From an uncultured Bacteroidia bacterium (GTDB taxonomy: Bacteria > Bacteroidota > Bacteroidia > Bacteroidales > F082), in NCBI GenBank assembly GCA_902770835.1, contig CACXUM010000001.1:62001-126000 (forward strand): DNA of 64,000 bases. Direction: 5' to 3'. Positions 1 to 64,000 of this stretch are shown in pieces. Both the position numbers and the translations under genes were made by a program. Numbering within the stretch: position 1 is the stretch's first letter; each line of letters begins with the position of its first letter. The notes under the pieces are model-generated. The model did not search any database, was not told the DNA's origin, and was given only the letters and a program-made list of their open reading frames with translations.

Positions 1-44
1 TTGGAGCAGGGAGGGAGAATTTCAGTTGGGTTTGAACGCCGCTG

Positions 45-869
45 TTATGAAGCGGACGATACCAAGTGTAGATAGATTTCCCTATCCACATCCTTGAACA
101 CATTGAAAACCACTTGCTTGATACTGCAATCGGGATGCTTGGTCAAGTAATCCTTGACGGTTCGCACAGCGATTTCGGCGGCCAATCGGTTCGGGAAACG
201 GAACTCACCCGTGGAAATGCAGCAGAAAGCGATGCTTTCGAGGCTGTTTTCGTCGGCACAGGCCATAATGGAACGGTAACAAGAAGTCAATTGATTCTTC
301 TGAAAATCAGTCGGGATGCCGTTGGGGATAATCGGCCCCACCGTGTGGATGACATATTTGCAGGGTAGATTGTAGGCTTTCGTGATTTTGGCCTGGCCAG
401 TAGGTTCCTCGTGACCTTGTTGGTGCATCAGTTGGTAACATTCCTCGCGCAGTTGCACGCCCGCTGCGGAATGGATGGCGTTGTCGATGCACTTGTGCAA
501 AGGATGGAAGCAACCTAACATTTGGCTGTTGGCCGCATTGACGATGGCATCCACTTTCAGGCGGGTGATGTCGCCTTGCCATAGGATATAGTTTAGAGTT
601 GAGGGTTTAGAGTTTAGAGTAGTTGAAAGTTGGAAGTTGATAGTGGAAAGTTGAGATGGTTCTACAATGCCTTTCTCTTGCAACTGGGCCTGTAGCTCCT
701 CGTCCTGCAAACGCAGAAATTCCTCGCTGACAGGTTTCGGCCAGCGCACATTGCGCAAGGCACGGAACAGGTCGCGCTTGCCTTGCAAATCCTCTGGAAT
801 CTGCATTTCGGAATACTGAGGGTCTTCCTTCAGAAGATAGTCTATCAAATAGTCCAAACGATTCATCAT
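45..869 (-). CDS. Zinc-type macrodomain protein-ADP-ribose hydrolase
   Basis: Predicted to strip ADP-ribose from proteins in the cytoplasm. About 274 residues: a helical N-terminal part (roughly 1-70), then a macrodomain starting at LWQGDITRLKVDAIVNAA. The stretch GCFHPLHKCIDNAIHSAAG carries the Cys/His residues that mark the zinc-containing macrodomains paired with class M sirtuins (family knowledge). The ATG at 867-869 is preferred over an upstream TTG. It sits 22 bp behind the sirtuin gene and is surely co-transcribed. Odd point: the linker before the macrodomain is coded by a low-complexity tract (about 590-655) made of short AACTCTAAAC- and TCAACTTTCAAC-like repeats kept in frame. The hydrolase call is firm; the exact substrate is inferred from the neighbour. 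Confidence 0.88.
   Translation of the reverse strand: MMNRLDYLIDYLLKEDPQYSEMQIPEDLQGKRDLFRALRNVRWPKPVSEEFLRLQDEELQAQLQEKGIVEPSQLSTINFQLSTTLNSKPSTLNYILWQGDITRLKVDAIVNAANSQMLGCFHPLHKCIDNAIHSAAGVQLREECYQLMHQQGHEEPTGQAKITKAYNLPCKYVIHTVGPIIPNGIPTDFQKNQLTSCYRSIMACADENSLESIAFCCISTGEFRFPNRLAAEIAVRTVKDYLTKHPDCSIKQVVFNVFKDVDREIYLHLVSSAS
590..655. repeat. Low-complexity repeat tract inside the macrodomain gene
   Basis: Read on the minus strand this tract consists of near-copies of CAACTTTCAAC followed by near-copies of AACTCTAAACC. It keeps the reading frame and codes a Ser/Thr/Leu/Asn-rich linker between the N-terminal helices and the macrodomain. Such tracts are more usual between genes in Bacteroidota, so this looks like a repeat that settled in a tolerant linker. 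Confidence 0.7.
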
Positions 870-891
870 CAACAATTAAACGATTAAACAA

Positions 892-1722
892 TCAACACTT
901 CAACAATTCCTCTAATACTTCTCCAATATCCCCATCAATCACAATCGACCTGTCTTTGATTTGTTCCACGGTGAACGCCTCGCCAAGGTTGATGGTGGCA
1001 TAAATCGCCTCTGGGTTTTTGTAGGTCATCTGCATGAACGGCAGTTTGATGATGGTCGGGGTGTTGCTCCCGATGCCGAGGTCCCAATACAGGATTTTGC
1101 CATGTTGGTGACCGTTCACGAAATCGAGGTAACGCTGTGCGGCCTTGTGCCAGCCCTCGTCCTCCACAAAGGTGTCGTCGGAACGCAGGTTGACCTTCAT
1201 GGAATCGCCGCAGACGGGACAATGGGGAATCAATTCGGTCGGGATTTTCATATCATTTTGTGCCGCAATCATTTTCCTTATGCTTTCCTCATTGTCGTAG
1301 GTCTTTTGGTGACAAGGTTTTGAGCATTGGAACAACCCATAATCGCCTTGGGTATAGAACAGCCTTTGTTTGTCGAAGCCCGCCTTTTGGAATTGGTGGT
1401 CGACGTTGGTGGTGATGACGAAATAGTCCTTGTCCTGCACGAGTTTCAAGAGGTTGTCGTAAACGGGTTTCGGGGCAGGCACATAGCGATTGTAGTAGAT
1501 ATGCCGACTCCAATAGGCCCAATGTTCCTCTTCGGTCGGGAACTGATGGAACCCCGCTGTGTACATATAGGTGAAGCCATATTTCCCGATGAAGTCGGCA
1601 AAGTGTTGCTCGAAACGTTCGCCGGAATAGGTGAAGCCCGCCGATGTCGATAGCCCCGCGCCGGCACCGACAATGATGGCGTCGGCAGATTTCAATGCTA
1701 TGTTAAGTTTCTCTATTTCCAT
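892..1722 (-). CDS. Class M sirtuin (SirTM-like NAD-dependent ADP-ribosyltransferase)
   Basis: Sir2-fold enzyme of about 276 residues. The NAD-binding motif reads GAGAGLSTSAGF near residue 20, the NAD-ribose contact region TTNVDHQF lies in the middle, and a CPVCG pair plus upstream cysteines form the zinc module. Sirtuins next to a zinc macrodomain belong to the SirTM class, which ADP-ribosylates a lipoylated GcvH-like protein in Firmicutes (established for that class). Here that is inference, because no GcvH-like or lipoate ligase gene is visible; it could lie left of the window. The ATG at 1720-1722 is chosen because a -7 box (TATTTTTG, 1740-1747) lies just upstream, so longer starts would fall inside the promoter. 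Confidence 0.87.
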   Translation of the reverse strand: MEIEKLNIALKSADAIIVGAGAGLSTSAGFTYSGERFEQHFADFIGKYGFTYMYTAGFHQFPTEEEHWAYWSRHIYYNRYVPAPKPVYDNLLKLVQDKDYFVITTNVDHQFQKAGFDKQRLFYTQGDYGLFQCSKPCHQKTYDNEESIRKMIAAQNDMKIPTELIPHCPVCGDSMKVNLRSDDTFVEDEGWHKAAQRYLDFVNGHQHGKILYWDLGIGSNTPTIIKLPFMQMTYKNPEAIYATINLGEAFTVEQIKDRSIVIDGDIGEVLEELLKC

Positions 1723-1739
1723 AAAATCAAAATACACTG

Positions 1740-1747
1740 CAAAAATA
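1740..1747 (-). promoter_or_regulatory. -7 box of the sirtuin-macrodomain operon
   Basis: TATTTTTG on the minus strand matches the Bacteroidota -7 consensus TAnnTTTG and lies 18 bp before the sirtuin ATG. Confidence 0.6.
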
Positions 1748-1845
1748 CACAAGATTTCTATATTTCAGCCACTTATCCTTTTTTCAATACACAAACCTTT
1801 TTGTAAGTATTGCTGAAAAACAACAAGTTAATACAAGAAGAAAAA

Positions 1846-1882
1846 TCACTTCGCCGCCAACCAGCACCCCACCGCCATAATG
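1846..1882 (-). pseudogene. 3' end remnant of an EamA/DMT transporter gene
   Basis: The minus strand reads IMAVGCWLAAK followed by a stop, almost identical to the last residues (VMAVGCWLAGK, stop) of the intact transporter gene that ends at 4764. The nucleotide match runs 1846-1882 against 4764-4800 with only three or four differences. Nothing else of the transporter remains here. The two copies bracket the arsenical operon in direct orientation. Confidence 0.75.
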
Positions 1883-1892
1883 AAAAAAAATA

Positions 1893-1908
1893 TTCGTAAA
1901 ATTACGAA
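1893..1908. promoter_or_regulatory. ArsR operator 1
   Basis: TTCGTAAAATTACGAA is a perfect 7-bp inverted repeat around two central bases. It sits about where the -33 element of the arsR promoter should be, so a bound repressor would block transcription. A second, imperfect copy lies after arsR (2308-2323). Confidence 0.75.
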
Positions 1909-1924
1909 CAATTCAAAAAATGTG

Positions 1925-1932
1925 TATTTTTG
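1925..1932 (+). promoter_or_regulatory. -7 box of the arsR operon
   Basis: TATTTTTG matches TAnnTTTG and ends 26 bp before the arsR ATG. The palindromic operator 1893-1908 lies about 17 bp upstream, over the expected -33 position. Confidence 0.65.
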
Positions 1933-1958
1933 CCGCGTCAAACCAATGAAATTTAGGC

Positions 1959-2285
1959 ATGGAAAAACAAGAATACACCGAAATACAGATTCGTATGGCA
2001 CGATATGCCAAGGCTTTAGGTAATCCAGCACGTGTTGCCATCATAGACTTTTTAGCCAAGCAAGAGACTTGTTTTTTCGGGGAAATCCATGAGCAACTTC
2101 CGATTGCCAAGGCCACAGCTTCACAACACCTTTCTGAATTGAAAGAGGCTGGTCTTATACAAGGTGAAATCATTCCACCCAAGGTGAAGTATTGTATCAA
2201 CAAGGAAAATTGGATGGAGGCCAAAGCTCTTTTTGGTGAGTTCTTTGGACAATGCGTCTGCAAAAACAGACAATGTTGCGGGTGA
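1959..2285 (+). CDS. ArsR-family metal/arsenic-responsive repressor
   Basis: A 108-residue winged-helix repressor. It contains ALGNPARVAIIDFLAK (helix after the N-terminus), the recognition region KATASQHLSELKEAGLI and a beta-wing GEIIPPKVKYCI. The C-terminus ends CVCKNRQCCG, a cysteine cluster well suited to binding trivalent arsenic or a soft metal (inference). It leads an operon with a thioredoxin-like protein, an ArsF-like lipoprotein, a CcdA-like permease and a DUF318 permease. Palindromes on both sides of the gene suggest autoregulation and a second control point before the downstream genes. Confidence 0.88.
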   Translation: MEKQEYTEIQIRMARYAKALGNPARVAIIDFLAKQETCFFGEIHEQLPIAKATASQHLSELKEAGLIQGEIIPPKVKYCINKENWMEAKALFGEFFGQCVCKNRQCCG

Positions 2286-2307
2286 CCGCTTTTTTTTGGA
2301 AATAATG

Positions 2308-2323
2308 TTCGTTGTTTTACGAA
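2308..2323. promoter_or_regulatory. ArsR operator 2 (imperfect)
   Basis: TTCGTTGTTTTACGAA shares length and outer arms (TTCGT...ACGAA) with operator 1 but has a mismatched centre. It lies between arsR and the thioredoxin-like gene, so the repressor may separately tune the downstream genes. Confidence 0.6.
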
Positions 2324-2366
2324 ATACAAACAATAATCAACAAGTTTAACTTAAACACACAAAAAA

Positions 2367-2606
2367 ATGACAATTAAAATTTTGGGAACAGGATGTTCCA
2401 AATGCAAATCGCTCCACGCCACGGTGCTGAAAGTGGTGGAAGAAATGGGTCTCAATGCCGAAGTTATCAAACAGGAGGACATGATGGAAATCATGAAGTA
2501 CAATGTCATGACCTTGCCCGCCTTGGTGATTGATGAAAAAGTGGTCGCCAAAGGCCTGTTGAAACCCGACCAAGTGAAAGAAATCCTTGAAAAAATGACT
2601 AACTAA
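2367..2606 (+). CDS. Small thioredoxin-family redox protein
   Basis: A 79-residue thioredoxin-fold protein of the small redox-active disulfide type (MTH895/TM0996-like). It begins MTIKILGTGCSKCKSL, giving a CSKC active site near residue 10, and has the cis-proline region MTLPALVID. The family passes electrons in the cytoplasm and is often found in organoarsenical operons beside ArsF/ArsG-like genes (family knowledge). It could keep the ArsR cysteines or the permease partner reduced; that role is inference. Confidence 0.85.
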   Translation: MTIKILGTGCSKCKSLHATVLKVVEEMGLNAEVIKQEDMMEIMKYNVMTLPALVIDEKVVAKGLLKPDQVKEILEKMTN

Positions 2607-2618
2607 AAACGAATTATA

Positions 2619-3044
2619 ATGAAACGATTATCTTTCATCATGGGGATGCTTATAATAGCGTCGTTTGCAATTACAGCATGTGGACAGGCTACGGATAAAT
2701 CCGTAAAACCATTGTCGGGAAAAGGTATCGTTCAGGTACTCTATTTCCATGGAAGCCAACGTTGTGCCACTTGCCGCGCCGTTGAAGCCAAAACTATTGA
2801 ATTGATTGACGACGAATATGCCCAAGCACAAAAGGACGGTAAAATCGTCTTCAAGTCCATTGATTTTTCGGAACCTGATGGTGAAGCGATTGCCGACCGA
2901 TATAAGGTGGCTTGGTCGTCGTTGATTCTCGACAAGGATGGGACGACAGTCGACTTGACCGATATGGGTTTTCGATACGCCCGAACTGAGCCTGAAACTT
3001 TCAAGGCCAATCTGAAGCAAGAACTTGACAAAATGCTGCGTTGA
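2619..3044 (+). CDS. ArsF-like thioredoxin-fold lipoprotein
   Basis: A 141-residue exported protein with a lipobox (FAITAC near residue 20). The mature part contains QVLYFHGSQRCATCRAVE, a CATC redox motif, in a thioredoxin-like fold. It resembles the family annotated as nitrophenyl compound nitroreductase subunit ArsF, which sits beside ArsG permeases in organoarsenical operons. The next gene starts one base after its stop codon, so the two are co-expressed. The likely role is redox exchange in the periplasm with the CcdA-like permease; the nitroaromatic substrate is only suggested by the family name. Confidence 0.78.
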   Translation: MKRLSFIMGMLIIASFAITACGQATDKSVKPLSGKGIVQVLYFHGSQRCATCRAVEAKTIELIDDEYAQAQKDGKIVFKSIDFSEPDGEAIADRYKVAWSSLILDKDGTTVDLTDMGFRYARTEPETFKANLKQELDKMLR

Positions 3045-3045
3045 T

Positions 3046-3753
3046 ATGGAATTCCTGCAAAACCTACTTGACAACAGCAGTATGCCCATTGCCACGGCTT
3101 TTCTGCTCGGCCTGATGACCGCCATCAGTCCGTGTCCTTTGGCAACCAACATTGCTGCCATTGGTTTTATCGGCAAGGACATCGAAATTCGACGGCGCAT
3201 TTTCACCAAAGGCTTGCTCTATACATTTGGGCGCATAATGGCTTATACCTTATTGGGAATCATTCTCTTGGCAATCATCAAAGGCGGTAACAGCCTGTTC
3301 GGTATCCAAAAATTCATTGGCAAATTCGGAGGAAAAGTAATAGGCCCAATATTGCTTTTAGTTGGTCTTTACATGTTGTTAGGAAGCAAATTGAATCTAC
3401 CATCCTTCGGCTTCAAAGGCAACGGTGAGCAGTTGGCAACCAAGGGTGGTTTAGGCGCTTTATTGTTGGGTTTGCTCTTTGCGATGGCGTTTTGTCCGTC
3501 AAGTGCTATCTTCTATTTTGGGATGCTTATTCCGTTGTCGGCCACCGTCAGTGGCGGTTGGTTGTTAACCATTGTCTTTGCCGTGGCAACCGCTTTGCCG
3601 GTACTATTAATTGCATGGGTCTTGGCGTTCAGCTCCAATAGCATAGGTCGTTTCTACGGCAAAATGCAGGTTATCCAAAAATGGCTCAATTGGATTGTGG
3701 GCGGCTTGTTCGTTGCCATTGGAGTGTATTACATCATCACAATATACTTTTAA
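3046..3753 (+). CDS. ArsG-like (CcdA/DsbD-type) membrane transporter
   Basis: A 235-residue inner-membrane protein with about six hydrophobic segments. It has paired cysteine motifs typical of CcdA-like electron carriers: SPCPLATNIAA near residue 25 and AFCPSSAIFYF near residue 150. Its family is annotated as an aromatic aminobenzylarsenical efflux permease (ArsG). Given the CcdA-type cysteines, it may instead move electrons to the lipoprotein coded just upstream. It starts one base after the arsF-like stop and ends 10 bases before the next permease gene. Confidence 0.78.
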   Translation: MEFLQNLLDNSSMPIATAFLLGLMTAISPCPLATNIAAIGFIGKDIEIRRRIFTKGLLYTFGRIMAYTLLGIILLAIIKGGNSLFGIQKFIGKFGGKVIGPILLLVGLYMLLGSKLNLPSFGFKGNGEQLATKGGLGALLLGLLFAMAFCPSSAIFYFGMLIPLSATVSGGWLLTIVFAVATALPVLLIAWVLAFSSNSIGRFYGKMQVIQKWLNWIVGGLFVAIGVYYIITIYF

Positions 3754-3763
3754 TTCACAAATT

Positions 3764-4732
3764 ATGATTCAGAACTTTGCAGATTGGCTAATTTATAGCC
3801 TAATAGGTTTAGGTGCCGAAACAAAGCTTGGCTCCGCGCTCAACTTCTTTGTTTACGACAGCATCAAGATCCTGTTCCTGCTGTTTCTCATCAGTGCGGT
3901 GATGGGCATCATCAATGCCTATTTCCCCATCGACCGCCTTCGCAACTTCTTGAATTCACACAAGTTGTTTGGATTACAATACCTTTTGGCGTCACTTTTC
4001 GGGGCCATTACGCCGTTTTGTTCTTGTTCATCTGTACCGTTATTCATCGGTTTTGTGAAAGGCGGCATTCCGTTGGGTGTGACGTTCTCTTTCTTAATCA
4101 CTTCGCCTTTGGTCAATGAAGTGGCCATTGCCATGTTCCTCGGTACGTTTGGCGCCAAAACCACCTTGGTTTATGTGTTGAGTGGTGTTTTGTTAGGTAC
4201 TGTGGGGGGGGTGGTTTTAGGCCGTTTCCGTTTGGAGAAGTGGCTGAGCCCTTGGGTGCTGCAGATGCAACGAGATAGCATGGAGGAGAGCCAGCAATGG
4301 CAAGAAGCGAAAGTCCCTTTCTTGAAACGCCTGCCGTCTATCTTAAACGACTCATGGGGCATCGTGAAAGGCGTGTTGCTGTATGTCATCATCGGCATAG
4401 CAATTGGGGCTGCCATGCACGGTTATGTGCCAGAAGGCTTCTTTGAGGCTCATCTGTCGGGTGGCCACTGGTGGGAAGTGCCGTTGGCGGTTGTCCTTGC
4501 CGTGCCCATGTACTCTAACGCCGCAGGCATCTTGCCTGTGATTGAGGTTTTTGTCCAGAAGGGTGTCGCCCTCGGCACGGCCATCGCTTTCATGATGGCG
4601 GTCGTAGGCTTGTCGCTTCCCGAGGCCACCATGCTCAAGAAAGTGATGACATGGAAGCTCATAGGCGTGTTTTTCGGAACTGTTACATTATTCATCATCC
4701 TGAGCGGATGGCTGTTTAACGTGTTGTTTTAA
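3764..4732 (+). CDS. DUF318/ArsP-family permease
   Basis: A 322-residue inner-membrane permease with about eight to ten hydrophobic segments. The motif GAITPFCSCSSVPLFIGF holds the CSCS cysteines characteristic of the ArsP_1/DUF318 family, several members of which export trivalent organoarsenicals or metals. The start at 3764 follows the upstream stop by ten bases; longer in-frame reading overlaps the previous gene without sense. It is the last gene of the ArsR operon and is directly followed by a convergent EamA transporter gene. Confidence 0.82.
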   Translation: MIQNFADWLIYSLIGLGAETKLGSALNFFVYDSIKILFLLFLISAVMGIINAYFPIDRLRNFLNSHKLFGLQYLLASLFGAITPFCSCSSVPLFIGFVKGGIPLGVTFSFLITSPLVNEVAIAMFLGTFGAKTTLVYVLSGVLLGTVGGVVLGRFRLEKWLSPWVLQMQRDSMEESQQWQEAKVPFLKRLPSILNDSWGIVKGVLLYVIIGIAIGAAMHGYVPEGFFEAHLSGGHWWEVPLAVVLAVPMYSNAAGILPVIEVFVQKGVALGTAIAFMMAVVGLSLPEATMLKKVMTWKLIGVFFGTVTLFIILSGWLFNVLF

Positions 4733-4763
4733 AACTATAAACACGTGATGGCCTCAACTTTTC

Positions 4764-5636
4764 TCACTTCCCCGCCAACCAGCATCCCACCGCCATAACG
4801 ATCGTGGCAACGATGAGAATCCAGCCAATAGGCTCACCCAGGATGACCACCGAAAGGAAGGCTCCGATGAAGGGCGCCAAAGCGTAATAAGTGCTTGTCT
4901 TGGCCGCCCCGATGCCGCGTTGGGCGTGGGTGTAGAAGAAGATGCTCAACCCGTAGGCCACAAAACCGAGCATCAAGAGGATGACCAAATGTCTCCACAT
5001 CGGGAATGCTTCACCTAACGACAATGCTATGCACAAGGCACCCAAGCCCGAACCGAAACCTTTCACCGTCACGATTTCCATCGGGTCTTTGTCGGCGATA
5101 CGACGCGTGCAGTTGTTTTCTAAACCCCAGCAAACGGTGGCACCAAGTACCAATAGTGACCCTTTGGAGAAACGCAACGCATCAGCCGCCGACGAACCTT
5201 CCAACGAAAGCAGAATGCTGGCCACCGTCACCAAGGCGATGGCCATCCAGAGTCGCTTGCCAACCTTCTCGCGGAAGAACAACAATGCGATAAGGGCGGT
5301 GGCCACAATCTCGAAGTTGTTGAGCAACGCGGTGTTGGCCGCTGAGTTGATGCGCAAGCCGTACATCATCAGAATCGGGGCAACGATGTCGAGGACTATC
5401 ATTGCCGCCGCGTAGGGAATATCCGCACAGGTCAGCCACTCTTCCTTGACACCCTTTCTGAACCTGTTTCTCCCCAGCATCATAACGCCCATCCCGACAC
5501 CTGCGCCGAGATAGAGGAAGGCCGCCACCATCGTGGGCGGCACGTTCTGCAACAGCAGCTTCGAGACGGGCGTGCTGATGGCATACAGTGCAGCCGCAAG
5601 GATGGCGAAAATGATGGATTTGTTAGTTTTGCTCAT
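4764..5636 (-). CDS. EamA/DMT-family membrane transporter
   Basis: A 290-residue inner-membrane protein with ten hydrophobic segments arranged as two EamA repeats (for example NSAANTALLNNFEIVATALI in the first and GIGAAKTSTYYALAPFIGAF in the second). The substrate cannot be read from sequence. Its last 12 codons are duplicated at 1846-1882 on the far side of the arsenical operon, which suggests that operon arrived by an event that copied or used the 3' end of this gene. Confidence 0.88.
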   Translation of the reverse strand: MSKTNKSIIFAILAAALYAISTPVSKLLLQNVPPTMVAAFLYLGAGVGMGVMMLGRNRFRKGVKEEWLTCADIPYAAAMIVLDIVAPILMMYGLRINSAANTALLNNFEIVATALIALLFFREKVGKRLWMAIALVTVASILLSLEGSSAADALRFSKGSLLVLGATVCWGLENNCTRRIADKDPMEIVTVKGFGSGLGALCIALSLGEAFPMWRHLVILLMLGFVAYGLSIFFYTHAQRGIGAAKTSTYYALAPFIGAFLSVVILGEPIGWILIVATIVMAVGCWLAGK

Positions 5637-5739
5637 CCTTTCTCATTTTCTGAATTTTAAAGTTAAGAATACAATGATTTAGCCGCTGTCAAGACACGAC
5701 AGCGGAAGCCTATTCAAATGAACAGGATTACTTCAAAAT

Positions 5740-6153
5740 TCAGCAAAAAGGAGGTGCTCGGAAACCAAATTGGCTTTCGACAAAAGCAAGGTAAACACCG
5801 GTGAGATAAGGCCGTTGTCGGAACGGGTGCCGCAGATACTGTAGGGCATCTACATCGGATGCAACATCAGCAACTAAAACCTCCCAAACGGGTAGCGGTT
5901 GCTGCAATCGTTCAGCTGTATGGAGTGGTGCCTCAATCTCGCCGAAAGAGTCCTTCACAAGAGCCTCTTCCATGACCTCCGTCAGGAAACAGTCTTCCTT
6001 GCCTTCATGATGACGCCCATCCTCGTTGTGTGAGTGATGATGTTCGGCCTCGTTCTCCCAAAGATGCACGATGGCCACCGCCACCTTGTCGTGATGATGG
6101 TGGGGCACTGCCGCGTGAGCCAACAGGATTATGTTGGCCATCAGCAACATCAC
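5740..6153 (-). CDS. Small histidine-rich exported protein
   Basis: A 137-residue protein with an N-terminal hydrophobic stretch (ANIILLAHAAV) followed at once by PHHHHDK and later HHHSHNEDGRHHE. It resembles short periplasmic Bacteroidota proteins with a conserved PHHHH motif (DUF6769-like, from memory). A metal-binding role is plausible but not shown. A -7 box, TAATTTTG, lies at 6193-6200 on the minus strand. No operon partner: the flanking genes are separately spaced. Confidence 0.6.
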   Translation of the reverse strand: MMLLMANIILLAHAAVPHHHHDKVAVAIVHLWENEAEHHHSHNEDGRHHEGKEDCFLTEVMEEALVKDSFGEIEAPLHTAERLQQPLPVWEVLVADVASDVDALQYLRHPFRQRPYLTGVYLAFVESQFGFRAPPFC

Positions 6154-6192
6154 TATGGATAGCGTTTTCTCACATCAACAATGTTTCGGAGG

Positions 6193-6200
6193 CAAAATTA
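6193..6200 (-). promoter_or_regulatory. -7 box of the histidine-rich protein gene
   Basis: TAATTTTG on the minus strand fits TAnnTTTG and lies 40 bp before the ATG at 6153. Confidence 0.45.
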
Positions 6201-6227
6201 CAAATAATCCTAATAAAAACAGTATCT

Positions 6228-7436
6228 TTAACAGCAACAATTACACTTCTGCTCCTCGATTTCCTCGTTCAGCATCTCCTCGAACATGCGCACGGAAATG
6301 GCCAGACTGTACTTTTTGGCAGCCTTGACGTAGGTTTTTTCCATGTTTTCACGCTCTTTCGGATTGTCGAGCCAGTAGTCGATGGCACGGGCGAGGTCTT
6401 TCGGGTTACCCGGCAGGAACAGCGACCGGTCATCCAACGCAAACTGCCGCGTGGCTGAGAGTTCGCTGTTGGCGATGACAGGCACCAGTCCCGTGGCGAA
6501 AGCCTCAATGCACGAGATGGCCTCGCTCTCCATGTCGCTGGCATGTACGTACAAGTCGCACTGGAGAAGCAGTTTTATCAACTCATCCTGTTTGACATAC
6601 ACAAACTGCGGTGGATTGGCAAGCTTTTCGCCCAGTTTCACGTATTTTTCATATTGCGGCCCCTTTCCGGCAAAAACCAACTGTATTCTGTCGGCATATT
6701 TTGAGTAATTCACTGCATTGATGATGACATCTTGCCGTTTTTCCTTCGCAAGACGTCCAACCATCATAATCACAATCTTGTCACGGTATTCCGGCAACTT
6801 CGGCGGCCTGCCGTTGTCAATCTTGTTTTCCCCAGCCTCCATGAACGCATCCTGTATGCCGTTGCTGATGACATGAATCTTCGCCTTGTAATCTCTCTCC
6901 TCAAGCATACGCCCCATAAAGGCAGACGGCACATGGATATGGCGATATTTATAGTAAAACGTGTTACGGAAAAGCCGGTAAATCATATTTTGTACCCATT
7001 GCACTTTTCCACAATGTAATGACATCGTTATGTTTTCGGGCTGGACATGGAATGCCCCCGTGTTGGGTTTCCCAATCTTTGCCGCATAATTGCTTGCCAC
7101 TATATCAAGCGGGAAAGGAAAAAAAGTGTGTACAACATCTGCCCACTCTACCGCCTCACGGATGATAGGTCTTGACCTGGGCAGAAAATCACCGTATGCG
7201 AAACCATGTTTCTTGATTAGCGAGTCAAACAAAGGTACTATAAATTCCGGTACATTGTATTTCCCTGTCACTTCCACTGGCAGTGCAACGCCTTTTTCAT
7301 CCGTCTCCTGAGGGTTAGCACATAATACTCGCACCTCATGTCCACACCGCTCCAATTCCTTGGCAAAACGCTGTGCCGAGATGCTTGTTCCGTTGTTGTG
7401 GGTATCTAAAATGTCTATGACGAAGAGGATTTTCAT
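6228..7436 (-). CDS. Family 4 glycosyltransferase
   Basis: A 402-residue GT-B glycosyltransferase. The N-terminal acceptor domain begins MKILFVIDILDTHNNGTSIS with the glycine-bearing loop of GT4 enzymes. The C-terminal nucleotide-sugar domain has IVIMMVGRLAKEKRQDVII and the E-x7-E region DMESEAISCIEAFATG. Family members move sugars onto lipids such as diacylglycerol or onto cell-surface glycans. The C-terminus ends in an unusual EEQKCNCCC cysteine run. It is the distal gene behind the esterase gene; a shared transcript is possible (17-bp gap). Confidence 0.85.
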   Translation of the reverse strand: MKILFVIDILDTHNNGTSISAQRFAKELERCGHEVRVLCANPQETDEKGVALPVEVTGKYNVPEFIVPLFDSLIKKHGFAYGDFLPRSRPIIREAVEWADVVHTFFPFPLDIVASNYAAKIGKPNTGAFHVQPENITMSLHCGKVQWVQNMIYRLFRNTFYYKYRHIHVPSAFMGRMLEERDYKAKIHVISNGIQDAFMEAGENKIDNGRPPKLPEYRDKIVIMMVGRLAKEKRQDVIINAVNYSKYADRIQLVFAGKGPQYEKYVKLGEKLANPPQFVYVKQDELIKLLLQCDLYVHASDMESEAISCIEAFATGLVPVIANSELSATRQFALDDRSLFLPGNPKDLARAIDYWLDNPKERENMEKTYVKAAKKYSLAISVRMFEEMLNEEIEEQKCNCCC

Positions 7437-7453
7437 AAAAGGGTATTTTGGGT

Positions 7454-9070
7454 TTATTTGGTTTGCAAAAATTCAACTTTTCTTTCAGTAAGTCCGACGC
7501 CGTATGGCAACAAGGCCGATACCGTGATGCTATGTTGGGGCACATTCTTGATCCATGCCACTTCCACGGTATTGTCTTCAGCAGAGAGGATGACGCCCCC
7601 TTCTACTATCCAACTGGCCTTCAAAGGGCAAGGGCTCACATAATAATGGCCGTCTTCCCCCTCGATTTCGAGTTTTTGTGGCACGATAATGTCGTGGAAA
7701 AACTCCGACATCGTGTCTTGGACGACGTAGAAATTGTCGTTAATGACTTTAGTTTTTGGGTCTACGTGTGGCATGTGTTTGTAGCCGGCAAAAGTGACCA
7801 GACGGGCGTGATTTCCCAGTTTGGTGGCGCGGTCGACAATGCACGATGCGCCGAACATCGGGTCGGCTGCCAGCCTGTTAAATGGTTTGGCGACACTAAA
7901 GGGACGGTCATATTCGTAAGGCATGATGTCATCGGCATCGCCATGGAAGGCCAATATCGAAATGTCGTGTCCATGAATTAAGGAGGTGTCGGACATGGCT
8001 CCCCACATTTCGGCAACGCCCCTGATGCGGAATTTGGTCCGGAGGGCATTGCCGCAAGTGTCGATGTCGCCGAGGTCAGGACGAAATAAGCCTTTGCGAG
8101 CGTATTTAGGACGGCCTTCATTGTTCATGAAGGCGAGGCTGAGTGCGGTGACGGCTCCAGAACTGGAGCCACCCACAAAGATCATGGAAGTGTCGATGCC
8201 ATAGTCTTCTTGATGCGAGACCAAAAAACGCATGGCAGCATGGGCATCTTGCACCGCGCGGTAAGCCGCCCGTTCGATGCCTACCTTGCCAGGAAAGAAG
8301 CCTAACCTGTGGTCGATGGAAACCGTCACATAACCTAATGAAGCGAGGTGCCGGCACCAATTGGTGATTTTTGGATCGTCTTTCGACCCGAAATAATACG
8401 CGCCACCGTAAATCAACATCACCAACGGACGTTTTTTTAATGTGTCGTTTTGCGGCCTGAAAATGTCAAGACAGAGGTCCAATGGGACTGTTCTTCTGAC
8501 ATCAACTACCCGGAGAATCTTGCCCATAGGTTTGGTATTGTCGTCTATTTCCGACCAAAAGCCAGGGGAATTGGCGTAGCGGATGTTGCTGATTTTCTCC
8601 ACCGCAAACAAGGTGTCTTGATAACGTTTGTTCCCGAAATCCTGAAAAGCTGGTGTTTCATGAATTTGAAAACGGAAAATGGCAGTGTCCAACGTACTTA
8701 ATTGAGCATAGCCATAGGCCTGTCGCTCATCCATGAATTCAACACAAGGACGGAAAATCTCCTCGTGGTCTTCGTAATAAAGGACCGCATTGTGACCTTC
8801 GGTTTCCAGTTTGAAAGGAAGGGTGTCGGTCATGGTTTCCTCTAATGACATGTAGTGCCCTCTGATGTTCAGGCTGTCGCTGTACTCGATGAACACAAGG
8901 AAGTCCCTATCTCCAATAGTGCTTTTGAAAACGGTGGGGGTATCAATGATGGGGAAACTGTCCCCGTTCTTAAACATGATAGGGTCAGGTGTGCTGTCGT
9001 TACCAAAGAGATGGGTACATAATAGCAGACACATCGAAGCCAGAAAGAAAAAAGAGACAATTTTTTTCAT
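7454..9070 (-). CDS. Secreted alpha/beta-hydrolase (carboxylesterase-like)
   Basis: A 538-residue exported protein: signal peptide (residues 1-23, MKKIVSFFFLASMCLLLC), an N-terminal beta-rich region, then an alpha/beta-hydrolase domain. Seen motifs are the oxyanion loop MLIYGGAYYFGS, the nucleophile elbow FVGGSSSGAVTAL (Ser), an acid region around AFHGDADDIMPYEY and a late histidine in FAGYKHMPHVDP. The C-terminal about 80 residues look like a beta-domain of unknown role. The substrate is unknown; esterase of acylated sugars or xenobiotics is a guess. A -7 box lies at 9156-9163. Confidence 0.8.
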   Translation of the reverse strand: MKKIVSFFFLASMCLLLCTHLFGNDSTPDPIMFKNGDSFPIIDTPTVFKSTIGDRDFLVFIEYSDSLNIRGHYMSLEETMTDTLPFKLETEGHNAVLYYEDHEEIFRPCVEFMDERQAYGYAQLSTLDTAIFRFQIHETPAFQDFGNKRYQDTLFAVEKISNIRYANSPGFWSEIDDNTKPMGKILRVVDVRRTVPLDLCLDIFRPQNDTLKKRPLVMLIYGGAYYFGSKDDPKITNWCRHLASLGYVTVSIDHRLGFFPGKVGIERAAYRAVQDAHAAMRFLVSHQEDYGIDTSMIFVGGSSSGAVTALSLAFMNNEGRPKYARKGLFRPDLGDIDTCGNALRTKFRIRGVAEMWGAMSDTSLIHGHDISILAFHGDADDIMPYEYDRPFSVAKPFNRLAADPMFGASCIVDRATKLGNHARLVTFAGYKHMPHVDPKTKVINDNFYVVQDTMSEFFHDIIVPQKLEIEGEDGHYYVSPCPLKASWIVEGGVILSAEDNTVEVAWIKNVPQHSITVSALLPYGVGLTERKVEFLQTK

Positions 9071-9155
9071 TACTACTTTGATTTCGGTTTTTATGATGCT
9101 CCATGTCCTATTGTGTGTGATACAATTGTCATGTTGCTTTATCTGAAAACGGCTG

Positions 9156-9163
9156 CAAAAGTA
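9156..9163 (-). promoter_or_regulatory. -7 box before the esterase gene
   Basis: TACTTTTG on the minus strand fits TAnnTTTG and would give a leader of about 80 bases before the ATG at 9070. Confidence 0.45.
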
Positions 9164-9254
9164 CGGTTTTTCTCGCTACGCAGAAAACAAAAGCCGCCCC
9201 AAAGACACGAAAACCCTTGCGGCGGCACATTGTTTCATTCCTTAAAAGCGTAAA

Positions 9255-9330
9255 TCACACTTGTTTTCGCAGCGAGATAAATTCAACTTGATGCCCAGCG
9301 GCTTCCTCGCCTTTGGCAAAAGAGTCATTT
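9255..9330 (-). pseudogene. Remnant of an NAD(P)H/FMN reductase gene
   Basis: The minus strand reads FAKGEEAAGHQVEFISLRKQ and then a stop. This matches FAKGAEAAGHQVELVSLRGK in the intact flavodoxin-like reductase coded at 17974-18510. The rest of the gene is absent: upstream of this piece is the 3' end of the acyl-ACP thioesterase, whose stop it touches. It is a leftover of a deleted or partly duplicated paralogue. Confidence 0.7.
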
Positions 9331-10029
9331 CGTGAACTCCACAATAGCGCTCGCCTCGCTACCAATGGCAAGCGCGATGATGAAACCGTTTTCCATCTCG
9401 AAAAGGGTAGGGGTGAGGCAGTCGCCTAATTTGGCGGCCACACGGTATTCCACGCGAAGCCCCCTCACGGCGAAGTCCTCGGGCAGCAGTTCCATCGCCA
9501 TGCGGATATAGTTGGCGTTGTTGACGTGGCGGTTGTAGTCGATGTCGGCGCGCATCACATGGATGGGCGCGAAGGTTGTGCCTCCTTCTTTCGGCAGGAT
9601 GATGCGACGGTCTTTGTAGTTCATCTCCAATTGCGGCTCAATGAGCAGGGAGTTGGCCACGGCATCGTCCACGCGCTTCAGCTTGCCGTTGGCTTTGTCC
9701 ACAAAAGCGCCCATGCTCCAAGTGCGGTAGCAGGGCTTGCCTTTGGCATCATAGATGAAGGTGTTGCGGAAGCCGAACATGGGCTTCATGCCATACACCG
9801 AGGTCGTCACCGTCAGTTCTTCCTTGAAATCGGGCACTCTGACAATCTCCACCTGCCTTGAGGCCAGCAGTTGCGCCATGTTCTCGCGGGCGAAGTATTC
9901 CTTCACCTGCGGTTCGCTGTCAATCCACATCTCCGAGCAGTCCTGCATCATCTGGAGGGCTGAAAACAGCTTGAGTTTGCCCTCGCTGTCGCAGGTGCTG
10001 GTGGTCACTTTGTAATTCAGGCTGTACAT
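9325..10029 (-). CDS. Acyl-ACP thioesterase
   Basis: A 234-residue double hot-dog enzyme of the FatA/FatB-like bacterial acyl-[ACP] thioesterase family, which releases free fatty acids from acyl-ACP. The N-terminal hot-dog holds YFARENMAQLLASRQVEI and the C-terminal one DIDYNRHVNNANYIRMAME, the Asn/His-bearing catalytic signature. The start MYSLNYKV is supported by a -7 box, TACCTTTG, at 10046-10053. The 43 bases covering the first eight codons and this promoter occur again at 62478-62520. Confidence 0.88.
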   Translation of the reverse strand: MYSLNYKVTTSTCDSEGKLKLFSALQMMQDCSEMWIDSEPQVKEYFARENMAQLLASRQVEIVRVPDFKEELTVTTSVYGMKPMFGFRNTFIYDAKGKPCYRTWSMGAFVDKANGKLKRVDDAVANSLLIEPQLEMNYKDRRIILPKEGGTTFAPIHVMRADIDYNRHVNNANYIRMAMELLPEDFAVRGLRVEYRVAAKLGDCLTPTLFEMENGFIIALAIGSEASAIVEFTK

Positions 10030-10049
10030 AAATTCTAATTTTCGGCAAA
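10007..10049. repeat. Copy A of a duplicated thioesterase 5' end and promoter
   Basis: These 43 bases (first eight codons of the thioesterase, leader and part of the -7 box) match 62478-62520 with one substitution. This copy is the original, because it is attached to the full gene. Confidence 0.85.
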
Positions 10050-10053
10050 GGTA
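10046..10053 (-). promoter_or_regulatory. -7 box of the thioesterase gene
   Basis: TACCTTTG on the minus strand fits TAnnTTTG, 17 bp before the ATG at 10029. Confidence 0.6.
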
Positions 10054-10063
10054 TTAAAACCAT

Positions 10064-10192
10064 TCAAAAAGAGACTCGTTTATTTTTCCAAACAGGAAGA
10101 TTTTCCAATTTACTATCAGAAAAATTCTGCTCTCTTTGTTCAAGGCGGTCAATCTGTTCGTCAACAGAGAGAGGTTTCTTCGAGTAATTCAT
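10064..10192 (-). pseudogene. N-terminal remnant of an Abi-family (Abi_2/AbiD-F) gene
   Basis: The minus strand from an ATG at 10192 codes MNYSKKPLSVDEQIDRLEQR and then unrelated sequence to a stop. The pattern KxPLT/S-xxEQIxxLxxRG is the usual start of Abi_2 abortive-infection proteins (family knowledge), which normally run to about 300 residues. Only about 20 residues are recognisable, so the gene is dead. It stands immediately before cas12a, marking an older defence gene at this site. Confidence 0.42.
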
Positions 10193-10435
10193 AAGTCGGG
10201 ATTCCCAACAAAAATCGAAGTCCCCCTTGGTGCGCTGAATTAACGGGAAGCAAGGGTGGTCATATCGAGGGCAAAAATAAAAACCATACAAACAACAATA
10301 ATCGACAAAAATTCGTCATTTTTTGTTACCAAATTTCAGTTTTTGAGATAATCACCCATCTGTTTCAAACCCTTACTGAACTTGAGAATTTTTAATTGCA
10401 AGGCTTGCAAATATTCCCACAATCAAAATTCTTTG

Positions 10436-10443
10436 TATTTTTG
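10436..10443 (+). promoter_or_regulatory. -7 box of cas12a
   Basis: TATTTTTG fits TAnnTTTG and ends 24 bp before the cas12a ATG. No clear TTTG was seen at the -33 position. Confidence 0.55.
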
Positions 10444-10467
10444 GAAACTCATTCAAATTAGACCATT

Positions 10468-13400
10468 ATGCACACATATTCCGAATTTACAGGCCTTTAT
10501 CAATTGTCCAAGACCCTGCGCTTTGAACTGAAACCCATTGGAAAAACCAAAGAAAATATAGAAAGGAATGGTATTCTTGAACGTGACAAAGAACGTGATG
10601 TCGCCTATAAAAAAGTCAAGAAGGTCATAGACGAATATCATAAGGCATTTATTGAACAGATGCTTGATGATTTTGAATTGAATCTGAAAAATGAAGGCAA
10701 TATGGACTCTTTGGAGGAATTCTATTTTCTTTATCATCTTCCAACTACTGACCCAAAACGAAAAGATGATTTGAACAATGTGCAAGAAGCGTTGAGAAAA
10801 CAAATTTCGGAGCGGTTTACAAAAAGCGAACAATATAAACGATTGTTTGGCAAGGAATTGATTCGTGAGGATTTAATAAATGAGTTTGTAAATACGACAA
10901 AAGGATCTGCCTATATTCGCGCTCAGAATGGTAATGAGACCTTGGGTGACGATGAAGTGCTACAAAAGCAAGAGGAATTGGCAACCGAGGTGGCCAGATT
11001 TAAAGATTTTACTGGATATTTCGATGGACTAAAAAAGAATCGGGAGAATATGTATGTTGCTGATGATGAAACCACTTCCATAGCGCATAGGATGATTACA
11101 GAGAACTTGCCCAAGTTCATTGACAATATGGATGTATTTGAGAAGATTGTGGCAAGTGAGGTGGCAACACATTTTGATGAAGTGTACAAAGTTTTTGAAC
11201 CCTATATGAATGTCTATTCCATCAATGAAATGTTTCGATTGGATTATTTCTCGATGGTACTTACCCAAAAACAAATAGATGTATATAATGCCATCATTGG
11301 GGAGCTGAATAAACATACGAATTTATACAACCAACAGCAAAAGAACAACAATCTTCCCAAATTAAAGCCGCTTTTCAAGCAGATTCTCAGCGAGCGTAAT
11401 GCCATTTCGTGGTTGCCTGATGAATTTGGAAGCGATAATGAAATGCTGCAAAGTATTGGGAAATGTTATCAGGACTTGAAAGAGCGGGTTTTTGGTTCGT
11501 TGAAAACCTTGCTTGAAAACATCAAAGACTACGAACTTGAACAAATCTATCTGCCTAACGATTTGCAACTAACTGACATTGCTCAAAAGCACTTTGGCAG
11601 TTGGGAGGTCATCAAGAATGCTGTTAGAGAGGAAACAAAGAAATTGAATCCTCAAAAAAACAGAGAAAGCACGGAAAAATACGAGGAGAGAATTGGCAAG
11701 TTGCTGAAAGCCAATGAGAGTTACTCCATTGGTTTCATTAATAGTTTGCTGAAGAATAGAATCGATGATTTTAAGCCGCTTGAGGAATATTTTACCGAAA
11801 TGGGCGCGGAAGACAATGGAAATGAACAGAAATTGAACCACTTTTCCCGAATTGAAAATGCCTACACCGAGGTGAAAACCTTGCTGAATGTGGATTATCC
11901 GGAAGGAAAGACGCTTTCACAAGACAAGGCTAACGTGGAGAAAATCAAAAACTTGTTGGATGCTATCAAGGACTTGCAGCATTTTGTTAAGCCTTTGCTG
12001 GGCAAAGGCACCGAAAGCGAGAAAGACCCTCTCTTTTACGGTGAGTTTGTTCCGCTTTGGGAATCGCTTGACCAAATCACACCACTTTATAATATGGTGC
12101 GAAACAGAATGACACAGAAGCCGTATTCTGATGAGAAAATCAGGTTATACTTTGACAATAATGGATATTTTTTGAGAGGGTGGGTTGACAGTAAAACTGA
12201 ATCTGACAAGGCTACTCAATATGGAGGATATTTATTCAGGAGGAGAAACAGTATTGGGGAATACGACTACTATTTGGGCGTTTCGTCTGCAACAAAACTC
12301 TTCAGGAGTTTCAATCTTGTCACAGAAGAAGATAAGAGTAGTTTTGAAAGGTTGGATTATTATCAGTTGAAGGGAAATACTTTCTATGGTTCCTTGTATA
12401 AAGGAAATTACGAACAGGAATCTTCAAATATTAAGCACGCATTAGATGTCTTTGTTTCTAAACACGGATGTGCCTTCGTTAAGCAAAAGATTAATGTCGA
12501 AAAAGGGAAAAAACAGCCTAAAGTTTCGACGGCGAGTGGCTATTTGAAATTCATTGAGCAACTGGACATTGAACTGTACGATTCGCTCTTGAAAGATGAA
12601 GTTTTTAAGAAAAGCAATCAAGAGATTATGTCTTCACTTAGAGCAACTTTATTGTCTTTAGACAGGATCCCATCGGCCAAAGAATATGCACACAAAAAGT
12701 TTACGGTGTTTTCAGAAATGATGGATGACATTGACATAATGCTTCGAGGCAAGGTGTTTTCATATTTTCCCATCAGTCGGAAAGAATTGGACGAAGCTGT
12801 AAACAGGAAAACAAAGCCTCTCTATCTGTTCAAAATAACAAACAAAGACCTGTCGTTTGCCGAAACTTATGAAAAAGGATTGCGGAAGTCGAGAGGTGCT
12901 GAAAACTTGCATACGATGTATTTCAAGGCTTTGATGAGTGGAAACCAAAATGTATTTGATATAGGTTCTGGATCGGTTTATTTCAGGGAACACAAGATTG
13001 ATTATTCGGAAGAACAATTGAAGAAAGGCCATCATTATGAGATGCTAAAGGACAAATTTGCCTATCCAATCATTTCAAACAAAAGGTATGCTTACGACAA
13101 GTTCCAATTCCATTTGTCAGTCACAATGAATTACAACGCTGACAAAAACAAAGACATCAATCCTTTGGTAAATGCCTATCTGAAAGAGTCAAAAGCCACA
13201 CATATCATCGGCATCGACCGTGGCGAAAGGCATTTGCTCTACTTGTCGCTTATCGATTTGAAAGGGAACATCGTGGAACAGTATTCTTTGAACGAGATTG
13301 TGAACGAATACAATGGCGGTTTTTACCGCACAAATTATCACGATTTGCTTGATTCCAAGGAGAAGCAGCGCGACGAAGCCCGCCGCAGTTGGCAAACCAT

Positions 13401-14379
13401 TGAAAACATCAAGGAACTGAAAGAAGGTTATATGAGCCAAGTGATTCACAAGATAGCCCAACTTATGGTGAAATACAATGCCATCGTAGTGCTTGAAGAT
13501 CTGAATCCGGGATTTATGCGTGGTCGCCAGAAAGTGGAAAAACAAGTTTATCAGAAATTTGAGAAGATGCTGATTGACAAGTTGAATTTCCTTGTGGACA
13601 AGAAACTTGATGCCGAAGAAATAGGAGGCGTGTTGAATGCCTACCAGTTGACTAATAAGTTTGAGAGTTTCCAAAAACAGGGCAAGCAAAGCGGCTTTTT
13701 GTTTTACATACCTGCTTGGAACACAAGCAAGATGGATCCGACAACTGGTTTTGTGAATTTGCTTGATACTCGTTATGAGAATATGGAGAAAACAAAAGTG
13801 TTTTTCGGGAAATTCGACAGCATCAAATACAATTCGGCAAAAGACTGGTTTGAATTTGCCTTTGACTATGACAATTTTACCACCAAAGCCGAAGGCACAA
13901 AAACGAAATGGACTCTTTGCACATACGGAACACGCATTGAAACCAAGCGCGACCCGAAGCAAAACAACAGTTTTGTCAGCAAGGAATTAGATTTGACAAG
14001 CAGATTCAAGGAGTTGTTTGCCGATAACCATATCGACTTGAATAGTAATTTGAAAGAGCACATCTGTTCGCAAAGCGATGCAGCTTTCTTCAAAGGCTTG
14101 CTTAATCTCGTACACCTGACCCTGCAAATGCGCAACAGCATCACGGGAACAGAAACCGACTTTCTGATTTCTCCCGTTATGAACGCCAAGGGAGAATTCT
14201 ACGACAGCCGCAAATGCGGAAAGAACCTGCCTGAAAATGCCGATGCCAACGGAGCCTACAATATTGCCCGAAAAGGTTTATGGATTATTGAACAGATTAA
14301 GCAAACAGAAGATTTGTCGAAACTGAAATTGGCCATCAGCAACAAGGAATGGATGCGGTATACGCAAGGGCTGGAATGA
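10468..14379 (+). CDS. cas12a: Cas12a (Cpf1) type V-A CRISPR effector
   Basis: A 1303-residue RNA-guided DNA endonuclease that also processes its own pre-crRNA. The N-terminus (TGLYQLSKTLRFELKPIGKT) and REC lobe are typical. RuvC-I reads IIGIDRGERHLLYLS (Asp917), RuvC-II VVLEDLNPGFMRGRQK (Glu1010), the Nuc arginine is in LTLQMRNS (Arg1222) and RuvC-III is NADANGAYNIARKG (Asp1259). All catalytic residues are present. The RNA-processing block starts near YFREHKIDYSEE (His842) and includes several lysines. Odd: between about residues 555 and 830 (WED/PI region) I cannot find the usual K-M-[IL]-P-K motif that reads the TTTV PAM; DYYQLKGNTFYGSLYKGN occurs there instead. No cas1, cas2 or cas4 lies nearby. 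Length and architecture suggest an active enzyme. Confidence 0.98.
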   Translation: MHTYSEFTGLYQLSKTLRFELKPIGKTKENIERNGILERDKERDVAYKKVKKVIDEYHKAFIEQMLDDFELNLKNEGNMDSLEEFYFLYHLPTTDPKRKDDLNNVQEALRKQISERFTKSEQYKRLFGKELIREDLINEFVNTTKGSAYIRAQNGNETLGDDEVLQKQEELATEVARFKDFTGYFDGLKKNRENMYVADDETTSIAHRMITENLPKFIDNMDVFEKIVASEVATHFDEVYKVFEPYMNVYSINEMFRLDYFSMVLTQKQIDVYNAIIGELNKHTNLYNQQQKNNNLPKLKPLFKQILSERNAISWLPDEFGSDNEMLQSIGKCYQDLKERVFGSLKTLLENIKDYELEQIYLPNDLQLTDIAQKHFGSWEVIKNAVREETKKLNPQKNRESTEKYEERIGKLLKANESYSIGFINSLLKNRIDDFKPLEEYFTEMGAEDNGNEQKLNHFSRIENAYTEVKTLLNVDYPEGKTLSQDKANVEKIKNLLDAIKDLQHFVKPLLGKGTESEKDPLFYGEFVPLWESLDQITPLYNMVRNRMTQKPYSDEKIRLYFDNNGYFLRGWVDSKTESDKATQYGGYLFRRRNSIGEYDYYLGVSSATKLFRSFNLVTEEDKSSFERLDYYQLKGNTFYGSLYKGNYEQESSNIKHALDVFVSKHGCAFVKQKINVEKGKKQPKVSTASGYLKFIEQLDIELYDSLLKDEVFKKSNQEIMSSLRATLLSLDRIPSAKEYAHKKFTVFSEMMDDIDIMLRGKVFSYFPISRKELDEAVNRKTKPLYLFKITNKDLSFAETYEKGLRKSRGAENLHTMYFKALMSGNQNVFDIGSGSVYFREHKIDYSEEQLKKGHHYEMLKDKFAYPIISNKRYAYDKFQFHLSVTMNYNADKNKDINPLVNAYLKESKATHIIGIDRGERHLLYLSLIDLKGNIVEQYSLNEIVNEYNGGFYRTNYHDLLDSKEKQRDEARRSWQTIENIKELKEGYMSQVIHKIAQLMVKYNAIVVLEDLNPGFMRGRQKVEKQVYQKFEKMLIDKLNFLVDKKLDAEEIGGVLNAYQLTNKFESFQKQGKQSGFLFYIPAWNTSKMDPTTGFVNLLDTRYENMEKTKVFFGKFDSIKYNSAKDWFEFAFDYDNFTTKAEGTKTKWTLCTYGTRIETKRDPKQNNSFVSKELDLTSRFKELFADNHIDLNSNLKEHICSQSDAAFFKGLLNLVHLTLQMRNSITGTETDFLISPVMNAKGEFYDSRKCGKNLPENADANGAYNIARKGLWIIEQIKQTEDLSKLKLAISNKEWMRYTQGLE

Positions 14380-14452
14380 CAGAATAGGAAACGTAAAATG
14401 GTTTCTGTAAATGGTAGAAAAGCCGCATTGGGAGTGTTTTTTCTCGCAATTG

Positions 14453-14484
14453 TTTGGCTAATTCAATAATAATCTCTACTTTTG
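14453..14484 (+). promoter_or_regulatory. Promoter of the CRISPR array
   Basis: TTTG at 14453-14456 and TACTTTTG at 14477-14484, 20 bp apart, match both halves of the Bacteroidota promoter (-33 TTTG, -7 TAnnTTTG). Transcription should start at about 14490, within a few bases of the first repeat, so the pre-crRNA has almost no leader. Confidence 0.75.
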
Positions 14485-14493
14485 CACGAGTAT

Positions 14494-14795
14494 GGTGTTA
14501 GACCATACAAAATTTCTACTATTGTAGATCAACCACAATCTATCAATCATAGATACAACGGTGTTAGACCATACAAAATTTCTACTATTGTAGATAGAAA
14601 TGAAACTCATAGGCAGGTCGCCCATGGTGTTAGACCATACAAAATTTCTACTATTGTAGATGCGCTCACGCGACACGAGGCAAAGGATAGGGGTGTTAGA
14701 CCATACAAAATTTCTACTATTGTAGATTAGAGTCGGTAGAGCGCATCGGTGGTCGCGGGTGTTAGACCATAAAAATTTCTACTATTGTAATTGTA
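14494..14795 (+). CRISPR. Type V-A CRISPR array, five repeats and four 30-bp spacers
   Basis: Repeats of 36 bp start with GGTGTTAGACCATA and end with the Cas12a handle AATTTCTACTATTGTAGAT, which folds TCTAC-TATT-GTAGA. They lie at 14494-14529, 14560-14595, 14626-14661 and 14692-14727. A degenerate fifth copy starts at 14758: it lost one C and its handle reads TATTGTAATTGTAGA, so the stem would have a ten-base loop. Spacers are 14530-14559, 14596-14625, 14662-14691 and 14728-14757, each exactly 30 bp. The array follows cas12a by 114 bp in the same direction. The degenerate copy marks the leader-distal end, as usual. Confidence 0.98.
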
Positions 14796-14840
14796 GAAGA
14801 ATGGATGTGAATCGTGATGCAGTGGTAAAAGACGCAAGTG

Positions 14841-14874
14841 TTTGTTTCCCATAATAGAAAAATAACTATTTTTG
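14841..14874 (+). promoter_or_regulatory. Promoter of the sce7726-sce7725-RES operon
   Basis: TTTG at 14841-14844 and TATTTTTG at 14867-14874 match -33 and -7 boxes, with a slightly long 22-bp gap. It places the start point near 14880, before the ATG at 14899 and outside the CRISPR array, so this operon need not depend on the array transcript. Confidence 0.6.
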
Positions 14875-14898
14875 CGTCGTTATAAAGTAGTGGATGGA

Positions 14899-15768
14899 AT
14901 GGTGTCAAAATCAAGCATTAGCCAACAAGATATGCTGAGGAATTTTTCTTCTGCATTTTCCCGTAGTGCAATTACTGACATCATCAAATACGAGGATTAT
15001 AGTTATCTCAATTGGCTATACTCTGAATACGGAGACATTAAGAATAGGGCAAAGACCTATGGAGAGTATTTGAAATCTTTGTATTCAGCGTTGCTTAATA
15101 ACTATCGTTGCGAATATGTGTATAAGAACGAACTGATTGGCCATATCGTAAGACACTACAAAAAGACCAACACGGTGGCATTCAATGAGTTTAAAGTTGG
15201 AGATTCAATTGTTGATATTGCATTGTTTAATGGAGAGAGCAAAGCGTTTGAGATAAAGACCGAATTTGACAGCCCTCGCCGGTTGGAGAAACAAATGGGC
15301 GATTATAGGAAGGTTTTTGAAAAATGCTATGTCGTAGTCCCAACCGAGGAAATCGAAGACTATTCCCGTTGTATAGACGAGGAAGTCGGATTGTTGTCGT
15401 TGTCAAAGAAAAGCGGAGGCGTGACCTTTCAAGTTTGCCGCGAAGCGATACCCAATGAAACCATCGATAGCGATGTGTTGATTACTTGCTTGCGCACAAA
15501 AGAGTATGAACAAATAATTAGGGATTATTATGGCGACCTTCCAAAAGTTCCAGATTATGATATGTACAGCGAATGTAAAAAGATGATGAGAGCAATTCCG
15601 GGAAAGATTTTGAGGATTGCACTTCTCGAACTGATGAAAAAAAGAAAGAAAGATATGCTTGTTTTGAAGAATGTTCCTAAAGAGTTGCGTCAGATATGTT
15701 TGAGTATGAATCTTTTGCCGAAAGACATCGATGTGTTGGCGAACAGATTGGAAATGAAATTAAACTGA
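14899..15768 (+). CDS. sce7726-family protein (PD-(D/E)XK-like)
   Basis: About 289 residues. The central part reads YVYKNELIGHIVRH, then VDIALFNGESKAFEIKTEFD, then QMGDYRKVFEKCYVVVP. This is the sce7726 family pattern; D...ExK spacing resembles a PD-(D/E)XK nuclease core (Asp in VDIA, Glu and Lys in FEIKTE), so DNA or RNA cleavage is a reasonable inference but not established. The ATG at 14899 is chosen because the upstream TTG at 14872 lies inside the -7 box. It is the first gene of a three-gene operon; the next starts six bases after its stop codon. Confidence 0.75.
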   Translation: MVSKSSISQQDMLRNFSSAFSRSAITDIIKYEDYSYLNWLYSEYGDIKNRAKTYGEYLKSLYSALLNNYRCEYVYKNELIGHIVRHYKKTNTVAFNEFKVGDSIVDIALFNGESKAFEIKTEFDSPRRLEKQMGDYRKVFEKCYVVVPTEEIEDYSRCIDEEVGLLSLSKKSGGVTFQVCREAIPNETIDSDVLITCLRTKEYEQIIRDYYGDLPKVPDYDMYSECKKMMRAIPGKILRIALLELMKKRKKDMLVLKNVPKELRQICLSMNLLPKDIDVLANRLEMKLN

Positions 15769-15774
15769 AATAAT

Positions 15775-16725
15775 ATGTACTATCCGTTACTACGAGGCAA
15801 ACAGTTTGAGTTGAAAGCCCTGAGAGAGTTTTCAAACAAATACCCGAACACGAATCGAATCGTTCCTATTATTGAGCCTGTCAACAAGAATTTGGGACCG
15901 CTTTTCCAAGGAATTGATGAAATGTTGGCCAATGGTTTGGTTTTCGCCATCATCATGAATCCAAAGATTGGGGATTTCAAACATGATACGGTGCATTTTG
16001 ACCTAATTGAGCAAAAACCCGAATTGCTTGAGCATCGTGACGATTGGATTCCTGCCTATCTGGTGAATAAAGACAGCGCGAAAATACTGCAACTGATTGA
16101 AGAGAGCCAGGATGAAGAAGTGATGCTTGTCATCAGATCGGCGATAGATTTGGACGATGAAAACACACATGGTTTGTTGTTTTCCGATAAAGTTGGGTAC
16201 ATCGTACATGATTTTAATGCATCATCTCGGCGTGTGAAGTCTCAGCTTTTGCGTACTGGGAAAAGAATCATCGAATTGAATGATTGTTTCGTCAGCAAGA
16301 AAAGGAATGCTGATTATCTCGAACAAGAGGACGAACTGTTTTCAGAGTCACCATTTTATTATAACGAAGATGGCTTTTATGGCTTTTCTGATTATACTGC
16401 TTTGCCGAGTGAATACGTAGAGGGCGGTATGCTTCCTTATGCGATAGCGATTCATCTTACATATAAGAAAGCGGAAGACCAGATTTTTGTTCATCATTTT
16501 GTGTCTGACACCAATTTGAGCCAATCAGACCCGAAGCGAAAGTTTAGGGAAGCAGCAAAAAAAGTGGAAGTTTTTTTTGCAGGGAAGCCTCATACCGATG
16601 CGGTTAATGACATCATCGAAAGAGTTAATGATAGCGATGGTTACCCTGGGTTAGGCTATTTGAAAAAACTCTCAATATCCAATCATCTGGAATTGATGAA
16701 TGGACTTCTTTCAGGGGAGGTGTGA
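15775..16725 (+). CDS. sce7725-family (Beta protein) partner
   Basis: A 316-residue protein that begins MYYPLLRGKQFELKALREF, the signature opening of the sce7725/'Beta protein' family (PF14350), and has PIIEPVNKNLGPL near residue 35. The biochemical role is unknown. The family is often coded next to sce7726 proteins, as here, which suggests the two work together. The gap to sce7726 is six bases, and the RES-domain gene begins one base after this stop, behind a strong AGGGGAGG ribosome-binding site inside its last codons. Translational coupling is likely. Confidence 0.78.
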   Translation: MYYPLLRGKQFELKALREFSNKYPNTNRIVPIIEPVNKNLGPLFQGIDEMLANGLVFAIIMNPKIGDFKHDTVHFDLIEQKPELLEHRDDWIPAYLVNKDSAKILQLIEESQDEEVMLVIRSAIDLDDENTHGLLFSDKVGYIVHDFNASSRRVKSQLLRTGKRIIELNDCFVSKKRNADYLEQEDELFSESPFYYNEDGFYGFSDYTALPSEYVEGGMLPYAIAIHLTYKKAEDQIFVHHFVSDTNLSQSDPKRKFREAAKKVEVFFAGKPHTDAVNDIIERVNDSDGYPGLGYLKKLSISNHLELMNGLLSGEV

Positions 16726-16726
16726 T

Positions 16727-17722
16727 ATGCTGATTTGCAAAGAGTGTTTCAAAGACGAAGAACTTCGTAAAGAAGTCCAAAACGAAGGTGTCGAAGGAGT
16801 TTGCGATGTTTGCGGCAAAAACGGGCTTGTTGTTGATTTGTCTCATTTCATTGATTTTTTCAAAGACGTGTTGCGCTTGTATAAAAAGTGTGACGAATCG
16901 CAATCAACAGTATTGCAAACAATCCAAAACACTTGGGGGTTGTTTGGTAAAGTTGAGTATGGTGAAATAATCTTGAAGGAAGTCATGAATGGTTTTGACC
17001 CCGGTTATTCTCTTTCAGACAAGGTTGCTTATGAAGATTTTCTTCAAAACAGAATAGACATTTGGGAAAGGACCAAACAGCAGTTAAAAGAGCAATATCG
17101 TTTTTTTGTGAATCATGATGAGTTTGATAGAAACAACTATATTGAAATAGCCGTAACAATTACAAAGGGTACAAATTTATACCGTGCCAGAGTTACAGAA
17201 AGTGGAATGTCCAAATTCCCATCAAATAAGATGGGTTGTCCTCCAAAAGACAAAACGAAGGCGGGAAGGGCGAATCCTGTTGGCATTCCTTATCTGTATT
17301 TGTGCCGTGATATAAACACAACGTTATACGAGGTTAGGGCGGGCTTTTTAGACAAGGTTAGTGTTGGCCGTTTCAAAATACAGCGTGATTTAAATCTGGT
17401 TGATTTTGACTTTGATTTTCCTTTTTATACATCTTACGATGAGGGATTTGACAGATGGTGTGATTTGATTGTTAAGTTTGAGGTGCTGAAGGAAATACGC
17501 AAAGACCTGTCGAAGCCTTTGACAAGATATGATACGGAAATTGAATATGTGCCAACGCAATGGATTTGTGAATATTGCAAAATAATAGGGGCTGATGGCA
17601 TTTCTTTTGCAAGTTCATTGGATAATAATGGGCTGAATTATGTGATTTTTAATCCTTCAGATGCAAAGTGTACAAAAGTCTTATGTCGCACAGTTGAAGA
17701 AGTGTGCATCAAAGCAAGATAG
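16727..17722 (+). CDS. RES-domain protein with N-terminal zinc ribbon
   Basis: About 331 residues. The N-terminus has a zinc-ribbon pattern, MLICKECF...GVCDVCGK. A helical middle follows, and the C-terminal half is a RES domain: Arg153 in NLYRARVTE, Glu202 in TLYEVRAG and Ser293/296 in DGISFASS form the R-E-S set. RES toxins such as MbcT destroy NAD+ (family knowledge), and the glycine-rich NPVGIPYLYLCRD stretch is typical. The ATG at 16727 is supported by AGGGGAGG six bases upstream and by the zinc ribbon starting right there. No Xre/COG5642-type antitoxin is coded nearby, so control may come from the sce7725/7726 partners (inference). A terminator follows at 17909-17943. Confidence 0.8.
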   Translation: MLICKECFKDEELRKEVQNEGVEGVCDVCGKNGLVVDLSHFIDFFKDVLRLYKKCDESQSTVLQTIQNTWGLFGKVEYGEIILKEVMNGFDPGYSLSDKVAYEDFLQNRIDIWERTKQQLKEQYRFFVNHDEFDRNNYIEIAVTITKGTNLYRARVTESGMSKFPSNKMGCPPKDKTKAGRANPVGIPYLYLCRDINTTLYEVRAGFLDKVSVGRFKIQRDLNLVDFDFDFPFYTSYDEGFDRWCDLIVKFEVLKEIRKDLSKPLTRYDTEIEYVPTQWICEYCKIIGADGISFASSLDNNGLNYVIFNPSDAKCTKVLCRTVEEVCIKAR

Positions 17723-17908
17723 GAACCTCCAATCGTGCAGCCAAAAACTGCACAAATTAGTGAGACCTCAGTAGTGCAGACAACATTTGCACAATTAGAC
17801 CAACCCACCCCAATGCGCAATGTCGGGTTTTCATATTAGGATGGGAGTATTCATACGTGTAATTTGATAACGGCCTACAAATAGGATCTTTGGATTTTGG
17901 CAAAAAGA

Positions 17909-17943
17909 AAAGCCGTCGCAAGGGAATGGCTTACGGCGGCTTT
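17909..17943. terminator. Bidirectional terminator between the RES gene and the FMN reductase gene
   Basis: AAAGCCGTCGCAAG (17909-17922) pairs with CTTACGGCGGCTTT (17930-17943) over 14 bases, with one G-U and one mismatch, around a seven-base loop. A-rich and T-rich flanks allow use from both sides, where two convergent transcripts end. Confidence 0.75.
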
Positions 17944-17973
17944 CATAAAACTTTGTTTTGGGCGATTTGGCAC

Positions 17974-18510
17974 TCAAACGCCTTTTCCCATCTCAAACGC
18001 CTCTTGTAGCTTGGCGTTGCCTTCAATCTCTTTCGGGCCGCCCACGCCGCCGCAGAAGATATGGCCTTTGAGCGAGGACTTGCCGTAACAGTCGATCCAG
18101 CCGGTGAGGCCGCTTTCGGCGCGCTTCGGCACGAACTCCTCGTTTTCGGCAGCCGTGGTCAGCAGATAAATGTCGCGGAACTTGTATTCCTTGGGATACA
18201 TCGCGTTCATACGGTCGATGAGGGTCTTCATTTGGCCGCTCATCTCGTAGTAGTAGATGGGCGTGGCCCAGCAGACCACATCGGCGTTCAAGACGCTCTC
18301 CATAATGGCGGGTACATCGTCTTTGATGACGCAGGCACCCGTCTTTTGGCACGACAGGCAGCCGATGCAAAACTTGATTTCCTTGCCTCTCAGCGAGACG
18401 AGTTCCACTTGATGCCCGGCGGCTTCTGCGCCCTTGGCAAATTGCTCCGCCAAAGCCTGGCTGTTCGAGCCGGGGCGGAAGCTGGTTGAGATTACGATTA
18501 CTTTTTTCAT
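17974..18510 (-). CDS. NAD(P)H-dependent FMN reductase (flavodoxin fold)
   Basis: About 178 residues. It opens MKKVIVISTSFRPGSNSQAL, the phosphate-binding loop for FMN. CIGCLSCQKTGACVIKDD carries the cysteine pairs common in the iron-sulfur flavoprotein-like group, and WATPIYYYEMSGQMK is the flavin-edge motif. It transfers hydride from NAD(P)H to flavin or quinones; the natural substrate is unknown. It is the last gene of an operon with a dienelactone-hydrolase-like lipoprotein and a cyclophilin-fold lipoprotein, opposite an AraC regulator. A broken paralogue lies at 9255-9330. Confidence 0.85.
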   Translation of the reverse strand: MKKVIVISTSFRPGSNSQALAEQFAKGAEAAGHQVELVSLRGKEIKFCIGCLSCQKTGACVIKDDVPAIMESVLNADVVCWATPIYYYEMSGQMKTLIDRMNAMYPKEYKFRDIYLLTTAAENEEFVPKRAESGLTGWIDCYGKSSLKGHIFCGGVGGPKEIEGNAKLQEAFEMGKGV

Positions 18511-18518
18511 ATTTTGAC

Positions 18519-19619
18519 TTATAGATTTTTGCTGAAAAACTCCGCCAGCGTGTCCCACGGGATGTAGTTGCCTTCGCCGCCGTCGTAGAGGTCGCAGTGG
18601 GTGGCGCCGGGGATGATGAGCAGTTGCTTGTTTTCGGGGTTGGGATTGGGTTTTCCGATGAAGTTGTAGCCTTCGGCTTGGCCTTCCACCATATATTTGT
18701 AGGCCGCCTCGCCGAAATAGCGCGAATGGGCTTCCGCGCCGTGCATCACGAGGACGGCAGAGCGGATTTCGTTGATGTAGTAGAGGAAACGGCTGTTGGC
18801 GTAGGCCTGTGTGCCGATGACGCGCCAGCCGTCGTTGCTGTTGCCGCTGCGCTTGTGGTAGCCGCGAGGCGTTTTATAATATGCGTGATAGTCTTTCACG
18901 AACTGCGGAACCTCATCGGGCAGCGGGTCGATGACACCACCTGCCATTGCCATCGGGTCGGCGAGGCGTTGCTTGCCCATGGCCTCGCGAGCTGCGTGGC
19001 GCGACTCTTCTTTGTCTTCGCTGTCGAAGTAGCCATTGCCGCTGACACGGGTCATATCGTACATCGTCGAGGCCACGGTGGCTTTGATGCGCGGGTCGGC
19101 AGCGGCAGCGTTCAAGGCGATGCCACCCCAGCCGCAAATGCCGATGATGCCGATGCGTTCTGCATCTACGTTGTCTTGCTTCGACAGGAAATCAACAGCG
19201 GCCATAAAGTCCTCGGTGTTGATGTCGGGCGAGGCCGTGCGGCGGGGTTCTCCACTGCTTTCACCGGTATAGGACGGGTCGAAAGCCAAGGCCACAAAAC
19301 CGCGCTCTGCCATCTTCATAGCGTACAGGCCGCTCGACTGCTCCTTGACGGCTCCAAAAGGTCCGCTCACGGCAATAGCCGCCAATTTGCCTTCGGCATC
19401 CTTCGGCGTATAAAGGTCAGCGGCCAACGTCAGGCCGTATTGTGTTTCAAACGTCACCTTGCGGTGGTCCACTTTTTCGCTCAGCGGGAACACCTTGTCC
19501 CACTCCTGCGTGAGGTTCAATTCTTGCTTCATTTCTTCTTTTGTTTCTGTTGTTTGTGTTTGGTTGTTGCAGGCGGTCATAAGTGCTACCACTGCTGCAA
19601 AGATGAGAATCTTTTTCAT
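18519..19619 (-). CDS. Alpha/beta-hydrolase lipoprotein with a cysteine nucleophile
   Basis: A 366-residue lipoprotein (MKKILIFAAVVALMTAC, lipobox LMTAC). The hydrolase domain contains IAVSGPFGAVKEQSSGLYA, FDPSYTGESSGEPR and the elbow IGIICGWGG-like IGICGWGGIALNAAA. The nucleophile position (G-x-C-x-G) is cysteine rather than serine, as in dienelactone hydrolases. The terminal histidine is in IPGATHCDLYDGG. The substrate is unknown; a lactone or quinone-derived compound would fit the FMN reductase coded 8 bp downstream. It is second in the operon led by the cyclophilin-like lipoprotein. Confidence 0.83.
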   Translation of the reverse strand: MKKILIFAAVVALMTACNNQTQTTETKEEMKQELNLTQEWDKVFPLSEKVDHRKVTFETQYGLTLAADLYTPKDAEGKLAAIAVSGPFGAVKEQSSGLYAMKMAERGFVALAFDPSYTGESSGEPRRTASPDINTEDFMAAVDFLSKQDNVDAERIGIIGICGWGGIALNAAAADPRIKATVASTMYDMTRVSGNGYFDSEDKEESRHAAREAMGKQRLADPMAMAGGVIDPLPDEVPQFVKDYHAYYKTPRGYHKRSGNSNDGWRVIGTQAYANSRFLYYINEIRSAVLVMHGAEAHSRYFGEAAYKYMVEGQAEGYNFIGKPNPNPENKQLLIIPGATHCDLYDGGEGNYIPWDTLAEFFSKNL

Positions 19620-19623
19620 AATA

Positions 19624-20202
19624 TCAATGGATTATCCTTTTTTTCCCGTTTTTAATCACAATGCCTTTGTATCCTTTGGGCGCAATTTGCCCGGTAATCG
19701 TGTAGGCTGTTCCTTCGTCGTTTTCGTTGGGCGAAAGTTCCTGGATTCCAGTGTAGATTGGTTGCAAGGAAAGCGTGATGCTAACTTCGCCTTCGCCTGC
19801 TTTGACAAACCTACGCACCTCGTCAGCAGAAAGGCCGTCGAGTTTGCCGATGCGGGTGTACGACCACGAGTTGCTTCCATAGAAAATGCAGATGTTGTCG
19901 CTGCCATAGAGGACAAGGTCGCCCGCCGAAGTGGTGATTTGGTGGTTGTCGGTCGGGAACGACTGCCCAATATAGCCCACTTTCTCGAAGTTGCCGTAGT
20001 CGTGTGCAATGTAATCGATATTTTCGGTTTGCAGAGCGGCAACCAAGGCTCGTGTTCCGACATTGTCTTCCATTGTGACGGTATGCGTCTCCTCGCCGAT
20101 GGTGATATACATTTTCTGTTCCATAGTCTGCGCAAAAGTCTCGCTGTTTTTAGTGCAACCTGTTATCAATATTGCTGCCAATAACCAAAGAATTTGTTTC
20201 AT
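19624..20202 (-). CDS. Cyclophilin-like-fold lipoprotein
   Basis: A 192-residue lipoprotein (MKQILWLLAAILITGC). Its middle, from about residue 30, reads MYITIGEETHTVTMEDN...TRALVAALQ and later GDLVLYGSDNICIFYGSN, the pattern of the small cyclophilin-like (DUF369-type) domain of unknown function. The C-terminal part (NEDGTAYTITGQ-like) is a short extra beta region. It is the first gene of the operon, four bases before the hydrolase gene, and has a -7 box at 20226-20233. A divergent AraC gene suggests regulated expression. Confidence 0.75.
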   Translation of the reverse strand: MKQILWLLAAILITGCTKNSETFAQTMEQKMYITIGEETHTVTMEDNVGTRALVAALQTENIDYIAHDYGNFEKVGYIGQSFPTDNHQITTSAGDLVLYGSDNICIFYGSNSWSYTRIGKLDGLSADEVRRFVKAGEGEVSITLSLQPIYTGIQELSPNENDEGTAYTITGQIAPKGYKGIVIKNGKKRIIH

Positions 20203-20225
20203 TTAGGTATAATTAATTTCGTTGG

Positions 20226-20233
20226 CAAAAGTA
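20226..20233 (-). promoter_or_regulatory. -7 box of the cyclophilin-hydrolase-reductase operon
   Basis: TACTTTTG on the minus strand, 23 bp before the ATG at 20202, divergent from the AraC promoter 118 bp away. Confidence 0.6.
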
Positions 20234-20350
20234 CGCTTGTTGTATAATAGAGGTATTACACAAATTGGCTGAATTAATACCAATTTCGCAGAAAATGAGC
20301 AAAAAGTATAAAATATAATACCATTTTTATCTTATTTATCGGAATAATCG

Positions 20351-20358
20351 TAACTTTG
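20351..20358 (+). promoter_or_regulatory. -7 box of the AraC gene
   Basis: TAACTTTG matches TAnnTTTG and ends eight bases before the ATG at 20367, implying a very short leader. Confidence 0.55.
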
Positions 20359-20366
20359 CCCCCACG

Positions 20367-21260
20367 ATGAAGAAAATCCTGAAAATAGATACCCCCAACG
20401 ATTATGCCCGATTTGTGGATGCTCCTGAGCTGCATCCATTGGTCAGCATTATTCATTACGATGAACTTCCGCCTTTCCGTCATAGCCTGAACAACTACAG
20501 TGTCTATGGACTCTTTATCCAACGCCAGTTTCCCAAAGATCTCTCGTATGGTATGAAAACCTTGCAGGTGAGCGATGCCTCGATTATTGCCGTCGAGCCA
20601 GGACAGATTGGCGGGTTGGAGGACAACGGCGAGCGCATCTCGTTGAGCGGATGGGTGCTTTTGTGGTCGCCCGAACTGCTGCACGGCTCCGAACTGGAGC
20701 ACCAGATAGAACGCTATCAGTATTTCTCGTATTTCTTCACTGGCTCTTTGCGGATGGAACCTGACGAATGGCTCTGCATTACGCAACTGCTCACCCAGAT
20801 GCGGCAAGAGTTGATAACTCACGACGACTCACCATCGCTCAGAAATATCTTGTTGGGCTACCTGCACCTGATACTGGAATACTGCAACCGCATCTACTTG
20901 CGTCAACTCTCTGAGGAAGATAATGGCAACAGCGACTTGCTGAAACGCTTTCACGACCTGCTACAACAGTATTTCCGTGAGAATCGGCAGCTTTCACAAG
21001 GCCTGCCTACTGTTGCCTATTGTGCTTCAGAGCTGGCCTATTCGCCGCGATATTTCGGCGACATCGTCCACAAGGCCACTGGCGGAACAGCTATCGGCTA
21101 CATCCACAACTACGTCATCAACCAGGCCAAGAGCCTACTGATGAACGGCCACAACATCAGCGAGACTTCTCGAATCCTCGGCTTCGATTTTCCCCATCAT
21201 TTCACCCGCCTCTTCAAAAAGATGACGGGGCTCACGCCTAGCGAATATTTGGGGAAATAA
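20367..21260 (+). CDS. AraC-family transcription activator
   Basis: A 297-residue regulator: an N-terminal ligand or dimer domain (to about residue 190) and a C-terminal AraC double helix-turn-helix, seen as AYSPRYFGDIVHKATGG and ISETSRILGFDFPHHFTRLF. It ends GLTPSEYLGK, the normal AraC ending. It is divergent from the cyclophilin/hydrolase/FMN reductase operon and probably controls it (inference from position). Downstream lies the left duplicate of the IS1634 target, so the IS landed between this gene and the end of mcrC. Confidence 0.9.
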   Translation: MKKILKIDTPNDYARFVDAPELHPLVSIIHYDELPPFRHSLNNYSVYGLFIQRQFPKDLSYGMKTLQVSDASIIAVEPGQIGGLEDNGERISLSGWVLLWSPELLHGSELEHQIERYQYFSYFFTGSLRMEPDEWLCITQLLTQMRQELITHDDSPSLRNILLGYLHLILEYCNRIYLRQLSEEDNGNSDLLKRFHDLLQQYFRENRQLSQGLPTVAYCASELAYSPRYFGDIVHKATGGTAIGYIHNYVINQAKSLLMNGHNISETSRILGFDFPHHFTRLFKKMTGLTPSEYLGK

Positions 21261-21359
21261 TCTCCAACAAATTTTACATTTTTTTTGGTTACGGGCTTTT
21301 GATACGCTACCAACACCTGTTGTTCCGTGTAGCGACAATTGCCTTTAAGATAACGACTT

Positions 21360-21410
21360 ACAATCGTTTTTTTTCTTATTTTTCTTTTTTGCAATACTCC
21401 TTAAACACTC
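21360..21410. repeat. Left copy of the 51-bp target duplication
   Basis: Identical to 23103-23153 except one base (G at 21391, A at 23134). The duplicated block is the 3' end of mcrC, including the stop codon and its following bases. The final C is shared with the inverted repeat, so the true length is 50 or 51. Confidence 0.85.
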
Positions 21411-23102
21411 CTGTTTTCCGCAATGGGACACCCGATTTTTAGCTTTTGTGGCGGTAAGTGACTATGTCATACAGTTCCTGCTGTTCCTCATCCATGCGCA
21501 GGAGTGTGGTTTTGGTGTATCCAGACTGGGGAAGCACATAGGTCAGTTGATACATGCTCCTTGTAATCTGTTGAGCCCTGGCGAGTGTGATGGCTGACTC
21601 GCTTGCCTTGAGCAGCCTCTCGAGTTCAAGCATGATCGTGTATGCCGTGAAGCAGATGCAGATGTGCCCCTCTATCCTGTTCCTGAGCCTGTGGAAGATG
21701 GGCCTGACCAGCAGGTCGGTCTTGTTCATGCGGAACGCCCGCTCGATGCGCCACAGGTCGGAATACCTGTCTATTACCTCCTCGTTCGAGAGGCTGGTGT
21801 TCGTGACATAGCCCTTGATGCCGTCCCAAGCCTCGTCCGCGCCGAACCTGTCGTAGTCGATTGAGATTTTCACGTCCCCTTCCATCTTCAGGTACTTGTT
21901 GTAGCCCTTGTTGTTGATGTTGGCCTTGGTCAGCCGTCCGCTCCCCAGCCTCTTCTCCAGCCGGTCCAAGCCGCGCTGTCGGGTCTTCTTGTCCTTGGCG
22001 GTACGGCTTTCCGTCTTGGACACGACCATCCTTGTCCCGTCGGGACGGCTGATGACCCGTACATCGCCGTTTTTCAGGCCGAGGCCGAGGATGGCCTTTT
22101 TCACCGCCTCGCTGTCGTTCCTTGGCCTGGCCCCGACGATGAACTCGTAGCCTTCCTCCTTCAGGCCGGCCATGTTCCTTTTCGACAGCAGGCCGGCATC
22201 CGCCACGACGATGGGCTTGCCGAAGCCGAACTTGGCGGACATCCTGCCGATGAACTCCATCAGCGTGTGCCCCTCGAAGATGTTGCCTTCGTAGATGTCG
22301 TATCCGATGGGGTTGCCTCCGGCGGCCACCAGCAGGCCGAGGAATATCTGCGGGTTGCTATGCCTCCCGTCCTTCGAGAACCCGCACTTGCGAAGGTCGT
22401 CCTCGTCCGAGGCCTCGAAGTAGAGCGTCGTCATGTCGTAGAACACCACCTCGACGCGCCCTCCGCACTCCCGCCTCGTCTTCTCGAAGCTGATGCGCTC
22501 GACAAGGCTCTTGATGTCGGGTTCGTCCGAAGCCTTCCCCTTGCGGTGGCAGAGGCTGTCCAGGAAACGGTAGATCTGGTCAGGGCTGTAGCTCTCCCCC
22601 AGGTAACGGGCAAGGTAGTCGATGGTCTTGAGCTTGCTCCCTGGGTTGAACAGGCGGCAGACGACCAGATGCCTGAACATCCTGCTGCCGACGGCACCGT
22701 ACCCTATCTCGTCGTAAAGCCTCCCATAGATCACCTCGGGGCCGATTACCTGCACTTGGCTGTTGCCCAAGCCGGAGACCAGCTCCTCAAGCCTGTCGTC
22801 AATGCCTTGGCCGAAAAGGGGAAGCTCCGGGTGGCTGTGTTCACTGACATATTGCCTGCCCCTGGCCTCAAGACACTGGATCTCCCATTCCTCACTCGCA
22901 GCCCCGAGGCTGCACACGACACGGTATCCCCCACCGCTCTTGTCCACCACCTGGACGCTGGTGCTGCCCGACTTGTTGACCTTCCGACGTACAAACATGC
23001 CGCAAAGATAGCACGGGACACCCAAAAACGCAAATTTTTGAAAGAGATTCTACTGGAATTTAAGCACTTATAAAATCCCATCCGAAAATCGCGGAAAACA
23101 GG
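21410..23102 (-). mobile_element. IS1634-family insertion sequence
   Basis: An element of about 1,693 bp bounded by a 12-bp perfect inverted repeat, CCTGTTTTCCGC (21410-21421) and its complement (23091-23102), with one transposase gene on the minus strand. A 50-51 bp direct repeat flanks it. Long, variable target duplications are a known trait of IS1634-type elements. It sits immediately after the mcrC stop codon and leaves mcrC intact. Confidence 0.88.
21439..22998 (-). CDS. IS1634-family DDE transposase
   Basis: About 519 residues. It starts MFVRRKVNKSGSTSVQVV and contains the DDE set: Asp in VVFYDMTTLYFE, Asp in IVVADAGLLSKRN and Glu in DLWRIERAFRMNKTDL, with the Y-x6-E-type YSDLWRIERAF signature of IS4-superfamily enzymes. 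The length is normal and no frameshift is seen, so the element may be active. Its GC content is clearly higher than that of mcrC next to it, consistent with recent arrival. The ATG at 22998 is preferred over an upstream non-ATG start. Confidence 0.92.
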   Translation of the reverse strand: MFVRRKVNKSGSTSVQVVDKSGGGYRVVCSLGAASEEWEIQCLEARGRQYVSEHSHPELPLFGQGIDDRLEELVSGLGNSQVQVIGPEVIYGRLYDEIGYGAVGSRMFRHLVVCRLFNPGSKLKTIDYLARYLGESYSPDQIYRFLDSLCHRKGKASDEPDIKSLVERISFEKTRRECGGRVEVVFYDMTTLYFEASDEDDLRKCGFSKDGRHSNPQIFLGLLVAAGGNPIGYDIYEGNIFEGHTLMEFIGRMSAKFGFGKPIVVADAGLLSKRNMAGLKEEGYEFIVGARPRNDSEAVKKAILGLGLKNGDVRVISRPDGTRMVVSKTESRTAKDKKTRQRGLDRLEKRLGSGRLTKANINNKGYNKYLKMEGDVKISIDYDRFGADEAWDGIKGYVTNTSLSNEEVIDRYSDLWRIERAFRMNKTDLLVRPIFHRLRNRIEGHICICFTAYTIMLELERLLKASESAITLARAQQITRSMYQLTYVLPQSGYTKTTLLRMDEEQQELYDIVTYRHKS

Positions 23103-23153
23103 ACAATCGTTTTTTTTCTTATTTTTCTTTTTTACAATACTCCTTAAACACTC
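23103..23153. repeat. Right copy of the 51-bp target duplication
   Basis: This copy carries the functional 3' end of mcrC. It differs from 21360-21410 at one position, a change that is silent in the mcrC frame (TGT/TGC, Cys). Confidence 0.85.
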
Positions 23154-25476
23154 GTGCAGGCATAGCTACGCCTTTGGCGGCATTTTGGTCTATACCGTAT
23201 GTGAAAGGTGTTGTCAGCGGTATGTATTCTCCAAGTTCAAGTCTAACACGATAAGGTTTATCGTAACCTGTATAACGTTTATCTCTTTTATCCTTGTCCA
23301 GCAGTTCTTTGGCATCAATTACAGCGTATGAGGAAACTTTGTAATAACCCGAAACCTTGTGATCAATTACCGCCGCAAGATATTTGACTTGGCTGAAATC
23401 AACACCTGCCAACAGCGTAGAATAGCCAGAAATGAAGTAAGTGGCTGTTCCGTTGACAATCTCTTCTACATTCTTGTTGACATGTGTATCAACAGAAGAC
23501 AGGAAATACGGACCTCTTCCGCCACCTTCCTCCACATATTCCAGCCCTTTCTGCGGAATGGCTGTCTCCACCAGCGTCTGCATAGCGTGATTGTCATTCA
23601 ACCAAGTTTCAATTTGGTGGTACAACACATCCTCCGATGATGTCGGGTCTAACAACAGATCGTTGAATTCGCCATTTTCCTTATACATTTCATGCCAATG
23701 GCCACCCGGTTTTAGCGGAAATGCACCGATGTTCACCTCGTCAACGCTTCGCTGATAATACGAGTTCACAAATTGCTCTCTGGTCAGGTTGCCTGGATAG
23801 AGTACATAACCGCCTATCACTTCACGTTTCAGTTGCTCATCGCTGGAATGGGTGTAATAGATGGCATCGCGATAGCGGTGCATTTGGTTGATGGCATCCA
23901 CCGGTGGCACTTCCACTCCGTTGCGCGAGGGAATAGTAGTGTCGCGGATACGGTATTTGGCATCAAAAAGATAGGTGTACAATATGGCATCTTCTTTCTT
24001 GCTCAATCTCAACACAATATCAGGCCGCTGTTCTGTAGTCTTGGAAGTCGTATCTGCTATGTCTGTATTCTTGTTAGTGTCCGACTCATCGGTAAGATGT
24101 TCCTCATCGTCCGTGGTGGCGTTATACATCACCGATGCCAACTGCACTTCAGGGTCTTCATTCTCCCAAAAAGTGACTTCAGATTTGCTGCCTTGAATCA
24201 ATGATTTGACAAACTCACCTTCTGTTTGGCTTCCTACTGTTCGCATCGTGGCCTTGTCACGCAAAATGTGTTGCACCATGTTCTTCACTTTGATGAAGCA
24301 CCATATCTCATAAAGTTCCGAAATATCCTTCACCTCCAACTGCATCACTCCTTCCTGCAGGTCATAACCGCATTGCAGTATGATCCATTGCTCATATACA
24401 TCGCGGTAGCCTGCCGCCTGCTTCATCACTAACGAGTCTTGAGTAAAACCCTTGAATGTACCAATCCCCCTGAAGAACGGGTCTGACACCAACGAGGCTA
24501 ATTCCTCGTTCATCACATTGATTTGGCTTCGGATGTCCAAATTGTCAGCTTTCAACGCATTCATCACATTGCGCAACACCCGTTTGAAACGGTCGGCAAT
24601 GTTGTTGAGGGCGTATTTCAGAAAACGATTTTCGATGGTGTCTTTGCTCAAGTACATCTCCTCCATTCGATAGAGGTGCGCTGGCTCGTCCTTGAATTCC
24701 TCGTATTCGTTTTCCAACTCAGCTGGCATGTAAGGCATCCGTTCCGCCCTCTCATAACGCACGGAGGTTTGTAATCGGCGTTTAGGATTGCTGATAATCA
24801 ATCGGGCGGCCTCGGTGATTTTTGCGAAACAATCCCTGAAAATCTGCCACCATATTAAGTCGGTCGAATCATGGTCGGAGGTATGGAAGGTAAGATAGGT
24901 TTCCTTAAGAAACGAGTAGCTGAGCATGGCAAATTCTTCCTCAATGTCGCGTATCACATTGCGCATATCGGTGCGGTAGTCCATCTTGTAGCTCAGCACC
25001 TCTGTCGTAAAAGCGAGACAATCCTCGCGACCATCTTTCTCATATACTACCCGAATGTCGGTGCGCCCCACTTGGTTCTTGTAGTTGACCGACCCGAAGA
25101 TAAGCGTATCTTCTGCCGACACATGCTGGCTCTGCTCCTTGCCGATGGTCAGGCGCAGCAACTTAATGTTAGGTGCATTGGCTTTTACATGCAACGGATA
25201 GTCGGTGTTCTCAAAGAAGAAGGCATCCCAAACTATAGTTTCCGCTTCCGACACCCAATCCGTATTTTCATCAACAAACGTAGTCCCTTTCCTAAATTGA
25301 ACATTTTCCGATGACTGACCAAAGAATGCCTGTTTGCGGACCAACGTTTCTGGATTTTCGTCATCCACCATTAAGTTCTGAACACACTCGTTTATCCTCC
25401 TGCCATAGTTGGGACAGGTGAAGCAGAGCGTCACATCGCCGTTGCGAATTTCAAGGTGTTCGATGAAATCTGCCAT
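23119..25476 (-). CDS. mcrC: McrC-like nuclease subunit (DUF2357 / PD-(D/E)XK)
   Basis: About 785 residues. An N-terminal DUF2357 region (to about 400) is followed by a PD-(D/E)XK_7-type nuclease core: Asp in RPDIVLRLS and DAKYR in TYLFDAKYRIRD near residue 530. The C-terminal 150 residues look like an extra beta domain (EYIPLTTPFTYGID) and are not assigned. McrC-type subunits cut DNA when driven by the McrB GTPase. The ATG at 25474-25476 overlaps the McrB stop by one base (TAATG), a coupling signal. A Thr/Asp/Glu-rich low-complexity linker lies just before the nuclease core. Its stop codon lies inside the IS1634 target duplication. Confidence 0.85.
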   Translation of the reverse strand: MADFIEHLEIRNGDVTLCFTCPNYGRRINECVQNLMVDDENPETLVRKQAFFGQSSENVQFRKGTTFVDENTDWVSEAETIVWDAFFFENTDYPLHVKANAPNIKLLRLTIGKEQSQHVSAEDTLIFGSVNYKNQVGRTDIRVVYEKDGREDCLAFTTEVLSYKMDYRTDMRNVIRDIEEEFAMLSYSFLKETYLTFHTSDHDSTDLIWWQIFRDCFAKITEAARLIISNPKRRLQTSVRYERAERMPYMPAELENEYEEFKDEPAHLYRMEEMYLSKDTIENRFLKYALNNIADRFKRVLRNVMNALKADNLDIRSQINVMNEELASLVSDPFFRGIGTFKGFTQDSLVMKQAAGYRDVYEQWIILQCGYDLQEGVMQLEVKDISELYEIWCFIKVKNMVQHILRDKATMRTVGSQTEGEFVKSLIQGSKSEVTFWENEDPEVQLASVMYNATTDDEEHLTDESDTNKNTDIADTTSKTTEQRPDIVLRLSKKEDAILYTYLFDAKYRIRDTTIPSRNGVEVPPVDAINQMHRYRDAIYYTHSSDEQLKREVIGGYVLYPGNLTREQFVNSYYQRSVDEVNIGAFPLKPGGHWHEMYKENGEFNDLLLDPTSSEDVLYHQIETWLNDNHAMQTLVETAIPQKGLEYVEEGGGRGPYFLSSVDTHVNKNVEEIVNGTATYFISGYSTLLAGVDFSQVKYLAAVIDHKVSGYYKVSSYAVIDAKELLDKDKRDKRYTGYDKPYRVRLELGEYIPLTTPFTYGIDQNAAKGVAMPARVFKEYCKKEK

Positions 25477-27203
25477 TAGGTCCAATAAGATACAAATTGT
25501 TTGTTCTTGAGTGTCTCGGCCATTTTCTCAAGTTTCTCGTTGGATTTAGGATAATCGTTGGTGATTACCTCTTTCAAGTCGTCCAACAGGTTCCCAATCG
25601 ACCGTTTGTCGCCTTCGATGCGGGAGAGTATTTTCATCATTGTAAATTCATCCAAGGCAACATGGATATCGGCATCAGGATTGAACTTGTAGGCGGCACT
25701 CACATAGAGCAATACCTCATTGGCGGCACGGTAACCCAACTTGAACGGTGTATCTTCCAACACTTTGTTAATGTTGGTCAAATACTCTTTAACTGTATCA
25801 GCTTCGTTATTATCTGCTTCAAGGCCACGAATAGGACGGTTGATGAGCAGGTTTCTTGTGGCTTCGTCCATTTCTGCCACATCGTTCTCGGTATCCCCGT
25901 TGAAGAACCCTTCATAATCCACTTCGTTCATCACTACCGACATGGCACGGTCGAGCACCTTGCGCGAGAACGAGAAGGTGGTCTCATCCATGTTCACCGT
26001 ACCCATAACCAGCAAGTTCTTAGGCAATGTAAGACCTTTCTCAAAGAATTGCAACGCCAACGGATTCTTGTCGATGGGATCAGGCACACCAAACAATTGT
26101 ACAAGCATTGCCTTTCCCTCTTTTTCGCCAAACTTCTTGAATGGCTTGATGATAGGATCGGTCACATAATTGCCATCAGCATCAAAAGAACGTGATTCGA
26201 TTGCACTAAGGAACTCTGCAAAATACTGTTCCACGGGGGCAAGGTTCATTTCATCCAAGCAAAGGAAATAGGGTGTTTCTAAATCTTGCCAAGCTTTCAC
26301 TATGAAATCTATGAAAGGCGGGAACTCGTATCTTTTGGCCACGTTGGAATAGTATCCCACCACATCCATTGAGTTGTGCCAATTAGGTTTCACTTGGATT
26401 AGTTCAAAATTCTCTGGACGGTTGTCTTTCCATCTGTCCTCCGTATTCTCATATTTTTGTGTTGTGGAAGCTTGCGCCAGTTTCCTCACAATGCGACTTT
26501 TGCCAGTGCCGCTGATACCTGCCAATAGCATAAAGGGCTTGGTGCGGAGGGCGGTGAGATAAGGCTTAATAATACTATCATCAGTTAAAGAAACCGCAGA
26601 ACTATCTATATGATATTTTGGCTCAATTGTTGAACTAAGGTAGGGCCTTGAGTCAAAGATGTTTATAAAACTCTCAAATGTTTCTTTATCCGGATGGTCA
26701 GGCGTTCCTATGAATATAAACGATGCTTGATTAATGTCGGCTTTGTAATTTGCTCTTGAGCATTTGAGGAACTTCCTGCCATTCAGGTGGTGGTTCGCAT
26801 AGTCATATATACTTCTCAAATCTCTCCTTGAGCCTTCTGTGTCAAGGTTTGTTTCAATAGATATAATGTATTCTTTGGGATTGAAATTATCCAATCCCTT
26901 TGCCATTTCATCATCTTTTGTAAAAATTGAAAATAAATAGTATCGAAGTTGATGTTTCTTTGCGAAGTAAAACGGTTTCTTATATTCATCCAAAAAGACC
27001 CTAAGTTGAGGCTTTGTTCTGTCTGTCCCCGTTATACTAATGTTCGTATAAGATATTAAAACTATTTCTTCATTGTCTATTTTATACAGTTCGCTCCAAT
27101 CTTTTCTGAAATCAATCTTGTCATCGAATGTAGAAAAATCGACTTTTTCCCACTTTGGGAAACTACTCTTTATAAATTCCTTTATGCGTGTAATAGAATC
27201 CAT
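25476..27203 (-). CDS. mcrB: McrB-like AAA+ GTPase
   Basis: A 575-residue motor of the McrB family. Walker A is LLAGISGTGKSRIVRKLA near residue 230, Walker B is YFLCLDEMNLAPVEQYFAE and the McrB signature MNxxD reads MGTVNMDETTFSFSRKVLD. The N-terminal 200 residues should select the target DNA; I do not recognise the fold. In type IV systems McrB reads modified cytosine, but a methylase in the same operon suggests another rule here. The downstream mcrC start overlaps its stop. The gene begins 12 bp after the Dam-like gene. Confidence 0.9.
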   Translation of the reverse strand: MDSITRIKEFIKSSFPKWEKVDFSTFDDKIDFRKDWSELYKIDNEEIVLISYTNISITGTDRTKPQLRVFLDEYKKPFYFAKKHQLRYYLFSIFTKDDEMAKGLDNFNPKEYIISIETNLDTEGSRRDLRSIYDYANHHLNGRKFLKCSRANYKADINQASFIFIGTPDHPDKETFESFINIFDSRPYLSSTIEPKYHIDSSAVSLTDDSIIKPYLTALRTKPFMLLAGISGTGKSRIVRKLAQASTTQKYENTEDRWKDNRPENFELIQVKPNWHNSMDVVGYYSNVAKRYEFPPFIDFIVKAWQDLETPYFLCLDEMNLAPVEQYFAEFLSAIESRSFDADGNYVTDPIIKPFKKFGEKEGKAMLVQLFGVPDPIDKNPLALQFFEKGLTLPKNLLVMGTVNMDETTFSFSRKVLDRAMSVVMNEVDYEGFFNGDTENDVAEMDEATRNLLINRPIRGLEADNNEADTVKEYLTNINKVLEDTPFKLGYRAANEVLLYVSAAYKFNPDADIHVALDEFTMMKILSRIEGDKRSIGNLLDDLKEVITNDYPKSNEKLEKMAETLKNKQFVSYWT

Positions 27204-27214
27204 ATACTATCAAT

Positions 27215-28066
27215 TTAATAATTAGTTATTATCAAGTGTACACTTTCTGATTTGAATCTGTTTCTTATATTGACAGCATATTTTTTAGAATATTCTGCCT
27301 TAATATAAGGTCTATATAATTGTTTTGTAAGATTTGTTTTACCGATAACCATCATGGTTTTAGAATGCAAATTTTTAAAATCTTGAGATAGTTTTATATG
27401 ATGTTCTTCCGTAAAATCATCATGATCAATATTCCCATAATCTGTAAATATGCAATCATAAGGGGGATCCAAAAAAATAAAATCTCTTTCAGAACATCTA
27501 CCAAATACTTCTGTATAATCAACATTAATAATTTCCGATCTTTGAAGTAATTCGTGATGTTTCTCCGTTATTATTTGAGTGTTAAAGTTCTTGTATCTGC
27601 CAAATGGTACATTGTATTCTCCTTTTGAATTGAATCTAAGCATACCAGAATAGGCTGTTTTGTTTATGAAAAAATACAATGTGGCATCAAGATATTTTTT
27701 TTCGATTTTGTCATTATACATATCCCTAAGCCAATAATACAAGGCCTCATTCTTATTATCGACATATTGTGTTGGTAATACCTTCCCTTTCAGTTTTTCA
27801 TACTCACATTGGTTTGTATGGTATATTTGTTCTAATTCTATCAATTCTTTTTTTAACACTTCGTAGTTGGTTTGAACAGACAAATAAAAATTGATTAGTT
27901 TTGAGTTAATGTCATTAATCAAACCTGCCCGTGGTTCCAAATAAAAAAAGAGTGCAGCACCACCTGCAAAAGGCTCTATATACCTATCGAAATCATCAGG
28001 AATATACTGCAAGAAATAGGGTATCTCTTTGCTTTTTCCTCCTCTGTATTTTATTATAGGCTTCAT
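27215..28066 (-). CDS. D12-class adenine-N6 DNA methyltransferase (Dam-like)
   Basis: About 283 residues. The AdoMet site is IEPFAGGAALFFYLEP, with the N-terminal KYRGGKSKEI typical of the Dam/DpnIIA class, and the catalytic motif is FLDPPYDCIF near residue 195. It should methylate adenine in a short DNA site; the site cannot be read from sequence. The start at 28066 lies 10 bp after the DUF5131 stop. Base composition is distinctly AT-rich compared with the DUF5131 gene before it, which hints at separate origins of the operon parts. A host-protecting role for McrBC is inferred. Confidence 0.9.
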   Translation of the reverse strand: MKPIIKYRGGKSKEIPYFLQYIPDDFDRYIEPFAGGAALFFYLEPRAGLINDINSKLINFYLSVQTNYEVLKKELIELEQIYHTNQCEYEKLKGKVLPTQYVDNKNEALYYWLRDMYNDKIEKKYLDATLYFFINKTAYSGMLRFNSKGEYNVPFGRYKNFNTQIITEKHHELLQRSEIINVDYTEVFGRCSERDFIFLDPPYDCIFTDYGNIDHDDFTEEHHIKLSQDFKNLHSKTMMVIGKTNLTKQLYRPYIKAEYSKKYAVNIRNRFKSESVHLIITNY

Positions 28067-28076
28067 GTTTTGCAAT

Positions 28077-28802
28077 TTATACCGGCATCGCCTGTAAGAC
28101 TTTGCCTTCAATCATTTTCCCGTTTTTTTGCTTATTGCGTTTGACACCATCGGCGCCCCAAGTGCCCCACTGTTTGAAGAAAAACGCTGCTCCTTGCGTC
28201 TCGGTCTGGCGTTTGATGTTAAGCACCCACTCCTCTTTCATCGGGCGGGCTTGAGGACCACTCTCACCACCTACAATCACCCAATCGATATGAGTCAAGT
28301 CCAATTCTCCCAAATCTTCAATTAATGGCTCACAGGAAAGAAACCGTATGGGCGCGTCCAAGACCCGAAGACAATTGATGCGTGGTTTGGAAGTTTGTGC
28401 TTCCACGGTCACACCGAGCCATGCGTTCTGCGGTATATCGTGGGTGAGGAAATACTCCGCCATGCGGTCAGCACGTTTAGTAAGCAGCTGATACCGATGT
28501 TGCGGCGTGCGGCAGATGGTGTCCATCACTTTGTCCACAAAAGAGAAAGGAACGTCCACATGGAAGAGGTCGCTCATGGAGCAGACAAAAATGGTGTGAG
28601 GCTGCCGCCAAGCGAGAGGCTCATCGAGGCACTCGTCATGCAGGGTGGCTTGGAAACCATTGGCGTATTTTTCAAGCCCCATAGCCTTCAGTCGGCGCGA
28701 CATCACCTCGGCATAGCAATGGGCACACCCCTGCGAAATCTTGGTGCAGCCCGTTACGGGGTTCCACGTCTTATCGGTCCATTCTATTTTGGTGGTTTTC
28801 AT
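28077..28802 (-). CDS. DUF5131 (phage Gp37/Gp68-like) three-Cys-motif protein
   Basis: A 241-residue protein starting MKTTKIEWTDKTWNPVTGC. It holds the three-cysteine motif C-TKISQG-C-AH-CYAE, like a radical-SAM iron-sulfur site, then FVCSMSDLFHVDVPF and WVIVGGESGPQARPM. The family occurs in phages and bacteria, usually beside a TcmP gene, as here. The chemistry is unproven; nucleic-acid modification by a radical-SAM-like centre is plausible. The ATG overlaps the TcmP stop (ATGA), a strong sign of coupled translation. Confidence 0.88.
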   Translation of the reverse strand: MKTTKIEWTDKTWNPVTGCTKISQGCAHCYAEVMSRRLKAMGLEKYANGFQATLHDECLDEPLAWRQPHTIFVCSMSDLFHVDVPFSFVDKVMDTICRTPQHRYQLLTKRADRMAEYFLTHDIPQNAWLGVTVEAQTSKPRINCLRVLDAPIRFLSCEPLIEDLGELDLTHIDWVIVGGESGPQARPMKEEWVLNIKRQTETQGAAFFFKQWGTWGADGVKRNKQKNGKMIEGKVLQAMPV

Positions 28803-29920
28803 TGTTTTGTCATTAGCTTATACTCTATAATACGATGATTATTAAAGATTTGGTCGTAACTAACCAATGGAGAGATTGACTTATAATCTATCAAACCTTC
28901 CTTTTTCATCTGTTTCAACTCATCAGCGGCATGTGAGGGGATATGACCTTGGTCAAGTGTGAACAAATAGACATCATTGTTTGTTCGTAATTCTTGTTTT
29001 AGAATTTTCTCTCTAAGAAGTGCAGCAAAACCCTCTTTTTTCGTTGGTTTCTTAGCCTCAAACAAAAGGAGTTGGGATTTTGTCAGATCCTCATCAATAT
29101 CGAAATTGGCCTCTCCATTGATGGTGTTCTTTTTCCACGCCACATTCAAGAATTTGTCCACTGCTAATGGATGGCTCGCGCCAAAGATAATGCCGTAAAC
29201 ATTTGCCCCTTTCTTTATGGAGAACGGATATGGCTTCATGTTTGAATCCGCGGGTAGTTTTTCTCTGAATTGCTCCAATAGACTGCGGTGAATAAACTTG
29301 TAGGGATTCTCCTTTGCTCGTTGCATGTCAATTTGCACATTCATCGAAAACTCAGGTCTCTCACCAAATCGGAAGAAATAGGAAGACGAAACATAATACA
29401 AGAAATCAACTGTTGAAGTAGTGACAAGTTCCTTGAAATACTGGTCCGACAAAAACTTGATTCCGTTTTGGTCGAGAAAAACCAAGGAGGGGAATCTCTT
29501 GATGATGGTTATGATTTCTGGAAATAATTCAGCAAAATCACAGCGAGTGTATTTGAGTTTGACAGTCTCTTTTTCTATTGCATTTTTAAGAGCTTCATTG
29601 TCGTTGATGAATTGGTTGCAGTTGTTCTGAAGTGTTTCAAACTTATTCTGATCATACTCATTTAGCCAAACATAAACTCGTTTAGCACGACTGATAATAG
29701 ATTCGAGCATCCCGTTGATTTGTTGCAAGATGCGTATAGGACTTCCAGCTACTCCATTCTTGTCCCGGCCAGGACCTGCAAACAAATCGAACATGCAGAT
29801 ATGCTTATATGGACTCATGACGAAAACAGGCAACCATTCTTTGGTATAAGCCTCAAATATTTCAAGCTTTGTGATAGTGCCTTCGTCAAAAGGGTGATCA
29901 TGTAAGTTTTTAATCGCCAT
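28799..29920 (-). CDS. tcmP: Three-Cys-motif partner protein TcmP
   Basis: A 373-residue protein with an N-terminal motif CMFDLFAGPGRDKNG, like an AdoMet-binding loop, and later LVFLDQNGIKFL in the position of a DPPY-like motif (here DQNG, so methyltransferase activity is doubtful). This is the TcmP family, defined by its link to three-Cys-motif proteins. The C-terminus (residues about 290-370) resembles a winged helix. It is the first gene of the five-gene operon. A -7 box lies at 29928-29935. Confidence 0.88.
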   Translation of the reverse strand: MAIKNLHDHPFDEGTITKLEIFEAYTKEWLPVFVMSPYKHICMFDLFAGPGRDKNGVAGSPIRILQQINGMLESIISRAKRVYVWLNEYDQNKFETLQNNCNQFINDNEALKNAIEKETVKLKYTRCDFAELFPEIITIIKRFPSLVFLDQNGIKFLSDQYFKELVTTSTVDFLYYVSSSYFFRFGERPEFSMNVQIDMQRAKENPYKFIHRSLLEQFREKLPADSNMKPYPFSIKKGANVYGIIFGASHPLAVDKFLNVAWKKNTINGEANFDIDEDLTKSQLLLFEAKKPTKKEGFAALLREKILKQELRTNNDVYLFTLDQGHIPSHAADELKQMKKEGLIDYKSISPLVSYDQIFNNHRIIEYKLMTKQ

Positions 29921-29927
29921 ATTTCAT

Positions 29928-29935
29928 CAAATATA
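29928..29935 (-). promoter_or_regulatory. -7 box of the tcmP-DUF5131-dam-mcrBC operon
   Basis: TATATTTG on the minus strand matches TAnnTTTG but ends only eight bases before the tcmP ATG. No -33 TTTG was seen, so this call is tentative. Confidence 0.4.
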
Positions 29936-30029
29936 TTTAAACATGAGTTTTGCTTTTTTATTGTATTGATACATACTTTTTTATTGTTGATTGCGTGGTT
30001 TCGACCGCTTTTCTCTGTTACATCACCCT

Positions 30030-30572
30030 TTACCCTTTCCTTATTTCCCGTATCACCCTCGCCGGACTCCCCGCCACCACCATATTGTCAGGCACATCCT
30101 TGGTGACTACGCTGCCCGCAGCTACAATGGCGTTCTCGCCGATGGTGACACCCGCCAGCACCGTGACATTGGCTCCAAGCCAAGCATTGCGCTTCACAAC
30201 GATGGGTTTGGTCAGCAGCGAATGGCGCGTCTCGGGGTTTTCTGGATGGTATTCCGTGGCCAACACACAATGCGGCCCGATGAAAACGTCGTCCTCAATG
30301 GTGATACCGCCCAAGGCGAGGAAAGTGCAGCCGAAATTGACGAAACAGTCACGCCCGAAGGTGGTTTTCTTGCCATAGTTGATATGGAACGGCGTGAAAA
30401 TGCGAAGGGTCTCGTCGATTTCAGAACCTGTGATTTGCCGCATATAGTCGCGCACTTCGGCTTCGGTATGATAGCCCGAGTTCATCTCCGCTGCAAGGCG
30501 CATCGTGTGCTGCACATCGGCATAGAGGTCGTCGCTGCCGACGTAGTCTTTTCCTGTGTGGGTGTTGTTCAT
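30030..30572 (-). CDS. Hexapeptide-repeat sugar O-acetyltransferase
   Basis: A 180-residue left-handed beta-helix acetyltransferase of the maa/LacA type. The fold is seen as TFGRDCFVNFGCTFLA, GGITIEDDVFIGPHCVL with a catalytic-type histidine (ATEYHPENPETR), and the terminal GAGVTIGENAIVAAGSVV-like turns ending AGSPARVIREIRKG. It moves acetyl from acetyl-CoA to a sugar or similar hydroxyl. The family recurs here: an intact paralogue at 41328-41861 and a C-terminal remnant at 60051-60160. Confidence 0.88.
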   Translation of the reverse strand: MNNTHTGKDYVGSDDLYADVQHTMRLAAEMNSGYHTEAEVRDYMRQITGSEIDETLRIFTPFHINYGKKTTFGRDCFVNFGCTFLALGGITIEDDVFIGPHCVLATEYHPENPETRHSLLTKPIVVKRNAWLGANVTVLAGVTIGENAIVAAGSVVTKDVPDNMVVAGSPARVIREIRKG

Positions 30573-30616
30573 AAAAACGGCGAATTTGGCGAATTAAACG
30601 AATTAACTAATAATTC

Positions 30617-31234
30617 TTATCGAATAAAATTAGTGTATTTCACCACTTCCTTTTCCGGCAATCCCTTACGCTCGCGCTCGGCGGCGATGGCGCGGATGAG
30701 GAAGGCCATATTGCGGCCCAAGATGCGCATGATTTGGCAGCCTTCTTCGTCTTTCATCACGTCTTCTGGAGTGTGACCGTGAACCATATTCCAATAGCGG
30801 CTGCTCGCGATGGGCATCTCGTTGATGGTGAAATACTTGTTGAGCCGGTCGAATGCGGCTGTGGTGCCACCGCGTCGTGCCGAGACGACGGCTGCCCCCA
30901 CTTTCATACGTTTGTCGAAAGGTGTGCTGAAAAACAGGCGGTCGAGCAGATTGGTGAGCGTTCCGTTGGGGCCGGCGTAATACACCGGCGAGCCGACCAC
31001 GAGGCCGTCAGCCTGTTCTAACTTGGACGCCACTTCGTTCACCATATCGTTGAACACGCAATGACCCAGTTCGGCGCATTTGCCGCAAGCGATGCAGCCA
31101 CGGATGTCCTTGTTCCCGATGTGGACGATTTCGGTTTCTATGCCGTTTTTCTGTAATTCTTCCGCCACAATGTTCAAGGCGGTGAAGGTGCAGCCGTTAG
31201 TGTGTGGGCTGCCGTTGATGAGGAGTGCTTTCAT
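30617..31234 (-). CDS. Flavodoxin-fold NAD(P)H-dependent oxidoreductase
   Basis: About 205 residues. It begins MKALLINGSPHTNGCTFTAL (FMN phosphate loop), has CIACGKCAELGHCVFND (paired cysteines, perhaps for an iron-sulfur centre) and GSPVYYAGPNGTLTNLLDR (flavin edge). It fits the iron-sulfur flavoprotein/NADPH-dependent FMN reductase group. The ATG at 31234 is supported by a -7 box at 31251-31258. The gene lies 44 bp before the acetyltransferase gene and they may share a transcript. Confidence 0.85.
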   Translation of the reverse strand: MKALLINGSPHTNGCTFTALNIVAEELQKNGIETEIVHIGNKDIRGCIACGKCAELGHCVFNDMVNEVASKLEQADGLVVGSPVYYAGPNGTLTNLLDRLFFSTPFDKRMKVGAAVVSARRGGTTAAFDRLNKYFTINEMPIASSRYWNMVHGHTPEDVMKDEEGCQIMRILGRNMAFLIRAIAAERERKGLPEKEVVKYTNFIR

Positions 31235-31250
31235 TTGTGATAAATTTGTG

Positions 31251-31258
31251 CAAAAGTA
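31251..31258 (-). promoter_or_regulatory. -7 box of the flavodoxin-fold oxidoreductase gene
   Basis: TACTTTTG on the minus strand, 16 bp before the ATG at 31234. Confidence 0.55.
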
Positions 31259-31274
31259 CAAAAAAACGCACAAA

Positions 31275-31649
31275 CTATTCCTCTTCCTTGGCTTTAGGCA
31301 CCGCAAAAACAACCGTCAGCACGCCGATGGCACCGACGATGGGCACGATGACGCGAGCCACGGAACCTTTGGGGATGAATACGAATGTAGATAGCAGCAC
31401 CATTGCCACCATAATGCCACAGGCACCGGCTTTTTGCGCAAAGGTCATCCCGCCGCGACGACGATAACCGCGGATATAAGTCCCTAACCACGACTGCAAC
31501 AGCCATTCTTGTAGTCGTGTCGAGGAGCGGTAGAAGAGCCACGAGGCCAACAGGAGGAAAGGCGTGGTGGGCAATCCCGGCACCACCACACCTAAGGCGC
31601 CAAGTCCAACGCAAAGCAAGCCTAAAGATATGAAGGCAATGCGTTTCAC
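31275..31649 (-). CDS. YbaN-family (DUF454) inner-membrane protein
   Basis: A 124-residue membrane protein with three or four hydrophobic segments. The family pattern is clear: GLGALGVVVPGLPTTPFLLLA followed by SWLFYRSSTRLQEWLLQ, about the usual length. Its function is unknown in any species. It follows the alcohol dehydrogenase gene by seven bases, so both are probably transcribed together. Confidence 0.88.
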   Translation of the reverse strand: MKRIAFISLGLLCVGLGALGVVVPGLPTTPFLLLASWLFYRSSTRLQEWLLQSWLGTYIRGYRRRGGMTFAQKAGACGIMVAMVLLSTFVFIPKGSVARVIVPIVGAIGVLTVVFAVPKAKEEE

Positions 31650-31656
31650 AATTCCC

Positions 31657-32838
31657 TTAAGCCGTCATACACATTTCAAAAATCCTCTCCACGTCGGCCT
31701 GTTGCAGTGGCTTGAATCCGGGCAAAGTGCCTCCACCGACGGCTTTCTTGGCCATCACCGCGAAATGGGTGCGGTCGATGCCCACCTCGGGGAAGGTGCG
31801 CTTCAGTTGCAAGGTGTTGAAAAGGAAATCGCTCAACTTGTCGATGGCTTGACGGGCGATGTCCATCGGAGGCAAAGTCGGGTCGATGCCGAAGACATTA
31901 GTTCCGAATTGAACGTATTTTGACACGGTGGTTTCGTCGAGGCAATACTCCATCCAACGCGGGGTGAGGATGGCGAGGCCAAGGCCGTGGGTGATGTCGT
32001 AGAAGGCCGACAACTCGTGTTCCATCGGGTGGCAACTCCAAGCCTTGCGTTTGCCGCCGTTCACGAAGCCGTTGATGGCCCACGAGGAAGCCCACATCAG
32101 ATTGGCGCGAGCCTCGTAATTATCAGGCTCTCGCATTGCAATGGGAGTGTAGCGGATGACAGTCTTCATCAGGCCCTCCATAAAGCAATCGAGCATATAA
32201 AGGTCCTGGTCCATATTGAAATAGACCTCAAAGAGGTGCGACAGGATGTCAGCCGAGCCGCAAGCGGTCTGGTAGGGACTGACGCTGAAGGTGATGCTCG
32301 GGTCAAGGAAGGAAGCCTTGGGCAGCATAGCGGGGTCAAGCCGACCGATTTTGTCGTTGGTTACGGGGTTGCTGATGACGGCAGCCGTGTCCATCTCCGA
32401 GCCCGTGGCCGAAAGGGTCAGGATGCTGACGATGGGCAAGGCACGCTCGATGGGCGCACGTTTGCTGAGGTCGAGGAAGTCCCACGGGTCGTGATCGACA
32501 CAGGCACCTGCGGCCATAATCTTGGTGGCGTCGATGGTGGAGCCGCCGCCCACAGCCAACAGCACGTCGATGTGGTGTTCCTTACACATTTTTGCACCTT
32601 TCCTGACGGAATCGATGCGTGGGTTAGGCTCGATGCCCGAGAGTTCAAACAATTCAAGTCCAGCTTCTTTTGTTTCTTTTACCACACGGTCATACAGTCC
32701 CATCTTCTTGATGGAACCGCCGCCGTAGGTCATCAGCACGCGGGTGCCGTATTTCTTGAGTTCTGCGCCAAGGTGTTTCAGTTGGTCGCGCCCGAAGTAG
32801 ATTCTTACGGGAATGTCGTAGATGAAGTCGTTGATCAT
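31657..32838 (-). CDS. Iron-containing alcohol dehydrogenase (BdhA/YqhD-like)
   Basis: About 393 residues. The NAD(P)-binding N-terminal domain has TYGGGSIKKMGLYD and LAVGGGSTIDATKIMA. The metal site is provided by Asp and His in GSADILSHLFEVYF and by the two histidines of MEHELSAFYDITHGLGLA. It reduces aldehydes or oxidises alcohols such as butanol. The GGGS motif at about residue 40 resembles NADPH-preferring YqhD/BdhA enzymes. The ATG at 32838 was chosen because the -7 box (32891-32898) lies between it and any longer start. Confidence 0.9.
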   Translation of the reverse strand: MINDFIYDIPVRIYFGRDQLKHLGAELKKYGTRVLMTYGGGSIKKMGLYDRVVKETKEAGLELFELSGIEPNPRIDSVRKGAKMCKEHHIDVLLAVGGGSTIDATKIMAAGACVDHDPWDFLDLSKRAPIERALPIVSILTLSATGSEMDTAAVISNPVTNDKIGRLDPAMLPKASFLDPSITFSVSPYQTACGSADILSHLFEVYFNMDQDLYMLDCFMEGLMKTVIRYTPIAMREPDNYEARANLMWASSWAINGFVNGGKRKAWSCHPMEHELSAFYDITHGLGLAILTPRWMEYCLDETTVSKYVQFGTNVFGIDPTLPPMDIARQAIDKLSDFLFNTLQLKRTFPEVGIDRTHFAVMAKKAVGGGTLPGFKPLQQADVERIFEMCMTA

Positions 32839-32890
32839 AGTGTTTGTGTTTTGTTTGCCATATCCATTAAAATGCTTACATTTGAGGTTA

Positions 32891-32898
32891 CAAAAATA
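32891..32898 (-). promoter_or_regulatory. -7 box of the alcohol dehydrogenase operon
   Basis: TATTTTTG on the minus strand, 52 bp before the ATG at 32838. Confidence 0.5.
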
Positions 32899-32982
32899 CG
32901 AAATTCGCAATCCACGCCGCGTTGAATAGTGAGTTTTTTATATCGCAAGCGGTGTTTTGAAAAGAAATCTATATAATAGAGA

Positions 32983-34077
32983 TCAATGCTTCAATTTCAA
33001 GACAAGGTATTCTGATTGCGAGCCTATGCGGAACTTTCCGCCCCAGATGCCTAACCCTGAAGTGACGTAATAATGTGTGTTTCCGCGCTGATAGGCACCG
33101 TAAGCCTTTTCGTACAGGATGTCCGTAATCCAGTTGGCAGGCCATATTTGGCCGTGATGCGTGTGTCCGCTGAACTGGAAATCGATACCGCACTGCTCTG
33201 TCTCTTCCAAGTGATAGGGTTGATGGTCGAGGAGGATGGTGAACAGCGTGTCGGTCGGGGCCAAATCAGACAGCGCACGGCGCGAAGCGTTGCTCCTGTC
33301 GTCGCGCCCGACAATCCGAATCCCTGATGCCACGACAGAACTGTCGCGCAGCAAGCACATTCCGGCATCCTCATAGAAGGCGAGCGAGGATTCCAAGCCG
33401 GCAATATACTCGTGGTTTCCCAACGCTGCATAAACAGGGGCGTTGAGGTCGCGGAACTCCTCGTCGAGTCTCCATTCCCTGACGGGTCGGATGGCGCCGT
33501 CCAAAATGTCGCCGGCAAAAAGAACCAAGTCGGGGTTTTCCTCGTTCAAGAGTCGAACCCAGCGTTGCAGTTCCGCTTTGCGGTTGTGATAACCTATGTG
33601 CAGGTCGCTGGCCAGCACAATCGTGAGCGGCTTTTGCAACGGCTTTTCCGTCTTGATTTCGAGCACTTCGCGATGCTTGTGAGGGTAATGGAGCCCGCCA
33701 TACAGCAACAAAACCGCAATGATGCCGAGCACGGTACAGGTGCCCGCCACCGAATGATTCAGAAAACTTTCAGGCACCCAATGCAACAGCCGGCCCAATC
33801 CCAAAGCCAGAAAGATAAGCAGCGCATAGAGGAAGAAAATCATCCAAGAGGTGCCAATCTCATAGGTGACAGTGGCCACGCCTATGGGCAGCTTGTTGCC
33901 TAACCCGTAATGCAGAAAAACGCAGGCGAAGCAGAGAAGATACACACCTACGGCCAAGGTCTTTCCCAACGGGGAAAGCGGCAAAATGAGCCACAAACGC
34001 CAACTGGTATAGGCGATGCAGGAGAGCAGAAAAAGAGGAATTAGGATAAGCATAACATTCAGCAACTTTGGGTTCAA
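32983..34077 (-). CDS. Membrane-anchored metallophosphoesterase
   Basis: A 364-residue protein with four N-terminal transmembrane segments (to about residue 130) and a calcineurin-like phosphoesterase domain. Metal ligands are visible in ASDLHIGYHNRK, LFAGDILDG, LGNHEYIAG and FSGHTHHGQIW. The domain should face the periplasm or cytoplasm close to the membrane. Related bacterial enzymes cleave UDP-diacylglucosamine or other phosphodiesters; the substrate here is unknown. It stands alone, separated from its neighbours. Confidence 0.87.
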   Translation of the reverse strand: MNPKLLNVMLILIPLFLLSCIAYTSWRLWLILPLSPLGKTLAVGVYLLCFACVFLHYGLGNKLPIGVATVTYEIGTSWMIFFLYALLIFLALGLGRLLHWVPESFLNHSVAGTCTVLGIIAVLLLYGGLHYPHKHREVLEIKTEKPLQKPLTIVLASDLHIGYHNRKAELQRWVRLLNEENPDLVLFAGDILDGAIRPVREWRLDEEFRDLNAPVYAALGNHEYIAGLESSLAFYEDAGMCLLRDSSVVASGIRIVGRDDRSNASRRALSDLAPTDTLFTILLDHQPYHLEETEQCGIDFQFSGHTHHGQIWPANWITDILYEKAYGAYQRGNTHYYVTSGLGIWGGKFRIGSQSEYLVLKLKH

Positions 34078-34112
34078 CAGATTTGGATTCGGAAAATTTG
34101 CTCATTGTCATT

Positions 34113-35714
34113 TCATTTTCTTTTTATGACATACTTTTGGTTGGGGGCATTGGGTGAATCAGGTTGTGTTCGATCAAGAAGACCTGCATCAACCAATAAT
34201 GTAATGTATTTTGCAATGTTTTTGTTGTGATATGTAACATTTATGTGATTCAATATTTCACGACTACTTCTCGGAAATATACAATATCGCAACACCTCCT
34301 TTTGTCTGTCGGATAAAAGTAAGTGACTGTCAGGGTTAGTAACTAAGTTAGTAACTAAGTTAGTATCTAAGTTGGTAACTAAGTTAGTATCTAAGTTACT
34401 ATCAGAGCTACTATCAGAGTTAATGCGTTGATTATGTGAAGTATTACATTTATCCGTAATGCTCAAAGGTGTATTGGTGTCAGAGTAAGTGTCAGAGTAA
34501 GTGTCAGAGTAAGTGTCAGGGTTGGTGTCTAAGTAAGTGTCTAAGTTAGGTCTCTTGAAGGTAATCCAAACAAACAGGCCGTCGGTGCCATACGTTGGCT
34601 CTGGCACTCCCGCAGTTTTGCAGGCATCCACCATTCGACTCACTCCTGTGCCCCAACTTTCCAAATATGCCGTCATATACAGGGCGTTTGCAATGATAGG
34701 ATTTTGCGGATAGGAACGGTGCGGCAGTTTGATGGTCTCAATGGTCAGTTCGTTGGGCAAATGTCCCGCATTCTCAATCTCCACACGGTCGTCGAAAACA
34801 GCGATTCCGACACTGCCGCTGGGCGAATCCAATTGGCGGTGGCACAAGGCATTGGTCAGCGCCTCACGCAGTGCCTCAAAGGGAATCTCCAATTGTTCTT
34901 CACGGCGAAGGCCTTTCACGATACCGCTTTGGTTCAAATGCTTGAACAGGAAAGCCAAACCAGCATCGAGCAGTTCAAAGAAATTGCCATTGACGCGCAT
35001 ATTGTCAATGAAATCGCGCTTTTCTTTGCCACGAAAACGCGCCATTCGGAGCAAAAACTGCGGGTAATCTTGCGGGCGTTTGGTGAACAGTGCGGCAGCG
35101 GCATTCTTTATCTTCCCGTTTTCAACCATTGCAAACTTGTCGAGTAGGGTCATCGTGTCTTCCGAGGCGGATGAGGCTGGCATTCGTCCCTTGTTGATGC
35201 CATACATCACTGTATTTCGAATCTGTCTTTCGTCCAAATCCTCAAGACGAAGGAAATCGGGCGTTTGGCTTTCCCACGCAAATCGAGTGGGATTGCTGCG
35301 CCGCAATCGTTCCTCAAACATTGCGCGGGGCATCTGCACCGTCGTACTTTCCACCTTGTAGTAGGCGCGACCGTCGTAGGTATAAGGCGCATCGCCGAAT
35401 TTGGCCGCTTCCACGTGAATGCCGATTACGAAGTTGTCAGGGCGTTCAGGAACTTCAACGATCTCCAACGGCAACTTAATGGCGGGTTCTATCTTCGTGA
35501 TTTCGTGGGCTATTTCGCGTTGCGTGTTGTCGGTGACGTTTTGTCCCAAAATCTCCAACTTCGGCGTGATGCCGAAAAACAGCCAGCCACCGTCGGAGTT
35601 CAAGAAAGCGCAAAGTGTCTGCATACCTTTTACCAGTTCGCCAGTGCTCTTTTTCAACTCCAAGACACGGCTCTCATCGTTGGCGATTAGTTTCTTTATG
35701 TCGGTTATTGTCAT
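34113..35714 (-). CDS. AlbA_2 (Schlafen-like) ATPase regulator with repeat-coded linker
   Basis: A 533-residue protein: N-terminal AlbA_2 domain (ESRVLELKKSTGELVKG; FLNSDGGWLFFGI), a GHKL-like ATP-binding region (EALREALTNALCHRQLD; ENAGHLPNELTIETI) and a C-terminal winged helix (about 450-533). Between them is a spacer of four-residue repeats, mostly DTxx and NLVT, coded by 12-bp tandem repeats at 34331-34421 and 34476-34548. The family is common in Bacteroidota, and its role (transcription control, defence or mobile-element biology) is unsettled. A -7 box lies at 35730-35737. A paralogue with its own repeats is at 49586-50983. Confidence 0.82.
   Translation of the reverse strand: MTITDIKKLIANDESRVLELKKSTGELVKGMQTLCAFLNSDGGWLFFGITPKLEILGQNVTDNTQREIAHEITKIEPAIKLPLEIVEVPERPDNFVIGIHVEAAKFGDAPYTYDGRAYYKVESTTVQMPRAMFEERLRRSNPTRFAWESQTPDFLRLEDLDERQIRNTVMYGINKGRMPASSASEDTMTLLDKFAMVENGKIKNAAAALFTKRPQDYPQFLLRMARFRGKEKRDFIDNMRVNGNFFELLDAGLAFLFKHLNQSGIVKGLRREEQLEIPFEALREALTNALCHRQLDSPSGSVGIAVFDDRVEIENAGHLPNELTIETIKLPHRSYPQNPIIANALYMTAYLESWGTGVSRMVDACKTAGVPEPTYGTDGLFVWITFKRPNLDTYLDTNPDTYSDTYSDTYSDTNTPLSITDKCNTSHNQRINSDSSSDSNLDTNLVTNLDTNLVTNLVTNPDSHLLLSDRQKEVLRYCIFPRSSREILNHINVTYHNKNIAKYITLLVDAGLLDRTQPDSPNAPNQKYVIKRK
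34331..34548. repeat. 12-bp tandem repeats coding a protein linker
   Basis: Two tracts: about seven units of AAGTTAGTAACT-like sequence (34331-34421) and six of GTGTCAGAGTAA-like sequence (34476-34548). The 12-bp unit adds or removes four residues without a frameshift, so copy number may vary between strains. Confidence 0.85.
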
Positions 35715-35729
35715 TGGCTATGTTTTCTG

Positions 35730-35737
35730 CAAAAGTA
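35730..35737 (-). promoter_or_regulatory. -7 box of the first AlbA_2 gene
   Basis: TACTTTTG on the minus strand, 15 bp before the ATG at 35714. Confidence 0.5.
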
Positions 35738-35755
35738 AGAAATATATGTTTCTCG

Positions 35756-38263
35756 TCACTTACTGACGGTTTCGCAAAAACTATTAGACGAAGCCTTTAT
35801 CATTTCAACTCTTTGACCAACATTTAGATGATTATCTGATTCAAGCAATGCATCAGTCCAATAACCTTCTAACATTACTATGTAATTCTTGTTCTTCATT
35901 CCTAACACTCTACCATAAACAACTTTCCCCCACTCAATTTCTTCAATTCTACTCCTATTGCTCAAGAGTATTTCCTTCAAGCTCAATACTACACTATTTT
36001 TTTCGGTGTCAATTTTTTTTATACGAAGAGGACAAGCAAAGCCATTTTCAAATAGTTTATCAATATTATTTATACAACATAAATCGCTGACATCTGAATT
36101 AAAAAGCACAGCCCTTGCTTCTCTTGTTTTAGAGTATTTTATTCTAAAACTCACTCCTGCCTTAAAGCTACCTGTCATCTGTAAATTGTCGAAAATGTAG
36201 CCAACACCATATTTCTCTGAGAAGGACTGTAAAGGTGGTGTAATAAAAGGCCTAAAAGAACCTATTAATGATCGTTTATCATCGGCAACATCTTTGACCA
36301 TTATAGGATATGTTCTTCCGATTTTATAATTAAAAAACTCGTCTCCGATATGACATTCTGAATCAGGAATAAATACTTTATATTTTTTGTTAATCTTGCC
36401 AATTAAACCATAAGATGTCTTTTCTGTTATTTCACATTGTACTTCGTATTCGTATGGTTTTAATGTGTCATAAAAAATTTGATAATCAGAAACAATGTTT
36501 TTCTTACTTAATATAATAATTCTTTCGTCTTTATTGATTTTTTTAATTCTAACAGTTTGAATAGAATTTCTTTTTATTTTACCCTTCAACTCATTTATTT
36601 CTGAATCAACCCAAGATAGTTCAGAAAAAGGCAGTATTGCGTAATAGTCACCAGGCAATTCAGTTTCGAATACAGTTTCTTTTATTTGAAATATTGTACA
36701 CTCCAGTGATTCCCCAATTTTGTAACTAATATTATCCCACGGGTCTTGTAGATTTAATTTATTTAAAATCAACTTGTTTGAAATATAATCTATTTCTTTA
36801 ATAAAACATTTTATTTCTGATCCTACTGGAAATAATTGGTGTAACAATCCGAATCTGCTAAATGTCAAACCTTGTCGAAATGCAACGGCTTGTTGATTCG
36901 AATCCTTTACTCTTAGTTTAATAAAATCATCATCCGCATATTCAATAATAGCATCAACAACACCTCCCAACTCGTACTTGTTATCAACCAGTGATTTCGG
37001 CTCGCTTTGTGTGGATAATAACGATGCAACAATCACTCCTTTGGTTTCCACTGACAAAGGTATTGCTTGAATAGTCATTCCTTCAGAATAGTAATTCTTT
37101 AGTTTTAGTCCAGAAACTACAGAGATTTCATTTATAGGAATTCTAACATCTATTCCATTATACACACCTAAAAGTTTGTCAGCAAATACATTTGTTATAT
37201 TTATATCAATCGTATTGTGTTCTTGAATAGCTTTATCCACATTCCTATATGCAACCGCCAAATCACCATCTTTTTTTATTTCAATGCAATAACAAATATT
37301 GTTTCTTCCCAATTCATCTTTATATATTTTGGGTCCATTTTGAAGAATGTAATTACCACTTGCAATAAGTTCACCATAGACTTGCTCCAAAATTTCAATT
37401 TTTTCATTTCTTGCCAATAAATAAAAAGCTGTTATTCCCCGAGAAAAACCTTCTTTGATTCTACGAACATAAGGAGCTATGCCTTTCTCATAATATGTAT
37501 CGTATTTTGCCACTAATAATACTGCAACTTTTACATTATTCGACACACAGGAAAGTGGGGTCAATTCATCGTATTCTCTTGAAGCAATGTTGTATATAAA
37601 ATCCATTAATACAACAGATTCTTTCTTGTGGTCTTCATTTGGAATTTCAGTAGCAATTTTGTTTCCCCAAATGGCAAATTCTCTTAAAAGAATCCTCGAA
37701 AACAATCCTTCCTTTTCAATAATCGAAACTTTATCAAAAGTATCATTATACTGGTTTATGTCTTGCTTATTCTCTTCAATAAACTGAGGAATCATATAGT
37801 TTTTAAGGTCAAAGTTGGTAAGGAATTTTCTGATAACGGAGAAATCAACAGCTTTTTTTACGCCTTCATCCATAAAAGGTTTTGAAAGAGGCAATAACGT
37901 TTTTTTTATATATAAAGAAGTCGTATTTATTATGTTCTGACAATTGTCTTTATTGTACTTTAATAGCACAATCGCCTCTCCTGGCTTTAATTCAACATTT
38001 CCATCCTTATCTTTTTTTGCCCATTTTAATGAAAGTTTAGGCAAATCAAGTTCTGGAACGATTGTGTTTATTCCATTAATGGATAATTGACAAATAGATT
38101 CGACAGATGTTTGAGTGCTTTTGCTTTTAAACCAACCAAATGTTGCGGCAAAAAAGCTCAGCAAATCGGCAACTATCTTTTTAACATTATCATAATTCTT
38201 AATGATTGCTATAAAGATGCTAACTATAGTTGTTGGCAAAATGATTGATAAAAGAGCCTCCAT
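35756..38263 (-). CDS. Membrane-anchored protein with S1/OB-fold repeats, function unknown
   Basis: About 835 residues, not recognised as a named family. Residues 3-24 are a transmembrane segment (MEALLSIILPTTIVSIFIAI). The N-terminal half is helical. The C-terminal half (from about 440) holds several stretches that look like S1-type RNA-binding OB folds: ELGGVVDAIIEYADDDFIKL, KIGESLECTIFQIKE...YAILPFSELSW, and WGKVVYGRVLGMKNKNYIVM near the end. The pattern recalls ribosomal protein S1 modules tethered to the membrane. The ATG at 38263 follows the zinc-ribbon stop by ten bases; the earlier TTG is less likely. The gene is very AT-rich, so it was probably acquired by transfer. Confidence 0.55.
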   Translation of the reverse strand: MEALLSIILPTTIVSIFIAIIKNYDNVKKIVADLLSFFAATFGWFKSKSTQTSVESICQLSINGINTIVPELDLPKLSLKWAKKDKDGNVELKPGEAIVLLKYNKDNCQNIINTTSLYIKKTLLPLSKPFMDEGVKKAVDFSVIRKFLTNFDLKNYMIPQFIEENKQDINQYNDTFDKVSIIEKEGLFSRILLREFAIWGNKIATEIPNEDHKKESVVLMDFIYNIASREYDELTPLSCVSNNVKVAVLLVAKYDTYYEKGIAPYVRRIKEGFSRGITAFYLLARNEKIEILEQVYGELIASGNYILQNGPKIYKDELGRNNICYCIEIKKDGDLAVAYRNVDKAIQEHNTIDINITNVFADKLLGVYNGIDVRIPINEISVVSGLKLKNYYSEGMTIQAIPLSVETKGVIVASLLSTQSEPKSLVDNKYELGGVVDAIIEYADDDFIKLRVKDSNQQAVAFRQGLTFSRFGLLHQLFPVGSEIKCFIKEIDYISNKLILNKLNLQDPWDNISYKIGESLECTIFQIKETVFETELPGDYYAILPFSELSWVDSEINELKGKIKRNSIQTVRIKKINKDERIIILSKKNIVSDYQIFYDTLKPYEYEVQCEITEKTSYGLIGKINKKYKVFIPDSECHIGDEFFNYKIGRTYPIMVKDVADDKRSLIGSFRPFITPPLQSFSEKYGVGYIFDNLQMTGSFKAGVSFRIKYSKTREARAVLFNSDVSDLCCINNIDKLFENGFACPLRIKKIDTEKNSVVLSLKEILLSNRSRIEEIEWGKVVYGRVLGMKNKNYIVMLEGYWTDALLESDNHLNVGQRVEMIKASSNSFCETVSK

Positions 38264-38273
38264 TAAAAACAAC

Positions 38274-38501
38274 TTATTTAGCGGTTAAACAATTAGGATT
38301 ATTGCATACGAACTCTAGGTGTGGTGTCCCTTCAGGTTCACAAACTGGTATAATTATGCCCACATTATCTAAAGTCATTTGACAATGACAAATGCGGCAT
38401 TTAATTTCACCGTTTTGAAATTCAACTAATTGATTTGTTTGGCTCAATAATTTCTCAAAATCATTGTCCATAATAGCTGTTATTTCTTCTTTCTTTTTCA
38501 T
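38274..38501 (-). CDS. Small zinc-ribbon-like protein paired with the S1-repeat protein
   Basis: A 75-residue protein. It has IKCRICHCQMT (C-x2-C-x-C) and, after a 30-residue gap, LEFVCNNPNCLTAK (C-x4-C), a plausible zinc ribbon, behind a lysine/glutamate-rich N-terminus. The length and motif do not identify a family for me. It lies directly before the S1-repeat protein gene (10-bp gap) and shares its AT-rich composition, so both arrived together. Confidence 0.55.
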   Translation of the reverse strand: MKKKEEITAIMDNDFEKLLSQTNQLVEFQNGEIKCRICHCQMTLDNVGIIIPVCEPEGTPHLEFVCNNPNCLTAK

Positions 38502-38702
38502 TGGATATCTATTATTTTGTTGCTAAATACATTTTACCCTCATCTTTCAGTCAGCAAATTTTGCATTAGCGACTACTTCAATCGCTTAAAGGTGGTTCCT
38601 TTGGCTTGTTTGTTGTTTATCTCCATATCTGGAACATCTGTAATCATAAATTGTTGTCTAAAGAATTCACGCCGCAAAGTTACTATTTTTTCGTTTCAAA
38701 AC

Positions 38703-38734
38703 AAAAAAGGTGTCTCGGAGGAAACACCTTTTTT
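38703..38734 (-). terminator. Terminator of the SDR-DUF362 gene group
   Basis: AAAAAAGGTGT (38703-38713) pairs with ACACCTTTTTT (38724-38734). It is flanked by T-runs on the left-going strand and lies just after the stop of the SDR gene (38799), in the right place to end that transcript. Confidence 0.75.
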
Positions 38735-38798
38735 CGGTTTTGCCATTCGGGAAAGGCTGGAGGCCAAAAAGGGAAGGCTTTCTTCACATTTTTATTAT

Positions 38799-39644
38799 TT
38801 ATCCTAATTGATATTCACCAGCACGAATGGCAGCGATGACACCACCATCGATGAGCAGGTCGGTGCCGGTGATAAACTTGGCGTGTTCACCGAGCAAGAA
38901 AGCTGCGGCTTCGGCAATTTCGTCGCTAGTGCCTGTGCGCTGGGCGGCTGAAGCATCAATCATGCGCTGGTAGCCCTCGCCGTTGGCGTTGAACTCGTCG
39001 TAGGCCAACGGGGTGACAACGACACCTGGCGATATGGTGTTGATGCGGGCACGACGTTTGCGCCAGCTGGTGGCGGCGGCACGCTGCGCCTGCAGGTGGT
39101 TCAATCGTTTGGCAATCATATAAGCGAATCCGCTGTTCTGCATGGCCACCTCTTGAATGAATTTCACCTCTTTCAGTTTGACGGTCGGTGTCTGCACCAA
39201 TTGCAGTTCGATGTCATTGGGGATGGGGTACATATAAGCCGCCTGGCTGCTGATGATGAGTCCTGCACCACCCTCGGCCATCACTTCGCCGAAGGCATCG
39301 ACGGCATAACCCGTTCCAACCATATCGAGGTCGACGATATGCTCGGGGTTGGCCTGATTGGGCGATGCACCAGCCGTATCGATGAAGTACATCACAGGGC
39401 CCAATTCAGCGGCCTTCTTTGCAAAAGCCTCTATACTGTCTTTCTGCAAAGCGTTCACCTGCATTGTTTCCACATCATAACCACAACGGCTGAAATCCTC
39501 ACCGACGCGCTCCAATGCCTTCTCGCTGATGTCACCCAAAAGGATTTTCTTGCCTGCACCAATGCGGCGCACGATGGCGGTTCCCATACTACCGGCACCT
39601 AAGAGTGCCACTACTTGTTTATGCTCGTTTCTGTCGAAATACAT
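38799..39644 (-). CDS. Short-chain dehydrogenase/reductase (SDR)
   Basis: A 281-residue Rossmann-fold oxidoreductase. The cofactor loop is LLGAGSMGTAIVRRIG (variant of TGxxxGxG), the active site is FAYMIAKR (Y-x3-K) after a serine in IISSQAAYMY, and the C-terminus has ISPGVVVTPL and LIDGGVIAAIR. The substrate is unknown. It is the last gene of a set with the DUF362 lipoprotein and perhaps the flavodoxin and acetyltransferase genes upstream. Confidence 0.87.
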   Translation of the reverse strand: MYFDRNEHKQVVALLGAGSMGTAIVRRIGAGKKILLGDISEKALERVGEDFSRCGYDVETMQVNALQKDSIEAFAKKAAELGPVMYFIDTAGASPNQANPEHIVDLDMVGTGYAVDAFGEVMAEGGAGLIISSQAAYMYPIPNDIELQLVQTPTVKLKEVKFIQEVAMQNSGFAYMIAKRLNHLQAQRAAATSWRKRRARINTISPGVVVTPLAYDEFNANGEGYQRMIDASAAQRTGTSDEIAEAAAFLLGEHAKFITGTDLLIDGGVIAAIRAGEYQLG

Positions 39645-39661
39645 TATTCTTTTGTTTTTAT

Positions 39662-40690
39662 TTATTTGTCAATGCTGACGATAGTGTACTTGCGGCTACC
39701 AAGGCCGATTTTCTCGGCGTGTTCAACGGTGTGGATGCCGTGACGGCTCTCGATGCGTTCTTTCATTGAAGCTACATCATTGTCGTCAGTTTGCTCTTGA
39801 CCAAGGACGAGGTCGATGCAGGCCTGGTCGAGGGCTACGGGGTCAGTACTGGCGAGGATGCCCATGTCTTGTAGTGCCACAGGTGTAGGATTGCCGTTAC
39901 AGTCGCAATCGATGCTCATGTTGTTCATAACATTGATATAGAGAACCTTCCCTTTGAAGTAGTCGTGCACCGCAGCGGCAGCATTGGCCATACATTCAAG
40001 GAACTTGTCCTGGTTTTCAGGCTGGATGTAATCCCAAAGATGGATGTAGTCCTCGCATTGACCGTTGGTGTGGATGTAGGTCTTGCCGTTGCGCGAAGCC
40101 ACGCCGATACTGGCGTTTTTCAGCACACCACCGAAGCCGCCCATCTGGTGTCCCTTGAAGTGGGCGAGGTTGATCATGAAGTCATAGTTTTGGATGTTCT
40201 GTCCCACGATGTTGTAACGCATGTAGGTGGTGTCGCGCACAGGGATTTTGATTTCGCCTTCGGCATCCATGATGTCCACGCCACCGATGGTGTTGAAGCC
40301 GTGCTCTTCGATGACCTTCAGGTGGTCTTCGGTGAGCATGCGCTTTCCGGCGTAAGCGGTATTACATTCCACAATCTTGCCGTTCACCAACTGCACCAAA
40401 GGCCCAATCAAGTCGGCCTTCAAGTGGTTGTTGTTGCCGGCCTCGCCGGTGGAGATTTTCACAGCCACGCGGCTTTTGGCTTCTACGCCAAGCGCCTTGT
40501 AGATGTTAATGAGTGCCTCAGGGCTGATTTCGTTAGTGAAATAGACTTTCGATGTGTTTTCCATGTTGGGTGTTGTTGGTTCGGTTTGTTCTTGTTGTTC
40601 GGTTGTTGGATTGCCGTTTTTGTTTTGGCAGCTTGTGTTGGCCATCACCAATGCCATAGCGGTAAAGGCCAAAAGTTTTCTTGCTTTCAT
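39662..40690 (-). CDS. DUF362 lipoprotein, paralogue 1
   Basis: A 342-residue lipoprotein (ALVMANTSC lipobox). The mature protein follows the DUF362 pattern: ISPEALINIYKALGVEAKSR, VAVKISTGEAGNNNHLKADLI, MINLAHFKGHQMGGFGGVLK and a CDCNGNPTPVALQDMGILAS stretch near residue 255. The N-terminal linker is Gln/Glu/Thr-rich. The function is unknown; in other bacteria DUF362 proteins are linked to iron-sulfur or redox proteins. It is closely related to the genes at 48529-49563 and 60184-61170, giving three paralogues in 22 kb. Confidence 0.87.
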   Translation of the reverse strand: MKARKLLAFTAMALVMANTSCQNKNGNPTTEQQEQTEPTTPNMENTSKVYFTNEISPEALINIYKALGVEAKSRVAVKISTGEAGNNNHLKADLIGPLVQLVNGKIVECNTAYAGKRMLTEDHLKVIEEHGFNTIGGVDIMDAEGEIKIPVRDTTYMRYNIVGQNIQNYDFMINLAHFKGHQMGGFGGVLKNASIGVASRNGKTYIHTNGQCEDYIHLWDYIQPENQDKFLECMANAAAAVHDYFKGKVLYINVMNNMSIDCDCNGNPTPVALQDMGILASTDPVALDQACIDLVLGQEQTDDNDVASMKERIESRHGIHTVEHAEKIGLGSRKYTIVSIDK

Positions 40691-40713
40691 ATTCTCAAGT
40701 GTTTAATTTGTTT

Positions 40714-41331
40714 TCAAAGACTCTTCAACCATTTTTCAACCTTTGCTTTACCCGTGCGGACTTCATGCCCATAGATGCTGAACTCGCCTGTGACCTTGGC
40801 CTTCGGGAAAGCTTTTTTCACGTCGCTGGCGCAGGAGGCTAAGCCGCTGCCTTCGTGAGTAGTAAAGGGGATGACGGTCTTGCCGTCGAGGTTGATGTCC
40901 TTGAAGAGGGTGAACATCACCTGTGGGTAGGTGCCCCACCACACGGGACCGCCGATGAAGACGGTGTCGTATTGCGAAAGGTCGGGGGCGGTGCCTTCGT
41001 ATGGCGGCAGCTCGCCCTTGTTGGCTTCCTCTTTAGCAAGATTAATAAGCGGCGTGTAGGCCATGCCGTCGTATTTGTGGGTTACAATCTCGAACTGGTC
41101 GGCACCTTTGATTTCAGTGATGTAGTCGGCCACGATCTTGGTGTTGCCGACCTCGATGTTGCCCACGCTGTAGTTGTCGCCCGCATGGGAGAAGAAAATG
41201 ACGATGGATTTGCTCATATTCTGTGATTTTAAGTTGTTGGCTTGAGACGCACGGCCGTGCGTCTTTACGTCTTGTCCGTTGCAGATGGTGGCCATGAGGA
41301 GTGCCAAGACTGCGGTAATGATTCTTTTCAT
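40714..41331 (-). CDS. Exported flavodoxin
   Basis: A 205-residue protein with a signal-like N-terminus (MKRIITAVLALLMATICNG) followed by a flavodoxin: SIVIFFSHAGDNYSVGNIEV (FMN phosphate loop), PLINLAKEEANKGEL and GGPVWWGTYPQVMFTLF (flavin-binding edge). It belongs to the longer flavodoxins used for electron transfer. The cleavage site is not sharp, so export is likely but not sure. The ATG overlaps the acetyltransferase stop by four bases, so they share an operon. Confidence 0.85.
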   Translation of the reverse strand: MKRIITAVLALLMATICNGQDVKTHGRASQANNLKSQNMSKSIVIFFSHAGDNYSVGNIEVGNTKIVADYITEIKGADQFEIVTHKYDGMAYTPLINLAKEEANKGELPPYEGTAPDLSQYDTVFIGGPVWWGTYPQVMFTLFKDINLDGKTVIPFTTHEGSGLASCASDVKKAFPKAKVTGEFSIYGHEVRTGKAKVEKWLKSL

Positions 41332-41861
41332 AGTTCTATAATGTTTTTAATGAATTTCGCGGGGTTGCCGCCCACGATGGTATTGGGTGCCACGTCCTTG
41401 GTGACAACGGCTCCCGCAGCCACGACAGCATTCTTTCCGACAGTCACACCAGGCAAGATGGTGGCGCCTGCACCTATCCAAACGTTTTCGCAGATGTGGA
41501 CGGGCTTGCAGAGCAAAATCTGACGGTCGTAGAGGTCGTGGTTGTTGGAGATGAGTTGCGCATTGGCGGCAATCATCGCGCCGTCGTCGATGGTGATGCC
41601 GCCACGGGCCATCATCAGGCAGTTGTTCATGATCATCACGTTCTTCCCGATGTGTACACGGTCGAAGCAGACACCAGTGAGGCCAGGCATCACGAAGCCT
41701 CCTTCGCCAAGGTTGTTGCCGAAGAGTTCGCGCACGAGGGCGTTGTACTCGTCGGTGTAAGGCATCGTGTGGTTCAGTTTGAAAAGGACTTGCGCTTGAC
41801 GCACACCTTCCGTATGTTCTTCGGCTGTGGTCAGCCTGGGGTCAACTCTTTGTTCTTGCAT
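41328..41861 (-). CDS. Hexapeptide acetyltransferase (maltose/galactoside O-acetyltransferase-like)
   Basis: About 177 residues of left-handed beta-helix repeats: VHIGKNVMIMNNCLMMARGG, DDGAMIAANAQLISNNHDL and CENVWIGAGATILPGVTVG, ending VAPNTIVGGNPAKFIKNII. It transfers an acetyl group from acetyl-CoA to a sugar hydroxyl. The ATG at 41859-41861 is preferred because the -7 box (41886-41893) overlaps any upstream start. It is the first gene of an operon with the flavodoxin and, probably, the DUF362 and SDR genes. Confidence 0.87.
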   Translation of the reverse strand: MQEQRVDPRLTTAEEHTEGVRQAQVLFKLNHTMPYTDEYNALVRELFGNNLGEGGFVMPGLTGVCFDRVHIGKNVMIMNNCLMMARGGITIDDGAMIAANAQLISNNHDLYDRQILLCKPVHICENVWIGAGATILPGVTVGKNAVVAAGAVVTKDVAPNTIVGGNPAKFIKNIIEL

Positions 41862-41885
41862 CGTTTTAGGTTTTGAATTACGATG

Positions 41886-41893
41886 CAAAAATA
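41886..41893 (-). promoter_or_regulatory. -7 box of the acetyltransferase-flavodoxin operon
   Basis: TATTTTTG on the minus strand, 24 bp before the ATG at 41861; it decides the start of that gene. Confidence 0.6.
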
Positions 41894-41986
41894 CAGCGAC
41901 TTCCCGAGGGAGCCGTTACGCAGATTTCCGGTAAACTTTCAAATTTTACGGGAAACTATTATAGTTCGACTGTTTTTGAAAGATAA

Positions 41987-42421
41987 TCAATCGATGTTCC
42001 AGTATGCAGACGGATTACCATCAAAGATTGTATCGATATCATCATCACTATAACCCATTTCATCTTGTGCATAGGATCCATTATATCTTTCATAAGTATC
42101 TTCTTCTTGTAATTCTGTTATTTCGTCATCTTTTTCAGCTTCTAGCATTTCTTCAAGAGTAGTATTATTAAAATAATTGTATTCAAAAAACTCTTCTCTA
42201 CGCTGCTTTATTTTCTCCAATAGTTTAGGGGATAGTTCAATTGAAGGGAATATTTCTTGTATTTCTCCAATTACTTCTTCCGAGAATGCACATCTTTCAC
42301 CATCAATATTATCTGTTACCCATCGAATATAATCTGGTGCATACATTAAAACTTCTCCCAAGTCGCAACCTTTAAACTTGCCGAAGTTAAATACCTGAAT
42401 TAGTGATTCAAAGTAAATCAT
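41987..42421 (-). CDS. ExoX-C-like domain protein
   Basis: About 144 residues. The N-terminus reads FNFGKFKGCDLGEVLMYAPDYIRWV, the short f-GK(F/Y)KG...PdYi-W motif also seen at the end of exodeoxyribonuclease X (ExoX-C domain, family knowledge). No nuclease domain is present, so it may be a stand-alone adaptor. The remainder is acidic (Glu/Asp-rich from about residue 100). The ATG at 42421 is more likely than a longer frame because it begins directly before the domain. It overlaps the end of the next gene upstream by 14 bases. Confidence 0.5.
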   Translation of the reverse strand: MIYFESLIQVFNFGKFKGCDLGEVLMYAPDYIRWVTDNIDGERCAFSEEVIGEIQEIFPSIELSPKLLEKIKQRREEFFEYNYFNNTTLEEMLEAEKDDEITELQEEDTYERYNGSYAQDEMGYSDDDIDTIFDGNPSAYWNID

Positions 42422-43088
42422 TATAACCTTCGACTTCACAATCTTCAATAGTCAATTCGCTCAAATCAAATAATGCATAACGCAGATGTCCAGTAGTTTT
42501 ACAAACATATCTACAGATGGCTACTAACTCTTGGCCTATGCTTTTTACGGAATGATCAAGTGCATGAATGCAAAGTGTATCTCCTTTTTTTACCTGCAAA
42601 AAAGCATTTCCTTCTTTTATAATAATATTATTATCAGCAAAAATTTTGGCTGCTTTGTATTTGTTTACCAATTGCGGAGTGATTTCAACACCAGTTCCTC
42701 GTCGTGAACGTATGAGACAATAAAGATTGTTCGAAATAAGGTTAGGGATATGTAAATCAGCAATATTTAGTTCTATGTCTTCTCTGCAATTACGTAACCC
42801 TATGTAAATTGGAGTTGTCAAGCCTGTCTGTTTTACATTTTCTCCATCAAACCATTCCACTACTTGATACATATAAAAGCCTCTTATAACTTGTTGGTTA
42901 GGGGCTTTATTTACTATTCCAAGCAAATTGAATTGGTTTGATTTGAGCTCGTCAATCATTTCCTTGCTACTGTTCACAAAACCGTAGATTTCAAGTTCTT
43001 TAATTAAAGTTCCCTTAACAATCATTCCATATTTGAGCCATCCATATTTTTCAAGATAGGATTGCAACGTTATTCTGCTCTTTTCCAT
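42408..43088 (-). CDS. Hypothetical protein, paired with the ExoX-C-like gene
   Basis: A 226-residue protein I do not recognise. It has no signal peptide or clear transmembrane segment. A GVEITPQLVNKYKAAKIFADN stretch and a C-terminal LFDLSELTIEDCEVEG region stand out. Its start codon context is poor, and it overlaps the ExoX-C-like gene by 14 bases, so they are co-expressed. The pair is AT-rich compared with the redox genes on both sides, a sign of recent acquisition. Confidence 0.5.
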   Translation of the reverse strand: MEKSRITLQSYLEKYGWLKYGMIVKGTLIKELEIYGFVNSSKEMIDELKSNQFNLLGIVNKAPNQQVIRGFYMYQVVEWFDGENVKQTGLTTPIYIGLRNCREDIELNIADLHIPNLISNNLYCLIRSRRGTGVEITPQLVNKYKAAKIFADNNIIIKEGNAFLQVKKGDTLCIHALDHSVKSIGQELVAICRYVCKTTGHLRYALFDLSELTIEDCEVEGYNDLL

Positions 43089-43117
43089 ATATAATTGAAT
43101 TTGTGTTTCCTATTGTA

Positions 43118-43342
43118 TCATGCCAAGGTTCCTCCCATACGTTGGCAGTAGGCTGTCAAGTCTTCCACTGTGTTTTCAAAGGAATAGGAGTGCTCTACGT
43201 CATAGAATTTGTCCACGAAATCAAGCCCTTTGTATTGTTGCAGATACCGATAAGCCTGTTGCGTAGTGATATGATGCGCCGTAGCAAACTCTGTTATCAA
43301 AGCCACGAGGTAATTGATTTTATCTATGATGGACTTACTCAT
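43118..43342 (-). CDS. DUF3791-family small protein
   Basis: A 74-residue protein starting MSKSIIDKINYLVALITEF and ending VEDLTAYCQRMGG. Its pattern (INYL...LTaqqAYrYLqqY...fYDveHs) matches DUF3791, usually found next to a DUF3990 protein, whose domain resembles an ADP-ribosyltransferase toxin. No DUF3990 partner is seen here, so this may be an orphan half of a toxin-antitoxin-like pair. A -7 box lies at 43359-43366, seventeen bases before the ATG. Confidence 0.68.
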   Translation of the reverse strand: MSKSIIDKINYLVALITEFATAHHITTQQAYRYLQQYKGLDFVDKFYDVEHSYSFENTVEDLTAYCQRMGGTLA

Positions 43343-43358
43343 AAGTTTTTCTTCGATG

Positions 43359-43366
43359 CAAAAATA
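43359..43366 (-). promoter_or_regulatory. -7 box of the DUF3791 gene
   Basis: TATTTTTG on the minus strand, 16 bp before the ATG at 43342. Confidence 0.5.
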
Positions 43367-43420
43367 CAAACATTTCGCAATATGGCAACAATAATCGCAG
43401 ATTCAATTCAATAAGGTTGC

Positions 43421-44221
43421 CTACCTCCGCCTATACTCACTCGGTGTTTTTCCCAATAATTTCTTCGTATAAGTGGAGAAAGCGGCAGGCGAGCTAAACG
43501 CCATCAATTCAGCGATTTCGGATAGGGTTTTTGAATTGTCGTCCAACAAGGCGACCAATTCGTAAATGGCATAGAAGCCAATCCATTGCAAGGCGGGCAG
43601 CCCTGTGACGGAGCGGCTGATTTCGGAGAGGTATTTTGAGGTGATACAGAGGGCATCGGCATAGAAAGCCACCTCGCGCTCGGTGCGGACATTCGTCTGC
43701 ACCAGACCGAGGAACTTCAGGAACAATTGCGCCGTGTGGTCAGTAGTTTCCATCTTCGCCAAGCCGTGTTGATATACCGTCCAAAGGTCGTAGAGGAAGA
43801 TTTGCAACACGCGCCCCAACACATCACGACGGAAAGGCGACTCCGACCCTTGCCGACTTCGGAAAAGGTCGAAATCGCCTTTGATGAGATGCAGACTCTC
43901 GTCGTCCAAATGGAACGACGGACAGGTGCGGATGAACACAAAGCCCTTCGAAGCCCACACCATTTCGGGGTTGTATTGCGACAGAAACTCGCCCGTAACA
44001 ATCAAGAAATCTGCCTCGAAATCAGCGGAATAAGTGATTTCTTGGATGGTGTTCGACATCTGCCAAATCACCAAGTCGTCTTTCTTCGAGACGAAAGACC
44101 TTCGCCCATCGGAAAAACGCATTTCACCCTTTCGCACCAAGATATGAATATGATGCGTGGCGGTGAAGTCTGACGGCAAATGCGCGTCAGTGATGGTGTT
44201 TAACAGTTGGCAGTGGTTCAT
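43421..44221 (-). CDS. AraC-family regulator
   Basis: A 266-residue protein with an AraC-type N-terminal cupin-like part (HHIHILVRKGEMRFSDGRR) and a C-terminal double helix-turn-helix (ADALCITSKYLSEISRSVTG and LSEIAELMAFSSPAAFSTYT) ending GKTPSEYRRR. Its target is unknown; the redox genes nearby (flavin reductase, kinase-like protein) are candidates. It starts 25 bases downstream of the cytidylate-kinase-like gene, whose transcript may include it. Confidence 0.88.
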   Translation of the reverse strand: MNHCQLLNTITDAHLPSDFTATHHIHILVRKGEMRFSDGRRSFVSKKDDLVIWQMSNTIQEITYSADFEADFLIVTGEFLSQYNPEMVWASKGFVFIRTCPSFHLDDESLHLIKGDFDLFRSRQGSESPFRRDVLGRVLQIFLYDLWTVYQHGLAKMETTDHTAQLFLKFLGLVQTNVRTEREVAFYADALCITSKYLSEISRSVTGLPALQWIGFYAIYELVALLDDNSKTLSEIAELMAFSSPAAFSTYTKKLLGKTPSEYRRR

Positions 44222-44245
44222 CGACAGCCCTTTATTGAAGACAAG

Positions 44246-44887
44246 CTATTTCGCCAAGAAAGGATACTTCTTCTTGATGTTGTCGGCGAGGAACTGTGCC
44301 ACCGCGTCAGTGGGCATGTTGGTGACGTTAAGGACGAAGTCATAGTTGCGGGCATCGTAGCGCGAGGTTTCGGCGACAGTTTTGACGAATGTGTCGCGAG
44401 CCTTGTCGGTTTCGTCGATGACCTTGGCGGCCTTTTCGGGGCTGAGATTTTGCTTGGCGGCGATGCGGGCAATACGCGCGTCACGGTCGGCCATGATGAA
44501 CAGGTGCAACGCATTGGGATTGTCGCGGAAGATGTGGAAACCGGCACGGCCCACTATGATGCAGCTCTCTTGTTCGGCCAATTCACGCAACAAACGAGCC
44601 TCGGCATAATAAAGGGTCAACGGCGTGGCCTCTGGATAGTAGACATCCGGATGGCTGGTCGTATCAAACTGGCGATAAAAGTAACAGAAGTCACTCCACC
44701 AACTGGTTTTTTGCGCCTTAACACGGTCCATGTTTTCAAGGGTCATTTTAAAATGATCGGCAACGCTTTGCAATATGGCGCGACCGTAAACCTTGAGCCC
44801 CAATTTTTCTCCCAGCAGACGGGCAATCTCGCCACCTCCGCTGCCGCACTCGCGGTTGATTGTGATGATAATCTTTTGGTTTTCCAT
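44246..44887 (-). CDS. Cytidylate-kinase-like P-loop protein
   Basis: A 213-residue protein with an altered P-loop, ITINRECGSGGGEIARLLGEK, as in the cytidylate kinase-like family (PF13189), followed by LKVYGRAILQ and a lid region RIARIAAKQNLSPEKAAKVI. Its substrate is unknown; the family differs from true Cmk in the nucleotide pocket. It lies between the flavin reductase gene (15 bp upstream) and the AraC gene, so it is probably in an operon with the flavin reductase. Confidence 0.85.
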   Translation of the reverse strand: MENQKIIITINRECGSGGGEIARLLGEKLGLKVYGRAILQSVADHFKMTLENMDRVKAQKTSWWSDFCYFYRQFDTTSHPDVYYPEATPLTLYYAEARLLRELAEQESCIIVGRAGFHIFRDNPNALHLFIMADRDARIARIAAKQNLSPEKAAKVIDETDKARDTFVKTVAETSRYDARNYDFVLNVTNMPTDAVAQFLADNIKKKYPFLAK

Positions 44888-44901
44888 AGTGAATATCTGT
44901 T

Positions 44902-45597
44902 TTATTCTTCAATGAATTTCTTTCCGTCGCCCCAAGCCTTGCCGACTTCTTCGCCGATGGCGCGGTAACTCACGCCCGAGGCATCGAAGACGATGGGCTT
45001 CAGTTTGGCCAAGTCAATCTTGCCGTCGGTGAGGATGCTCTCGTCGGCACTTTGGTTGACCACTTCGCCAATCAACATGCCATTCTCGAAACTCACCACG
45101 CGACATTCCAATGTCAGCGGGTACTCGTTGACGATGGGCGCGTCCACATTGGGGCTGGGGGTTACGGTGAAGCCTACTTTGGCTACCTTGTTCGCGACAT
45201 CATGTCCGCTCACCGTGCCGAAATAGTCCGACTCGGCCACTGTGCGCTCGTCGGCGAAACTCACGGTGAAGGCGCCCGTTTCACGCAGGTTGTCGGTCGT
45301 TTTGTGTTCCGAAAGGCTGATGACGATTTGGTTGTAGTCGAGTTGACCAGCCCATGCCGCCATCATCACGTCGGGCGTGTGGTTCTTGTCCCATGTGGCA
45401 ATCATCACGCAAGGTTGCGGCGTGGTCACCAAGGCGTGCTGTGCGCCGAAGTTCACACGCCCCGAAACCTCTTCGACTTTTTGTTGTTTCTGTTGGTTAT
45501 CAGGGTTCGTGTTGCTTTGAACGTTTTCAGTTTGTTGGTTGTTAGTGCAGGCGGCAAGGGCCAGTCCGCACAAGATAGTTGCTGCTATTTTCTTCAT
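44902..45597 (-). CDS. Flavin reductase-like lipoprotein
   Basis: A 231-residue lipoprotein (MKKIAATILCGLALAAC) with a 40-residue Gln/Asn-rich linker. The domain is a flavin reductase-like, FMN-binding split barrel: PCVMIATWDKNHTPDVMMAAW, ISLSEHKTTDNLRETGAFTV and NEYPLTLECRVVSFENGMLI. A cytoplasmic paralogue without a signal is coded at 51511-52074. It probably binds FMN and accepts hydride from an NAD(P)H partner; lipoprotein export is unusual for the family. A -7 box lies at 45624-45631. Confidence 0.85.
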   Translation of the reverse strand: MKKIAATILCGLALAACTNNQQTENVQSNTNPDNQQKQQKVEEVSGRVNFGAQHALVTTPQPCVMIATWDKNHTPDVMMAAWAGQLDYNQIVISLSEHKTTDNLRETGAFTVSFADERTVAESDYFGTVSGHDVANKVAKVGFTVTPSPNVDAPIVNEYPLTLECRVVSFENGMLIGEVVNQSADESILTDGKIDLAKLKPIVFDASGVSYRAIGEEVGKAWGDGKKFIEE

Positions 45598-45623
45598 GGT
45601 TTTGATGTTTTGTGTTTCGGCTG

Positions 45624-45631
45624 CAAAAATA
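45624..45631 (-). promoter_or_regulatory. -7 box of the lipoprotein flavin reductase gene
   Basis: TATTTTTG on the minus strand, 26 bp before the ATG at 45597. Confidence 0.5.
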
Positions 45632-45634
45632 GGA

Positions 45635-45673
45635 AAATCCTTGAAACACTTGGCTTATGGAGTTCAAGGATTT
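45635..45673 (-). terminator. Terminator after the MjaI-like gene
   Basis: AAATCCTTGAA (45635-45645) pairs with TTCAAGGATTT (45663-45673) over 11 bases around a 17-base loop. On the minus strand it follows the MjaI-family gene by about 30 bases. Confidence 0.7.
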
Positions 45674-45705
45674 AGTTTGGCTTTGTGGATTTTGAAAGCA
45701 TGATT

Positions 45706-46221
45706 CTACTTCGTCAGTCTTTCCACCTCTTTCTTGATTTCGTCAACCACTTCCTTGTTGGCGATTTCTTTGTCCAAACTGAAAACCACAAAGACTTTAC
45801 CGCCAAATTTCTCTGTAAAATCAGAAAAACTTGCTTTCATTCGCTCTGTCAGTGAATACGAACCGAAATTGGCTTTGGCAGTAATAGGTTTTATTTGGAT
45901 TCCAATGGCTTTGTCGCCAACTTTGGCAATATAGTCAATGTCTCCAGCGTGGTCCAATTCAGGGTCTGTTTCTTCGAATGCAAGCTCGGGAAATAGTTTT
46001 GCGAGGCCGTCGTTGATGACAGATTTCTCTCGCAAATAGCCGTCGTAAGTGCGATTTATGGTGAGATTGTAAATATAATCGATGCAATCTTGCTCTGTAA
46101 TATCTGCAACCGCTGGTTGGATGTTTTCGGCAAGTTTGATGTACAGTTTGTTGCCTAAATATGGTATAATATCTGGATTCTGTATCAGTTTTTGTCGAAT
46201 AAAGTCGTCAATTTTTATCAT
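45706..46221 (-). CDS. MjaI-family type II restriction endonuclease
   Basis: A 171-residue protein with INRTYDGYLREKSVINDGLA and a PD-(D/E)XK core: Asp in HAGDIDYIAKVG and the IGIQIKPITAKANFG stretch. This is the MjaI restriction endonuclease family; MjaI itself cuts CTAG, so a similar site is likely (inference). It is shorter than typical members, about 200 residues. The matching methylase should be an N4-cytosine enzyme, but only its first 33 codons survive at 48297-48398. If active, it would need another source of protection. Confidence 0.78.
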   Translation of the reverse strand: MIKIDDFIRQKLIQNPDIIPYLGNKLYIKLAENIQPAVADITEQDCIDYIYNLTINRTYDGYLREKSVINDGLAKLFPELAFEETDPELDHAGDIDYIAKVGDKAIGIQIKPITAKANFGSYSLTERMKASFSDFTEKFGGKVFVVFSLDKEIANKEVVDEIKKEVERLTK

Positions 46222-46234
46222 AATATATTGATTG

Positions 46235-47005
46235 TTAAGAGATTTGCAAAATCTTTTCTAATGTCGTGTCCGTAAAAGTCTCCCATATAGCCAAACGTAT
46301 TGGCTTGTAGTCGGAAAAAAGTTGATTTACAAACTCAATTTCGAACACTAGCCGTAGGTCGTTGGGGTCGGATTCAGGATGCACCTCGTGCTTCGAGCCT
46401 ATACGGGCAACCTTGATGTAATAGAGATCTCTAATGCCTTTGCCCTTTCGATATGGCATGAAATAGTAGAGGTGGTTGAGTGCCACAGTTGAAGGGAATT
46501 TCTTTCCGGTGTAATAAATATTTATCGAACCATCGAGCAGCATCTTTATCGTGTCGTTTTTCACCAGCGAGACAAGAAGGTTTTTCTTCGGGTCTAGGTC
46601 GTTGGCGTTGACAATATCCTTGTTCTCGATAATCTCTTCGGGGAATTCTTTAACAATCTCCAAAAAGTTGACGGGGATGATGCTGCTTTGTACAGAGTAT
46701 TTCTTCAATATGTTCTTGTCCCCGAACATGTACTTAGCAAATATTTTCACCGTCTCGACATTTACTGAGTTGCCAAACTGTTTGTAAGCTTGCGCCTCTA
46801 TCACATCAGGTTGGAACGTATCGGGGAAACTCTGCAATCGTGCGCACTCTCTCAACGTGAGGAAACGCTTGCGACTACCAACGATGCTCGTCTGTGTGAT
46901 GGCCACCAATGCAGGGAAATACGTACCAGGCTTCACACGGATTCCCGACGGTCGAAACTGGAGAATGTTGTCCCAAAGGCTAGGGTTCTTGTAGTGCTTA
47001 TGCAA
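46235..47005 (-). pseudogene. Truncated C5-cytosine DNA methyltransferase, C-terminal part
   Basis: Codes GIRVKPGTYFPALVAITQTS and RKRFLTLRECARLQSFPDTF, C5-methylase motifs VIII-IX, then AYKQFGNSVNVETVKIF (motif X), followed by an unassigned 140-residue C-terminal region. Motifs I-VII, including the catalytic PC motif, are gone. There is no ATG at the front: the only start is a TTG, and the same frame is shut by the TGA of the preceding gene (47024-47026). The gene is therefore dead as a methylase. It is a relic of a different R-M system from MjaI. Confidence 0.75.
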
Positions 47006-47023
47006 TGAATGATATGTGTGCGC

Positions 47024-47548
47024 TCAATATCCAATTAACAATATTCCTTTCAACGGCAGTTTCAGACGATTAGATATGTAGAGGGTTTCGAGAAAAGTCT
47101 TTACTTCCTGGTAATCGTGGCTTATGATACCTCCTCCTGTGTTAATATGGTACTCATTGAGAACGGCAATAACAAGATACTCTACCTCAAACATCATACA
47201 GGCTTGGAATATGTCTTTCAAAAATTGATTGTTGCGAACCGCTCTTCCTGCTTCTATTTCGATGACAATATTACGTTCTTTGTTTATCGCATCAGCATAG
47301 AAAGATTTGTCTATTACGTTGTTTTCACCGAAAAGAACAGGTACATCTATCTTTTCATCACGACCTTTTCCTCGTTCAACATCGTATCCGCAATCTTCTA
47401 GAAGAGGACGCAACAACGCAAGTACATCATTTGAAACCCTATGTTTGCCATCGTCTAGCGTGGTTTCAATCTTTTTGAAGCAGTCAATAATGACTTGCAT
47501 TTCTTTGGTAATGCCGTGCGAGCGCGGAAAAAATTGGTAATTAATCAT
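47024..47548 (-). CDS. Putative restriction endonuclease-like protein
   Basis: A 174-residue protein. The region KIDVPVLFGENNVIDKSFYA, then DAINKERNIVIEIEAGRAVR and ACMMFEVEYLVIAVLNEYH, resembles a PD-(D/E)XK nuclease fold, with E-x-E in place of the usual E-x-K, so activity is uncertain. I do not recognise the family. It overlaps the small gene upstream by eight bases and is followed by the truncated C5 methylase in the same frame. It may belong to the system whose methylase is now a remnant. Confidence 0.45.
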   Translation of the reverse strand: MINYQFFPRSHGITKEMQVIIDCFKKIETTLDDGKHRVSNDVLALLRPLLEDCGYDVERGKGRDEKIDVPVLFGENNVIDKSFYADAINKERNIVIEIEAGRAVRNNQFLKDIFQACMMFEVEYLVIAVLNEYHINTGGGIISHDYQEVKTFLETLYISNRLKLPLKGILLIGY

Positions 47549-47777
47549 AGGTATAGTGTTTTAAAATTCCATTAAATGACATTGGCTCAAAATCATTTTC
47601 TGATGCATATTCGATTGAGATTAACTGTTCACAAGTGATTTTTTGCGGGTTGTCATTCCGTTGAAGTAACTCGCGCAAAAATTTCTTTGTCACAATCAAT
47701 TCCGATAGATCTTTATGACCAATGCGCTTGAAATACACATAATCTTTTGTTTTCTCTGTAACAACATATTGTTCCAT
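47541..47777 (-). CDS. Small hypothetical protein in the R-M remnant cluster
   Basis: A 78-residue protein, not recognised. It is acidic-basic mixed with KDYVYFKRIGHKDLSELIVT near the N-terminus and no signal peptide. Its end overlaps the next gene by eight bases and its start is three bases after the stop of the upstream gene, so all three are one transcript. Confidence 0.45.
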   Translation of the reverse strand: MEQYVVTEKTKDYVYFKRIGHKDLSELIVTKKFLRELLQRNDNPQKITCEQLISIEYASENDFEPMSFNGILKHYTYD

Positions 47778-47780
47778 AAA

Positions 47781-48275
47781 TCATGCAACGATTTTGTTAT
47801 TTCCAAACATATCTTCCTTATGAAAAAAGCCATTGGTTAGGGCTTGGAATAGGTCGTTGATGTATATGTGAGCCGAAGAGTTATGGACAATCTTTTTGAG
47901 GTAAGTGTCTTTAAGGAAATCTACAAAAACAACCACACCTTTGTAGTGATACACTCCGATAAATCGCACATCGTAAAGTAAGTTTTTCTTCTTTATGTCC
48001 TCACAAAATTCTTTATACCAATGTGGCAATTGTACTCTTTTTTTGAAAGTGGGGTGTGGATTGCCTAAATAGGAAACAGCACGATGTAGTAGAATATACT
48101 TCTTTCGCGCAGTTGAGTAAATAAAAACACGATGTCCCAAAACATCCTGTACCTTGCAATGCTCTTCTCCCAAAAAACGAATCATAGTCTCCTGCTGTTG
48201 CTTTGGGGTTAATACTTGGTCTTGGGCTATATCAAGACTAAGGTCGGGCCTTATTTGTTCACTATTTTGATTCAT
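47781..48275 (-). CDS. Hypothetical protein in the R-M remnant cluster
   Basis: A 164-residue protein I do not recognise. It reads QDVLGHRVFIYSTARKKYIL and later FIGVYHYKGVVVFVDFLKDT and HNSSAHIYINDLFQALTNG. The position (first full gene after a methylase remnant) and the conserved-looking VFVDF...HNSSAHIY pattern suggest part of a restriction enzyme, but this is inference. It ends abruptly in the NNKIVA tail, three bases before the next gene. It could be an N-terminal fragment of a longer protein. Confidence 0.42.
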   Translation of the reverse strand: MNQNSEQIRPDLSLDIAQDQVLTPKQQQETMIRFLGEEHCKVQDVLGHRVFIYSTARKKYILLHRAVSYLGNPHPTFKKRVQLPHWYKEFCEDIKKKNLLYDVRFIGVYHYKGVVVFVDFLKDTYLKKIVHNSSAHIYINDLFQALTNGFFHKEDMFGNNKIVA

Positions 48276-48296
48276 ATTATTTTGCTTTTTCTGTTG

Positions 48297-48398
48297 TCAA
48301 TCAAGAGGTGAAGTGACAATCAGATGGATGCTTTTGTCAGGTAACTCATCCATTTTTCGGCAGTCACCATTGATTATGGTATGATGTGTGTGTTGCAT
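48297..48398 (-). pseudogene. N-terminal remnant of an N4-cytosine (or adenine) DNA methyltransferase
   Basis: From an ATG at 48398 the minus strand codes INGDCRKMDELPDKSIHLIV then TSPPLD and a stop. GDxRxMxELPDxSIxLxVTSPPY is the opening of N4-cytosine methylases, where TSPPY is the catalytic motif IV. The gene stops right there (LD instead of Y). A -7 box lies at 48430-48437. It was probably the first gene of the MjaI-type R-M operon. Confidence 0.72.
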
Positions 48399-48429
48399 AA
48401 TATAAAAGAAGATGTTGCCTCTCAATCCG

Positions 48430-48437
48430 CAAAGGTA
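48430..48437 (-). promoter_or_regulatory. -7 box of the decayed R-M operon
   Basis: TACCTTTG on the minus strand, 31 bp before the ATG of the methylase remnant; it may still transcribe the genes below it. Confidence 0.5.
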
Positions 48438-48464
48438 AGCATTTTTCCAACTACACCAACAAAA

Positions 48465-48503
48465 AAACCACCAAAACAGCCATTAAGGGTATTTCGGTGG
48501 TTT
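48465..48503 (-). terminator. Terminator after DUF362 paralogue 2
   Basis: AAACCACC (48465-48472) pairs with GGTGGTTT (48496-48503) around a 23-base loop, with T-rich sequence following on the minus strand. It lies 26 bases past the DUF362 stop. Confidence 0.55.
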
Positions 48504-48528
48504 AATCAGCCATCTTTGCGAAAATGGC

Positions 48529-49563
48529 CTATTTGTCAATGCTGACAATGGTGTATTTCCTGGTTCCTAATCCGATGGCTTCGGCGTGCTCGATGGTGTG
48601 GGTGCCGTGCTGCTTGTCGATGCGGCTGAGCAGGTCGGTGGGGTCGTTGGTGGCGGTCACCTCTTGGTTGTTGATGATATCGACACAGGCTTGGTCGAGG
48701 GCCACGGGGTCGGTGCTGGCGAGGATACCGTAGTCCTCAAGCTTCACGGGGGCGGGATGATCGACGCAATCGCAGTCGATGCTCATATTGTTCATCACAT
48801 TGATGTAGATGATGCCCTGCCTCTTTTGGAAATAGTTCGTCACGGCCTGGGCAGCCGCTGCCATACTCTCAAGGAAGCCGTCCTGGTCGCCGATGAATTC
48901 GGGTGTCCAAAATTTGGCCATATCGAGTTTCTCCATCTTTCCCGAAGAGTGGATATAAGCTTTGCCGTTTCTGCTGGCGCAACCGATGCTGAGGTTCTTC
49001 AGCGCGCCGCCGTAGCCGCCCATCGGGTGCCCCTTGAAGTGGTTGAGGGCAATCATAAAGTCGTAGTTGGCGATATGGCCGCCCACGATGTCATACTTGA
49101 TGTGCCTTTGGTCCTTCACGGGAATGCGGATTTCGTCGTACTCATCCATAATGTCCACGGGGAAGTAGTCGGTGAAACCGTGCCTGCGGATGACTTCCCA
49201 GTGGACTGCCGAATTGTTGCGCTCGTCCTTCTCGTCGCCGGGGCCATTGCCGTAGGCGGTGTTGCACTCCACGATGGTGCCGTCCACCTCATGAACGAGG
49301 TCTTTGATAAGTTCGGGCTTCAGGTAGTTGGGGTTGCTGCCCTCTCCGGTCGAGATTTTCACGGCCACGCGGCCTTTGGCTTCCACGCCCAAAGCCTTGT
49401 AGATGTTCACCAAAGCTTCGGGGCTAATGTTGCGCGTCAGATAAACTTTTGCTGTGTTTTCCATATTCGTATTAGTTTGATTGTTTTGATTGTTGTCAGG
49501 TTGGTTGTTTGTGCAGGCGGCAAAGGCCAGGGCGCACAAAAGGGTTGCTGCTAATTTCTTCAT
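48529..49563 (-). CDS. DUF362 lipoprotein, paralogue 2
   Basis: About 344 residues: lipoprotein signal MKKLAATLLCALAFAAC, an Asn/Gln-rich linker, then the DUF362 body with ISPEALVNIYKALGVEAKGR, MIALNHFKGHPMGGYGGALK and CDCVDHPAPVKLEDYGILAS. The ATG at 49563 is preferred because it begins directly at the lipoprotein signal. Paralogue 1 is at 39662-40690 and paralogue 3 at 60184-61170. This copy has the longest insertion near PGDEKDERNNSAV. The function is unknown. Confidence 0.87.
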   Translation of the reverse strand: MKKLAATLLCALAFAACTNNQPDNNQNNQTNTNMENTAKVYLTRNISPEALVNIYKALGVEAKGRVAVKISTGEGSNPNYLKPELIKDLVHEVDGTIVECNTAYGNGPGDEKDERNNSAVHWEVIRRHGFTDYFPVDIMDEYDEIRIPVKDQRHIKYDIVGGHIANYDFMIALNHFKGHPMGGYGGALKNLSIGCASRNGKAYIHSSGKMEKLDMAKFWTPEFIGDQDGFLESMAAAAQAVTNYFQKRQGIIYINVMNNMSIDCDCVDHPAPVKLEDYGILASTDPVALDQACVDIINNQEVTATNDPTDLLSRIDKQHGTHTIEHAEAIGLGTRKYTIVSIDK

Positions 49564-49585
49564 TTTGTTTATTTGTTTATGTATT

Positions 49586-50983
49586 TCATTCTTTTTCAAT
49601 TAGTTCCCAATGGCCACCTTTGTCGGGACCAATGTGGCGGATATGTCCTTGTCTTTGTAAAAACTGTAAATCCCGTCTTATTGTTCGTTCATTTACACCA
49701 AAATACTCAGCCAACGATGCGGATGATTCCTTTTCGTTTTCTAGGACATTTTCTAGGACATTCATTTTACCTGTTTCTTTTAGTCTAAAAATTATATGTA
49801 TTTGTCTTTCAGTTAATTGTATTAAATTTTTCTCGCTGTTTTCTAGGACATTTTCTAGGACATTTACTGGGACATTTACCTCTCCATCCTCTGAGTTTGA
49901 AGGCAGCCAAGCATACGGGATAACCACCCGCATAAAATTGTCCATAAACACAAAACTCTCCTCATTGTAAACCTTGAGTACACGTTGCAAACCCGTACCC
50001 AACGATTCCACCAAATCCACATCCCTGAAGACACGCATCAGTTCTTTGTTGCGAGGATTGCTCACGCCGTTAAAGAAATCAGTTTTGCTCATCCCATTTG
50101 GCAAAGAGCCTGCCGAAGTGATTTCCAAACGGTCAGAAAAAAGTTCAAACTTGGGCGAGACCTCATTGAAATAATCGTTGTGTACGATGGCATTGATGAC
50201 CAATTCGCGCACAGCACGCTCGTTCCAAAGTGGAGTGTCTGTCCGATAGGGATAGCCAATGCTGCTCTTGACCGTGTTCTCGACTTGCAATCGATTAAGG
50301 ACTTGATCCGTCGCTTTCAATAACGAACAATAGCCATATTCGTGGTTTTCAATCAATTCGTCTCGGTCCTTGCCCGCATATTTGGCCAATTTGATGGACA
50401 TATTGTTGGTATCAGCCAACAAATAGGCGACATAGTTGTAGCCTCCATCCGCCGTCAACAAGTCAAGGTTTTGGGCAAAACTTTCATTTAAGGTCAGATG
50501 TTGACTGTCATAATAGATGTGCAATTGCCGGAATGTCAGTTCTTTGTGAGGCGATGGGATGTTTTTCAGCGACAAACGGACTCTCTTGGCATACAAGTCT
50601 TCTATTTGCTTCGGTGTCATTGGCTCCGCAGCCGTGCCGACACGAATGAAACAGCCTCGTTCCGACAATCCAAATTTGGTTTTGTAGTAAGGCTTTTCGC
50701 TTCCGCTTGCAACGAAAATTTTAATCACGGGGATGTCGTCTATGCGTTCCACCATAACATCAAACAAGCCCATCGGCGAAGGGGAAATTCCGTTGCGTAT
50801 GCGGTCTTTAATCTTCAGCATATCGCCATCAATGTCTTGTACTCCAATAGGTTTCCCGCTGTCATCAATGCCAATATAAAGCATACCGCCCTCGTGATAA
50901 TTGAGGAACGCCACAACCTCCCGCTCAATGTCGAGTTCGCGGGTCAGTTCGCGCTTGAATTCTATGCGGTTCGTCTCGGTCAT
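49586..50983 (-). CDS. AlbA_2 ATPase regulator, second copy, with repeat-coded linker
   Basis: A 465-residue protein: AlbA_2 domain (FKRELTRELDIEREVVAFLN; HEGGMLYIGIDDSGKPIG), an ATP-binding region (WNERAVRELVINAIVHNDYF; ITSAGSLPNGMSKTDF) and a C-terminal winged helix (LAEYFGVNERTIRRDLQFLQ). The linkers contain two VLENVLEN runs, coded by 12-bp repeats at 49741-49763 and 49842-49880. It differs in sequence from the first AlbA_2 gene but has the same layout. A -7 box is at 51004-51011. The role is unknown; transcription regulation is the best guess. Confidence 0.85.
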   Translation of the reverse strand: MTETNRIEFKRELTRELDIEREVVAFLNYHEGGMLYIGIDDSGKPIGVQDIDGDMLKIKDRIRNGISPSPMGLFDVMVERIDDIPVIKIFVASGSEKPYYKTKFGLSERGCFIRVGTAAEPMTPKQIEDLYAKRVRLSLKNIPSPHKELTFRQLHIYYDSQHLTLNESFAQNLDLLTADGGYNYVAYLLADTNNMSIKLAKYAGKDRDELIENHEYGYCSLLKATDQVLNRLQVENTVKSSIGYPYRTDTPLWNERAVRELVINAIVHNDYFNEVSPKFELFSDRLEITSAGSLPNGMSKTDFFNGVSNPRNKELMRVFRDVDLVESLGTGLQRVLKVYNEESFVFMDNFMRVVIPYAWLPSNSEDGEVNVPVNVLENVLENSEKNLIQLTERQIHIIFRLKETGKMNVLENVLENEKESSASLAEYFGVNERTIRRDLQFLQRQGHIRHIGPDKGGHWELIEKE

Positions 50984-51003
50984 TTTCCCAACAAATGCGT
51001 CTG

Positions 51004-51011
51004 CAAAGATA
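51004..51011 (-). promoter_or_regulatory. -7 box of the second AlbA_2 gene
   Basis: TATCTTTG on the minus strand, 20 bp before the ATG at 50983. Confidence 0.55.
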
Positions 51012-51033
51012 ATTGTTTTTTTCCACTACGCCG

Positions 51034-51078
51034 AAAAAATCCCTGAAAACCATAGTTCAAAGATTTCAGGGATTTTTT
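51034..51078. terminator. Terminator between the monooxygenase-like gene and the AlbA_2 gene
   Basis: AAAAAATCCCTGAAA pairs with TTTCAGGGATTTTTT over 15 bases around a 15-base loop. It lies right after the ABM-like gene stop (51087, minus strand). Confidence 0.85.
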
Positions 51079-51086
51079 CAAATTAG

Positions 51087-51479
51087 TCAACGTATCATCC
51101 CCGCCAGCGGATTGACATCAATCAGTTTCAATGATTTTACCATCTTGGCCGTGCCTTCCTTATATTTCTTGAAATGGGCGGTCTGGATATGGCTTTGATA
51201 GGCCTCTTGGTCCGCATAGATTTCCAAGATGTAGATTTTGCAGGGATCTTCCTTGGTTTGCATCGAGAAGAGGGTCAGCACGCCGGGTTCCACCTTCACA
51301 GAAGTTTCGCCGACTTCCTTGGCGAAAGCCATATATTCCTCCAAAAATTCAGGCACCACTTCAATTTCGGCGAGGCGGACGATGCGTTCGCCATATTGCT
51401 GGCTTTGAAGGTCGATTTGCGCCGTGGAAGGCAATGCTGAAATAATCATAAATACTATGGAAATCAGAATTTTACGCAT
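51087..51479 (-). CDS. Exported ABM-fold (quinol monooxygenase-like) protein
   Basis: A 130-residue protein with a signal peptide (MRKILISIVFMIISALPSTA) and an antibiotic biosynthesis monooxygenase fold: VRLAEIEVVPEFLEEYMAFA, EPGVLTLFSMQTKEDPCKIY and EIYADQEAYQSHIQTAHFKK. Family members act on quinones without a cofactor or are simply heat-stable dimers; export to the periplasm is less common. It follows the cytoplasmic flavin reductase gene by 31 bases, so it may share its transcript. Confidence 0.82.
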   Translation of the reverse strand: MRKILISIVFMIISALPSTAQIDLQSQQYGERIVRLAEIEVVPEFLEEYMAFAKEVGETSVKVEPGVLTLFSMQTKEDPCKIYILEIYADQEAYQSHIQTAHFKKYKEGTAKMVKSLKLIDVNPLAGMIR

Positions 51480-51510
51480 GGTGTTATTTGGTCTGGTTAT
51501 CGACTGTAGA

Positions 51511-52074
51511 TCACTTCAGTTTCAAGCCATCCTTAAAAGCCTCGCCAACGCGCTTCGAGACTTGATAATAGCCGTGGGTGTAGGGGTCGAAAGTGATGGC
51601 TTGCAAGGCTTCGATATCAACCTTGCCGTCTTTCATCTTGTCGGCCTCGACGGAGGTCTGCAGCACTTTTCCGATGACGCCAAGGCCAGTGTCGTCGCTT
51701 TGGTATTCAATAAACTCGCACTCCAAGGCGATGGGCAGCTCGTTGATGATGGGTGCGTCCACTAATGAGGATTTGGTCGCGGTGAGGCCACTCTTGGCAA
51801 ACTTGTCCTTCTCGGTCTTGCCCGACACAACGCCGAAATAGTCGGCTTCCACCACGTGGGCTGCATCGGCGATATGGACGACAAAGCCCTTGCGTTGCTT
51901 GATGTTTTCCACGGTCTTGTGAGTTTCGGTCAGGTTAAGGGCCACACGGTCGCGGTCGAGCATGGTGCCCCAAGCGGCGTTCATTACGTCGATGGTGTCG
52001 TCTTCGTTGTAGGTTGCCACGAGCAAAACGGGCATCGGGAAAATGGCTTCTGTTACTTTAATGGGTTGTTTCAT
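51511..52074 (-). CDS. Flavin reductase-like protein
   Basis: A 187-residue FMN-binding split-barrel protein: PMPVLLVATYNEDDTIDVMN, NLTETHKTVENIKQRKGFVV and NELPIALECEFIEYQSDDTG. It resembles the lipoprotein form at 44902-45597 but has no signal, so it is cytoplasmic. Members bind FMN and may reduce it or quinones. It is the first gene of a small operon with the exported ABM-fold protein. Confidence 0.87.
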   Translation of the reverse strand: MKQPIKVTEAIFPMPVLLVATYNEDDTIDVMNAAWGTMLDRDRVALNLTETHKTVENIKQRKGFVVHIADAAHVVEADYFGVVSGKTEKDKFAKSGLTATKSSLVDAPIINELPIALECEFIEYQSDDTGLGVIGKVLQTSVEADKMKDGKVDIEALQAITFDPYTHGYYQVSKRVGEAFKDGLKLK

Positions 52075-52100
52075 AATAAGTTAAATTTATTTGAATTTGT

Positions 52101-52532
52101 TCATTCTGTTCTTCGATCCATTCTTTCAGTTTCTGTTGGAGGATTTTTTTGTTCGGTAGATACTAGGCGTATTGGTAACCACTGGTTACGATTTTTGTCT
52201 TGAATTTCGTAACCGCTGGTTACGGAATCTGAATACACCACATAAAACTTCCGCATCAATGTCAGATTCTCCACCGACCATCCTTTCCCCAACCGTTCTG
52301 TCAATCTTTCAGATACTCCTTGGAGAATTCTCTTTCCGTAGGCGGCTCTGTAATTGCCATCCTGTTCATCTTCAACAATATATCTCCCCACTTCGTAATG
52401 AGAATAAACCACGGCCCAATTCACGGTAGTGGCAACCTTATTACGCGCATCAACGACAAGCCGCTCAATTTTGGTTGAAAGGTTTTCAATCCGTTGAATA
52501 TCGGTTAGTGCTATGTCGTGAGATGTTGTCAT
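52101..52532 (-). CDS. Truncated DUF1016 (YhcG-like) protein
   Basis: A 143-residue protein corresponding to the N-terminal DUF1016_N domain: NWAVVYSHYEVGRYIVEDEQ, AYGKRILQGVSERLTERLGK and GWSVENLTLMRKFYVVYSDS. Full YhcG-type proteins (about 340 residues) carry a PD-(D/E)XK nuclease next; here the sequence changes abruptly after SVTSGYEIQ and ends. Two GTAACCnnnGGTTAC palindromes lie exactly at the break. The domain may bind DNA on its own, but loss of the nuclease suggests decay. A -7 box is at 52541-52548. Confidence 0.72.
   Translation of the reverse strand: MTTSHDIALTDIQRIENLSTKIERLVVDARNKVATTVNWAVVYSHYEVGRYIVEDEQDGNYRAAYGKRILQGVSERLTERLGKGWSVENLTLMRKFYVVYSDSVTSGYEIQDKNRNQWLPIRLVSTEQKNPPTETERMDRRTE
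52175..52223. repeat. Pair of GTAACCnnnGGTTAC palindromes
   Basis: GTAACCACTGGTTAC (52175-52189) and GTAACCGCTGGTTAC (52209-52223) are 15-bp palindromes 34 bp apart, lying where the DUF1016 gene loses its family sequence. Confidence 0.7.
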
Positions 52533-52540
52533 TCAATCTG

Positions 52541-52548
52541 CAAAAGTA
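52541..52548 (-). promoter_or_regulatory. -7 box of the truncated DUF1016 gene
   Basis: TACTTTTG on the minus strand, 8 bp before the ATG at 52532. Confidence 0.45.
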
Positions 52549-52609
52549 AGCATTTTTCCCACTATGCCGACAAAAAAACTGATACCTATGGTTCGCAAAT
52601 TTCTGTGAA

Positions 52610-53209
52610 TCATTTCAACGCCTGTTCCAACGCCCTTTCAAAAATGCTGTGCTCCACGATTCGGTAATGAGGGTGATACGCCTCATTGTAACGGCGGCTA
52701 TGGTGTACGGCTTGGTTGTTTTGGGCGGCTTCGGTCAGCAGGGGGAGGTCGGTCTCAAAGCCTTCTAATTCAATCTTATTCGCTTGGATGATACTGACGA
52801 TGGCTTTCCATTTCTCCATCCAACTGAATGCTGGCTCTTGCCACAAATTGGCACTTCTGACGAAGGCATCCAAGAGTTGCTCGGCGGTAATCAGGCTGTC
52901 GGCGATAGCGGAAAGATAAACGCGGACATAATCGCCTTTGCTCCCTGTAGGCTCAAAGTAAGGCGATGCGGTTTTGCCCATTTCCGATAGTTCGCGCATC
53001 AGATAGCGTCGAGCCGAGGCCGTGTCGCTGATGATATGGCCCGGACCGAAATGCTCTTGGTAGAAACTCTTGTAGATGTCCTGCAAGGTGGATTCGGGAT
53101 AAGTGGCCAACTGCCTCTCGATGGCCGAGCGCATTGCTGTCGTGTCGATGGATTGCCCGAAGAGGCTGAACGAACAGACCAAGGCTAAAACCAATAACAG
53201 CTTTCTCAT
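52610..53209 (-). CDS. Exported hypothetical protein
   Basis: About 199 residues with a signal peptide (MRKLLLVLALVCSFSLFGQ). The mature part is helical, with LATYPESTLQDIYKSFYQEH and FGPGHIISDTASARRYLMRE. It looks like a conserved Bacteroidota protein but I cannot name a family. It ends AVHHSRRYNEAYHPHYRIVE, a His/Tyr-rich motif that may be functional. The start overlaps the stop of the flavodoxin-fold reductase gene upstream, so they share an operon. Confidence 0.6.
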   Translation of the reverse strand: MRKLLLVLALVCSFSLFGQSIDTTAMRSAIERQLATYPESTLQDIYKSFYQEHFGPGHIISDTASARRYLMRELSEMGKTASPYFEPTGSKGDYVRVYLSAIADSLITAEQLLDAFVRSANLWQEPAFSWMEKWKAIVSIIQANKIELEGFETDLPLLTEAAQNNQAVHHSRRYNEAYHPHYRIVEHSIFERALEQALK

Positions 53210-53856
53210 CACGCCTTAATAATCGTTTCCGCCATACGCTTTCCAGCATCGAAAGCCTTTTGCAAGTCTTCTTCCCAGTGCTCCTCGCGATACTGGCGTT
53301 TGGCTTCCTCCGAGAATCCTCCCAACTCGAAATTGGCGTAGTTCTTCACTTGGTATGTGTTGTTGGCAAACAGCTTATCCGGTTGTCCGAGGGCTTTGGC
53401 GATGCAAGGCTCCATCGTGCCGTAGCCATTGCAGTTGCTGCCCCCTACGCCACCGTTTTGCGTCTCCACCAGCACCACGGGCATCCGCTTCGTGGCGGTG
53501 ATGCTGTAATCGTTGTAGGAGAGCCAAGGGAAGGCCAAGCGCTCCAAGAAAGCCCGCATCTGTCCAGTAATCTCGCCGAAATAATTGGGCGAACCTAACA
53601 CCAAACCATCAGCTTGTGCAATCTCCTCCAAGACAGGAGTCAAAGCATCCTTGTATTTGCACACTTGCGAGGCTTTGCCCTTGATTTTGCATGCCATGCA
53701 CGACATGCAGCCTTTGTAGTCGAGGGAATAGAGGCGAATGGTCTTCACCTCAATTTCGTTGCTGACGGAACCGGCTCCTTCAGCGAATTTCTTGAGCATG
53801 GAGGCCGTGTTGAAAGTAGCGCGCGGGCCTCCGTCGATGATGATGATTTTTTTCAT
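53209..53856 (-). CDS. Flavodoxin-fold NAD(P)H-dependent oxidoreductase
   Basis: A 215-residue protein. KKIIIIDGGPRATFNTASM is the FMN phosphate loop (variant, GGPRATFNT), CMSCMACKIKGKASQVCKYK holds paired cysteines as in iron-sulfur flavoproteins, and LGSPNYFGEITGQMRAFLER is the flavin edge. A later GGVGGSNCNGYGTMEPCIAK loop is unusual. It is one of four flavodoxin-fold genes in the window. A -7 box lies at 53882-53889. It is first in a two-gene operon with the exported hypothetical protein. Confidence 0.83.
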   Translation of the reverse strand: MKKIIIIDGGPRATFNTASMLKKFAEGAGSVSNEIEVKTIRLYSLDYKGCMSCMACKIKGKASQVCKYKDALTPVLEEIAQADGLVLGSPNYFGEITGQMRAFLERLAFPWLSYNDYSITATKRMPVVLVETQNGGVGGSNCNGYGTMEPCIAKALGQPDKLFANNTYQVKNYANFELGGFSEEAKRQYREEHWEEDLQKAFDAGKRMAETIIKA

Positions 53857-53881
53857 TTATGATGTGGTATTTGTGAAAATG

Positions 53882-53889
53882 CAAAGATA
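53882..53889 (-). promoter_or_regulatory. -7 box of the 53-kb flavodoxin-fold gene
   Basis: TATCTTTG on the minus strand, 25 bp before the ATG at 53856. Confidence 0.55.
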
Positions 53890-53907
53890 GGGAATCTTGG
53901 TGAAATA

Positions 53908-55023
53908 TCAATTGTTCAACTCGTCCAAAAGATACTCGGACAGGTAGGGTACAGCGAACACCAACTCACCTCGTCTGGGTGCCTCGATGACACCCGCCTC
54001 GATGAGACGTTTGCGATAAGGCTGGATGGCAGGTCCGTTTTCTCCCAAAGCGGCTTGTAATTTGGCCGTGGTCACTGTACCACCAATGCGGGCCATAGCT
54101 TTCAAAAACAGCTTGTCGTTATCACTGAGCGGGGCCAGAATTGGCTTGAACACATTGTCTTCCATATCCCCCATAGCAGCTTTTTCCACCTTTTCCATAA
54201 TGGCTTCTGTCACAGCATCGCCCGTAGGGGTATATTGAATCACATAGTATCCAATCAGCTGCATGAGATAAGGAAAACCACGGGTATCTAATGCCGCTCG
54301 GTCAAGAATTTCATCCGAAACTTTTATTCCGATCGTCTTGAAAGACCTTTCATAATATGCCCTAATCAGATGGGTTGAAATCGTTCCCAACTCCACTTTT
54401 GTCGCACGGTTCAAAAACGTGAGAACGCTGTCGTTCAGCACGCTGGAAACGGCGTGAGGCAATCCCGCCATTGCTATCGCTATGTTTTTACGGTCTCCCA
54501 CAAGTTCCTGATAGGCTGCAGCCACTTCGCGCATGGCTGACGAGGTTCGCACTTCATCGATGAGAATCAGTGCTCCTTTGCCCTTCTCGGCAAGTTTGTC
54601 ACACAACAGCGACATCTTCGATCGGAAGCCATACTGCCGCTCTGCCGCATCGGAAAAGGTAAGTCCAAACGAGAATCCCAACACGCCTGCCGTCATACCC
54701 GACACTTTCCGCTTTTCGTCCTTGAAGTATTGTGAACCGTTAAGTTGAAACTGTTCGATAATGGCTTTTGGCATCCCTTCGTGGGCTGTCACACGGGCTA
54801 CCACATATCCAGCATTCGAGGCACGATCGCTGAGTTCAAGAAGCAGGGCTGTCTTGCCCATACCACGTTGTCCGAGAAACAATGTGCAGCGATTGCGCGA
54901 CCCGACAGGCTCACTCAATCCTTCCATAAACTGTTCTATCACACCATCGCGACCGATATACTGCACCGGACGGTTGCCAAACGTAGGCTGAAACAAGCTG
55001 TGAATACTTTCCTGATCACCCAT
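53908..55023 (-). CDS. AAA (ORC/STAND-like) ATPase with winged helix
   Basis: A 371-residue protein. Walker A is FLGQRGMGKTALLLELSDR near residue 50; Walker B is ALILIDEVRTSSAMRE; the C-terminal 80 residues are a winged helix (LAPLSDNDKLFLKAMARIGG; EAPRRGELVFAVPYLSEYL). This layout resembles archaeal Orc1/Cdc6-like and bacterial STAND-like ATPases often found in defence regions. The role is unknown. Three tandem near-copies of TCTTTTATTC lie in its leader (55030-55062) and a -7 box at 55073-55080. Confidence 0.8.
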   Translation of the reverse strand: MGDQESIHSLFQPTFGNRPVQYIGRDGVIEQFMEGLSEPVGSRNRCTLFLGQRGMGKTALLLELSDRASNAGYVVARVTAHEGMPKAIIEQFQLNGSQYFKDEKRKVSGMTAGVLGFSFGLTFSDAAERQYGFRSKMSLLCDKLAEKGKGALILIDEVRTSSAMREVAAAYQELVGDRKNIAIAMAGLPHAVSSVLNDSVLTFLNRATKVELGTISTHLIRAYYERSFKTIGIKVSDEILDRAALDTRGFPYLMQLIGYYVIQYTPTGDAVTEAIMEKVEKAAMGDMEDNVFKPILAPLSDNDKLFLKAMARIGGTVTTAKLQAALGENGPAIQPYRKRLIEAGVIEAPRRGELVFAVPYLSEYLLDELNN

Positions 55024-55029
55024 TTTTAC

Positions 55030-55062
55030 TCTCTTTTATTCTCCTTTATTCTCTTTTATTCT
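55030..55062. repeat. Tandem 10-11 bp repeats in the leader of the ATPase gene
   Basis: TCTTTTATTC, TCCTTTATTC and TCTTTTATTC follow one another between the -7 box and the ATG. A change in copy number would move the promoter relative to the ribosome-binding region. Confidence 0.65.
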
Positions 55063-55072
55063 TTTCCGAATG

Positions 55073-55080
55073 CAAAAGTA
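55073..55080 (-). promoter_or_regulatory. -7 box of the AAA ATPase gene
   Basis: TACTTTTG on the minus strand, 49 bp before the ATG at 55023, with the tandem repeat between. Confidence 0.5.
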
Positions 55081-55247
55081 CGCAAATTCTTTCACATCAA
55101 GTGGATATTTCAAGAAAGAATCTTTTAATGTGCTGATAATTAAGATCTTTTTTGGAAAACAATAGAAAATCTGTTATGGCATTTCTTTTCGACAATGTTA
55201 TTGAAAAAAGTCTGCAATGCCTTCCATGTCGAATAACGATTTTTTTG

Positions 55248-55255
55248 TACTTTTG
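55248..55255 (+). promoter_or_regulatory. -7 box of the type III R-M operon
   Basis: TACTTTTG on the plus strand, 18 bp before the res ATG at 55274. Confidence 0.6.
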
Positions 55256-55273
55256 CCGCAAGACTAATTTCAC

Positions 55274-58120
55274 ATGTTTTACAAACTGATAGAAAAGAAA
55301 CGCAACGAGTGGCTATGCTCAAAGGATTGTTCGGTGAGCGAGTTAATTCAGTACATTGAGCATCGAGGCATGATGCGCGACGCACAATTGGAGGCCATAA
55401 AAACCTACCTTTTCCTGAAAATTGCCTGTAAAAACCAGCCTTTGTGGAAACTGTTTGTTGAAGGTGCTTTCAATGATACGAATATAGGTCAGGTGGAATT
55501 GACAGAAACCGCCAGAGAGATTTTCAAAACAAACAAAGCAGCCGTTGCTTTGTTCCAATATTCCCGACTTCAAGACAAATCGGGGAGGCAATTGGCGCCG
55601 GAGTTGGAATCTTACATAAAGCGAAACGCCGACAAGATTGATTACGAAACCACATTCAAGAAGATTTTCTACGGCGTCAGTTATACGGATTATCTTTTCA
55701 GTCTTCCTATGGGTGCTGGCAAAACGTATTTGATGGCGGCCTTCATCTATCTTGATTTGTATTTCGCCCAAAACGAGCCTGACAATCCGTCGTATGCTCA
55801 CAATTTCATGGTGATGGCTCCCTCTGGGTTGAAGTCATCAATTGTACCCAGCCTAAAGCATATCAAAGAATTTGATCCCACATGGGTCTTGCCGGAACCA
55901 TTTGCCGCCACCACTCGAGATCTTATCAAGTTTGAAATCCTCGACGAACAGAAAACGGCCAACAAAAGCAATCGCATAAAGAATCCAAATGCCCAGAAAA
56001 TCAACAACCATCAGCCGTTGGACGACTTGATGGGATTAGTGGCCATTACCAATGCCGAAAAAGTCATCCTCGACCGTTATGACCCCGATATAGACCCCAC
56101 ATTGTTTACCGATGACGAATTGAAGCGGATGCAACAGGCCAATGAATTGAGGGCAATCATCGGAAAACTTCCCAATTTGGCCATTTATATTGACGAGGTG
56201 CATCACGCCGCTGACGGAGAAATCAAGTTGAGGCAAGTGGTGAATGAATGGACGAAAAGCCATTCCTTCAATTCTGTTCTTGGCTTTTCGGGAACGCCCT
56301 ATTTGGAAAAGGCGGAAAGCGTCGTTTTGGCCGAAGAGTTCTCCATCAGGAATACAGACCTTTCTAATGTGGTGTACTATTATCCATTGATTGAAGGCAT
56401 TGGGAATTTCCTGAAAGTGCCGGAAGTGAAATATGCCGACAATGAAACAGCGGCTATTGTTACCAATGGTGTCAAGGAGTTTCTCGACAAATACCAAAAC
56501 ACGGTCTATGCCAATGGAACTTGTGCCAAATTGGCCATTTATTGCGGACAGATTGAAACATTGGAGGAAACCGTTTATCCAATAGTTGCAGAGATTGCCG
56601 CCTCGTATGGCTTGAATCCGACCGACGCCATCTTAAAATATCATGATGGCAACAAGCAATATCCGAAACCCGAAGGTGCTGAAGCCGCTTTTGCTTCGCT
56701 TGATACTCCCATCTCGAAGAAAAGAATTGTGCTGCTTGTCCAAATCGGCAAGGAAGGCTGGGACTGCAAGAGCCTGACGGGTGTCATTCTTCCACAAAAA
56801 GGTGTGTGTCCGACCAATATGGTGCTGCAAACCAGTTGCCGTTGCCTCCGTCAGGTGGTGAAACACGAGGCGGAAACTGCGCTGATTTGGATGAACAAGT
56901 TCAATGCGGACACTTTGAACAAGCAGTTGAAGCAACAGCAAAACATCACTTTGCAGGAGTTTAGCCGTAAAACCCAAGAAGAATGCCCGCAAATCGAGCG
57001 TTTTTCCAGAATGGAAAAAATGCAAGTGCCACCGATTGACTTCTACCAACTGAAAGTGAGTTATGAAACCCTGATTGTTGACGAAGCCAACAAACCTGCC
57101 AAGCGGCTGCAAGACGACGAAGTTTTGGCACAGGCCGATATGACTTTGATTCACCAACAGGATATGGAAGGCAAATTGATTGCCACTTACGAGCAGGAAA
57201 ACACGGAAGAAACAAGCATCACTTTCGGTTGGTGGCTTCATCAGATTGCCAAGGAAAGCTTTGGTATGTTGAATGTCGCCGACCTGAAAACCTGCGAAAA
57301 GGAATTGCGTGACATTTTTGTCCAAACCACGACGAGCAAAGACGGCAACACCATTGAAAACAAAAAGTTTGACCATCAGCGCGTCCGTTCCCTTATTCGT
57401 CAGGCTTTTGCTCCAGTCCGCGATTTCGAGGTGACAGAAGAAGTGGTGCCTTGCAAGGCAAGTTTGTTGCAAATTGAGAAACTGACTTCGCCTGTGGATG
57501 ATGATGGTCGATATTATCCTGCACAAGAGGATGTCCGCATAATTAAGGAATGGGACGACAATCCGCCTAAAACCGAGATTACCGAAGAAGTCAGGAAACT
57601 GCTTGAGCAACTGAAAGCCTTGGGGCAGGATGTTTCGAAACTAATGCCCCAGCAAGACCCTCATCCGGAAAGGAATCAGACCTATCATTACTTGCCTTAC
57701 CGTTTCGACAGCAGCTTGGAAAAGGATTATTTCTCGACCGAGATTTTGCCTTTGATTAAAGACAAGGATCTGGAAATCTATTTCAATGGCGACGACACTT
57801 TGACGGAGTTTAAAATCAATTGTTACAACAAAGTGGGCAGCCAATGGCGTTATATTGGAAGATATGTTCCTGATTTCTTGTTGCTTGGCCGAAATGCAGA
57901 GAATGAAATCGACAAGGTAATCATCATTGAGACCAAAGGCGAAGGCTTCGCAGCCAAGTTTGCCGACAAGCGCAAGTTTATGGAAACGGAATTTGTGAAG
58001 AAAAACAACGAGAAATTTGGCTATCACCGCTTCGAGTTCCTCTATTTGGAAGATACGATGAATGCCGAACAACGCAGACAAAAGACATTGCAGACCATTA
58101 AGGACTTCTTTAATTTGTAA
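55274..58120 (+). CDS. res: Type III restriction enzyme Res subunit (helicase-nuclease)
   Basis: A 948-residue SF2 helicase with a nuclease tail. Walker A is LPMGAGKTYLMAAFIYLDL near residue 147, the DEAH-type box is AIYIDEVHHAADGE, and motif III is LGFSGTPYLEK. Helicase motif VI region: LVQIGKEGWDCKSLTGVILP and TSCRCLRQVVKHE. The C-terminal nuclease core is YVPDFLLLGRN then KVIIIETKGEGFAAKF (D-E-x-K). Type III Res cuts unmethylated DNA after ATP-dependent communication between two inversely oriented sites. It is first in the operon with mod, 12 bases apart. Usual length; no defect seen. Confidence 0.93.
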   Translation: MFYKLIEKKRNEWLCSKDCSVSELIQYIEHRGMMRDAQLEAIKTYLFLKIACKNQPLWKLFVEGAFNDTNIGQVELTETAREIFKTNKAAVALFQYSRLQDKSGRQLAPELESYIKRNADKIDYETTFKKIFYGVSYTDYLFSLPMGAGKTYLMAAFIYLDLYFAQNEPDNPSYAHNFMVMAPSGLKSSIVPSLKHIKEFDPTWVLPEPFAATTRDLIKFEILDEQKTANKSNRIKNPNAQKINNHQPLDDLMGLVAITNAEKVILDRYDPDIDPTLFTDDELKRMQQANELRAIIGKLPNLAIYIDEVHHAADGEIKLRQVVNEWTKSHSFNSVLGFSGTPYLEKAESVVLAEEFSIRNTDLSNVVYYYPLIEGIGNFLKVPEVKYADNETAAIVTNGVKEFLDKYQNTVYANGTCAKLAIYCGQIETLEETVYPIVAEIAASYGLNPTDAILKYHDGNKQYPKPEGAEAAFASLDTPISKKRIVLLVQIGKEGWDCKSLTGVILPQKGVCPTNMVLQTSCRCLRQVVKHEAETALIWMNKFNADTLNKQLKQQQNITLQEFSRKTQEECPQIERFSRMEKMQVPPIDFYQLKVSYETLIVDEANKPAKRLQDDEVLAQADMTLIHQQDMEGKLIATYEQENTEETSITFGWWLHQIAKESFGMLNVADLKTCEKELRDIFVQTTTSKDGNTIENKKFDHQRVRSLIRQAFAPVRDFEVTEEVVPCKASLLQIEKLTSPVDDDGRYYPAQEDVRIIKEWDDNPPKTEITEEVRKLLEQLKALGQDVSKLMPQQDPHPERNQTYHYLPYRFDSSLEKDYFSTEILPLIKDKDLEIYFNGDDTLTEFKINCYNKVGSQWRYIGRYVPDFLLLGRNAENEIDKVIIIETKGEGFAAKFADKRKFMETEFVKKNNEKFGYHRFEFLYLEDTMNAEQRRQKTLQTIKDFFNL

Positions 58121-58132
58121 ATACATATCGTT

Positions 58133-60022
58133 ATGGCTATCAAATACATCCCTTATTATCCCGACACGCTTGAAGGGCAAGCGATTTTAGACAACTTTGT
58201 CCGCACCAAGCGCGTGCTTCGCTATCGCGACAATGACCAAGTGGTGGAACGCATACAGCGAGGAATGCCACTCTATGAGATGGAAAAGCAGGAACAGATT
58301 GGCGGCAATCCCAACCACAATATGGTGATTCGTGGTGAATGCCTTTCGGCCTGCGCCTATCTGAAAGACAAAGGCATACAAGTTGACCTCGTCTATATCG
58401 ACCCGCCCTTTGCCAGCGGTGCCGATTATGCCAAGAAGGTGTATATCCGCCGCAACCCTAAAGTGGCTGCCGCGATAAGGCAAGCCGAGGAAGAACTTGA
58501 CCTTGAGGAACTGAAAGCCTTTGAGGAAAAAATGTATGGCGACGTGTGGGACAAGGAGCGTTACCTCAATTGGATGTACGAAAACCTGATGGCCATCAAA
58601 AGCGTGATGAGCGAAGAGGCAAGTATTTATGTACATTTGGATTGGCATATCGGCCATTATGTGAAGATTCTGTTGGATGAGATTTTTGGTGAAGATAATT
58701 TTAAAAATGAAATTATTTGGTATTATAGGAGATGGAATATTGCGGGGACTTCTTTCGCTAAAAATCATGATACTTTGTTTTGGTATATTAAGGATGCCAA
58801 TAATAAATACTGTTATAATCAACTATATATTCCAAAATCAGAAAAATCGAGTGCACAAGGAAAATCTTGGAAAAGTGTAATTGGTGAAGATGGTGTTAGG
58901 CGGTCAATACAAACAGATGAACCAACCAAAGGTGTACCAATGCCAGATGTGTGGGAAGTATCAATGATTAACCCAGTTGCAGATGAACGAAAAGATATTG
59001 ATTATGCTACCCAGAAGCCCGAAGCCCTTTTGGAGCGTATCATCAAAGCCAGTAGTAACGAAGGGATGTTGGTGGCGGATTTCTTTGGCGGTAGTGGCGT
59101 AACGGCAGCCGTGGCCAACAAATTGGGCCGCAACTTCATCCATTGCGACATTGGCATCAACAGCATCCAAACCACGAGAGACCGCCTGCTAGCCGACAAG
59201 GCCGAGTTTGATGTGCTGGAAATCAAGGATGGCGTGTCGCTCTATCGTAACCCCGTCCAAACAATGGACAAACTGAAAAGCCTGATAAAAGGACTATGTT
59301 TCCTCGATACCTTAGATGATTTTTGGGCTGGTGGAATCATTCACTCCCAATTCGGCACGATGCCCGTCTATCTGCCCAATCTGATGGACAGCAGCACCCG
59401 CCTTTTGGACAAGCCGCTGATGAACCGCATCATCCGCGAGGCCTTGCCCGACCTGCCCGACGACACCAAGCGCGTCATCGTCTATTACATCGACATTACC
59501 GACAGGGCTGAAATCGAGCAGTTCATCAAGGAGCAAAACGACCGCACCACCATCGAGATTGAACTTCGCGACTTGAAGCAAGTTTTGGACGAAGTGGTGG
59601 TTGAAGACGAAGCCGAATGGGAACTCACCGAGATACACGACAATTTGTTCAATGGCTGGAAAGTGGAACTCAAGGGTTTCCACAGCGATAGGGTGAAACG
59701 TAAAATTGACGAAGTAAACTTCAAGGGCGAGCAACAGGCTTTGCAAGCCAATGCCAAAGGCAAAACAAAACCCTTCAAACCCATAGAAATCAGCGAAGAA
59801 GGCCTTGAAACCATCGAATGGGTCAGCCTCGACTGCACCAACGCCGACAAGCAATCCCCGTGGCACAGCGACGCGGAAATCAAGATAGACAAACTCGGCT
59901 ATGTCATCCGCAACGGCGTGAAAACCCAAGACTTTTGGGATGCCACCATCCGTTGCGACGAAAAGCCAAAGCGTATGAAGATTCGGAATATTTGCGGGGA
60001 TGAGACAGTCTATCAATTATAA
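58133..60022 (+). CDS. mod: Type III DNA methyltransferase Mod subunit
   Basis: A 629-residue beta-class adenine methylase. The catalytic motif LVYIDPPFASGADYAKK lies near residue 85, and the AdoMet motif VADFFGGSGVTAAVANKLG near residue 320, with YATQKPEALLERIIKASS before it. The order (DPPF first, FxGG later) is that of Mod subunits. Mod chooses the recognition site for both Mod and Res. The central stretch from about 58680 to 58990 is AT-rich and differs sharply from its flanks; it corresponds to the target-recognition domain and looks like a swapped segment. No stop or frameshift, so probably functional. Confidence 0.92.
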   Translation: MAIKYIPYYPDTLEGQAILDNFVRTKRVLRYRDNDQVVERIQRGMPLYEMEKQEQIGGNPNHNMVIRGECLSACAYLKDKGIQVDLVYIDPPFASGADYAKKVYIRRNPKVAAAIRQAEEELDLEELKAFEEKMYGDVWDKERYLNWMYENLMAIKSVMSEEASIYVHLDWHIGHYVKILLDEIFGEDNFKNEIIWYYRRWNIAGTSFAKNHDTLFWYIKDANNKYCYNQLYIPKSEKSSAQGKSWKSVIGEDGVRRSIQTDEPTKGVPMPDVWEVSMINPVADERKDIDYATQKPEALLERIIKASSNEGMLVADFFGGSGVTAAVANKLGRNFIHCDIGINSIQTTRDRLLADKAEFDVLEIKDGVSLYRNPVQTMDKLKSLIKGLCFLDTLDDFWAGGIIHSQFGTMPVYLPNLMDSSTRLLDKPLMNRIIREALPDLPDDTKRVIVYYIDITDRAEIEQFIKEQNDRTTIEIELRDLKQVLDEVVVEDEAEWELTEIHDNLFNGWKVELKGFHSDRVKRKIDEVNFKGEQQALQANAKGKTKPFKPIEISEEGLETIEWVSLDCTNADKQSPWHSDAEIKIDKLGYVIRNGVKTQDFWDATIRCDEKPKRMKIRNICGDETVYQL

Positions 60023-60050
60023 AAACAGAGTGCTTCCGTGTAACTATATT

Positions 60051-60160
60051 TCAAACATCATTCTCAATTGTCTTAATTACCCTCGCTGGCACTCCACCAG
60101 CCAAAGTGTTATGGCTTGGTAGATATAAAGTGATCAACCGCAACTCAATAAAATTCGTTT
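60051..60160 (-). pseudogene. C-terminal remnant of a hexapeptide acetyltransferase
   Basis: The minus strand reads NTLAGGVPARVIKTIENDV and a stop. AGGVPARVIK is the closing motif of hexapeptide acetyltransferases (compare AGSPARVIREI at 30030-30572). The few upstream residues (LITLYLPSH) may belong too. The rest is missing; DUF362 paralogue 3 begins just after it. Confidence 0.6.
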
Positions 60161-60183
60161 AATTCGAGCAATTCACCGTTTTT

Positions 60184-61170
60184 CTAATCATCTATGCTCA
60201 CAATCGTATATTTCCGCGTTCCAAGTCCAATCTGTTCGGCGTATTCCACGGTATGGGTGCCGTGTTTCTTGTTGATGCGCTCTTGTAGCGGCTTGGCATC
60301 GTCGCCCTTGCTGCTGACATGGTTGAAAACAAGGTCGAGGCAGGCTTGGTCGAGGGCCACGGGGTCGGTGGAGGCCAAAATGCCGATGTCCTTGATGCGC
60401 GGCGCGGCAGGATGACCGTCGCAATCGCAATCCACCGACATATTGTTCATCACATTGATGTACACAATGTCCTTGCCATCCTGCTTGAAATAGTCGTGTA
60501 CGGCCTGTGTCGCCGCTGCCATCGACTCAAGGAAAGCATCTTGGTTGGCAATCGTCCAATGCGTCTGGCTTTTGCCTGCGGAATGGATGTAGAGTTTTCC
60601 GGCACTCGATGCCACACCAATCGACTGGTTTTTCAGCACGCCGCCGAAGCCGCCCATGGCGTGACCTTTGAAATGGGCTAAATTAATCATGAAGTCGTAG
60701 TTCTGCAAGTGCGAGCCGACAATATCGTATTGCAAGTGCTTGGTGTCCTTGACGGGCAGTTGCATTTCGCCCTCCTCGTCCATGATGTCGACGGTGGCGA
60801 TGTCGTTGTAGCCGCGTTCAGCGATAGCCTTTCGGTGCTTTTCGGTGTTGCCACGGTTGCCGCCGTAGGCCGTGTTGCACTCCACGAGGGTGCCATTTAC
60901 TTTTTGCACTAGGTTTTTAATCAGCTCAGGGCGTAGGTGGTTGCTCTTCGATGATTCGCCGGTGGAGATTTTCACCGCCACGCGACCTTGAGCCTCCACG
61001 CCCAAGGCTTCATAGATGCGCACCAACCCTTCCGGACTGATGTCGGTGGTCATATAAACCGTTGCGGCCTCACCTTCAGTCGTGGGCGGGGCGGGTTGGT
61101 GTGTTTGTGCTTGGCACGAAGCCATTCCCAAAATGCAAATTAATGCCATGATAATAGATGTTTTAGTCAT
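60184..61170 (-). CDS. DUF362 lipoprotein, paralogue 3
   Basis: A 328-residue lipoprotein (ICILGMASC). The mature part follows the other two copies: ISPEGLVRIYEALGVEAQGR, MINLAHFKGHAMGGFGGVLK and CDCDGHPAAPRIKDIGILAS. The linker is Pro/Thr/Glu-rich rather than Gln/Asn-rich. It is the second gene of an operon with the DUF1905 protein, two bases downstream of it. The three paralogues keep the same core and differ mainly in the linker, as expected from duplication within the lineage. Confidence 0.87.
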   Translation of the reverse strand: MTKTSIIMALICILGMASCQAQTHQPAPPTTEGEAATVYMTTDISPEGLVRIYEALGVEAQGRVAVKISTGESSKSNHLRPELIKNLVQKVNGTLVECNTAYGGNRGNTEKHRKAIAERGYNDIATVDIMDEEGEMQLPVKDTKHLQYDIVGSHLQNYDFMINLAHFKGHAMGGFGGVLKNQSIGVASSAGKLYIHSAGKSQTHWTIANQDAFLESMAAATQAVHDYFKQDGKDIVYINVMNNMSVDCDCDGHPAAPRIKDIGILASTDPVALDQACLDLVFNHVSSKGDDAKPLQERINKKHGTHTVEYAEQIGLGTRKYTIVSIDD

Positions 61171-61171
61171 T

Positions 61172-61492
61172 TTATTGTTGTTTTAATTGTCGTTCGCAAA
61201 AAGTTACATGTACCGAGTCGCCAAAGCTCTTGCCAATTTGTTTGCGGATGTCCTTCCGCACACCAATGATGAAGCAAGGCGTTCCCATCTTGACGATCTG
61301 GCCGTCGTAAGGCACGCCGTCAAAAGTGGCGTGAACCGCCAAGCGTTCTTTTCCGAAGATTGCCTTGATGTCGAAAGGCACCTCGACGTATGCGGCATCC
61401 ATATCCTCGTTTTGGATGATGATGGCATCGAATTCATACAGCCCATCATTGGCGACATTGGGATTTTCTGTGGGTTTGTTGTTCATGGGCAT
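61172..61492 (-). CDS. DUF1905 protein
   Basis: About 106 residues. It contains [40 protein letters not shown] and [20 protein letters not shown], the pattern of the small DUF1905 beta-barrel family, of unknown function. The ATG at 61492 is preferred over a more distant TTG. A -7 box (61541-61548) lies upstream. It is the first gene of a pair with DUF362 paralogue 3. Confidence 0.83.
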
Positions 61493-61540
61493 AGAAGACA
61501 AGTCGTCTTTCAATTAAGTCGTTTTGTTCAAGAAACGTAG

Positions 61541-61548
61541 CAAAAATA
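61541..61548 (-). promoter_or_regulatory. -7 box of the DUF1905-DUF362 operon
   Basis: TATTTTTG on the minus strand, 48 bp before the ATG at 61492. Confidence 0.5.
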
Positions 61549-61569
61549 CAACTTTTCTTGAATAAAACA

Positions 61570-62103
61570 CTATTTATGGTTTTTCAGATGCGTCTTCAGC
61601 AGTTTCACCGCCTGCCCGTAAGGACTTGAAGTGACACTCACGAAGTAGGCAGCCATGTCGGTGGTGTAGGTGTTTTTGTAGTAGCCTTTGGTGAAGAGTT
61701 CCTCCTCGGTGAAACTCTCGGCGAGGCGGAGCATCTCCTCATGGGTCTCTTGCAGCAGGCGTTTGGCTTCCTCCAAAGACGTGTTTTGGTGCTTCTCTAC
61801 CAGCATCTTGTCCATCTCGTGGTAGTTCTTGCGGTACTCGTCGGGCAGGTAGTCTCTCGGGTGGCCTTCGCGGATGTTGTTTACAAACTCGCGCATCAGC
61901 ACCTGCCATTCGTAGAGGTGAATCAGAAGGTCGCGGAGGCAGCGGTCGTATTGCCAGCGCACACCGCATTTCTTGGGGTCGGCGGCAAAGTCAAAGGGAG
62001 CTGATACGGCTTCCTCGCTCATCTTGGCAATTTGCTCATTCAGTTTGGCATAGCCATCGGTCATGGCGGCCACAAGTTCTTGTTTGTTGGTGGGATTGGG
62101 CAT
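61570..62103 (-). CDS. ClbS/DfsB-family four-helix-bundle protein
   Basis: A 177-residue protein. TNKQELVAAMTDGYAKLNEQ, VRWQYDRCLRDLLIHLYEWQ and NTYTTDMAAYFVSVTSSPYG fit the ClbS/DfsB family of DinB-like four-helix bundles, which in E. coli ClbS protects against colibactin. Without a colibactin-type cluster, the role here is unknown. It follows the TfoX-like gene by 18 bases and probably shares its transcript. Confidence 0.85.
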   Translation of the reverse strand: MPNPTNKQELVAAMTDGYAKLNEQIAKMSEEAVSAPFDFAADPKKCGVRWQYDRCLRDLLIHLYEWQVLMREFVNNIREGHPRDYLPDEYRKNYHEMDKMLVEKHQNTSLEEAKRLLQETHEEMLRLAESFTEEELFTKGYYKNTYTTDMAAYFVSVTSSPYGQAVKLLKTHLKNHK

Positions 62104-62121
62104 ATTATTCAGTTTTGAGAT

Positions 62122-62442
62122 TCATTTTTTCCGTTTCGGTTTCGGCATCGGTAGTTCCTTACAAGTCGCCCGGACGAGTTCAGAAACATAATCACAGTCG
62201 TCCACATCGTCAATGAAGAAATAGTCTTTCGCTCCGTCGTATGGCGGACGCATTTCGATGCTGTGCAATAGCGAGCGACCAGCCTCGGTCGGCTTCAAGT
62301 AGAAGCGGTTGTCGCAGATGAGGCCGAAGATAATGCCGTCGCAGTAGATGCCGTAGTCGCCGAACATTTTCTTCACTGTGATTTCGCCTGCTTTGGCGCA
62401 TTGGTCGGCGATGTATTGAACGAAGTCGGGGTTGCTTGCCAT
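62122..62442 (-). CDS. TfoX N-terminal-domain protein
   Basis: A 106-residue protein made of the TfoX/Sxy N-terminal domain: ITVKKMFGDYGIYCDGIIFG, LICDNRFYLKPTEAGRSLLH and a basic MPKPKRKK tail. The full competence regulator also has a C-terminal domain, absent here, but stand-alone forms are widespread. Its promoter region is a copy of the acyl-ACP thioesterase 5' end (62478-62520), so it may be driven by that borrowed promoter. Confidence 0.85.
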   Translation of the reverse strand: MASNPDFVQYIADQCAKAGEITVKKMFGDYGIYCDGIIFGLICDNRFYLKPTEAGRSLLHSIEMRPPYDGAKDYFFIDDVDDCDYVSELVRATCKELPMPKPKRKK

Positions 62443-62477
62443 GTTGTTGGGTTAAGTTTGAGGTTTTGAAAAAGTGT

Positions 62478-62520
62478 ACTTTGTAATTCAGGCTGTACAT
62501 AAATTCCAATTTTCGGCAAA
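62478..62520. repeat. Copy B of the duplicated thioesterase 5' end and promoter
   Basis: These 43 bases match 10007-10049 with a single difference. They carry the leader and first eight thioesterase codons (MYSLNYKV), then unrelated sequence. A -7 box, TACTTTTG (62517-62524, minus), is still intact and points at the TfoX-like gene. Confidence 0.88.
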
Positions 62521-62847
62521 AGTAGGGAAATTTTTCTTAATTTTATACTTCCTGTTTTTATACTCACCCTCCACCTCAAGGATGCCTTCGTCCACGAGTT
62601 GTTTGAGGTAGTCGCGGGTTCTTGAAGGTTTGAGACCGATGGCTTTCGAAATGGTTTTTGCGTCTGAAATCCCGTTATCGGCGATAAAATCGATGATTTG
62701 TCGCCGATTTTCTTCATTTCGATTTCGATTTTCAGTTTTTATTGTCGTTTTATCAGGTTCCTCTTCATTCATCGAAGCTATCAGTTCGAATACCAGATGC
62801 ATCTGGCTATAGGCAATTTTATCCGCTCTTTTCTTCGCCTTTTCCAA
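62488..62847 (-). CDS. Winged-helix protein with a replaced C-terminus
   Basis: About 119 residues or fewer. The clear part is a winged helix: ENRRQIIDFIADNGISDAKT, SKAIGLKPSRTRDYLKQLVD and EGILEVEGEYKNRKYKIKK, as in C-terminal domains of AlbA_2 ATPases and in small regulators. The last 12 residues (AENWNLCTA) are coded inside the duplicated thioesterase leader, so the natural end was lost. No ATG matches the first codon: TTG at 62847 or the internal ATG at 62802 are the options. It may be a fragment of a longer gene. Confidence 0.55.
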   Translation of the reverse strand: MEKAKKRADKIAYSQMHLVFELIASMNEEEPDKTTIKTENRNRNEENRRQIIDFIADNGISDAKTISKAIGLKPSRTRDYLKQLVDEGILEVEGEYKNRKYKIKKNFPTFAENWNLCTA

Positions 62848-62848
62848 T

Positions 62849-63357
62849 TTAAATCAGGGCATTAGGCAAATACTTTTCAAAATCCACCGTCGGCAGCTTG
62901 CTTCCTTTTGCCAACACATCCTTGACAAACTGTTCACATTCTTCAACCGACATCTTTCCTCGTTTCATTGCATAATACAGGAAATCAATCGTAGTCAGAT
63001 AAGTGATTTGCTGTTTTTCACAATACACCTTAATGTCTTTCAGATTGCTGCTACCGATGACATTGTTAGTATAACGGCAATAGGCCATACAAGCGCTCTC
63101 ACCTTTGCCAAAAGTCTGCAAAAGCCTGGCATACTCGACCATCATCTCCCCTGTCGGGTTGAACATCTCCTTTGAAATGTTTTTCAGAAAAAGATTTGGT
63201 TGTCCAACTGGTTTTGAATGGATCCAATCTCATCATATACCGTACTCAAAACGACATGTTCATATTCCGTCAATATCTCCGGCAACAGGCTCAAGCGTCC
63301 CGCTTTGGCGAAATGAATCAGCACATCAGCATCCAGTATGATTTTGACCTTCTCCAT
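62849..63357 (-). pseudogene. PIN-domain nuclease gene split by a frameshift
   Basis: From the ATG at 63357 the minus strand codes IILDADVLIHFAKAGRLSLL (PIN-domain opening, Asp-x-Asp), then SIQNQLDNQIFF and a stop. One extra T in the five-base T run (63188-63192, read on the plus strand as A) would restore the frame into SKEMFNPTGEMMVEYARLLQ, and on to GKGESACMAYCRYTNNVIGS, the second PIN acidic motif. So it is a full PIN gene with a one-base deletion, or a sequencing error. It overlaps the ImmA/IrrE gene, its likely partner. Confidence 0.78.
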
Positions 63358-64000
63358 AGCCGATTAGGTTGAGCAGTTCGAGATAATGGCCTTCGGAAAT
63401 CCTTTCCTCGTCGAATAACTTACGAGCCTTGGAGCCAAAATCACCGATGACCAATCCCTCGTTTCCTTTTGAATAGAGTTCGACATCATATCCGCGCAAA
63501 GCTGCCTCCTGCGTAATCGAAACAGCCAACAGCGCATCAGCGGACAAAGGACTGATAATGTGCAATTCCTTCAGCCTCACCACCAAAGTATGATGCGAAA
63601 CCCCATATAGATGCTCCATCCGAAGCAACGTGTCAATACTGACACTTTTGCTGACAATCTCATCGGATGGAATGTTTTTCAGCAAACCTTCCTTGGGCAT
63701 CAGCAAAGCGGAAGCGAACAGGTTGGCCGACCTCTCAGCAGCATCGGTATAGATTGAGTTGTCGCAGAAATGCGGCTGGGGATTCTCGTCGTAATACAAA
63801 TGATACAATTCATGCGCAATGGTGAAATGTTGCCGTCCCCGTCTCGAATTGCTGTTCACCAACATGAATCGATGCTTCTTGTCTGGGGTAAGCAAAGACA
63901 ATCCAAACAATTTGTCCGACAAGGGACGATAGAGCGTCATCACATTCAATTGACGGAGGACTGTTTTCATATTGAGCGGCTCCGTTGCGGAAACACGCAG
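63326..64000 (-). CDS. ImmA/IrrE-family metalloprotease (incomplete at the window edge)
   Basis: At least 224 residues; the frame is open to the right edge, so the start, and perhaps a helix-turn-helix domain, lies outside. The protease motif is FTIAHELYHLYYDEN (HExxH), with the third ligand region ERSANLFASALLMPKE. ImmA/IrrE proteases cleave repressors or antitoxins. The C-terminal half (about 120-214) resembles the region after the protease in PIN-linked members. It overlaps the PIN gene start by 32 bases, so together they look like a toxin-antitoxin or stress pair. Confidence 0.85.
   Translation of the reverse strand: MRVSATEPLNMKTVLRQLNVMTLYRPLSDKLFGLSLLTPDKKHRFMLVNSNSRRGRQHFTIAHELYHLYYDENPQPHFCDNSIYTDAAERSANLFASALLMPKEGLLKNIPSDEIVSKSVSIDTLLRMEHLYGVSHHTLVVRLKELHIISPLSADALLAVSITQEAALRGYDVELYSKGNEGLVIGDFGSKARKLFDEERISEGHYLELLNLIGYGEGQNHTGC

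Follow-up and report, generated by a model that had tools for sequence, protein, structure and literature searches.

The five-gene operon analyzed here is probably made up of two functional units: a restriction-modification (R-M) system with a plug-in specificity cassette, formed by a Dam-like methylase and McrB- and McrC-like subunits, and a separate two-gene module, TcmP-DUF5131, that shares the operon with it. The genes are located in the window, the whole 64,000-nucleotide stretch of DNA that was analyzed, and the relevant features are as follows.

29920-28799, minus strand: TcmP (TIGR04474, 126 bits; GMT-wHTH PF22560; PDC-M30A, 467 bits)
28802-28077, minus strand: DUF5131 (PF07505, 348 bits), radical-SAM-like by fold, CX6CX2C
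28066 (ATG) to 27215, minus strand: Dam-like (D12) N6-adenine DNA methyltransferase (TIGR00571, 183 bits)
27203-25476, minus strand: McrB-like AAA protein (AAA_5, 26.2 bits; cut-off 22)
25476 (ATG) to 23119, minus strand: McrC-like nuclease subunit (PF09823 DUF2357, 144 bits; PF04411 PDDEXK_7, 103 bits)
26559..28082, minus strand: putative exchangeable specificity cassette (methylase gene and McrB codons 1-215), with no significant DNA similarity to the related loci L001/L137 or L002
26559..27203, minus strand: McrB N-terminal domain, presumed DNA reader, without a Pfam family
25476..26558, minus strand: McrB AAA+ motor with NxD (NMD) motif (AAA_5; Walker A/B; VNMD)
21439..23025, minus strand: IS1634-family transposase (NF033559, 329 bits)

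All five open reading frames lie on the minus strand. Direct reading of the junctions showed that tcmP and DUF5131 overlap at ATGA and mcrB and mcrC at TAATG, with gaps of 10 and 11 bp in the remaining two positions. Together with the profile matches, this confirms the operon of TcmP, DUF5131, Dam-like methylase, McrB and McrC proposed in the preliminary description. The IS1634-family transposase gene is directly downstream of the McrC-like gene and is outside the system.

Genes 3 to 5 contain the components of R-M systems of the LlaJI/PcaRCI kind: a DNA methyltransferase within the operon, an AAA+ McrB-like subunit with Walker A/B motifs, and a nuclease subunit combining DUF2357 with PD-(D/E)xK. 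The methylase has the motifs EPFAGG at residue 31 and DPPY at 200, and its nearest solved structure is DpnM (2dpm, 98 bits). Walker A is found at residue 229 of McrB, followed by LDEMN at 316 and VNMD at 403, while the McrC-like protein has PD at 485 and DAK at 505. Judged by its motif alone, VNMD (NxD in place of NxxD) places the protein in the NxD branch of McrB GTPases. McrB residues 1-218 gave no match to MrcB_N or another known modified-base reader in Pfam at E values up to 1 (one chance row at 0.86); the McrB N-terminus may be a divergent reader of this type. To see whether a like reader accompanies a like methylase, we searched for homologues of this N-terminus. The 395 genomes of the phylum Bacteroidota yielded its own copy and one row with an E value of 0.005, broken by stops, and plasmids yielded none.

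The main evidence for a plug-in cassette comes from related loci. Positions 31264-28083 of the window match L002 at 87.7% on the DNA level and positions 26558-23129 at 94.7%, with nothing matching between them. In L001, the genes after TcmP and DUF5131 (92% and 96% amino acid identity to those of the window, respectively) are a C5 methylase (PF00145) and a further C5 methylase of which only the start is present before the contig ends. L137, on another contig of the same genome, has a 266-aa open frame that may be the C-terminal part of a C5 methylase, an McrB with a third N-terminus, McrC, and a gene with a counterpart (86%) that is also downstream in the window. L001 and L137 presumably belong together, as two contigs of one metagenome-assembled genome. 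The left breakpoint is the last codon of DUF5131 in the window, L001 and L002, and the right one, in the window, L002 and L137, lies some 12 residues on the N-terminal side of Walker A. When segments were compared with these relatives, the methylase gene and McrB residues 1-215 had no significant match, whereas the AAA part showed 91-92% DNA identity to L002 and L137, and McrC 94-96%. The relatives each have only one outer flank in common with the window, and the McrB N-termini fit none of the known domain families.

A like pattern was seen in the locus pairs L063/L066 and L064/L068, where McrC is 84% and 82% identical, respectively, McrB is similar only from the AAA part on, and the genes before the AAA part differ. 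As a point against the cassette reading, the zone exchanged in L063 and L068 lacks a recognised methylase and contains HATPase or response-regulator genes instead. Overall, the alignments indicate that the methylase or methylases and the McrB N-terminus are swapped, to all appearances, as a unit whose two flanks are conserved. A further pair, L016/L057, was considered as a clean cassette swap and rejected: the McrB N-termini are unrelated, but one C5 methylase, farther upstream, is 87% identical in both. This pair speaks against strict coupling, because one C5 methylase is common to both loci despite the unrelated N-termini.

Since the Dam-like methylase is co-exchanged with the McrB N-terminus, we take it to be cognate. 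It would mark self DNA, and the McrBC-like motor and nuclease would cut DNA lacking the mark; the co-exchange suggests that the McrB N-terminus reads the site of the methylase, a predicted recognition site. A different view treats McrBC as a conventional Type IV system directed against methylated DNA, with the methylase as an unrelated neighbor. E. coli McrBC, which cuts methylated DNA, is the precedent for this, and in the wider clade the McrB of L016 carries MrcB_N (PF12102), while L082 has McrBC with no recognised methylase among the rows shown. We nevertheless consider the Type IV explanation improbable: methylase and McrB N-terminus are exchanged together, the McrB of the window has no MrcB_N match, and a studied DUF2357 relative with a methylase is described as restricting unmethylated DNA (PMC8989522, available text). 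The part of the preliminary description that joined the methylase and the McrBC-like nuclease in one R-M machine is supported by co-replacement in relatives and by published precedents; the part that gave DUF5131/TcmP a self-marking role is not supported.

The pair occurs independently of McrBC. TcmP-DUF5131 stays the same across three cassettes that differ in methylases and McrB N-termini, and either set is found without the other. Within the stretches fetched, L003 and L004 have the pair and no McrBC, and L021, L057 and L138 have methylase-McrBC loci and no pair. In genome G856 the two sets are on separate contigs, each well inside its contig. By the queries used, most of 46 loci have the pair without McrBC. 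Furthermore, the McrB proteins of L060 and L067 are 95% alike from end to end, but the pair is present in L060 and absent from L067. On this constancy across cassettes and separate occurrence we reject TcmP/DUF5131 as the self-marking enzyme for McrBC, and independent occurrence of pair and McrBC in most of the genomes searched is the outcome that the preliminary description had itself set against its proposal. The same observations make it very unlikely that all five genes form one machine, with TcmP/DUF5131 supplying a second mark or being required for McrBC restriction. What favors such a machine is the short gaps and overlaps throughout the five genes, the position of the pair directly upstream in three loci of the closest clade (given the presumed L001-L137 link), and two further loci in which the pair accompanies McrBC: L060, and L082, where the McrBC neighbors are a PF10117/AAA_5 pair.

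The complete five-gene set is rare. Of 295 genomes of the order, 32 have TcmP and 12 have DUF2357, and this genome is the only one with both. At the family level (173 genomes), TcmP and DUF2357 were at one locus in at least three (G000, G399 and G361), and the G361 locus has no methylase between them. Many DUF2357 loci have no recognised methylase, which counts against the R-M explanation.

What, then, might the pair do? TcmP probably consists of a class-I methyltransferase-like domain (about residues 1-264) followed by a C-terminal winged helix, with the motifs DLFAGPG at 45 and LDQNG at 149. Its AF2 model (pLDDT 87.7) has alternating strands and helices, with strands ending at residues 45, 87 and 149 and the motifs at those places. 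Comparison by hhalign gave 79% with RsmD, 70% with C5 MTases, 5% with D12 and 0.3-0.4% with controls. DUF5131 has a C19-X6-C-X2-C arrangement, with C19, C26 and C29 invariant in 27 of 27 sequences. In a fold search with its model, the best 38 of the 50 rows listed were radical-SAM enzymes, by title or known function, and the nearest fold among the matches listed was spore photoproduct lyase (SPL). A PDB sequence search with TcmP and DUF5131 gave no significant match. Variant cysteine spacings occur in radical SAM enzymes; DUF5131 has CX6CX2C and not the canonical CX3CX2C, and because of this spacing we call it radical-SAM-like, on the basis of the predicted fold and the three invariant cysteines, rather than a canonical member. 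TcmP, with its methyltransferase-like domain and winged helix, would probably guide DUF5131 to a nucleic-acid substrate as its partner.

The two genes adjoin each other here, as in the PADLOC candidate PDC-M30 (the DUF5131 component, PDC-M30B, scores 378 bits), and at the other loci a partner adjoins TcmP in 41 of 47 by our script. The other partners found with TcmP match Radical_SAM, and for two of the four there are also weak matches to SPL. Relatives of the window's TcmP were found neither in phages nor in viral contigs; the more distant TcmP of L037 matched two phage records, and DUF5131 was found in 161.

Enrichment of TcmP loci near R-M genes was observed relative to controls (Fisher p 1.3e-4, or 1.4e-3 without own-locus queries, with the control count taken as 0). 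By queries, 0/40 control loci had R-M genes, or at least 1/40 once a HaeIII restriction enzyme from the Pfam scan is included; that scan covered 128 of 144 control neighbors, with 16 left out. On the TcmP side, 2 of 170 neighbors were left out, being TcmP themselves (L046 and L048). Independence of the loci is incomplete, since some of the R-M queries were derived from TcmP loci and there are two groups of similar loci, L079/L083/L084 and L076/L078. The family tables list the 25 commonest neighbor families, and the ten plasmid regions were hand-picked from the match list. A script label of 'McrC-like' was wrong for L073, where Pfam finds Type I specificity (Methylase_S), and L073 still counts as R-M; the same label for L085 has no Pfam confirmation and that locus is doubtful. 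L082 has a McrBC neighbor by Pfam and is outside the script's count.

The pair is frequent within R-M operons, in the order HsdR - pair - HsdS, which goes beyond mere proximity and argues against a stand-alone anti-phage system that is near R-M genes only through defence islands. Some copies also adjoin S24-type repressors, DinB-like polymerase or DnaQ-like exonucleases, neighbors suggestive of DNA repair. On the other hand, the PDC-M30A/B matches score 467 and 378 bits, the pair is found apart from R-M genes at many loci, as well as on plasmids and in a temperate phage, where it lies between the integrase and the repressor, and PDC-M30 has been counted in P. aeruginosa strains as a prediction only (PMC10855318, available text). 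A stand-alone system is a serious possibility, if somewhat short of an even chance; it concerns genes 1-2 only and is compatible with the R-M explanation of genes 3-5. Repair or reversal of DNA base lesions, e.g. damage made by methylases or nucleases, in aid of R-M systems also concerns genes 1-2 only. The SPL-like model, the Radical_SAM partners, the repair-gene neighbors and the R-M neighbors of several types are consistent with this idea, which we consider rather doubtful. Equally tentative is a broader proposal, in which the pair would be a general R-M companion: a methyltransferase-like, DNA-binding partner would guide a radical-SAM enzyme of SPL-like fold that changes or repairs DNA bases, and the two would ride in Type I, III, IIG, ISP and McrBC-type operons, while McrBC-type R-M would separately retarget by swapping the block of methylase and reader.

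Textbooks present McrBC as an enzyme that cleaves modified DNA. The loci described here provide a natural three-way comparison of an McrBC-type motor and nuclease with interchangeable cassettes of methylase and N-terminus, and specificity is therefore directly testable. The constant pair gives an unstudied radical-SAM-fold module a defined setting. Because a pair with an SPL-like fold turns up within several R-M types, one can ask concretely whether bacterial defence involves radical chemistry on DNA.

Methylase-bearing R-M systems of the McrBC-like kind have been established before (PMC8989522, PMC1459862; available text of each, as for the comparisons below). PcaRCI of Pectobacterium carotovorum, which restricts unmethylated DNA, has, like the window, a methylase, a McrB-like AAA protein whose N-terminus has no relation to the one in E. 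coli McrB, and a DUF2357/PD-(D/E)xK nuclease; its methylase, however, is a Dcm-like C5 enzyme (CCNGG) instead of a Dam-like D12 one, and the available text does not mention TcmP/DUF5131 (PMC8989522). LlaJI of Lactococcus combines a McrB-like subunit with a unique N-terminus, a nuclease subunit (likened to ours by role) and two methylases instead of one; its McrB-like N-terminus binds its site, with R1.LlaJI binding to probes that bear the LlaJI site, and in vivo the target of LlaJI is unmethylated DNA (PMC1459862). The NxD signature, VNMD in the window, marks a McrB branch that is often methylase-associated according to Bell et al. (PMC11090510), who also describe HATPase and response-regulator genes such as those in the window's sister loci; the available text defers this branch to a later publication and does not mention cassette exchange for it. 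As for the pair, spore photoproduct lyase is 14% identical to DUF5131, which differs in its CX6CX2C spacing. PADLOC PDC-M30 comprises the same two families and is a prediction without a function, whereas the embedding in R-M operons and the SPL-like fold come from the present analysis.

The five genes proposed in the preliminary description do form an operon, as open reading frames, domain matches, junctions and motifs all agree:

29920-28799, minus strand: TcmP ('three-Cys-motif partner'), ATGA overlap with DUF5131
28802-28077, minus strand: DUF5131, radical-SAM-like by fold, ATGA overlap with TcmP
Start ATG at 28066, minus strand: Dam-like (D12) methylase, 10 bp past DUF5131
27203-25476, minus strand: McrB, 11 bp after the methylase
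25476-23119, minus strand: McrC (DUF2357 plus PD-DxK nuclease), TAATG overlap with McrB

The motifs read in the five proteins were intact, and the nearest solved structure to the methylase was DpnM (2dpm, 98 bits), followed by Dam. An IS1634 transposase lies downstream of the operon. Elsewhere in the window, the minus strand encodes a protein with SLFN_AlbA_2 and HATPase_c_4 domains (34113-35714) and an 838-aa protein with a match to the S1 RNA-binding domain (35756-38272). The same genome (G000) has a second, distant DUF5131 (G000:C12:3-629, 139.9 bits, the gene cut by the contig end), 29.5% identical to that of the operon.

Counts of TcmP and DUF2357 in related genomes indicate that the five genes are not a widespread unit. 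Among the 295 genomes of the order, TcmP occurred in 32 and DUF2357 in 12, both being present only in the window's genome (1.3 genomes expected by chance, by hand calculation). Among the 173 genomes of the family, DUF2357-McrC was found in 17, TcmP in 19 and both in five: at a single locus in three (G000, G399 and G361) and on separate contigs in two (G348 and G431).

To the locus L002 of a close relative, taken from its content to be on the same contig as G399:C154, the window matched in two blocks: 31264-28083 (acetyltransferase, TcmP and DUF5131; 87.7%) and 26558-23129 (the AAA part of McrB plus McrC; 94.7%), with no match between them. The intervening zone holds the Dam-like methylase and McrB residues 1-215 in the window, whereas in L002 it encodes two methylases, one Eco57I-like and one of the D12 kind, and an McrB N-terminus unrelated to the window's. 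A third relative provides two contigs of one metagenome-assembled genome, L001 and L137, and a third N-terminus. The L001 TcmP and DUF5131 proteins are 92% and 96% identical to those of the window, and are followed by a C5 methylase (PF00145) and by a second C5 methylase, read by its motifs, which the contig end cuts off after 117 residues. L137 carries a 266-aa open frame, which we read as the probable end of a C5 methylase, then McrB with the third N-terminus and McrC, and also a gene whose counterpart (86%) lies at 18519-19580 in the window, downstream of the operon. We infer that the two contigs adjoin.

The left breakpoint is at the last DUF5131 codon in the window, L001 and L002; the right one lies in the codons preceding ...LRTKPFMLLAG, about 12 residues ahead of Walker A, in the window, L002 and L137. 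Segment by segment, DNA identity between the window and these relatives was 90-91% for TcmP, 93-95% for DUF5131, 91-92% for AAA and 94-96% for McrC, and the methylase gene and McrB 1-215 gave no significant match. Comparison of the N-termini of seven McrBs in all pairs gave nothing better than E 0.1; their AAA parts are 38-95% identical. Taken at the level of sequence, this is clear evidence for a modular, presumptive specificity block in the restriction-modification (R-M) half of the operon.

Two further pairs of DUF2357 loci, L063/L066 and L064/L068, show the same pattern: McrC is 84% and 82% identical, respectively, McrB similarity starts at the AAA part and the genes upstream of McrB differ. 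The pair L016/L057 fits partially, with unrelated McrB N-termini, different genes adjoining McrB and one C5 methylase farther upstream common to both (87% identical). Methylases lie in the exchanged zones of L066 (C5), L064 (D12) and L057 (C5); those of L063 and L068 hold HATPase or response-regulator genes, with no methylase recognised. Overall, a methylase was recognised by similarity at 4 of the 11 DUF2357 loci examined in the order, some of them truncated by contig ends, and by motif only at two more; the count for the loci examined in the family was 7/15, including L002's own contig. Between McrB and McrC, some sister loci, among them L064 and L068, have genes that look AlbA-like, judged by their starts.

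The preliminary description had suggested that the five genes may be one machine. The joint exchange of methylase and McrB N-terminus supports the R-M part of this proposal, but TcmP-DUF5131 (PADLOC PDC-M30) stays unchanged while the cassette differs, and also occurs apart from McrBC. Loci L003 and L004 have the pair and no McrBC within the stretch examined; in G856, the genome of L004, McrBC and two C5 methylases are on another contig, L138. Conversely, the methylase-McrBC loci L021, L057 and L138 lack the pair within the stretch examined. The McrBs of L060 and L067 are 95% identical over their whole length, and the two loci have in common an AAA_15 ATPase, a DUF3226 gene, McrB and McrC. The pair is absent from L067, where a different gene separates McrB from McrC; in L060 it is inserted after the DUF3226 gene, next to McrB. 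The pair is a module independent of the McrBC half.

By script, 41 of 47 loci had a partner directly downstream of TcmP and on its strand: DUF5131 in 37 and a radical-SAM type in 4. The gap ranged from -19 to +12 bp, apart from a single one of 96. In the remaining six, the partner was present and the pattern missed the locus (L023), the contig ended (L047, L052), no TcmP was called (L050, L086), or TcmP was in pieces with the partner farther away (L085). Copies on plasmids and in a phage sometimes have another order or orientation. In Gordonia phage Fairfaxidum (L090), the integrase and the immunity repressor flank DUF5131 and, convergent with it, a gene with the annotation 'methyltransferase' that is probably TcmP.

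R-M genes were found by similarity within two ORFs of 13/46 TcmP loci (one of them, L085, doubtful) vs. 0/40 random regions of the same genomes (Fisher p 1.3e-4), and of 10/46 without own-locus queries (p 1.4e-3); the control count is by similarity, and a Pfam scan finds at least one restriction gene (HaeIII) among control neighbours. By Pfam, Type I and III restriction families and DUF1016/YhcG were among the commonest at TcmP (168/170 neighbours), and no R-M family had two members among the 25 families listed for the controls (128/144 neighbours).

R-M settings of TcmP loci
Type I, pair between HsdR and HsdS: L025, L037, L079, L083, L084
Type I, pair between HsdS and an HsdR-like gene: L051
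Type III: L043, L076, L078
IIG-like: L029, L041
N6 methylase with Type I specificity: L073
McrBC: window, L001/L137, L002, L060, L082

In three of ten hand-picked plasmid regions, a methylase or another R-M gene lay no more than two genes from the pair. Leptospira biflexa has a Type ISP gene there, Deinococcus a SAM-dependent DNA methylase, and Rhodococcus a methylase of the EcoRI family together with DUF262. A DISARM DrmC gene was near the pair in another, and a dGTPase in yet another. An expression table for Sinorhizobium meliloti lists TcmP (SMa2243) beside Hna (SMa2245), a defence helicase (PMC12445080). At L032, L071, L072 and L086, TcmP and/or DUF5131 lie beside S24-type repressors and DnaQ-like exonucleases, by Pfam or resemblance, in what looks like a repair-like setting; neighbours there include XRE/Peptidase_S24, a DnaQ-like exonuclease with GIY-YIG and a DinB-like polymerase.

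The literature searched, which left out most subscription journals, did not mention DUF5131 and, in the text it covered, gave no function for the 'three-Cys-motif partner', a name that occurs in three papers, and described neither the pair nor the exchange of cassettes; PDC-M30 is mentioned in two papers. TcmP-DUF5131 is a module in its own right, as yet uncharacterised, with a radical-SAM fold and a recurrent R-M setting.

For the other half, the sequences suggest that the methylase, the McrB N-terminus and McrBC form one R-M system. Co-exchange is the strongest evidence here, and would be needed if methylase and McrB N-terminus recognised one site. By analogy with relatives, the system would cut unmarked DNA. 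The window McrB carries the NxD signature, and NxD McrBs are often methylase-associated according to Bell et al., who defer the matter to a later paper (PMC11090510). In LlaJI, R1.LlaJI binds probes carrying the LlaJI site, and neither restriction subunit is dispensable in vivo (PMC1459862); a 2025 review has LlaJI reading the unmodified site via a B3 domain (PMC12707154). PcaRCI, which has a methylase and restriction subunits of the same kind as those in the window, has been shown to restrict plasmids and phages that lack methylation (PMC8989522).
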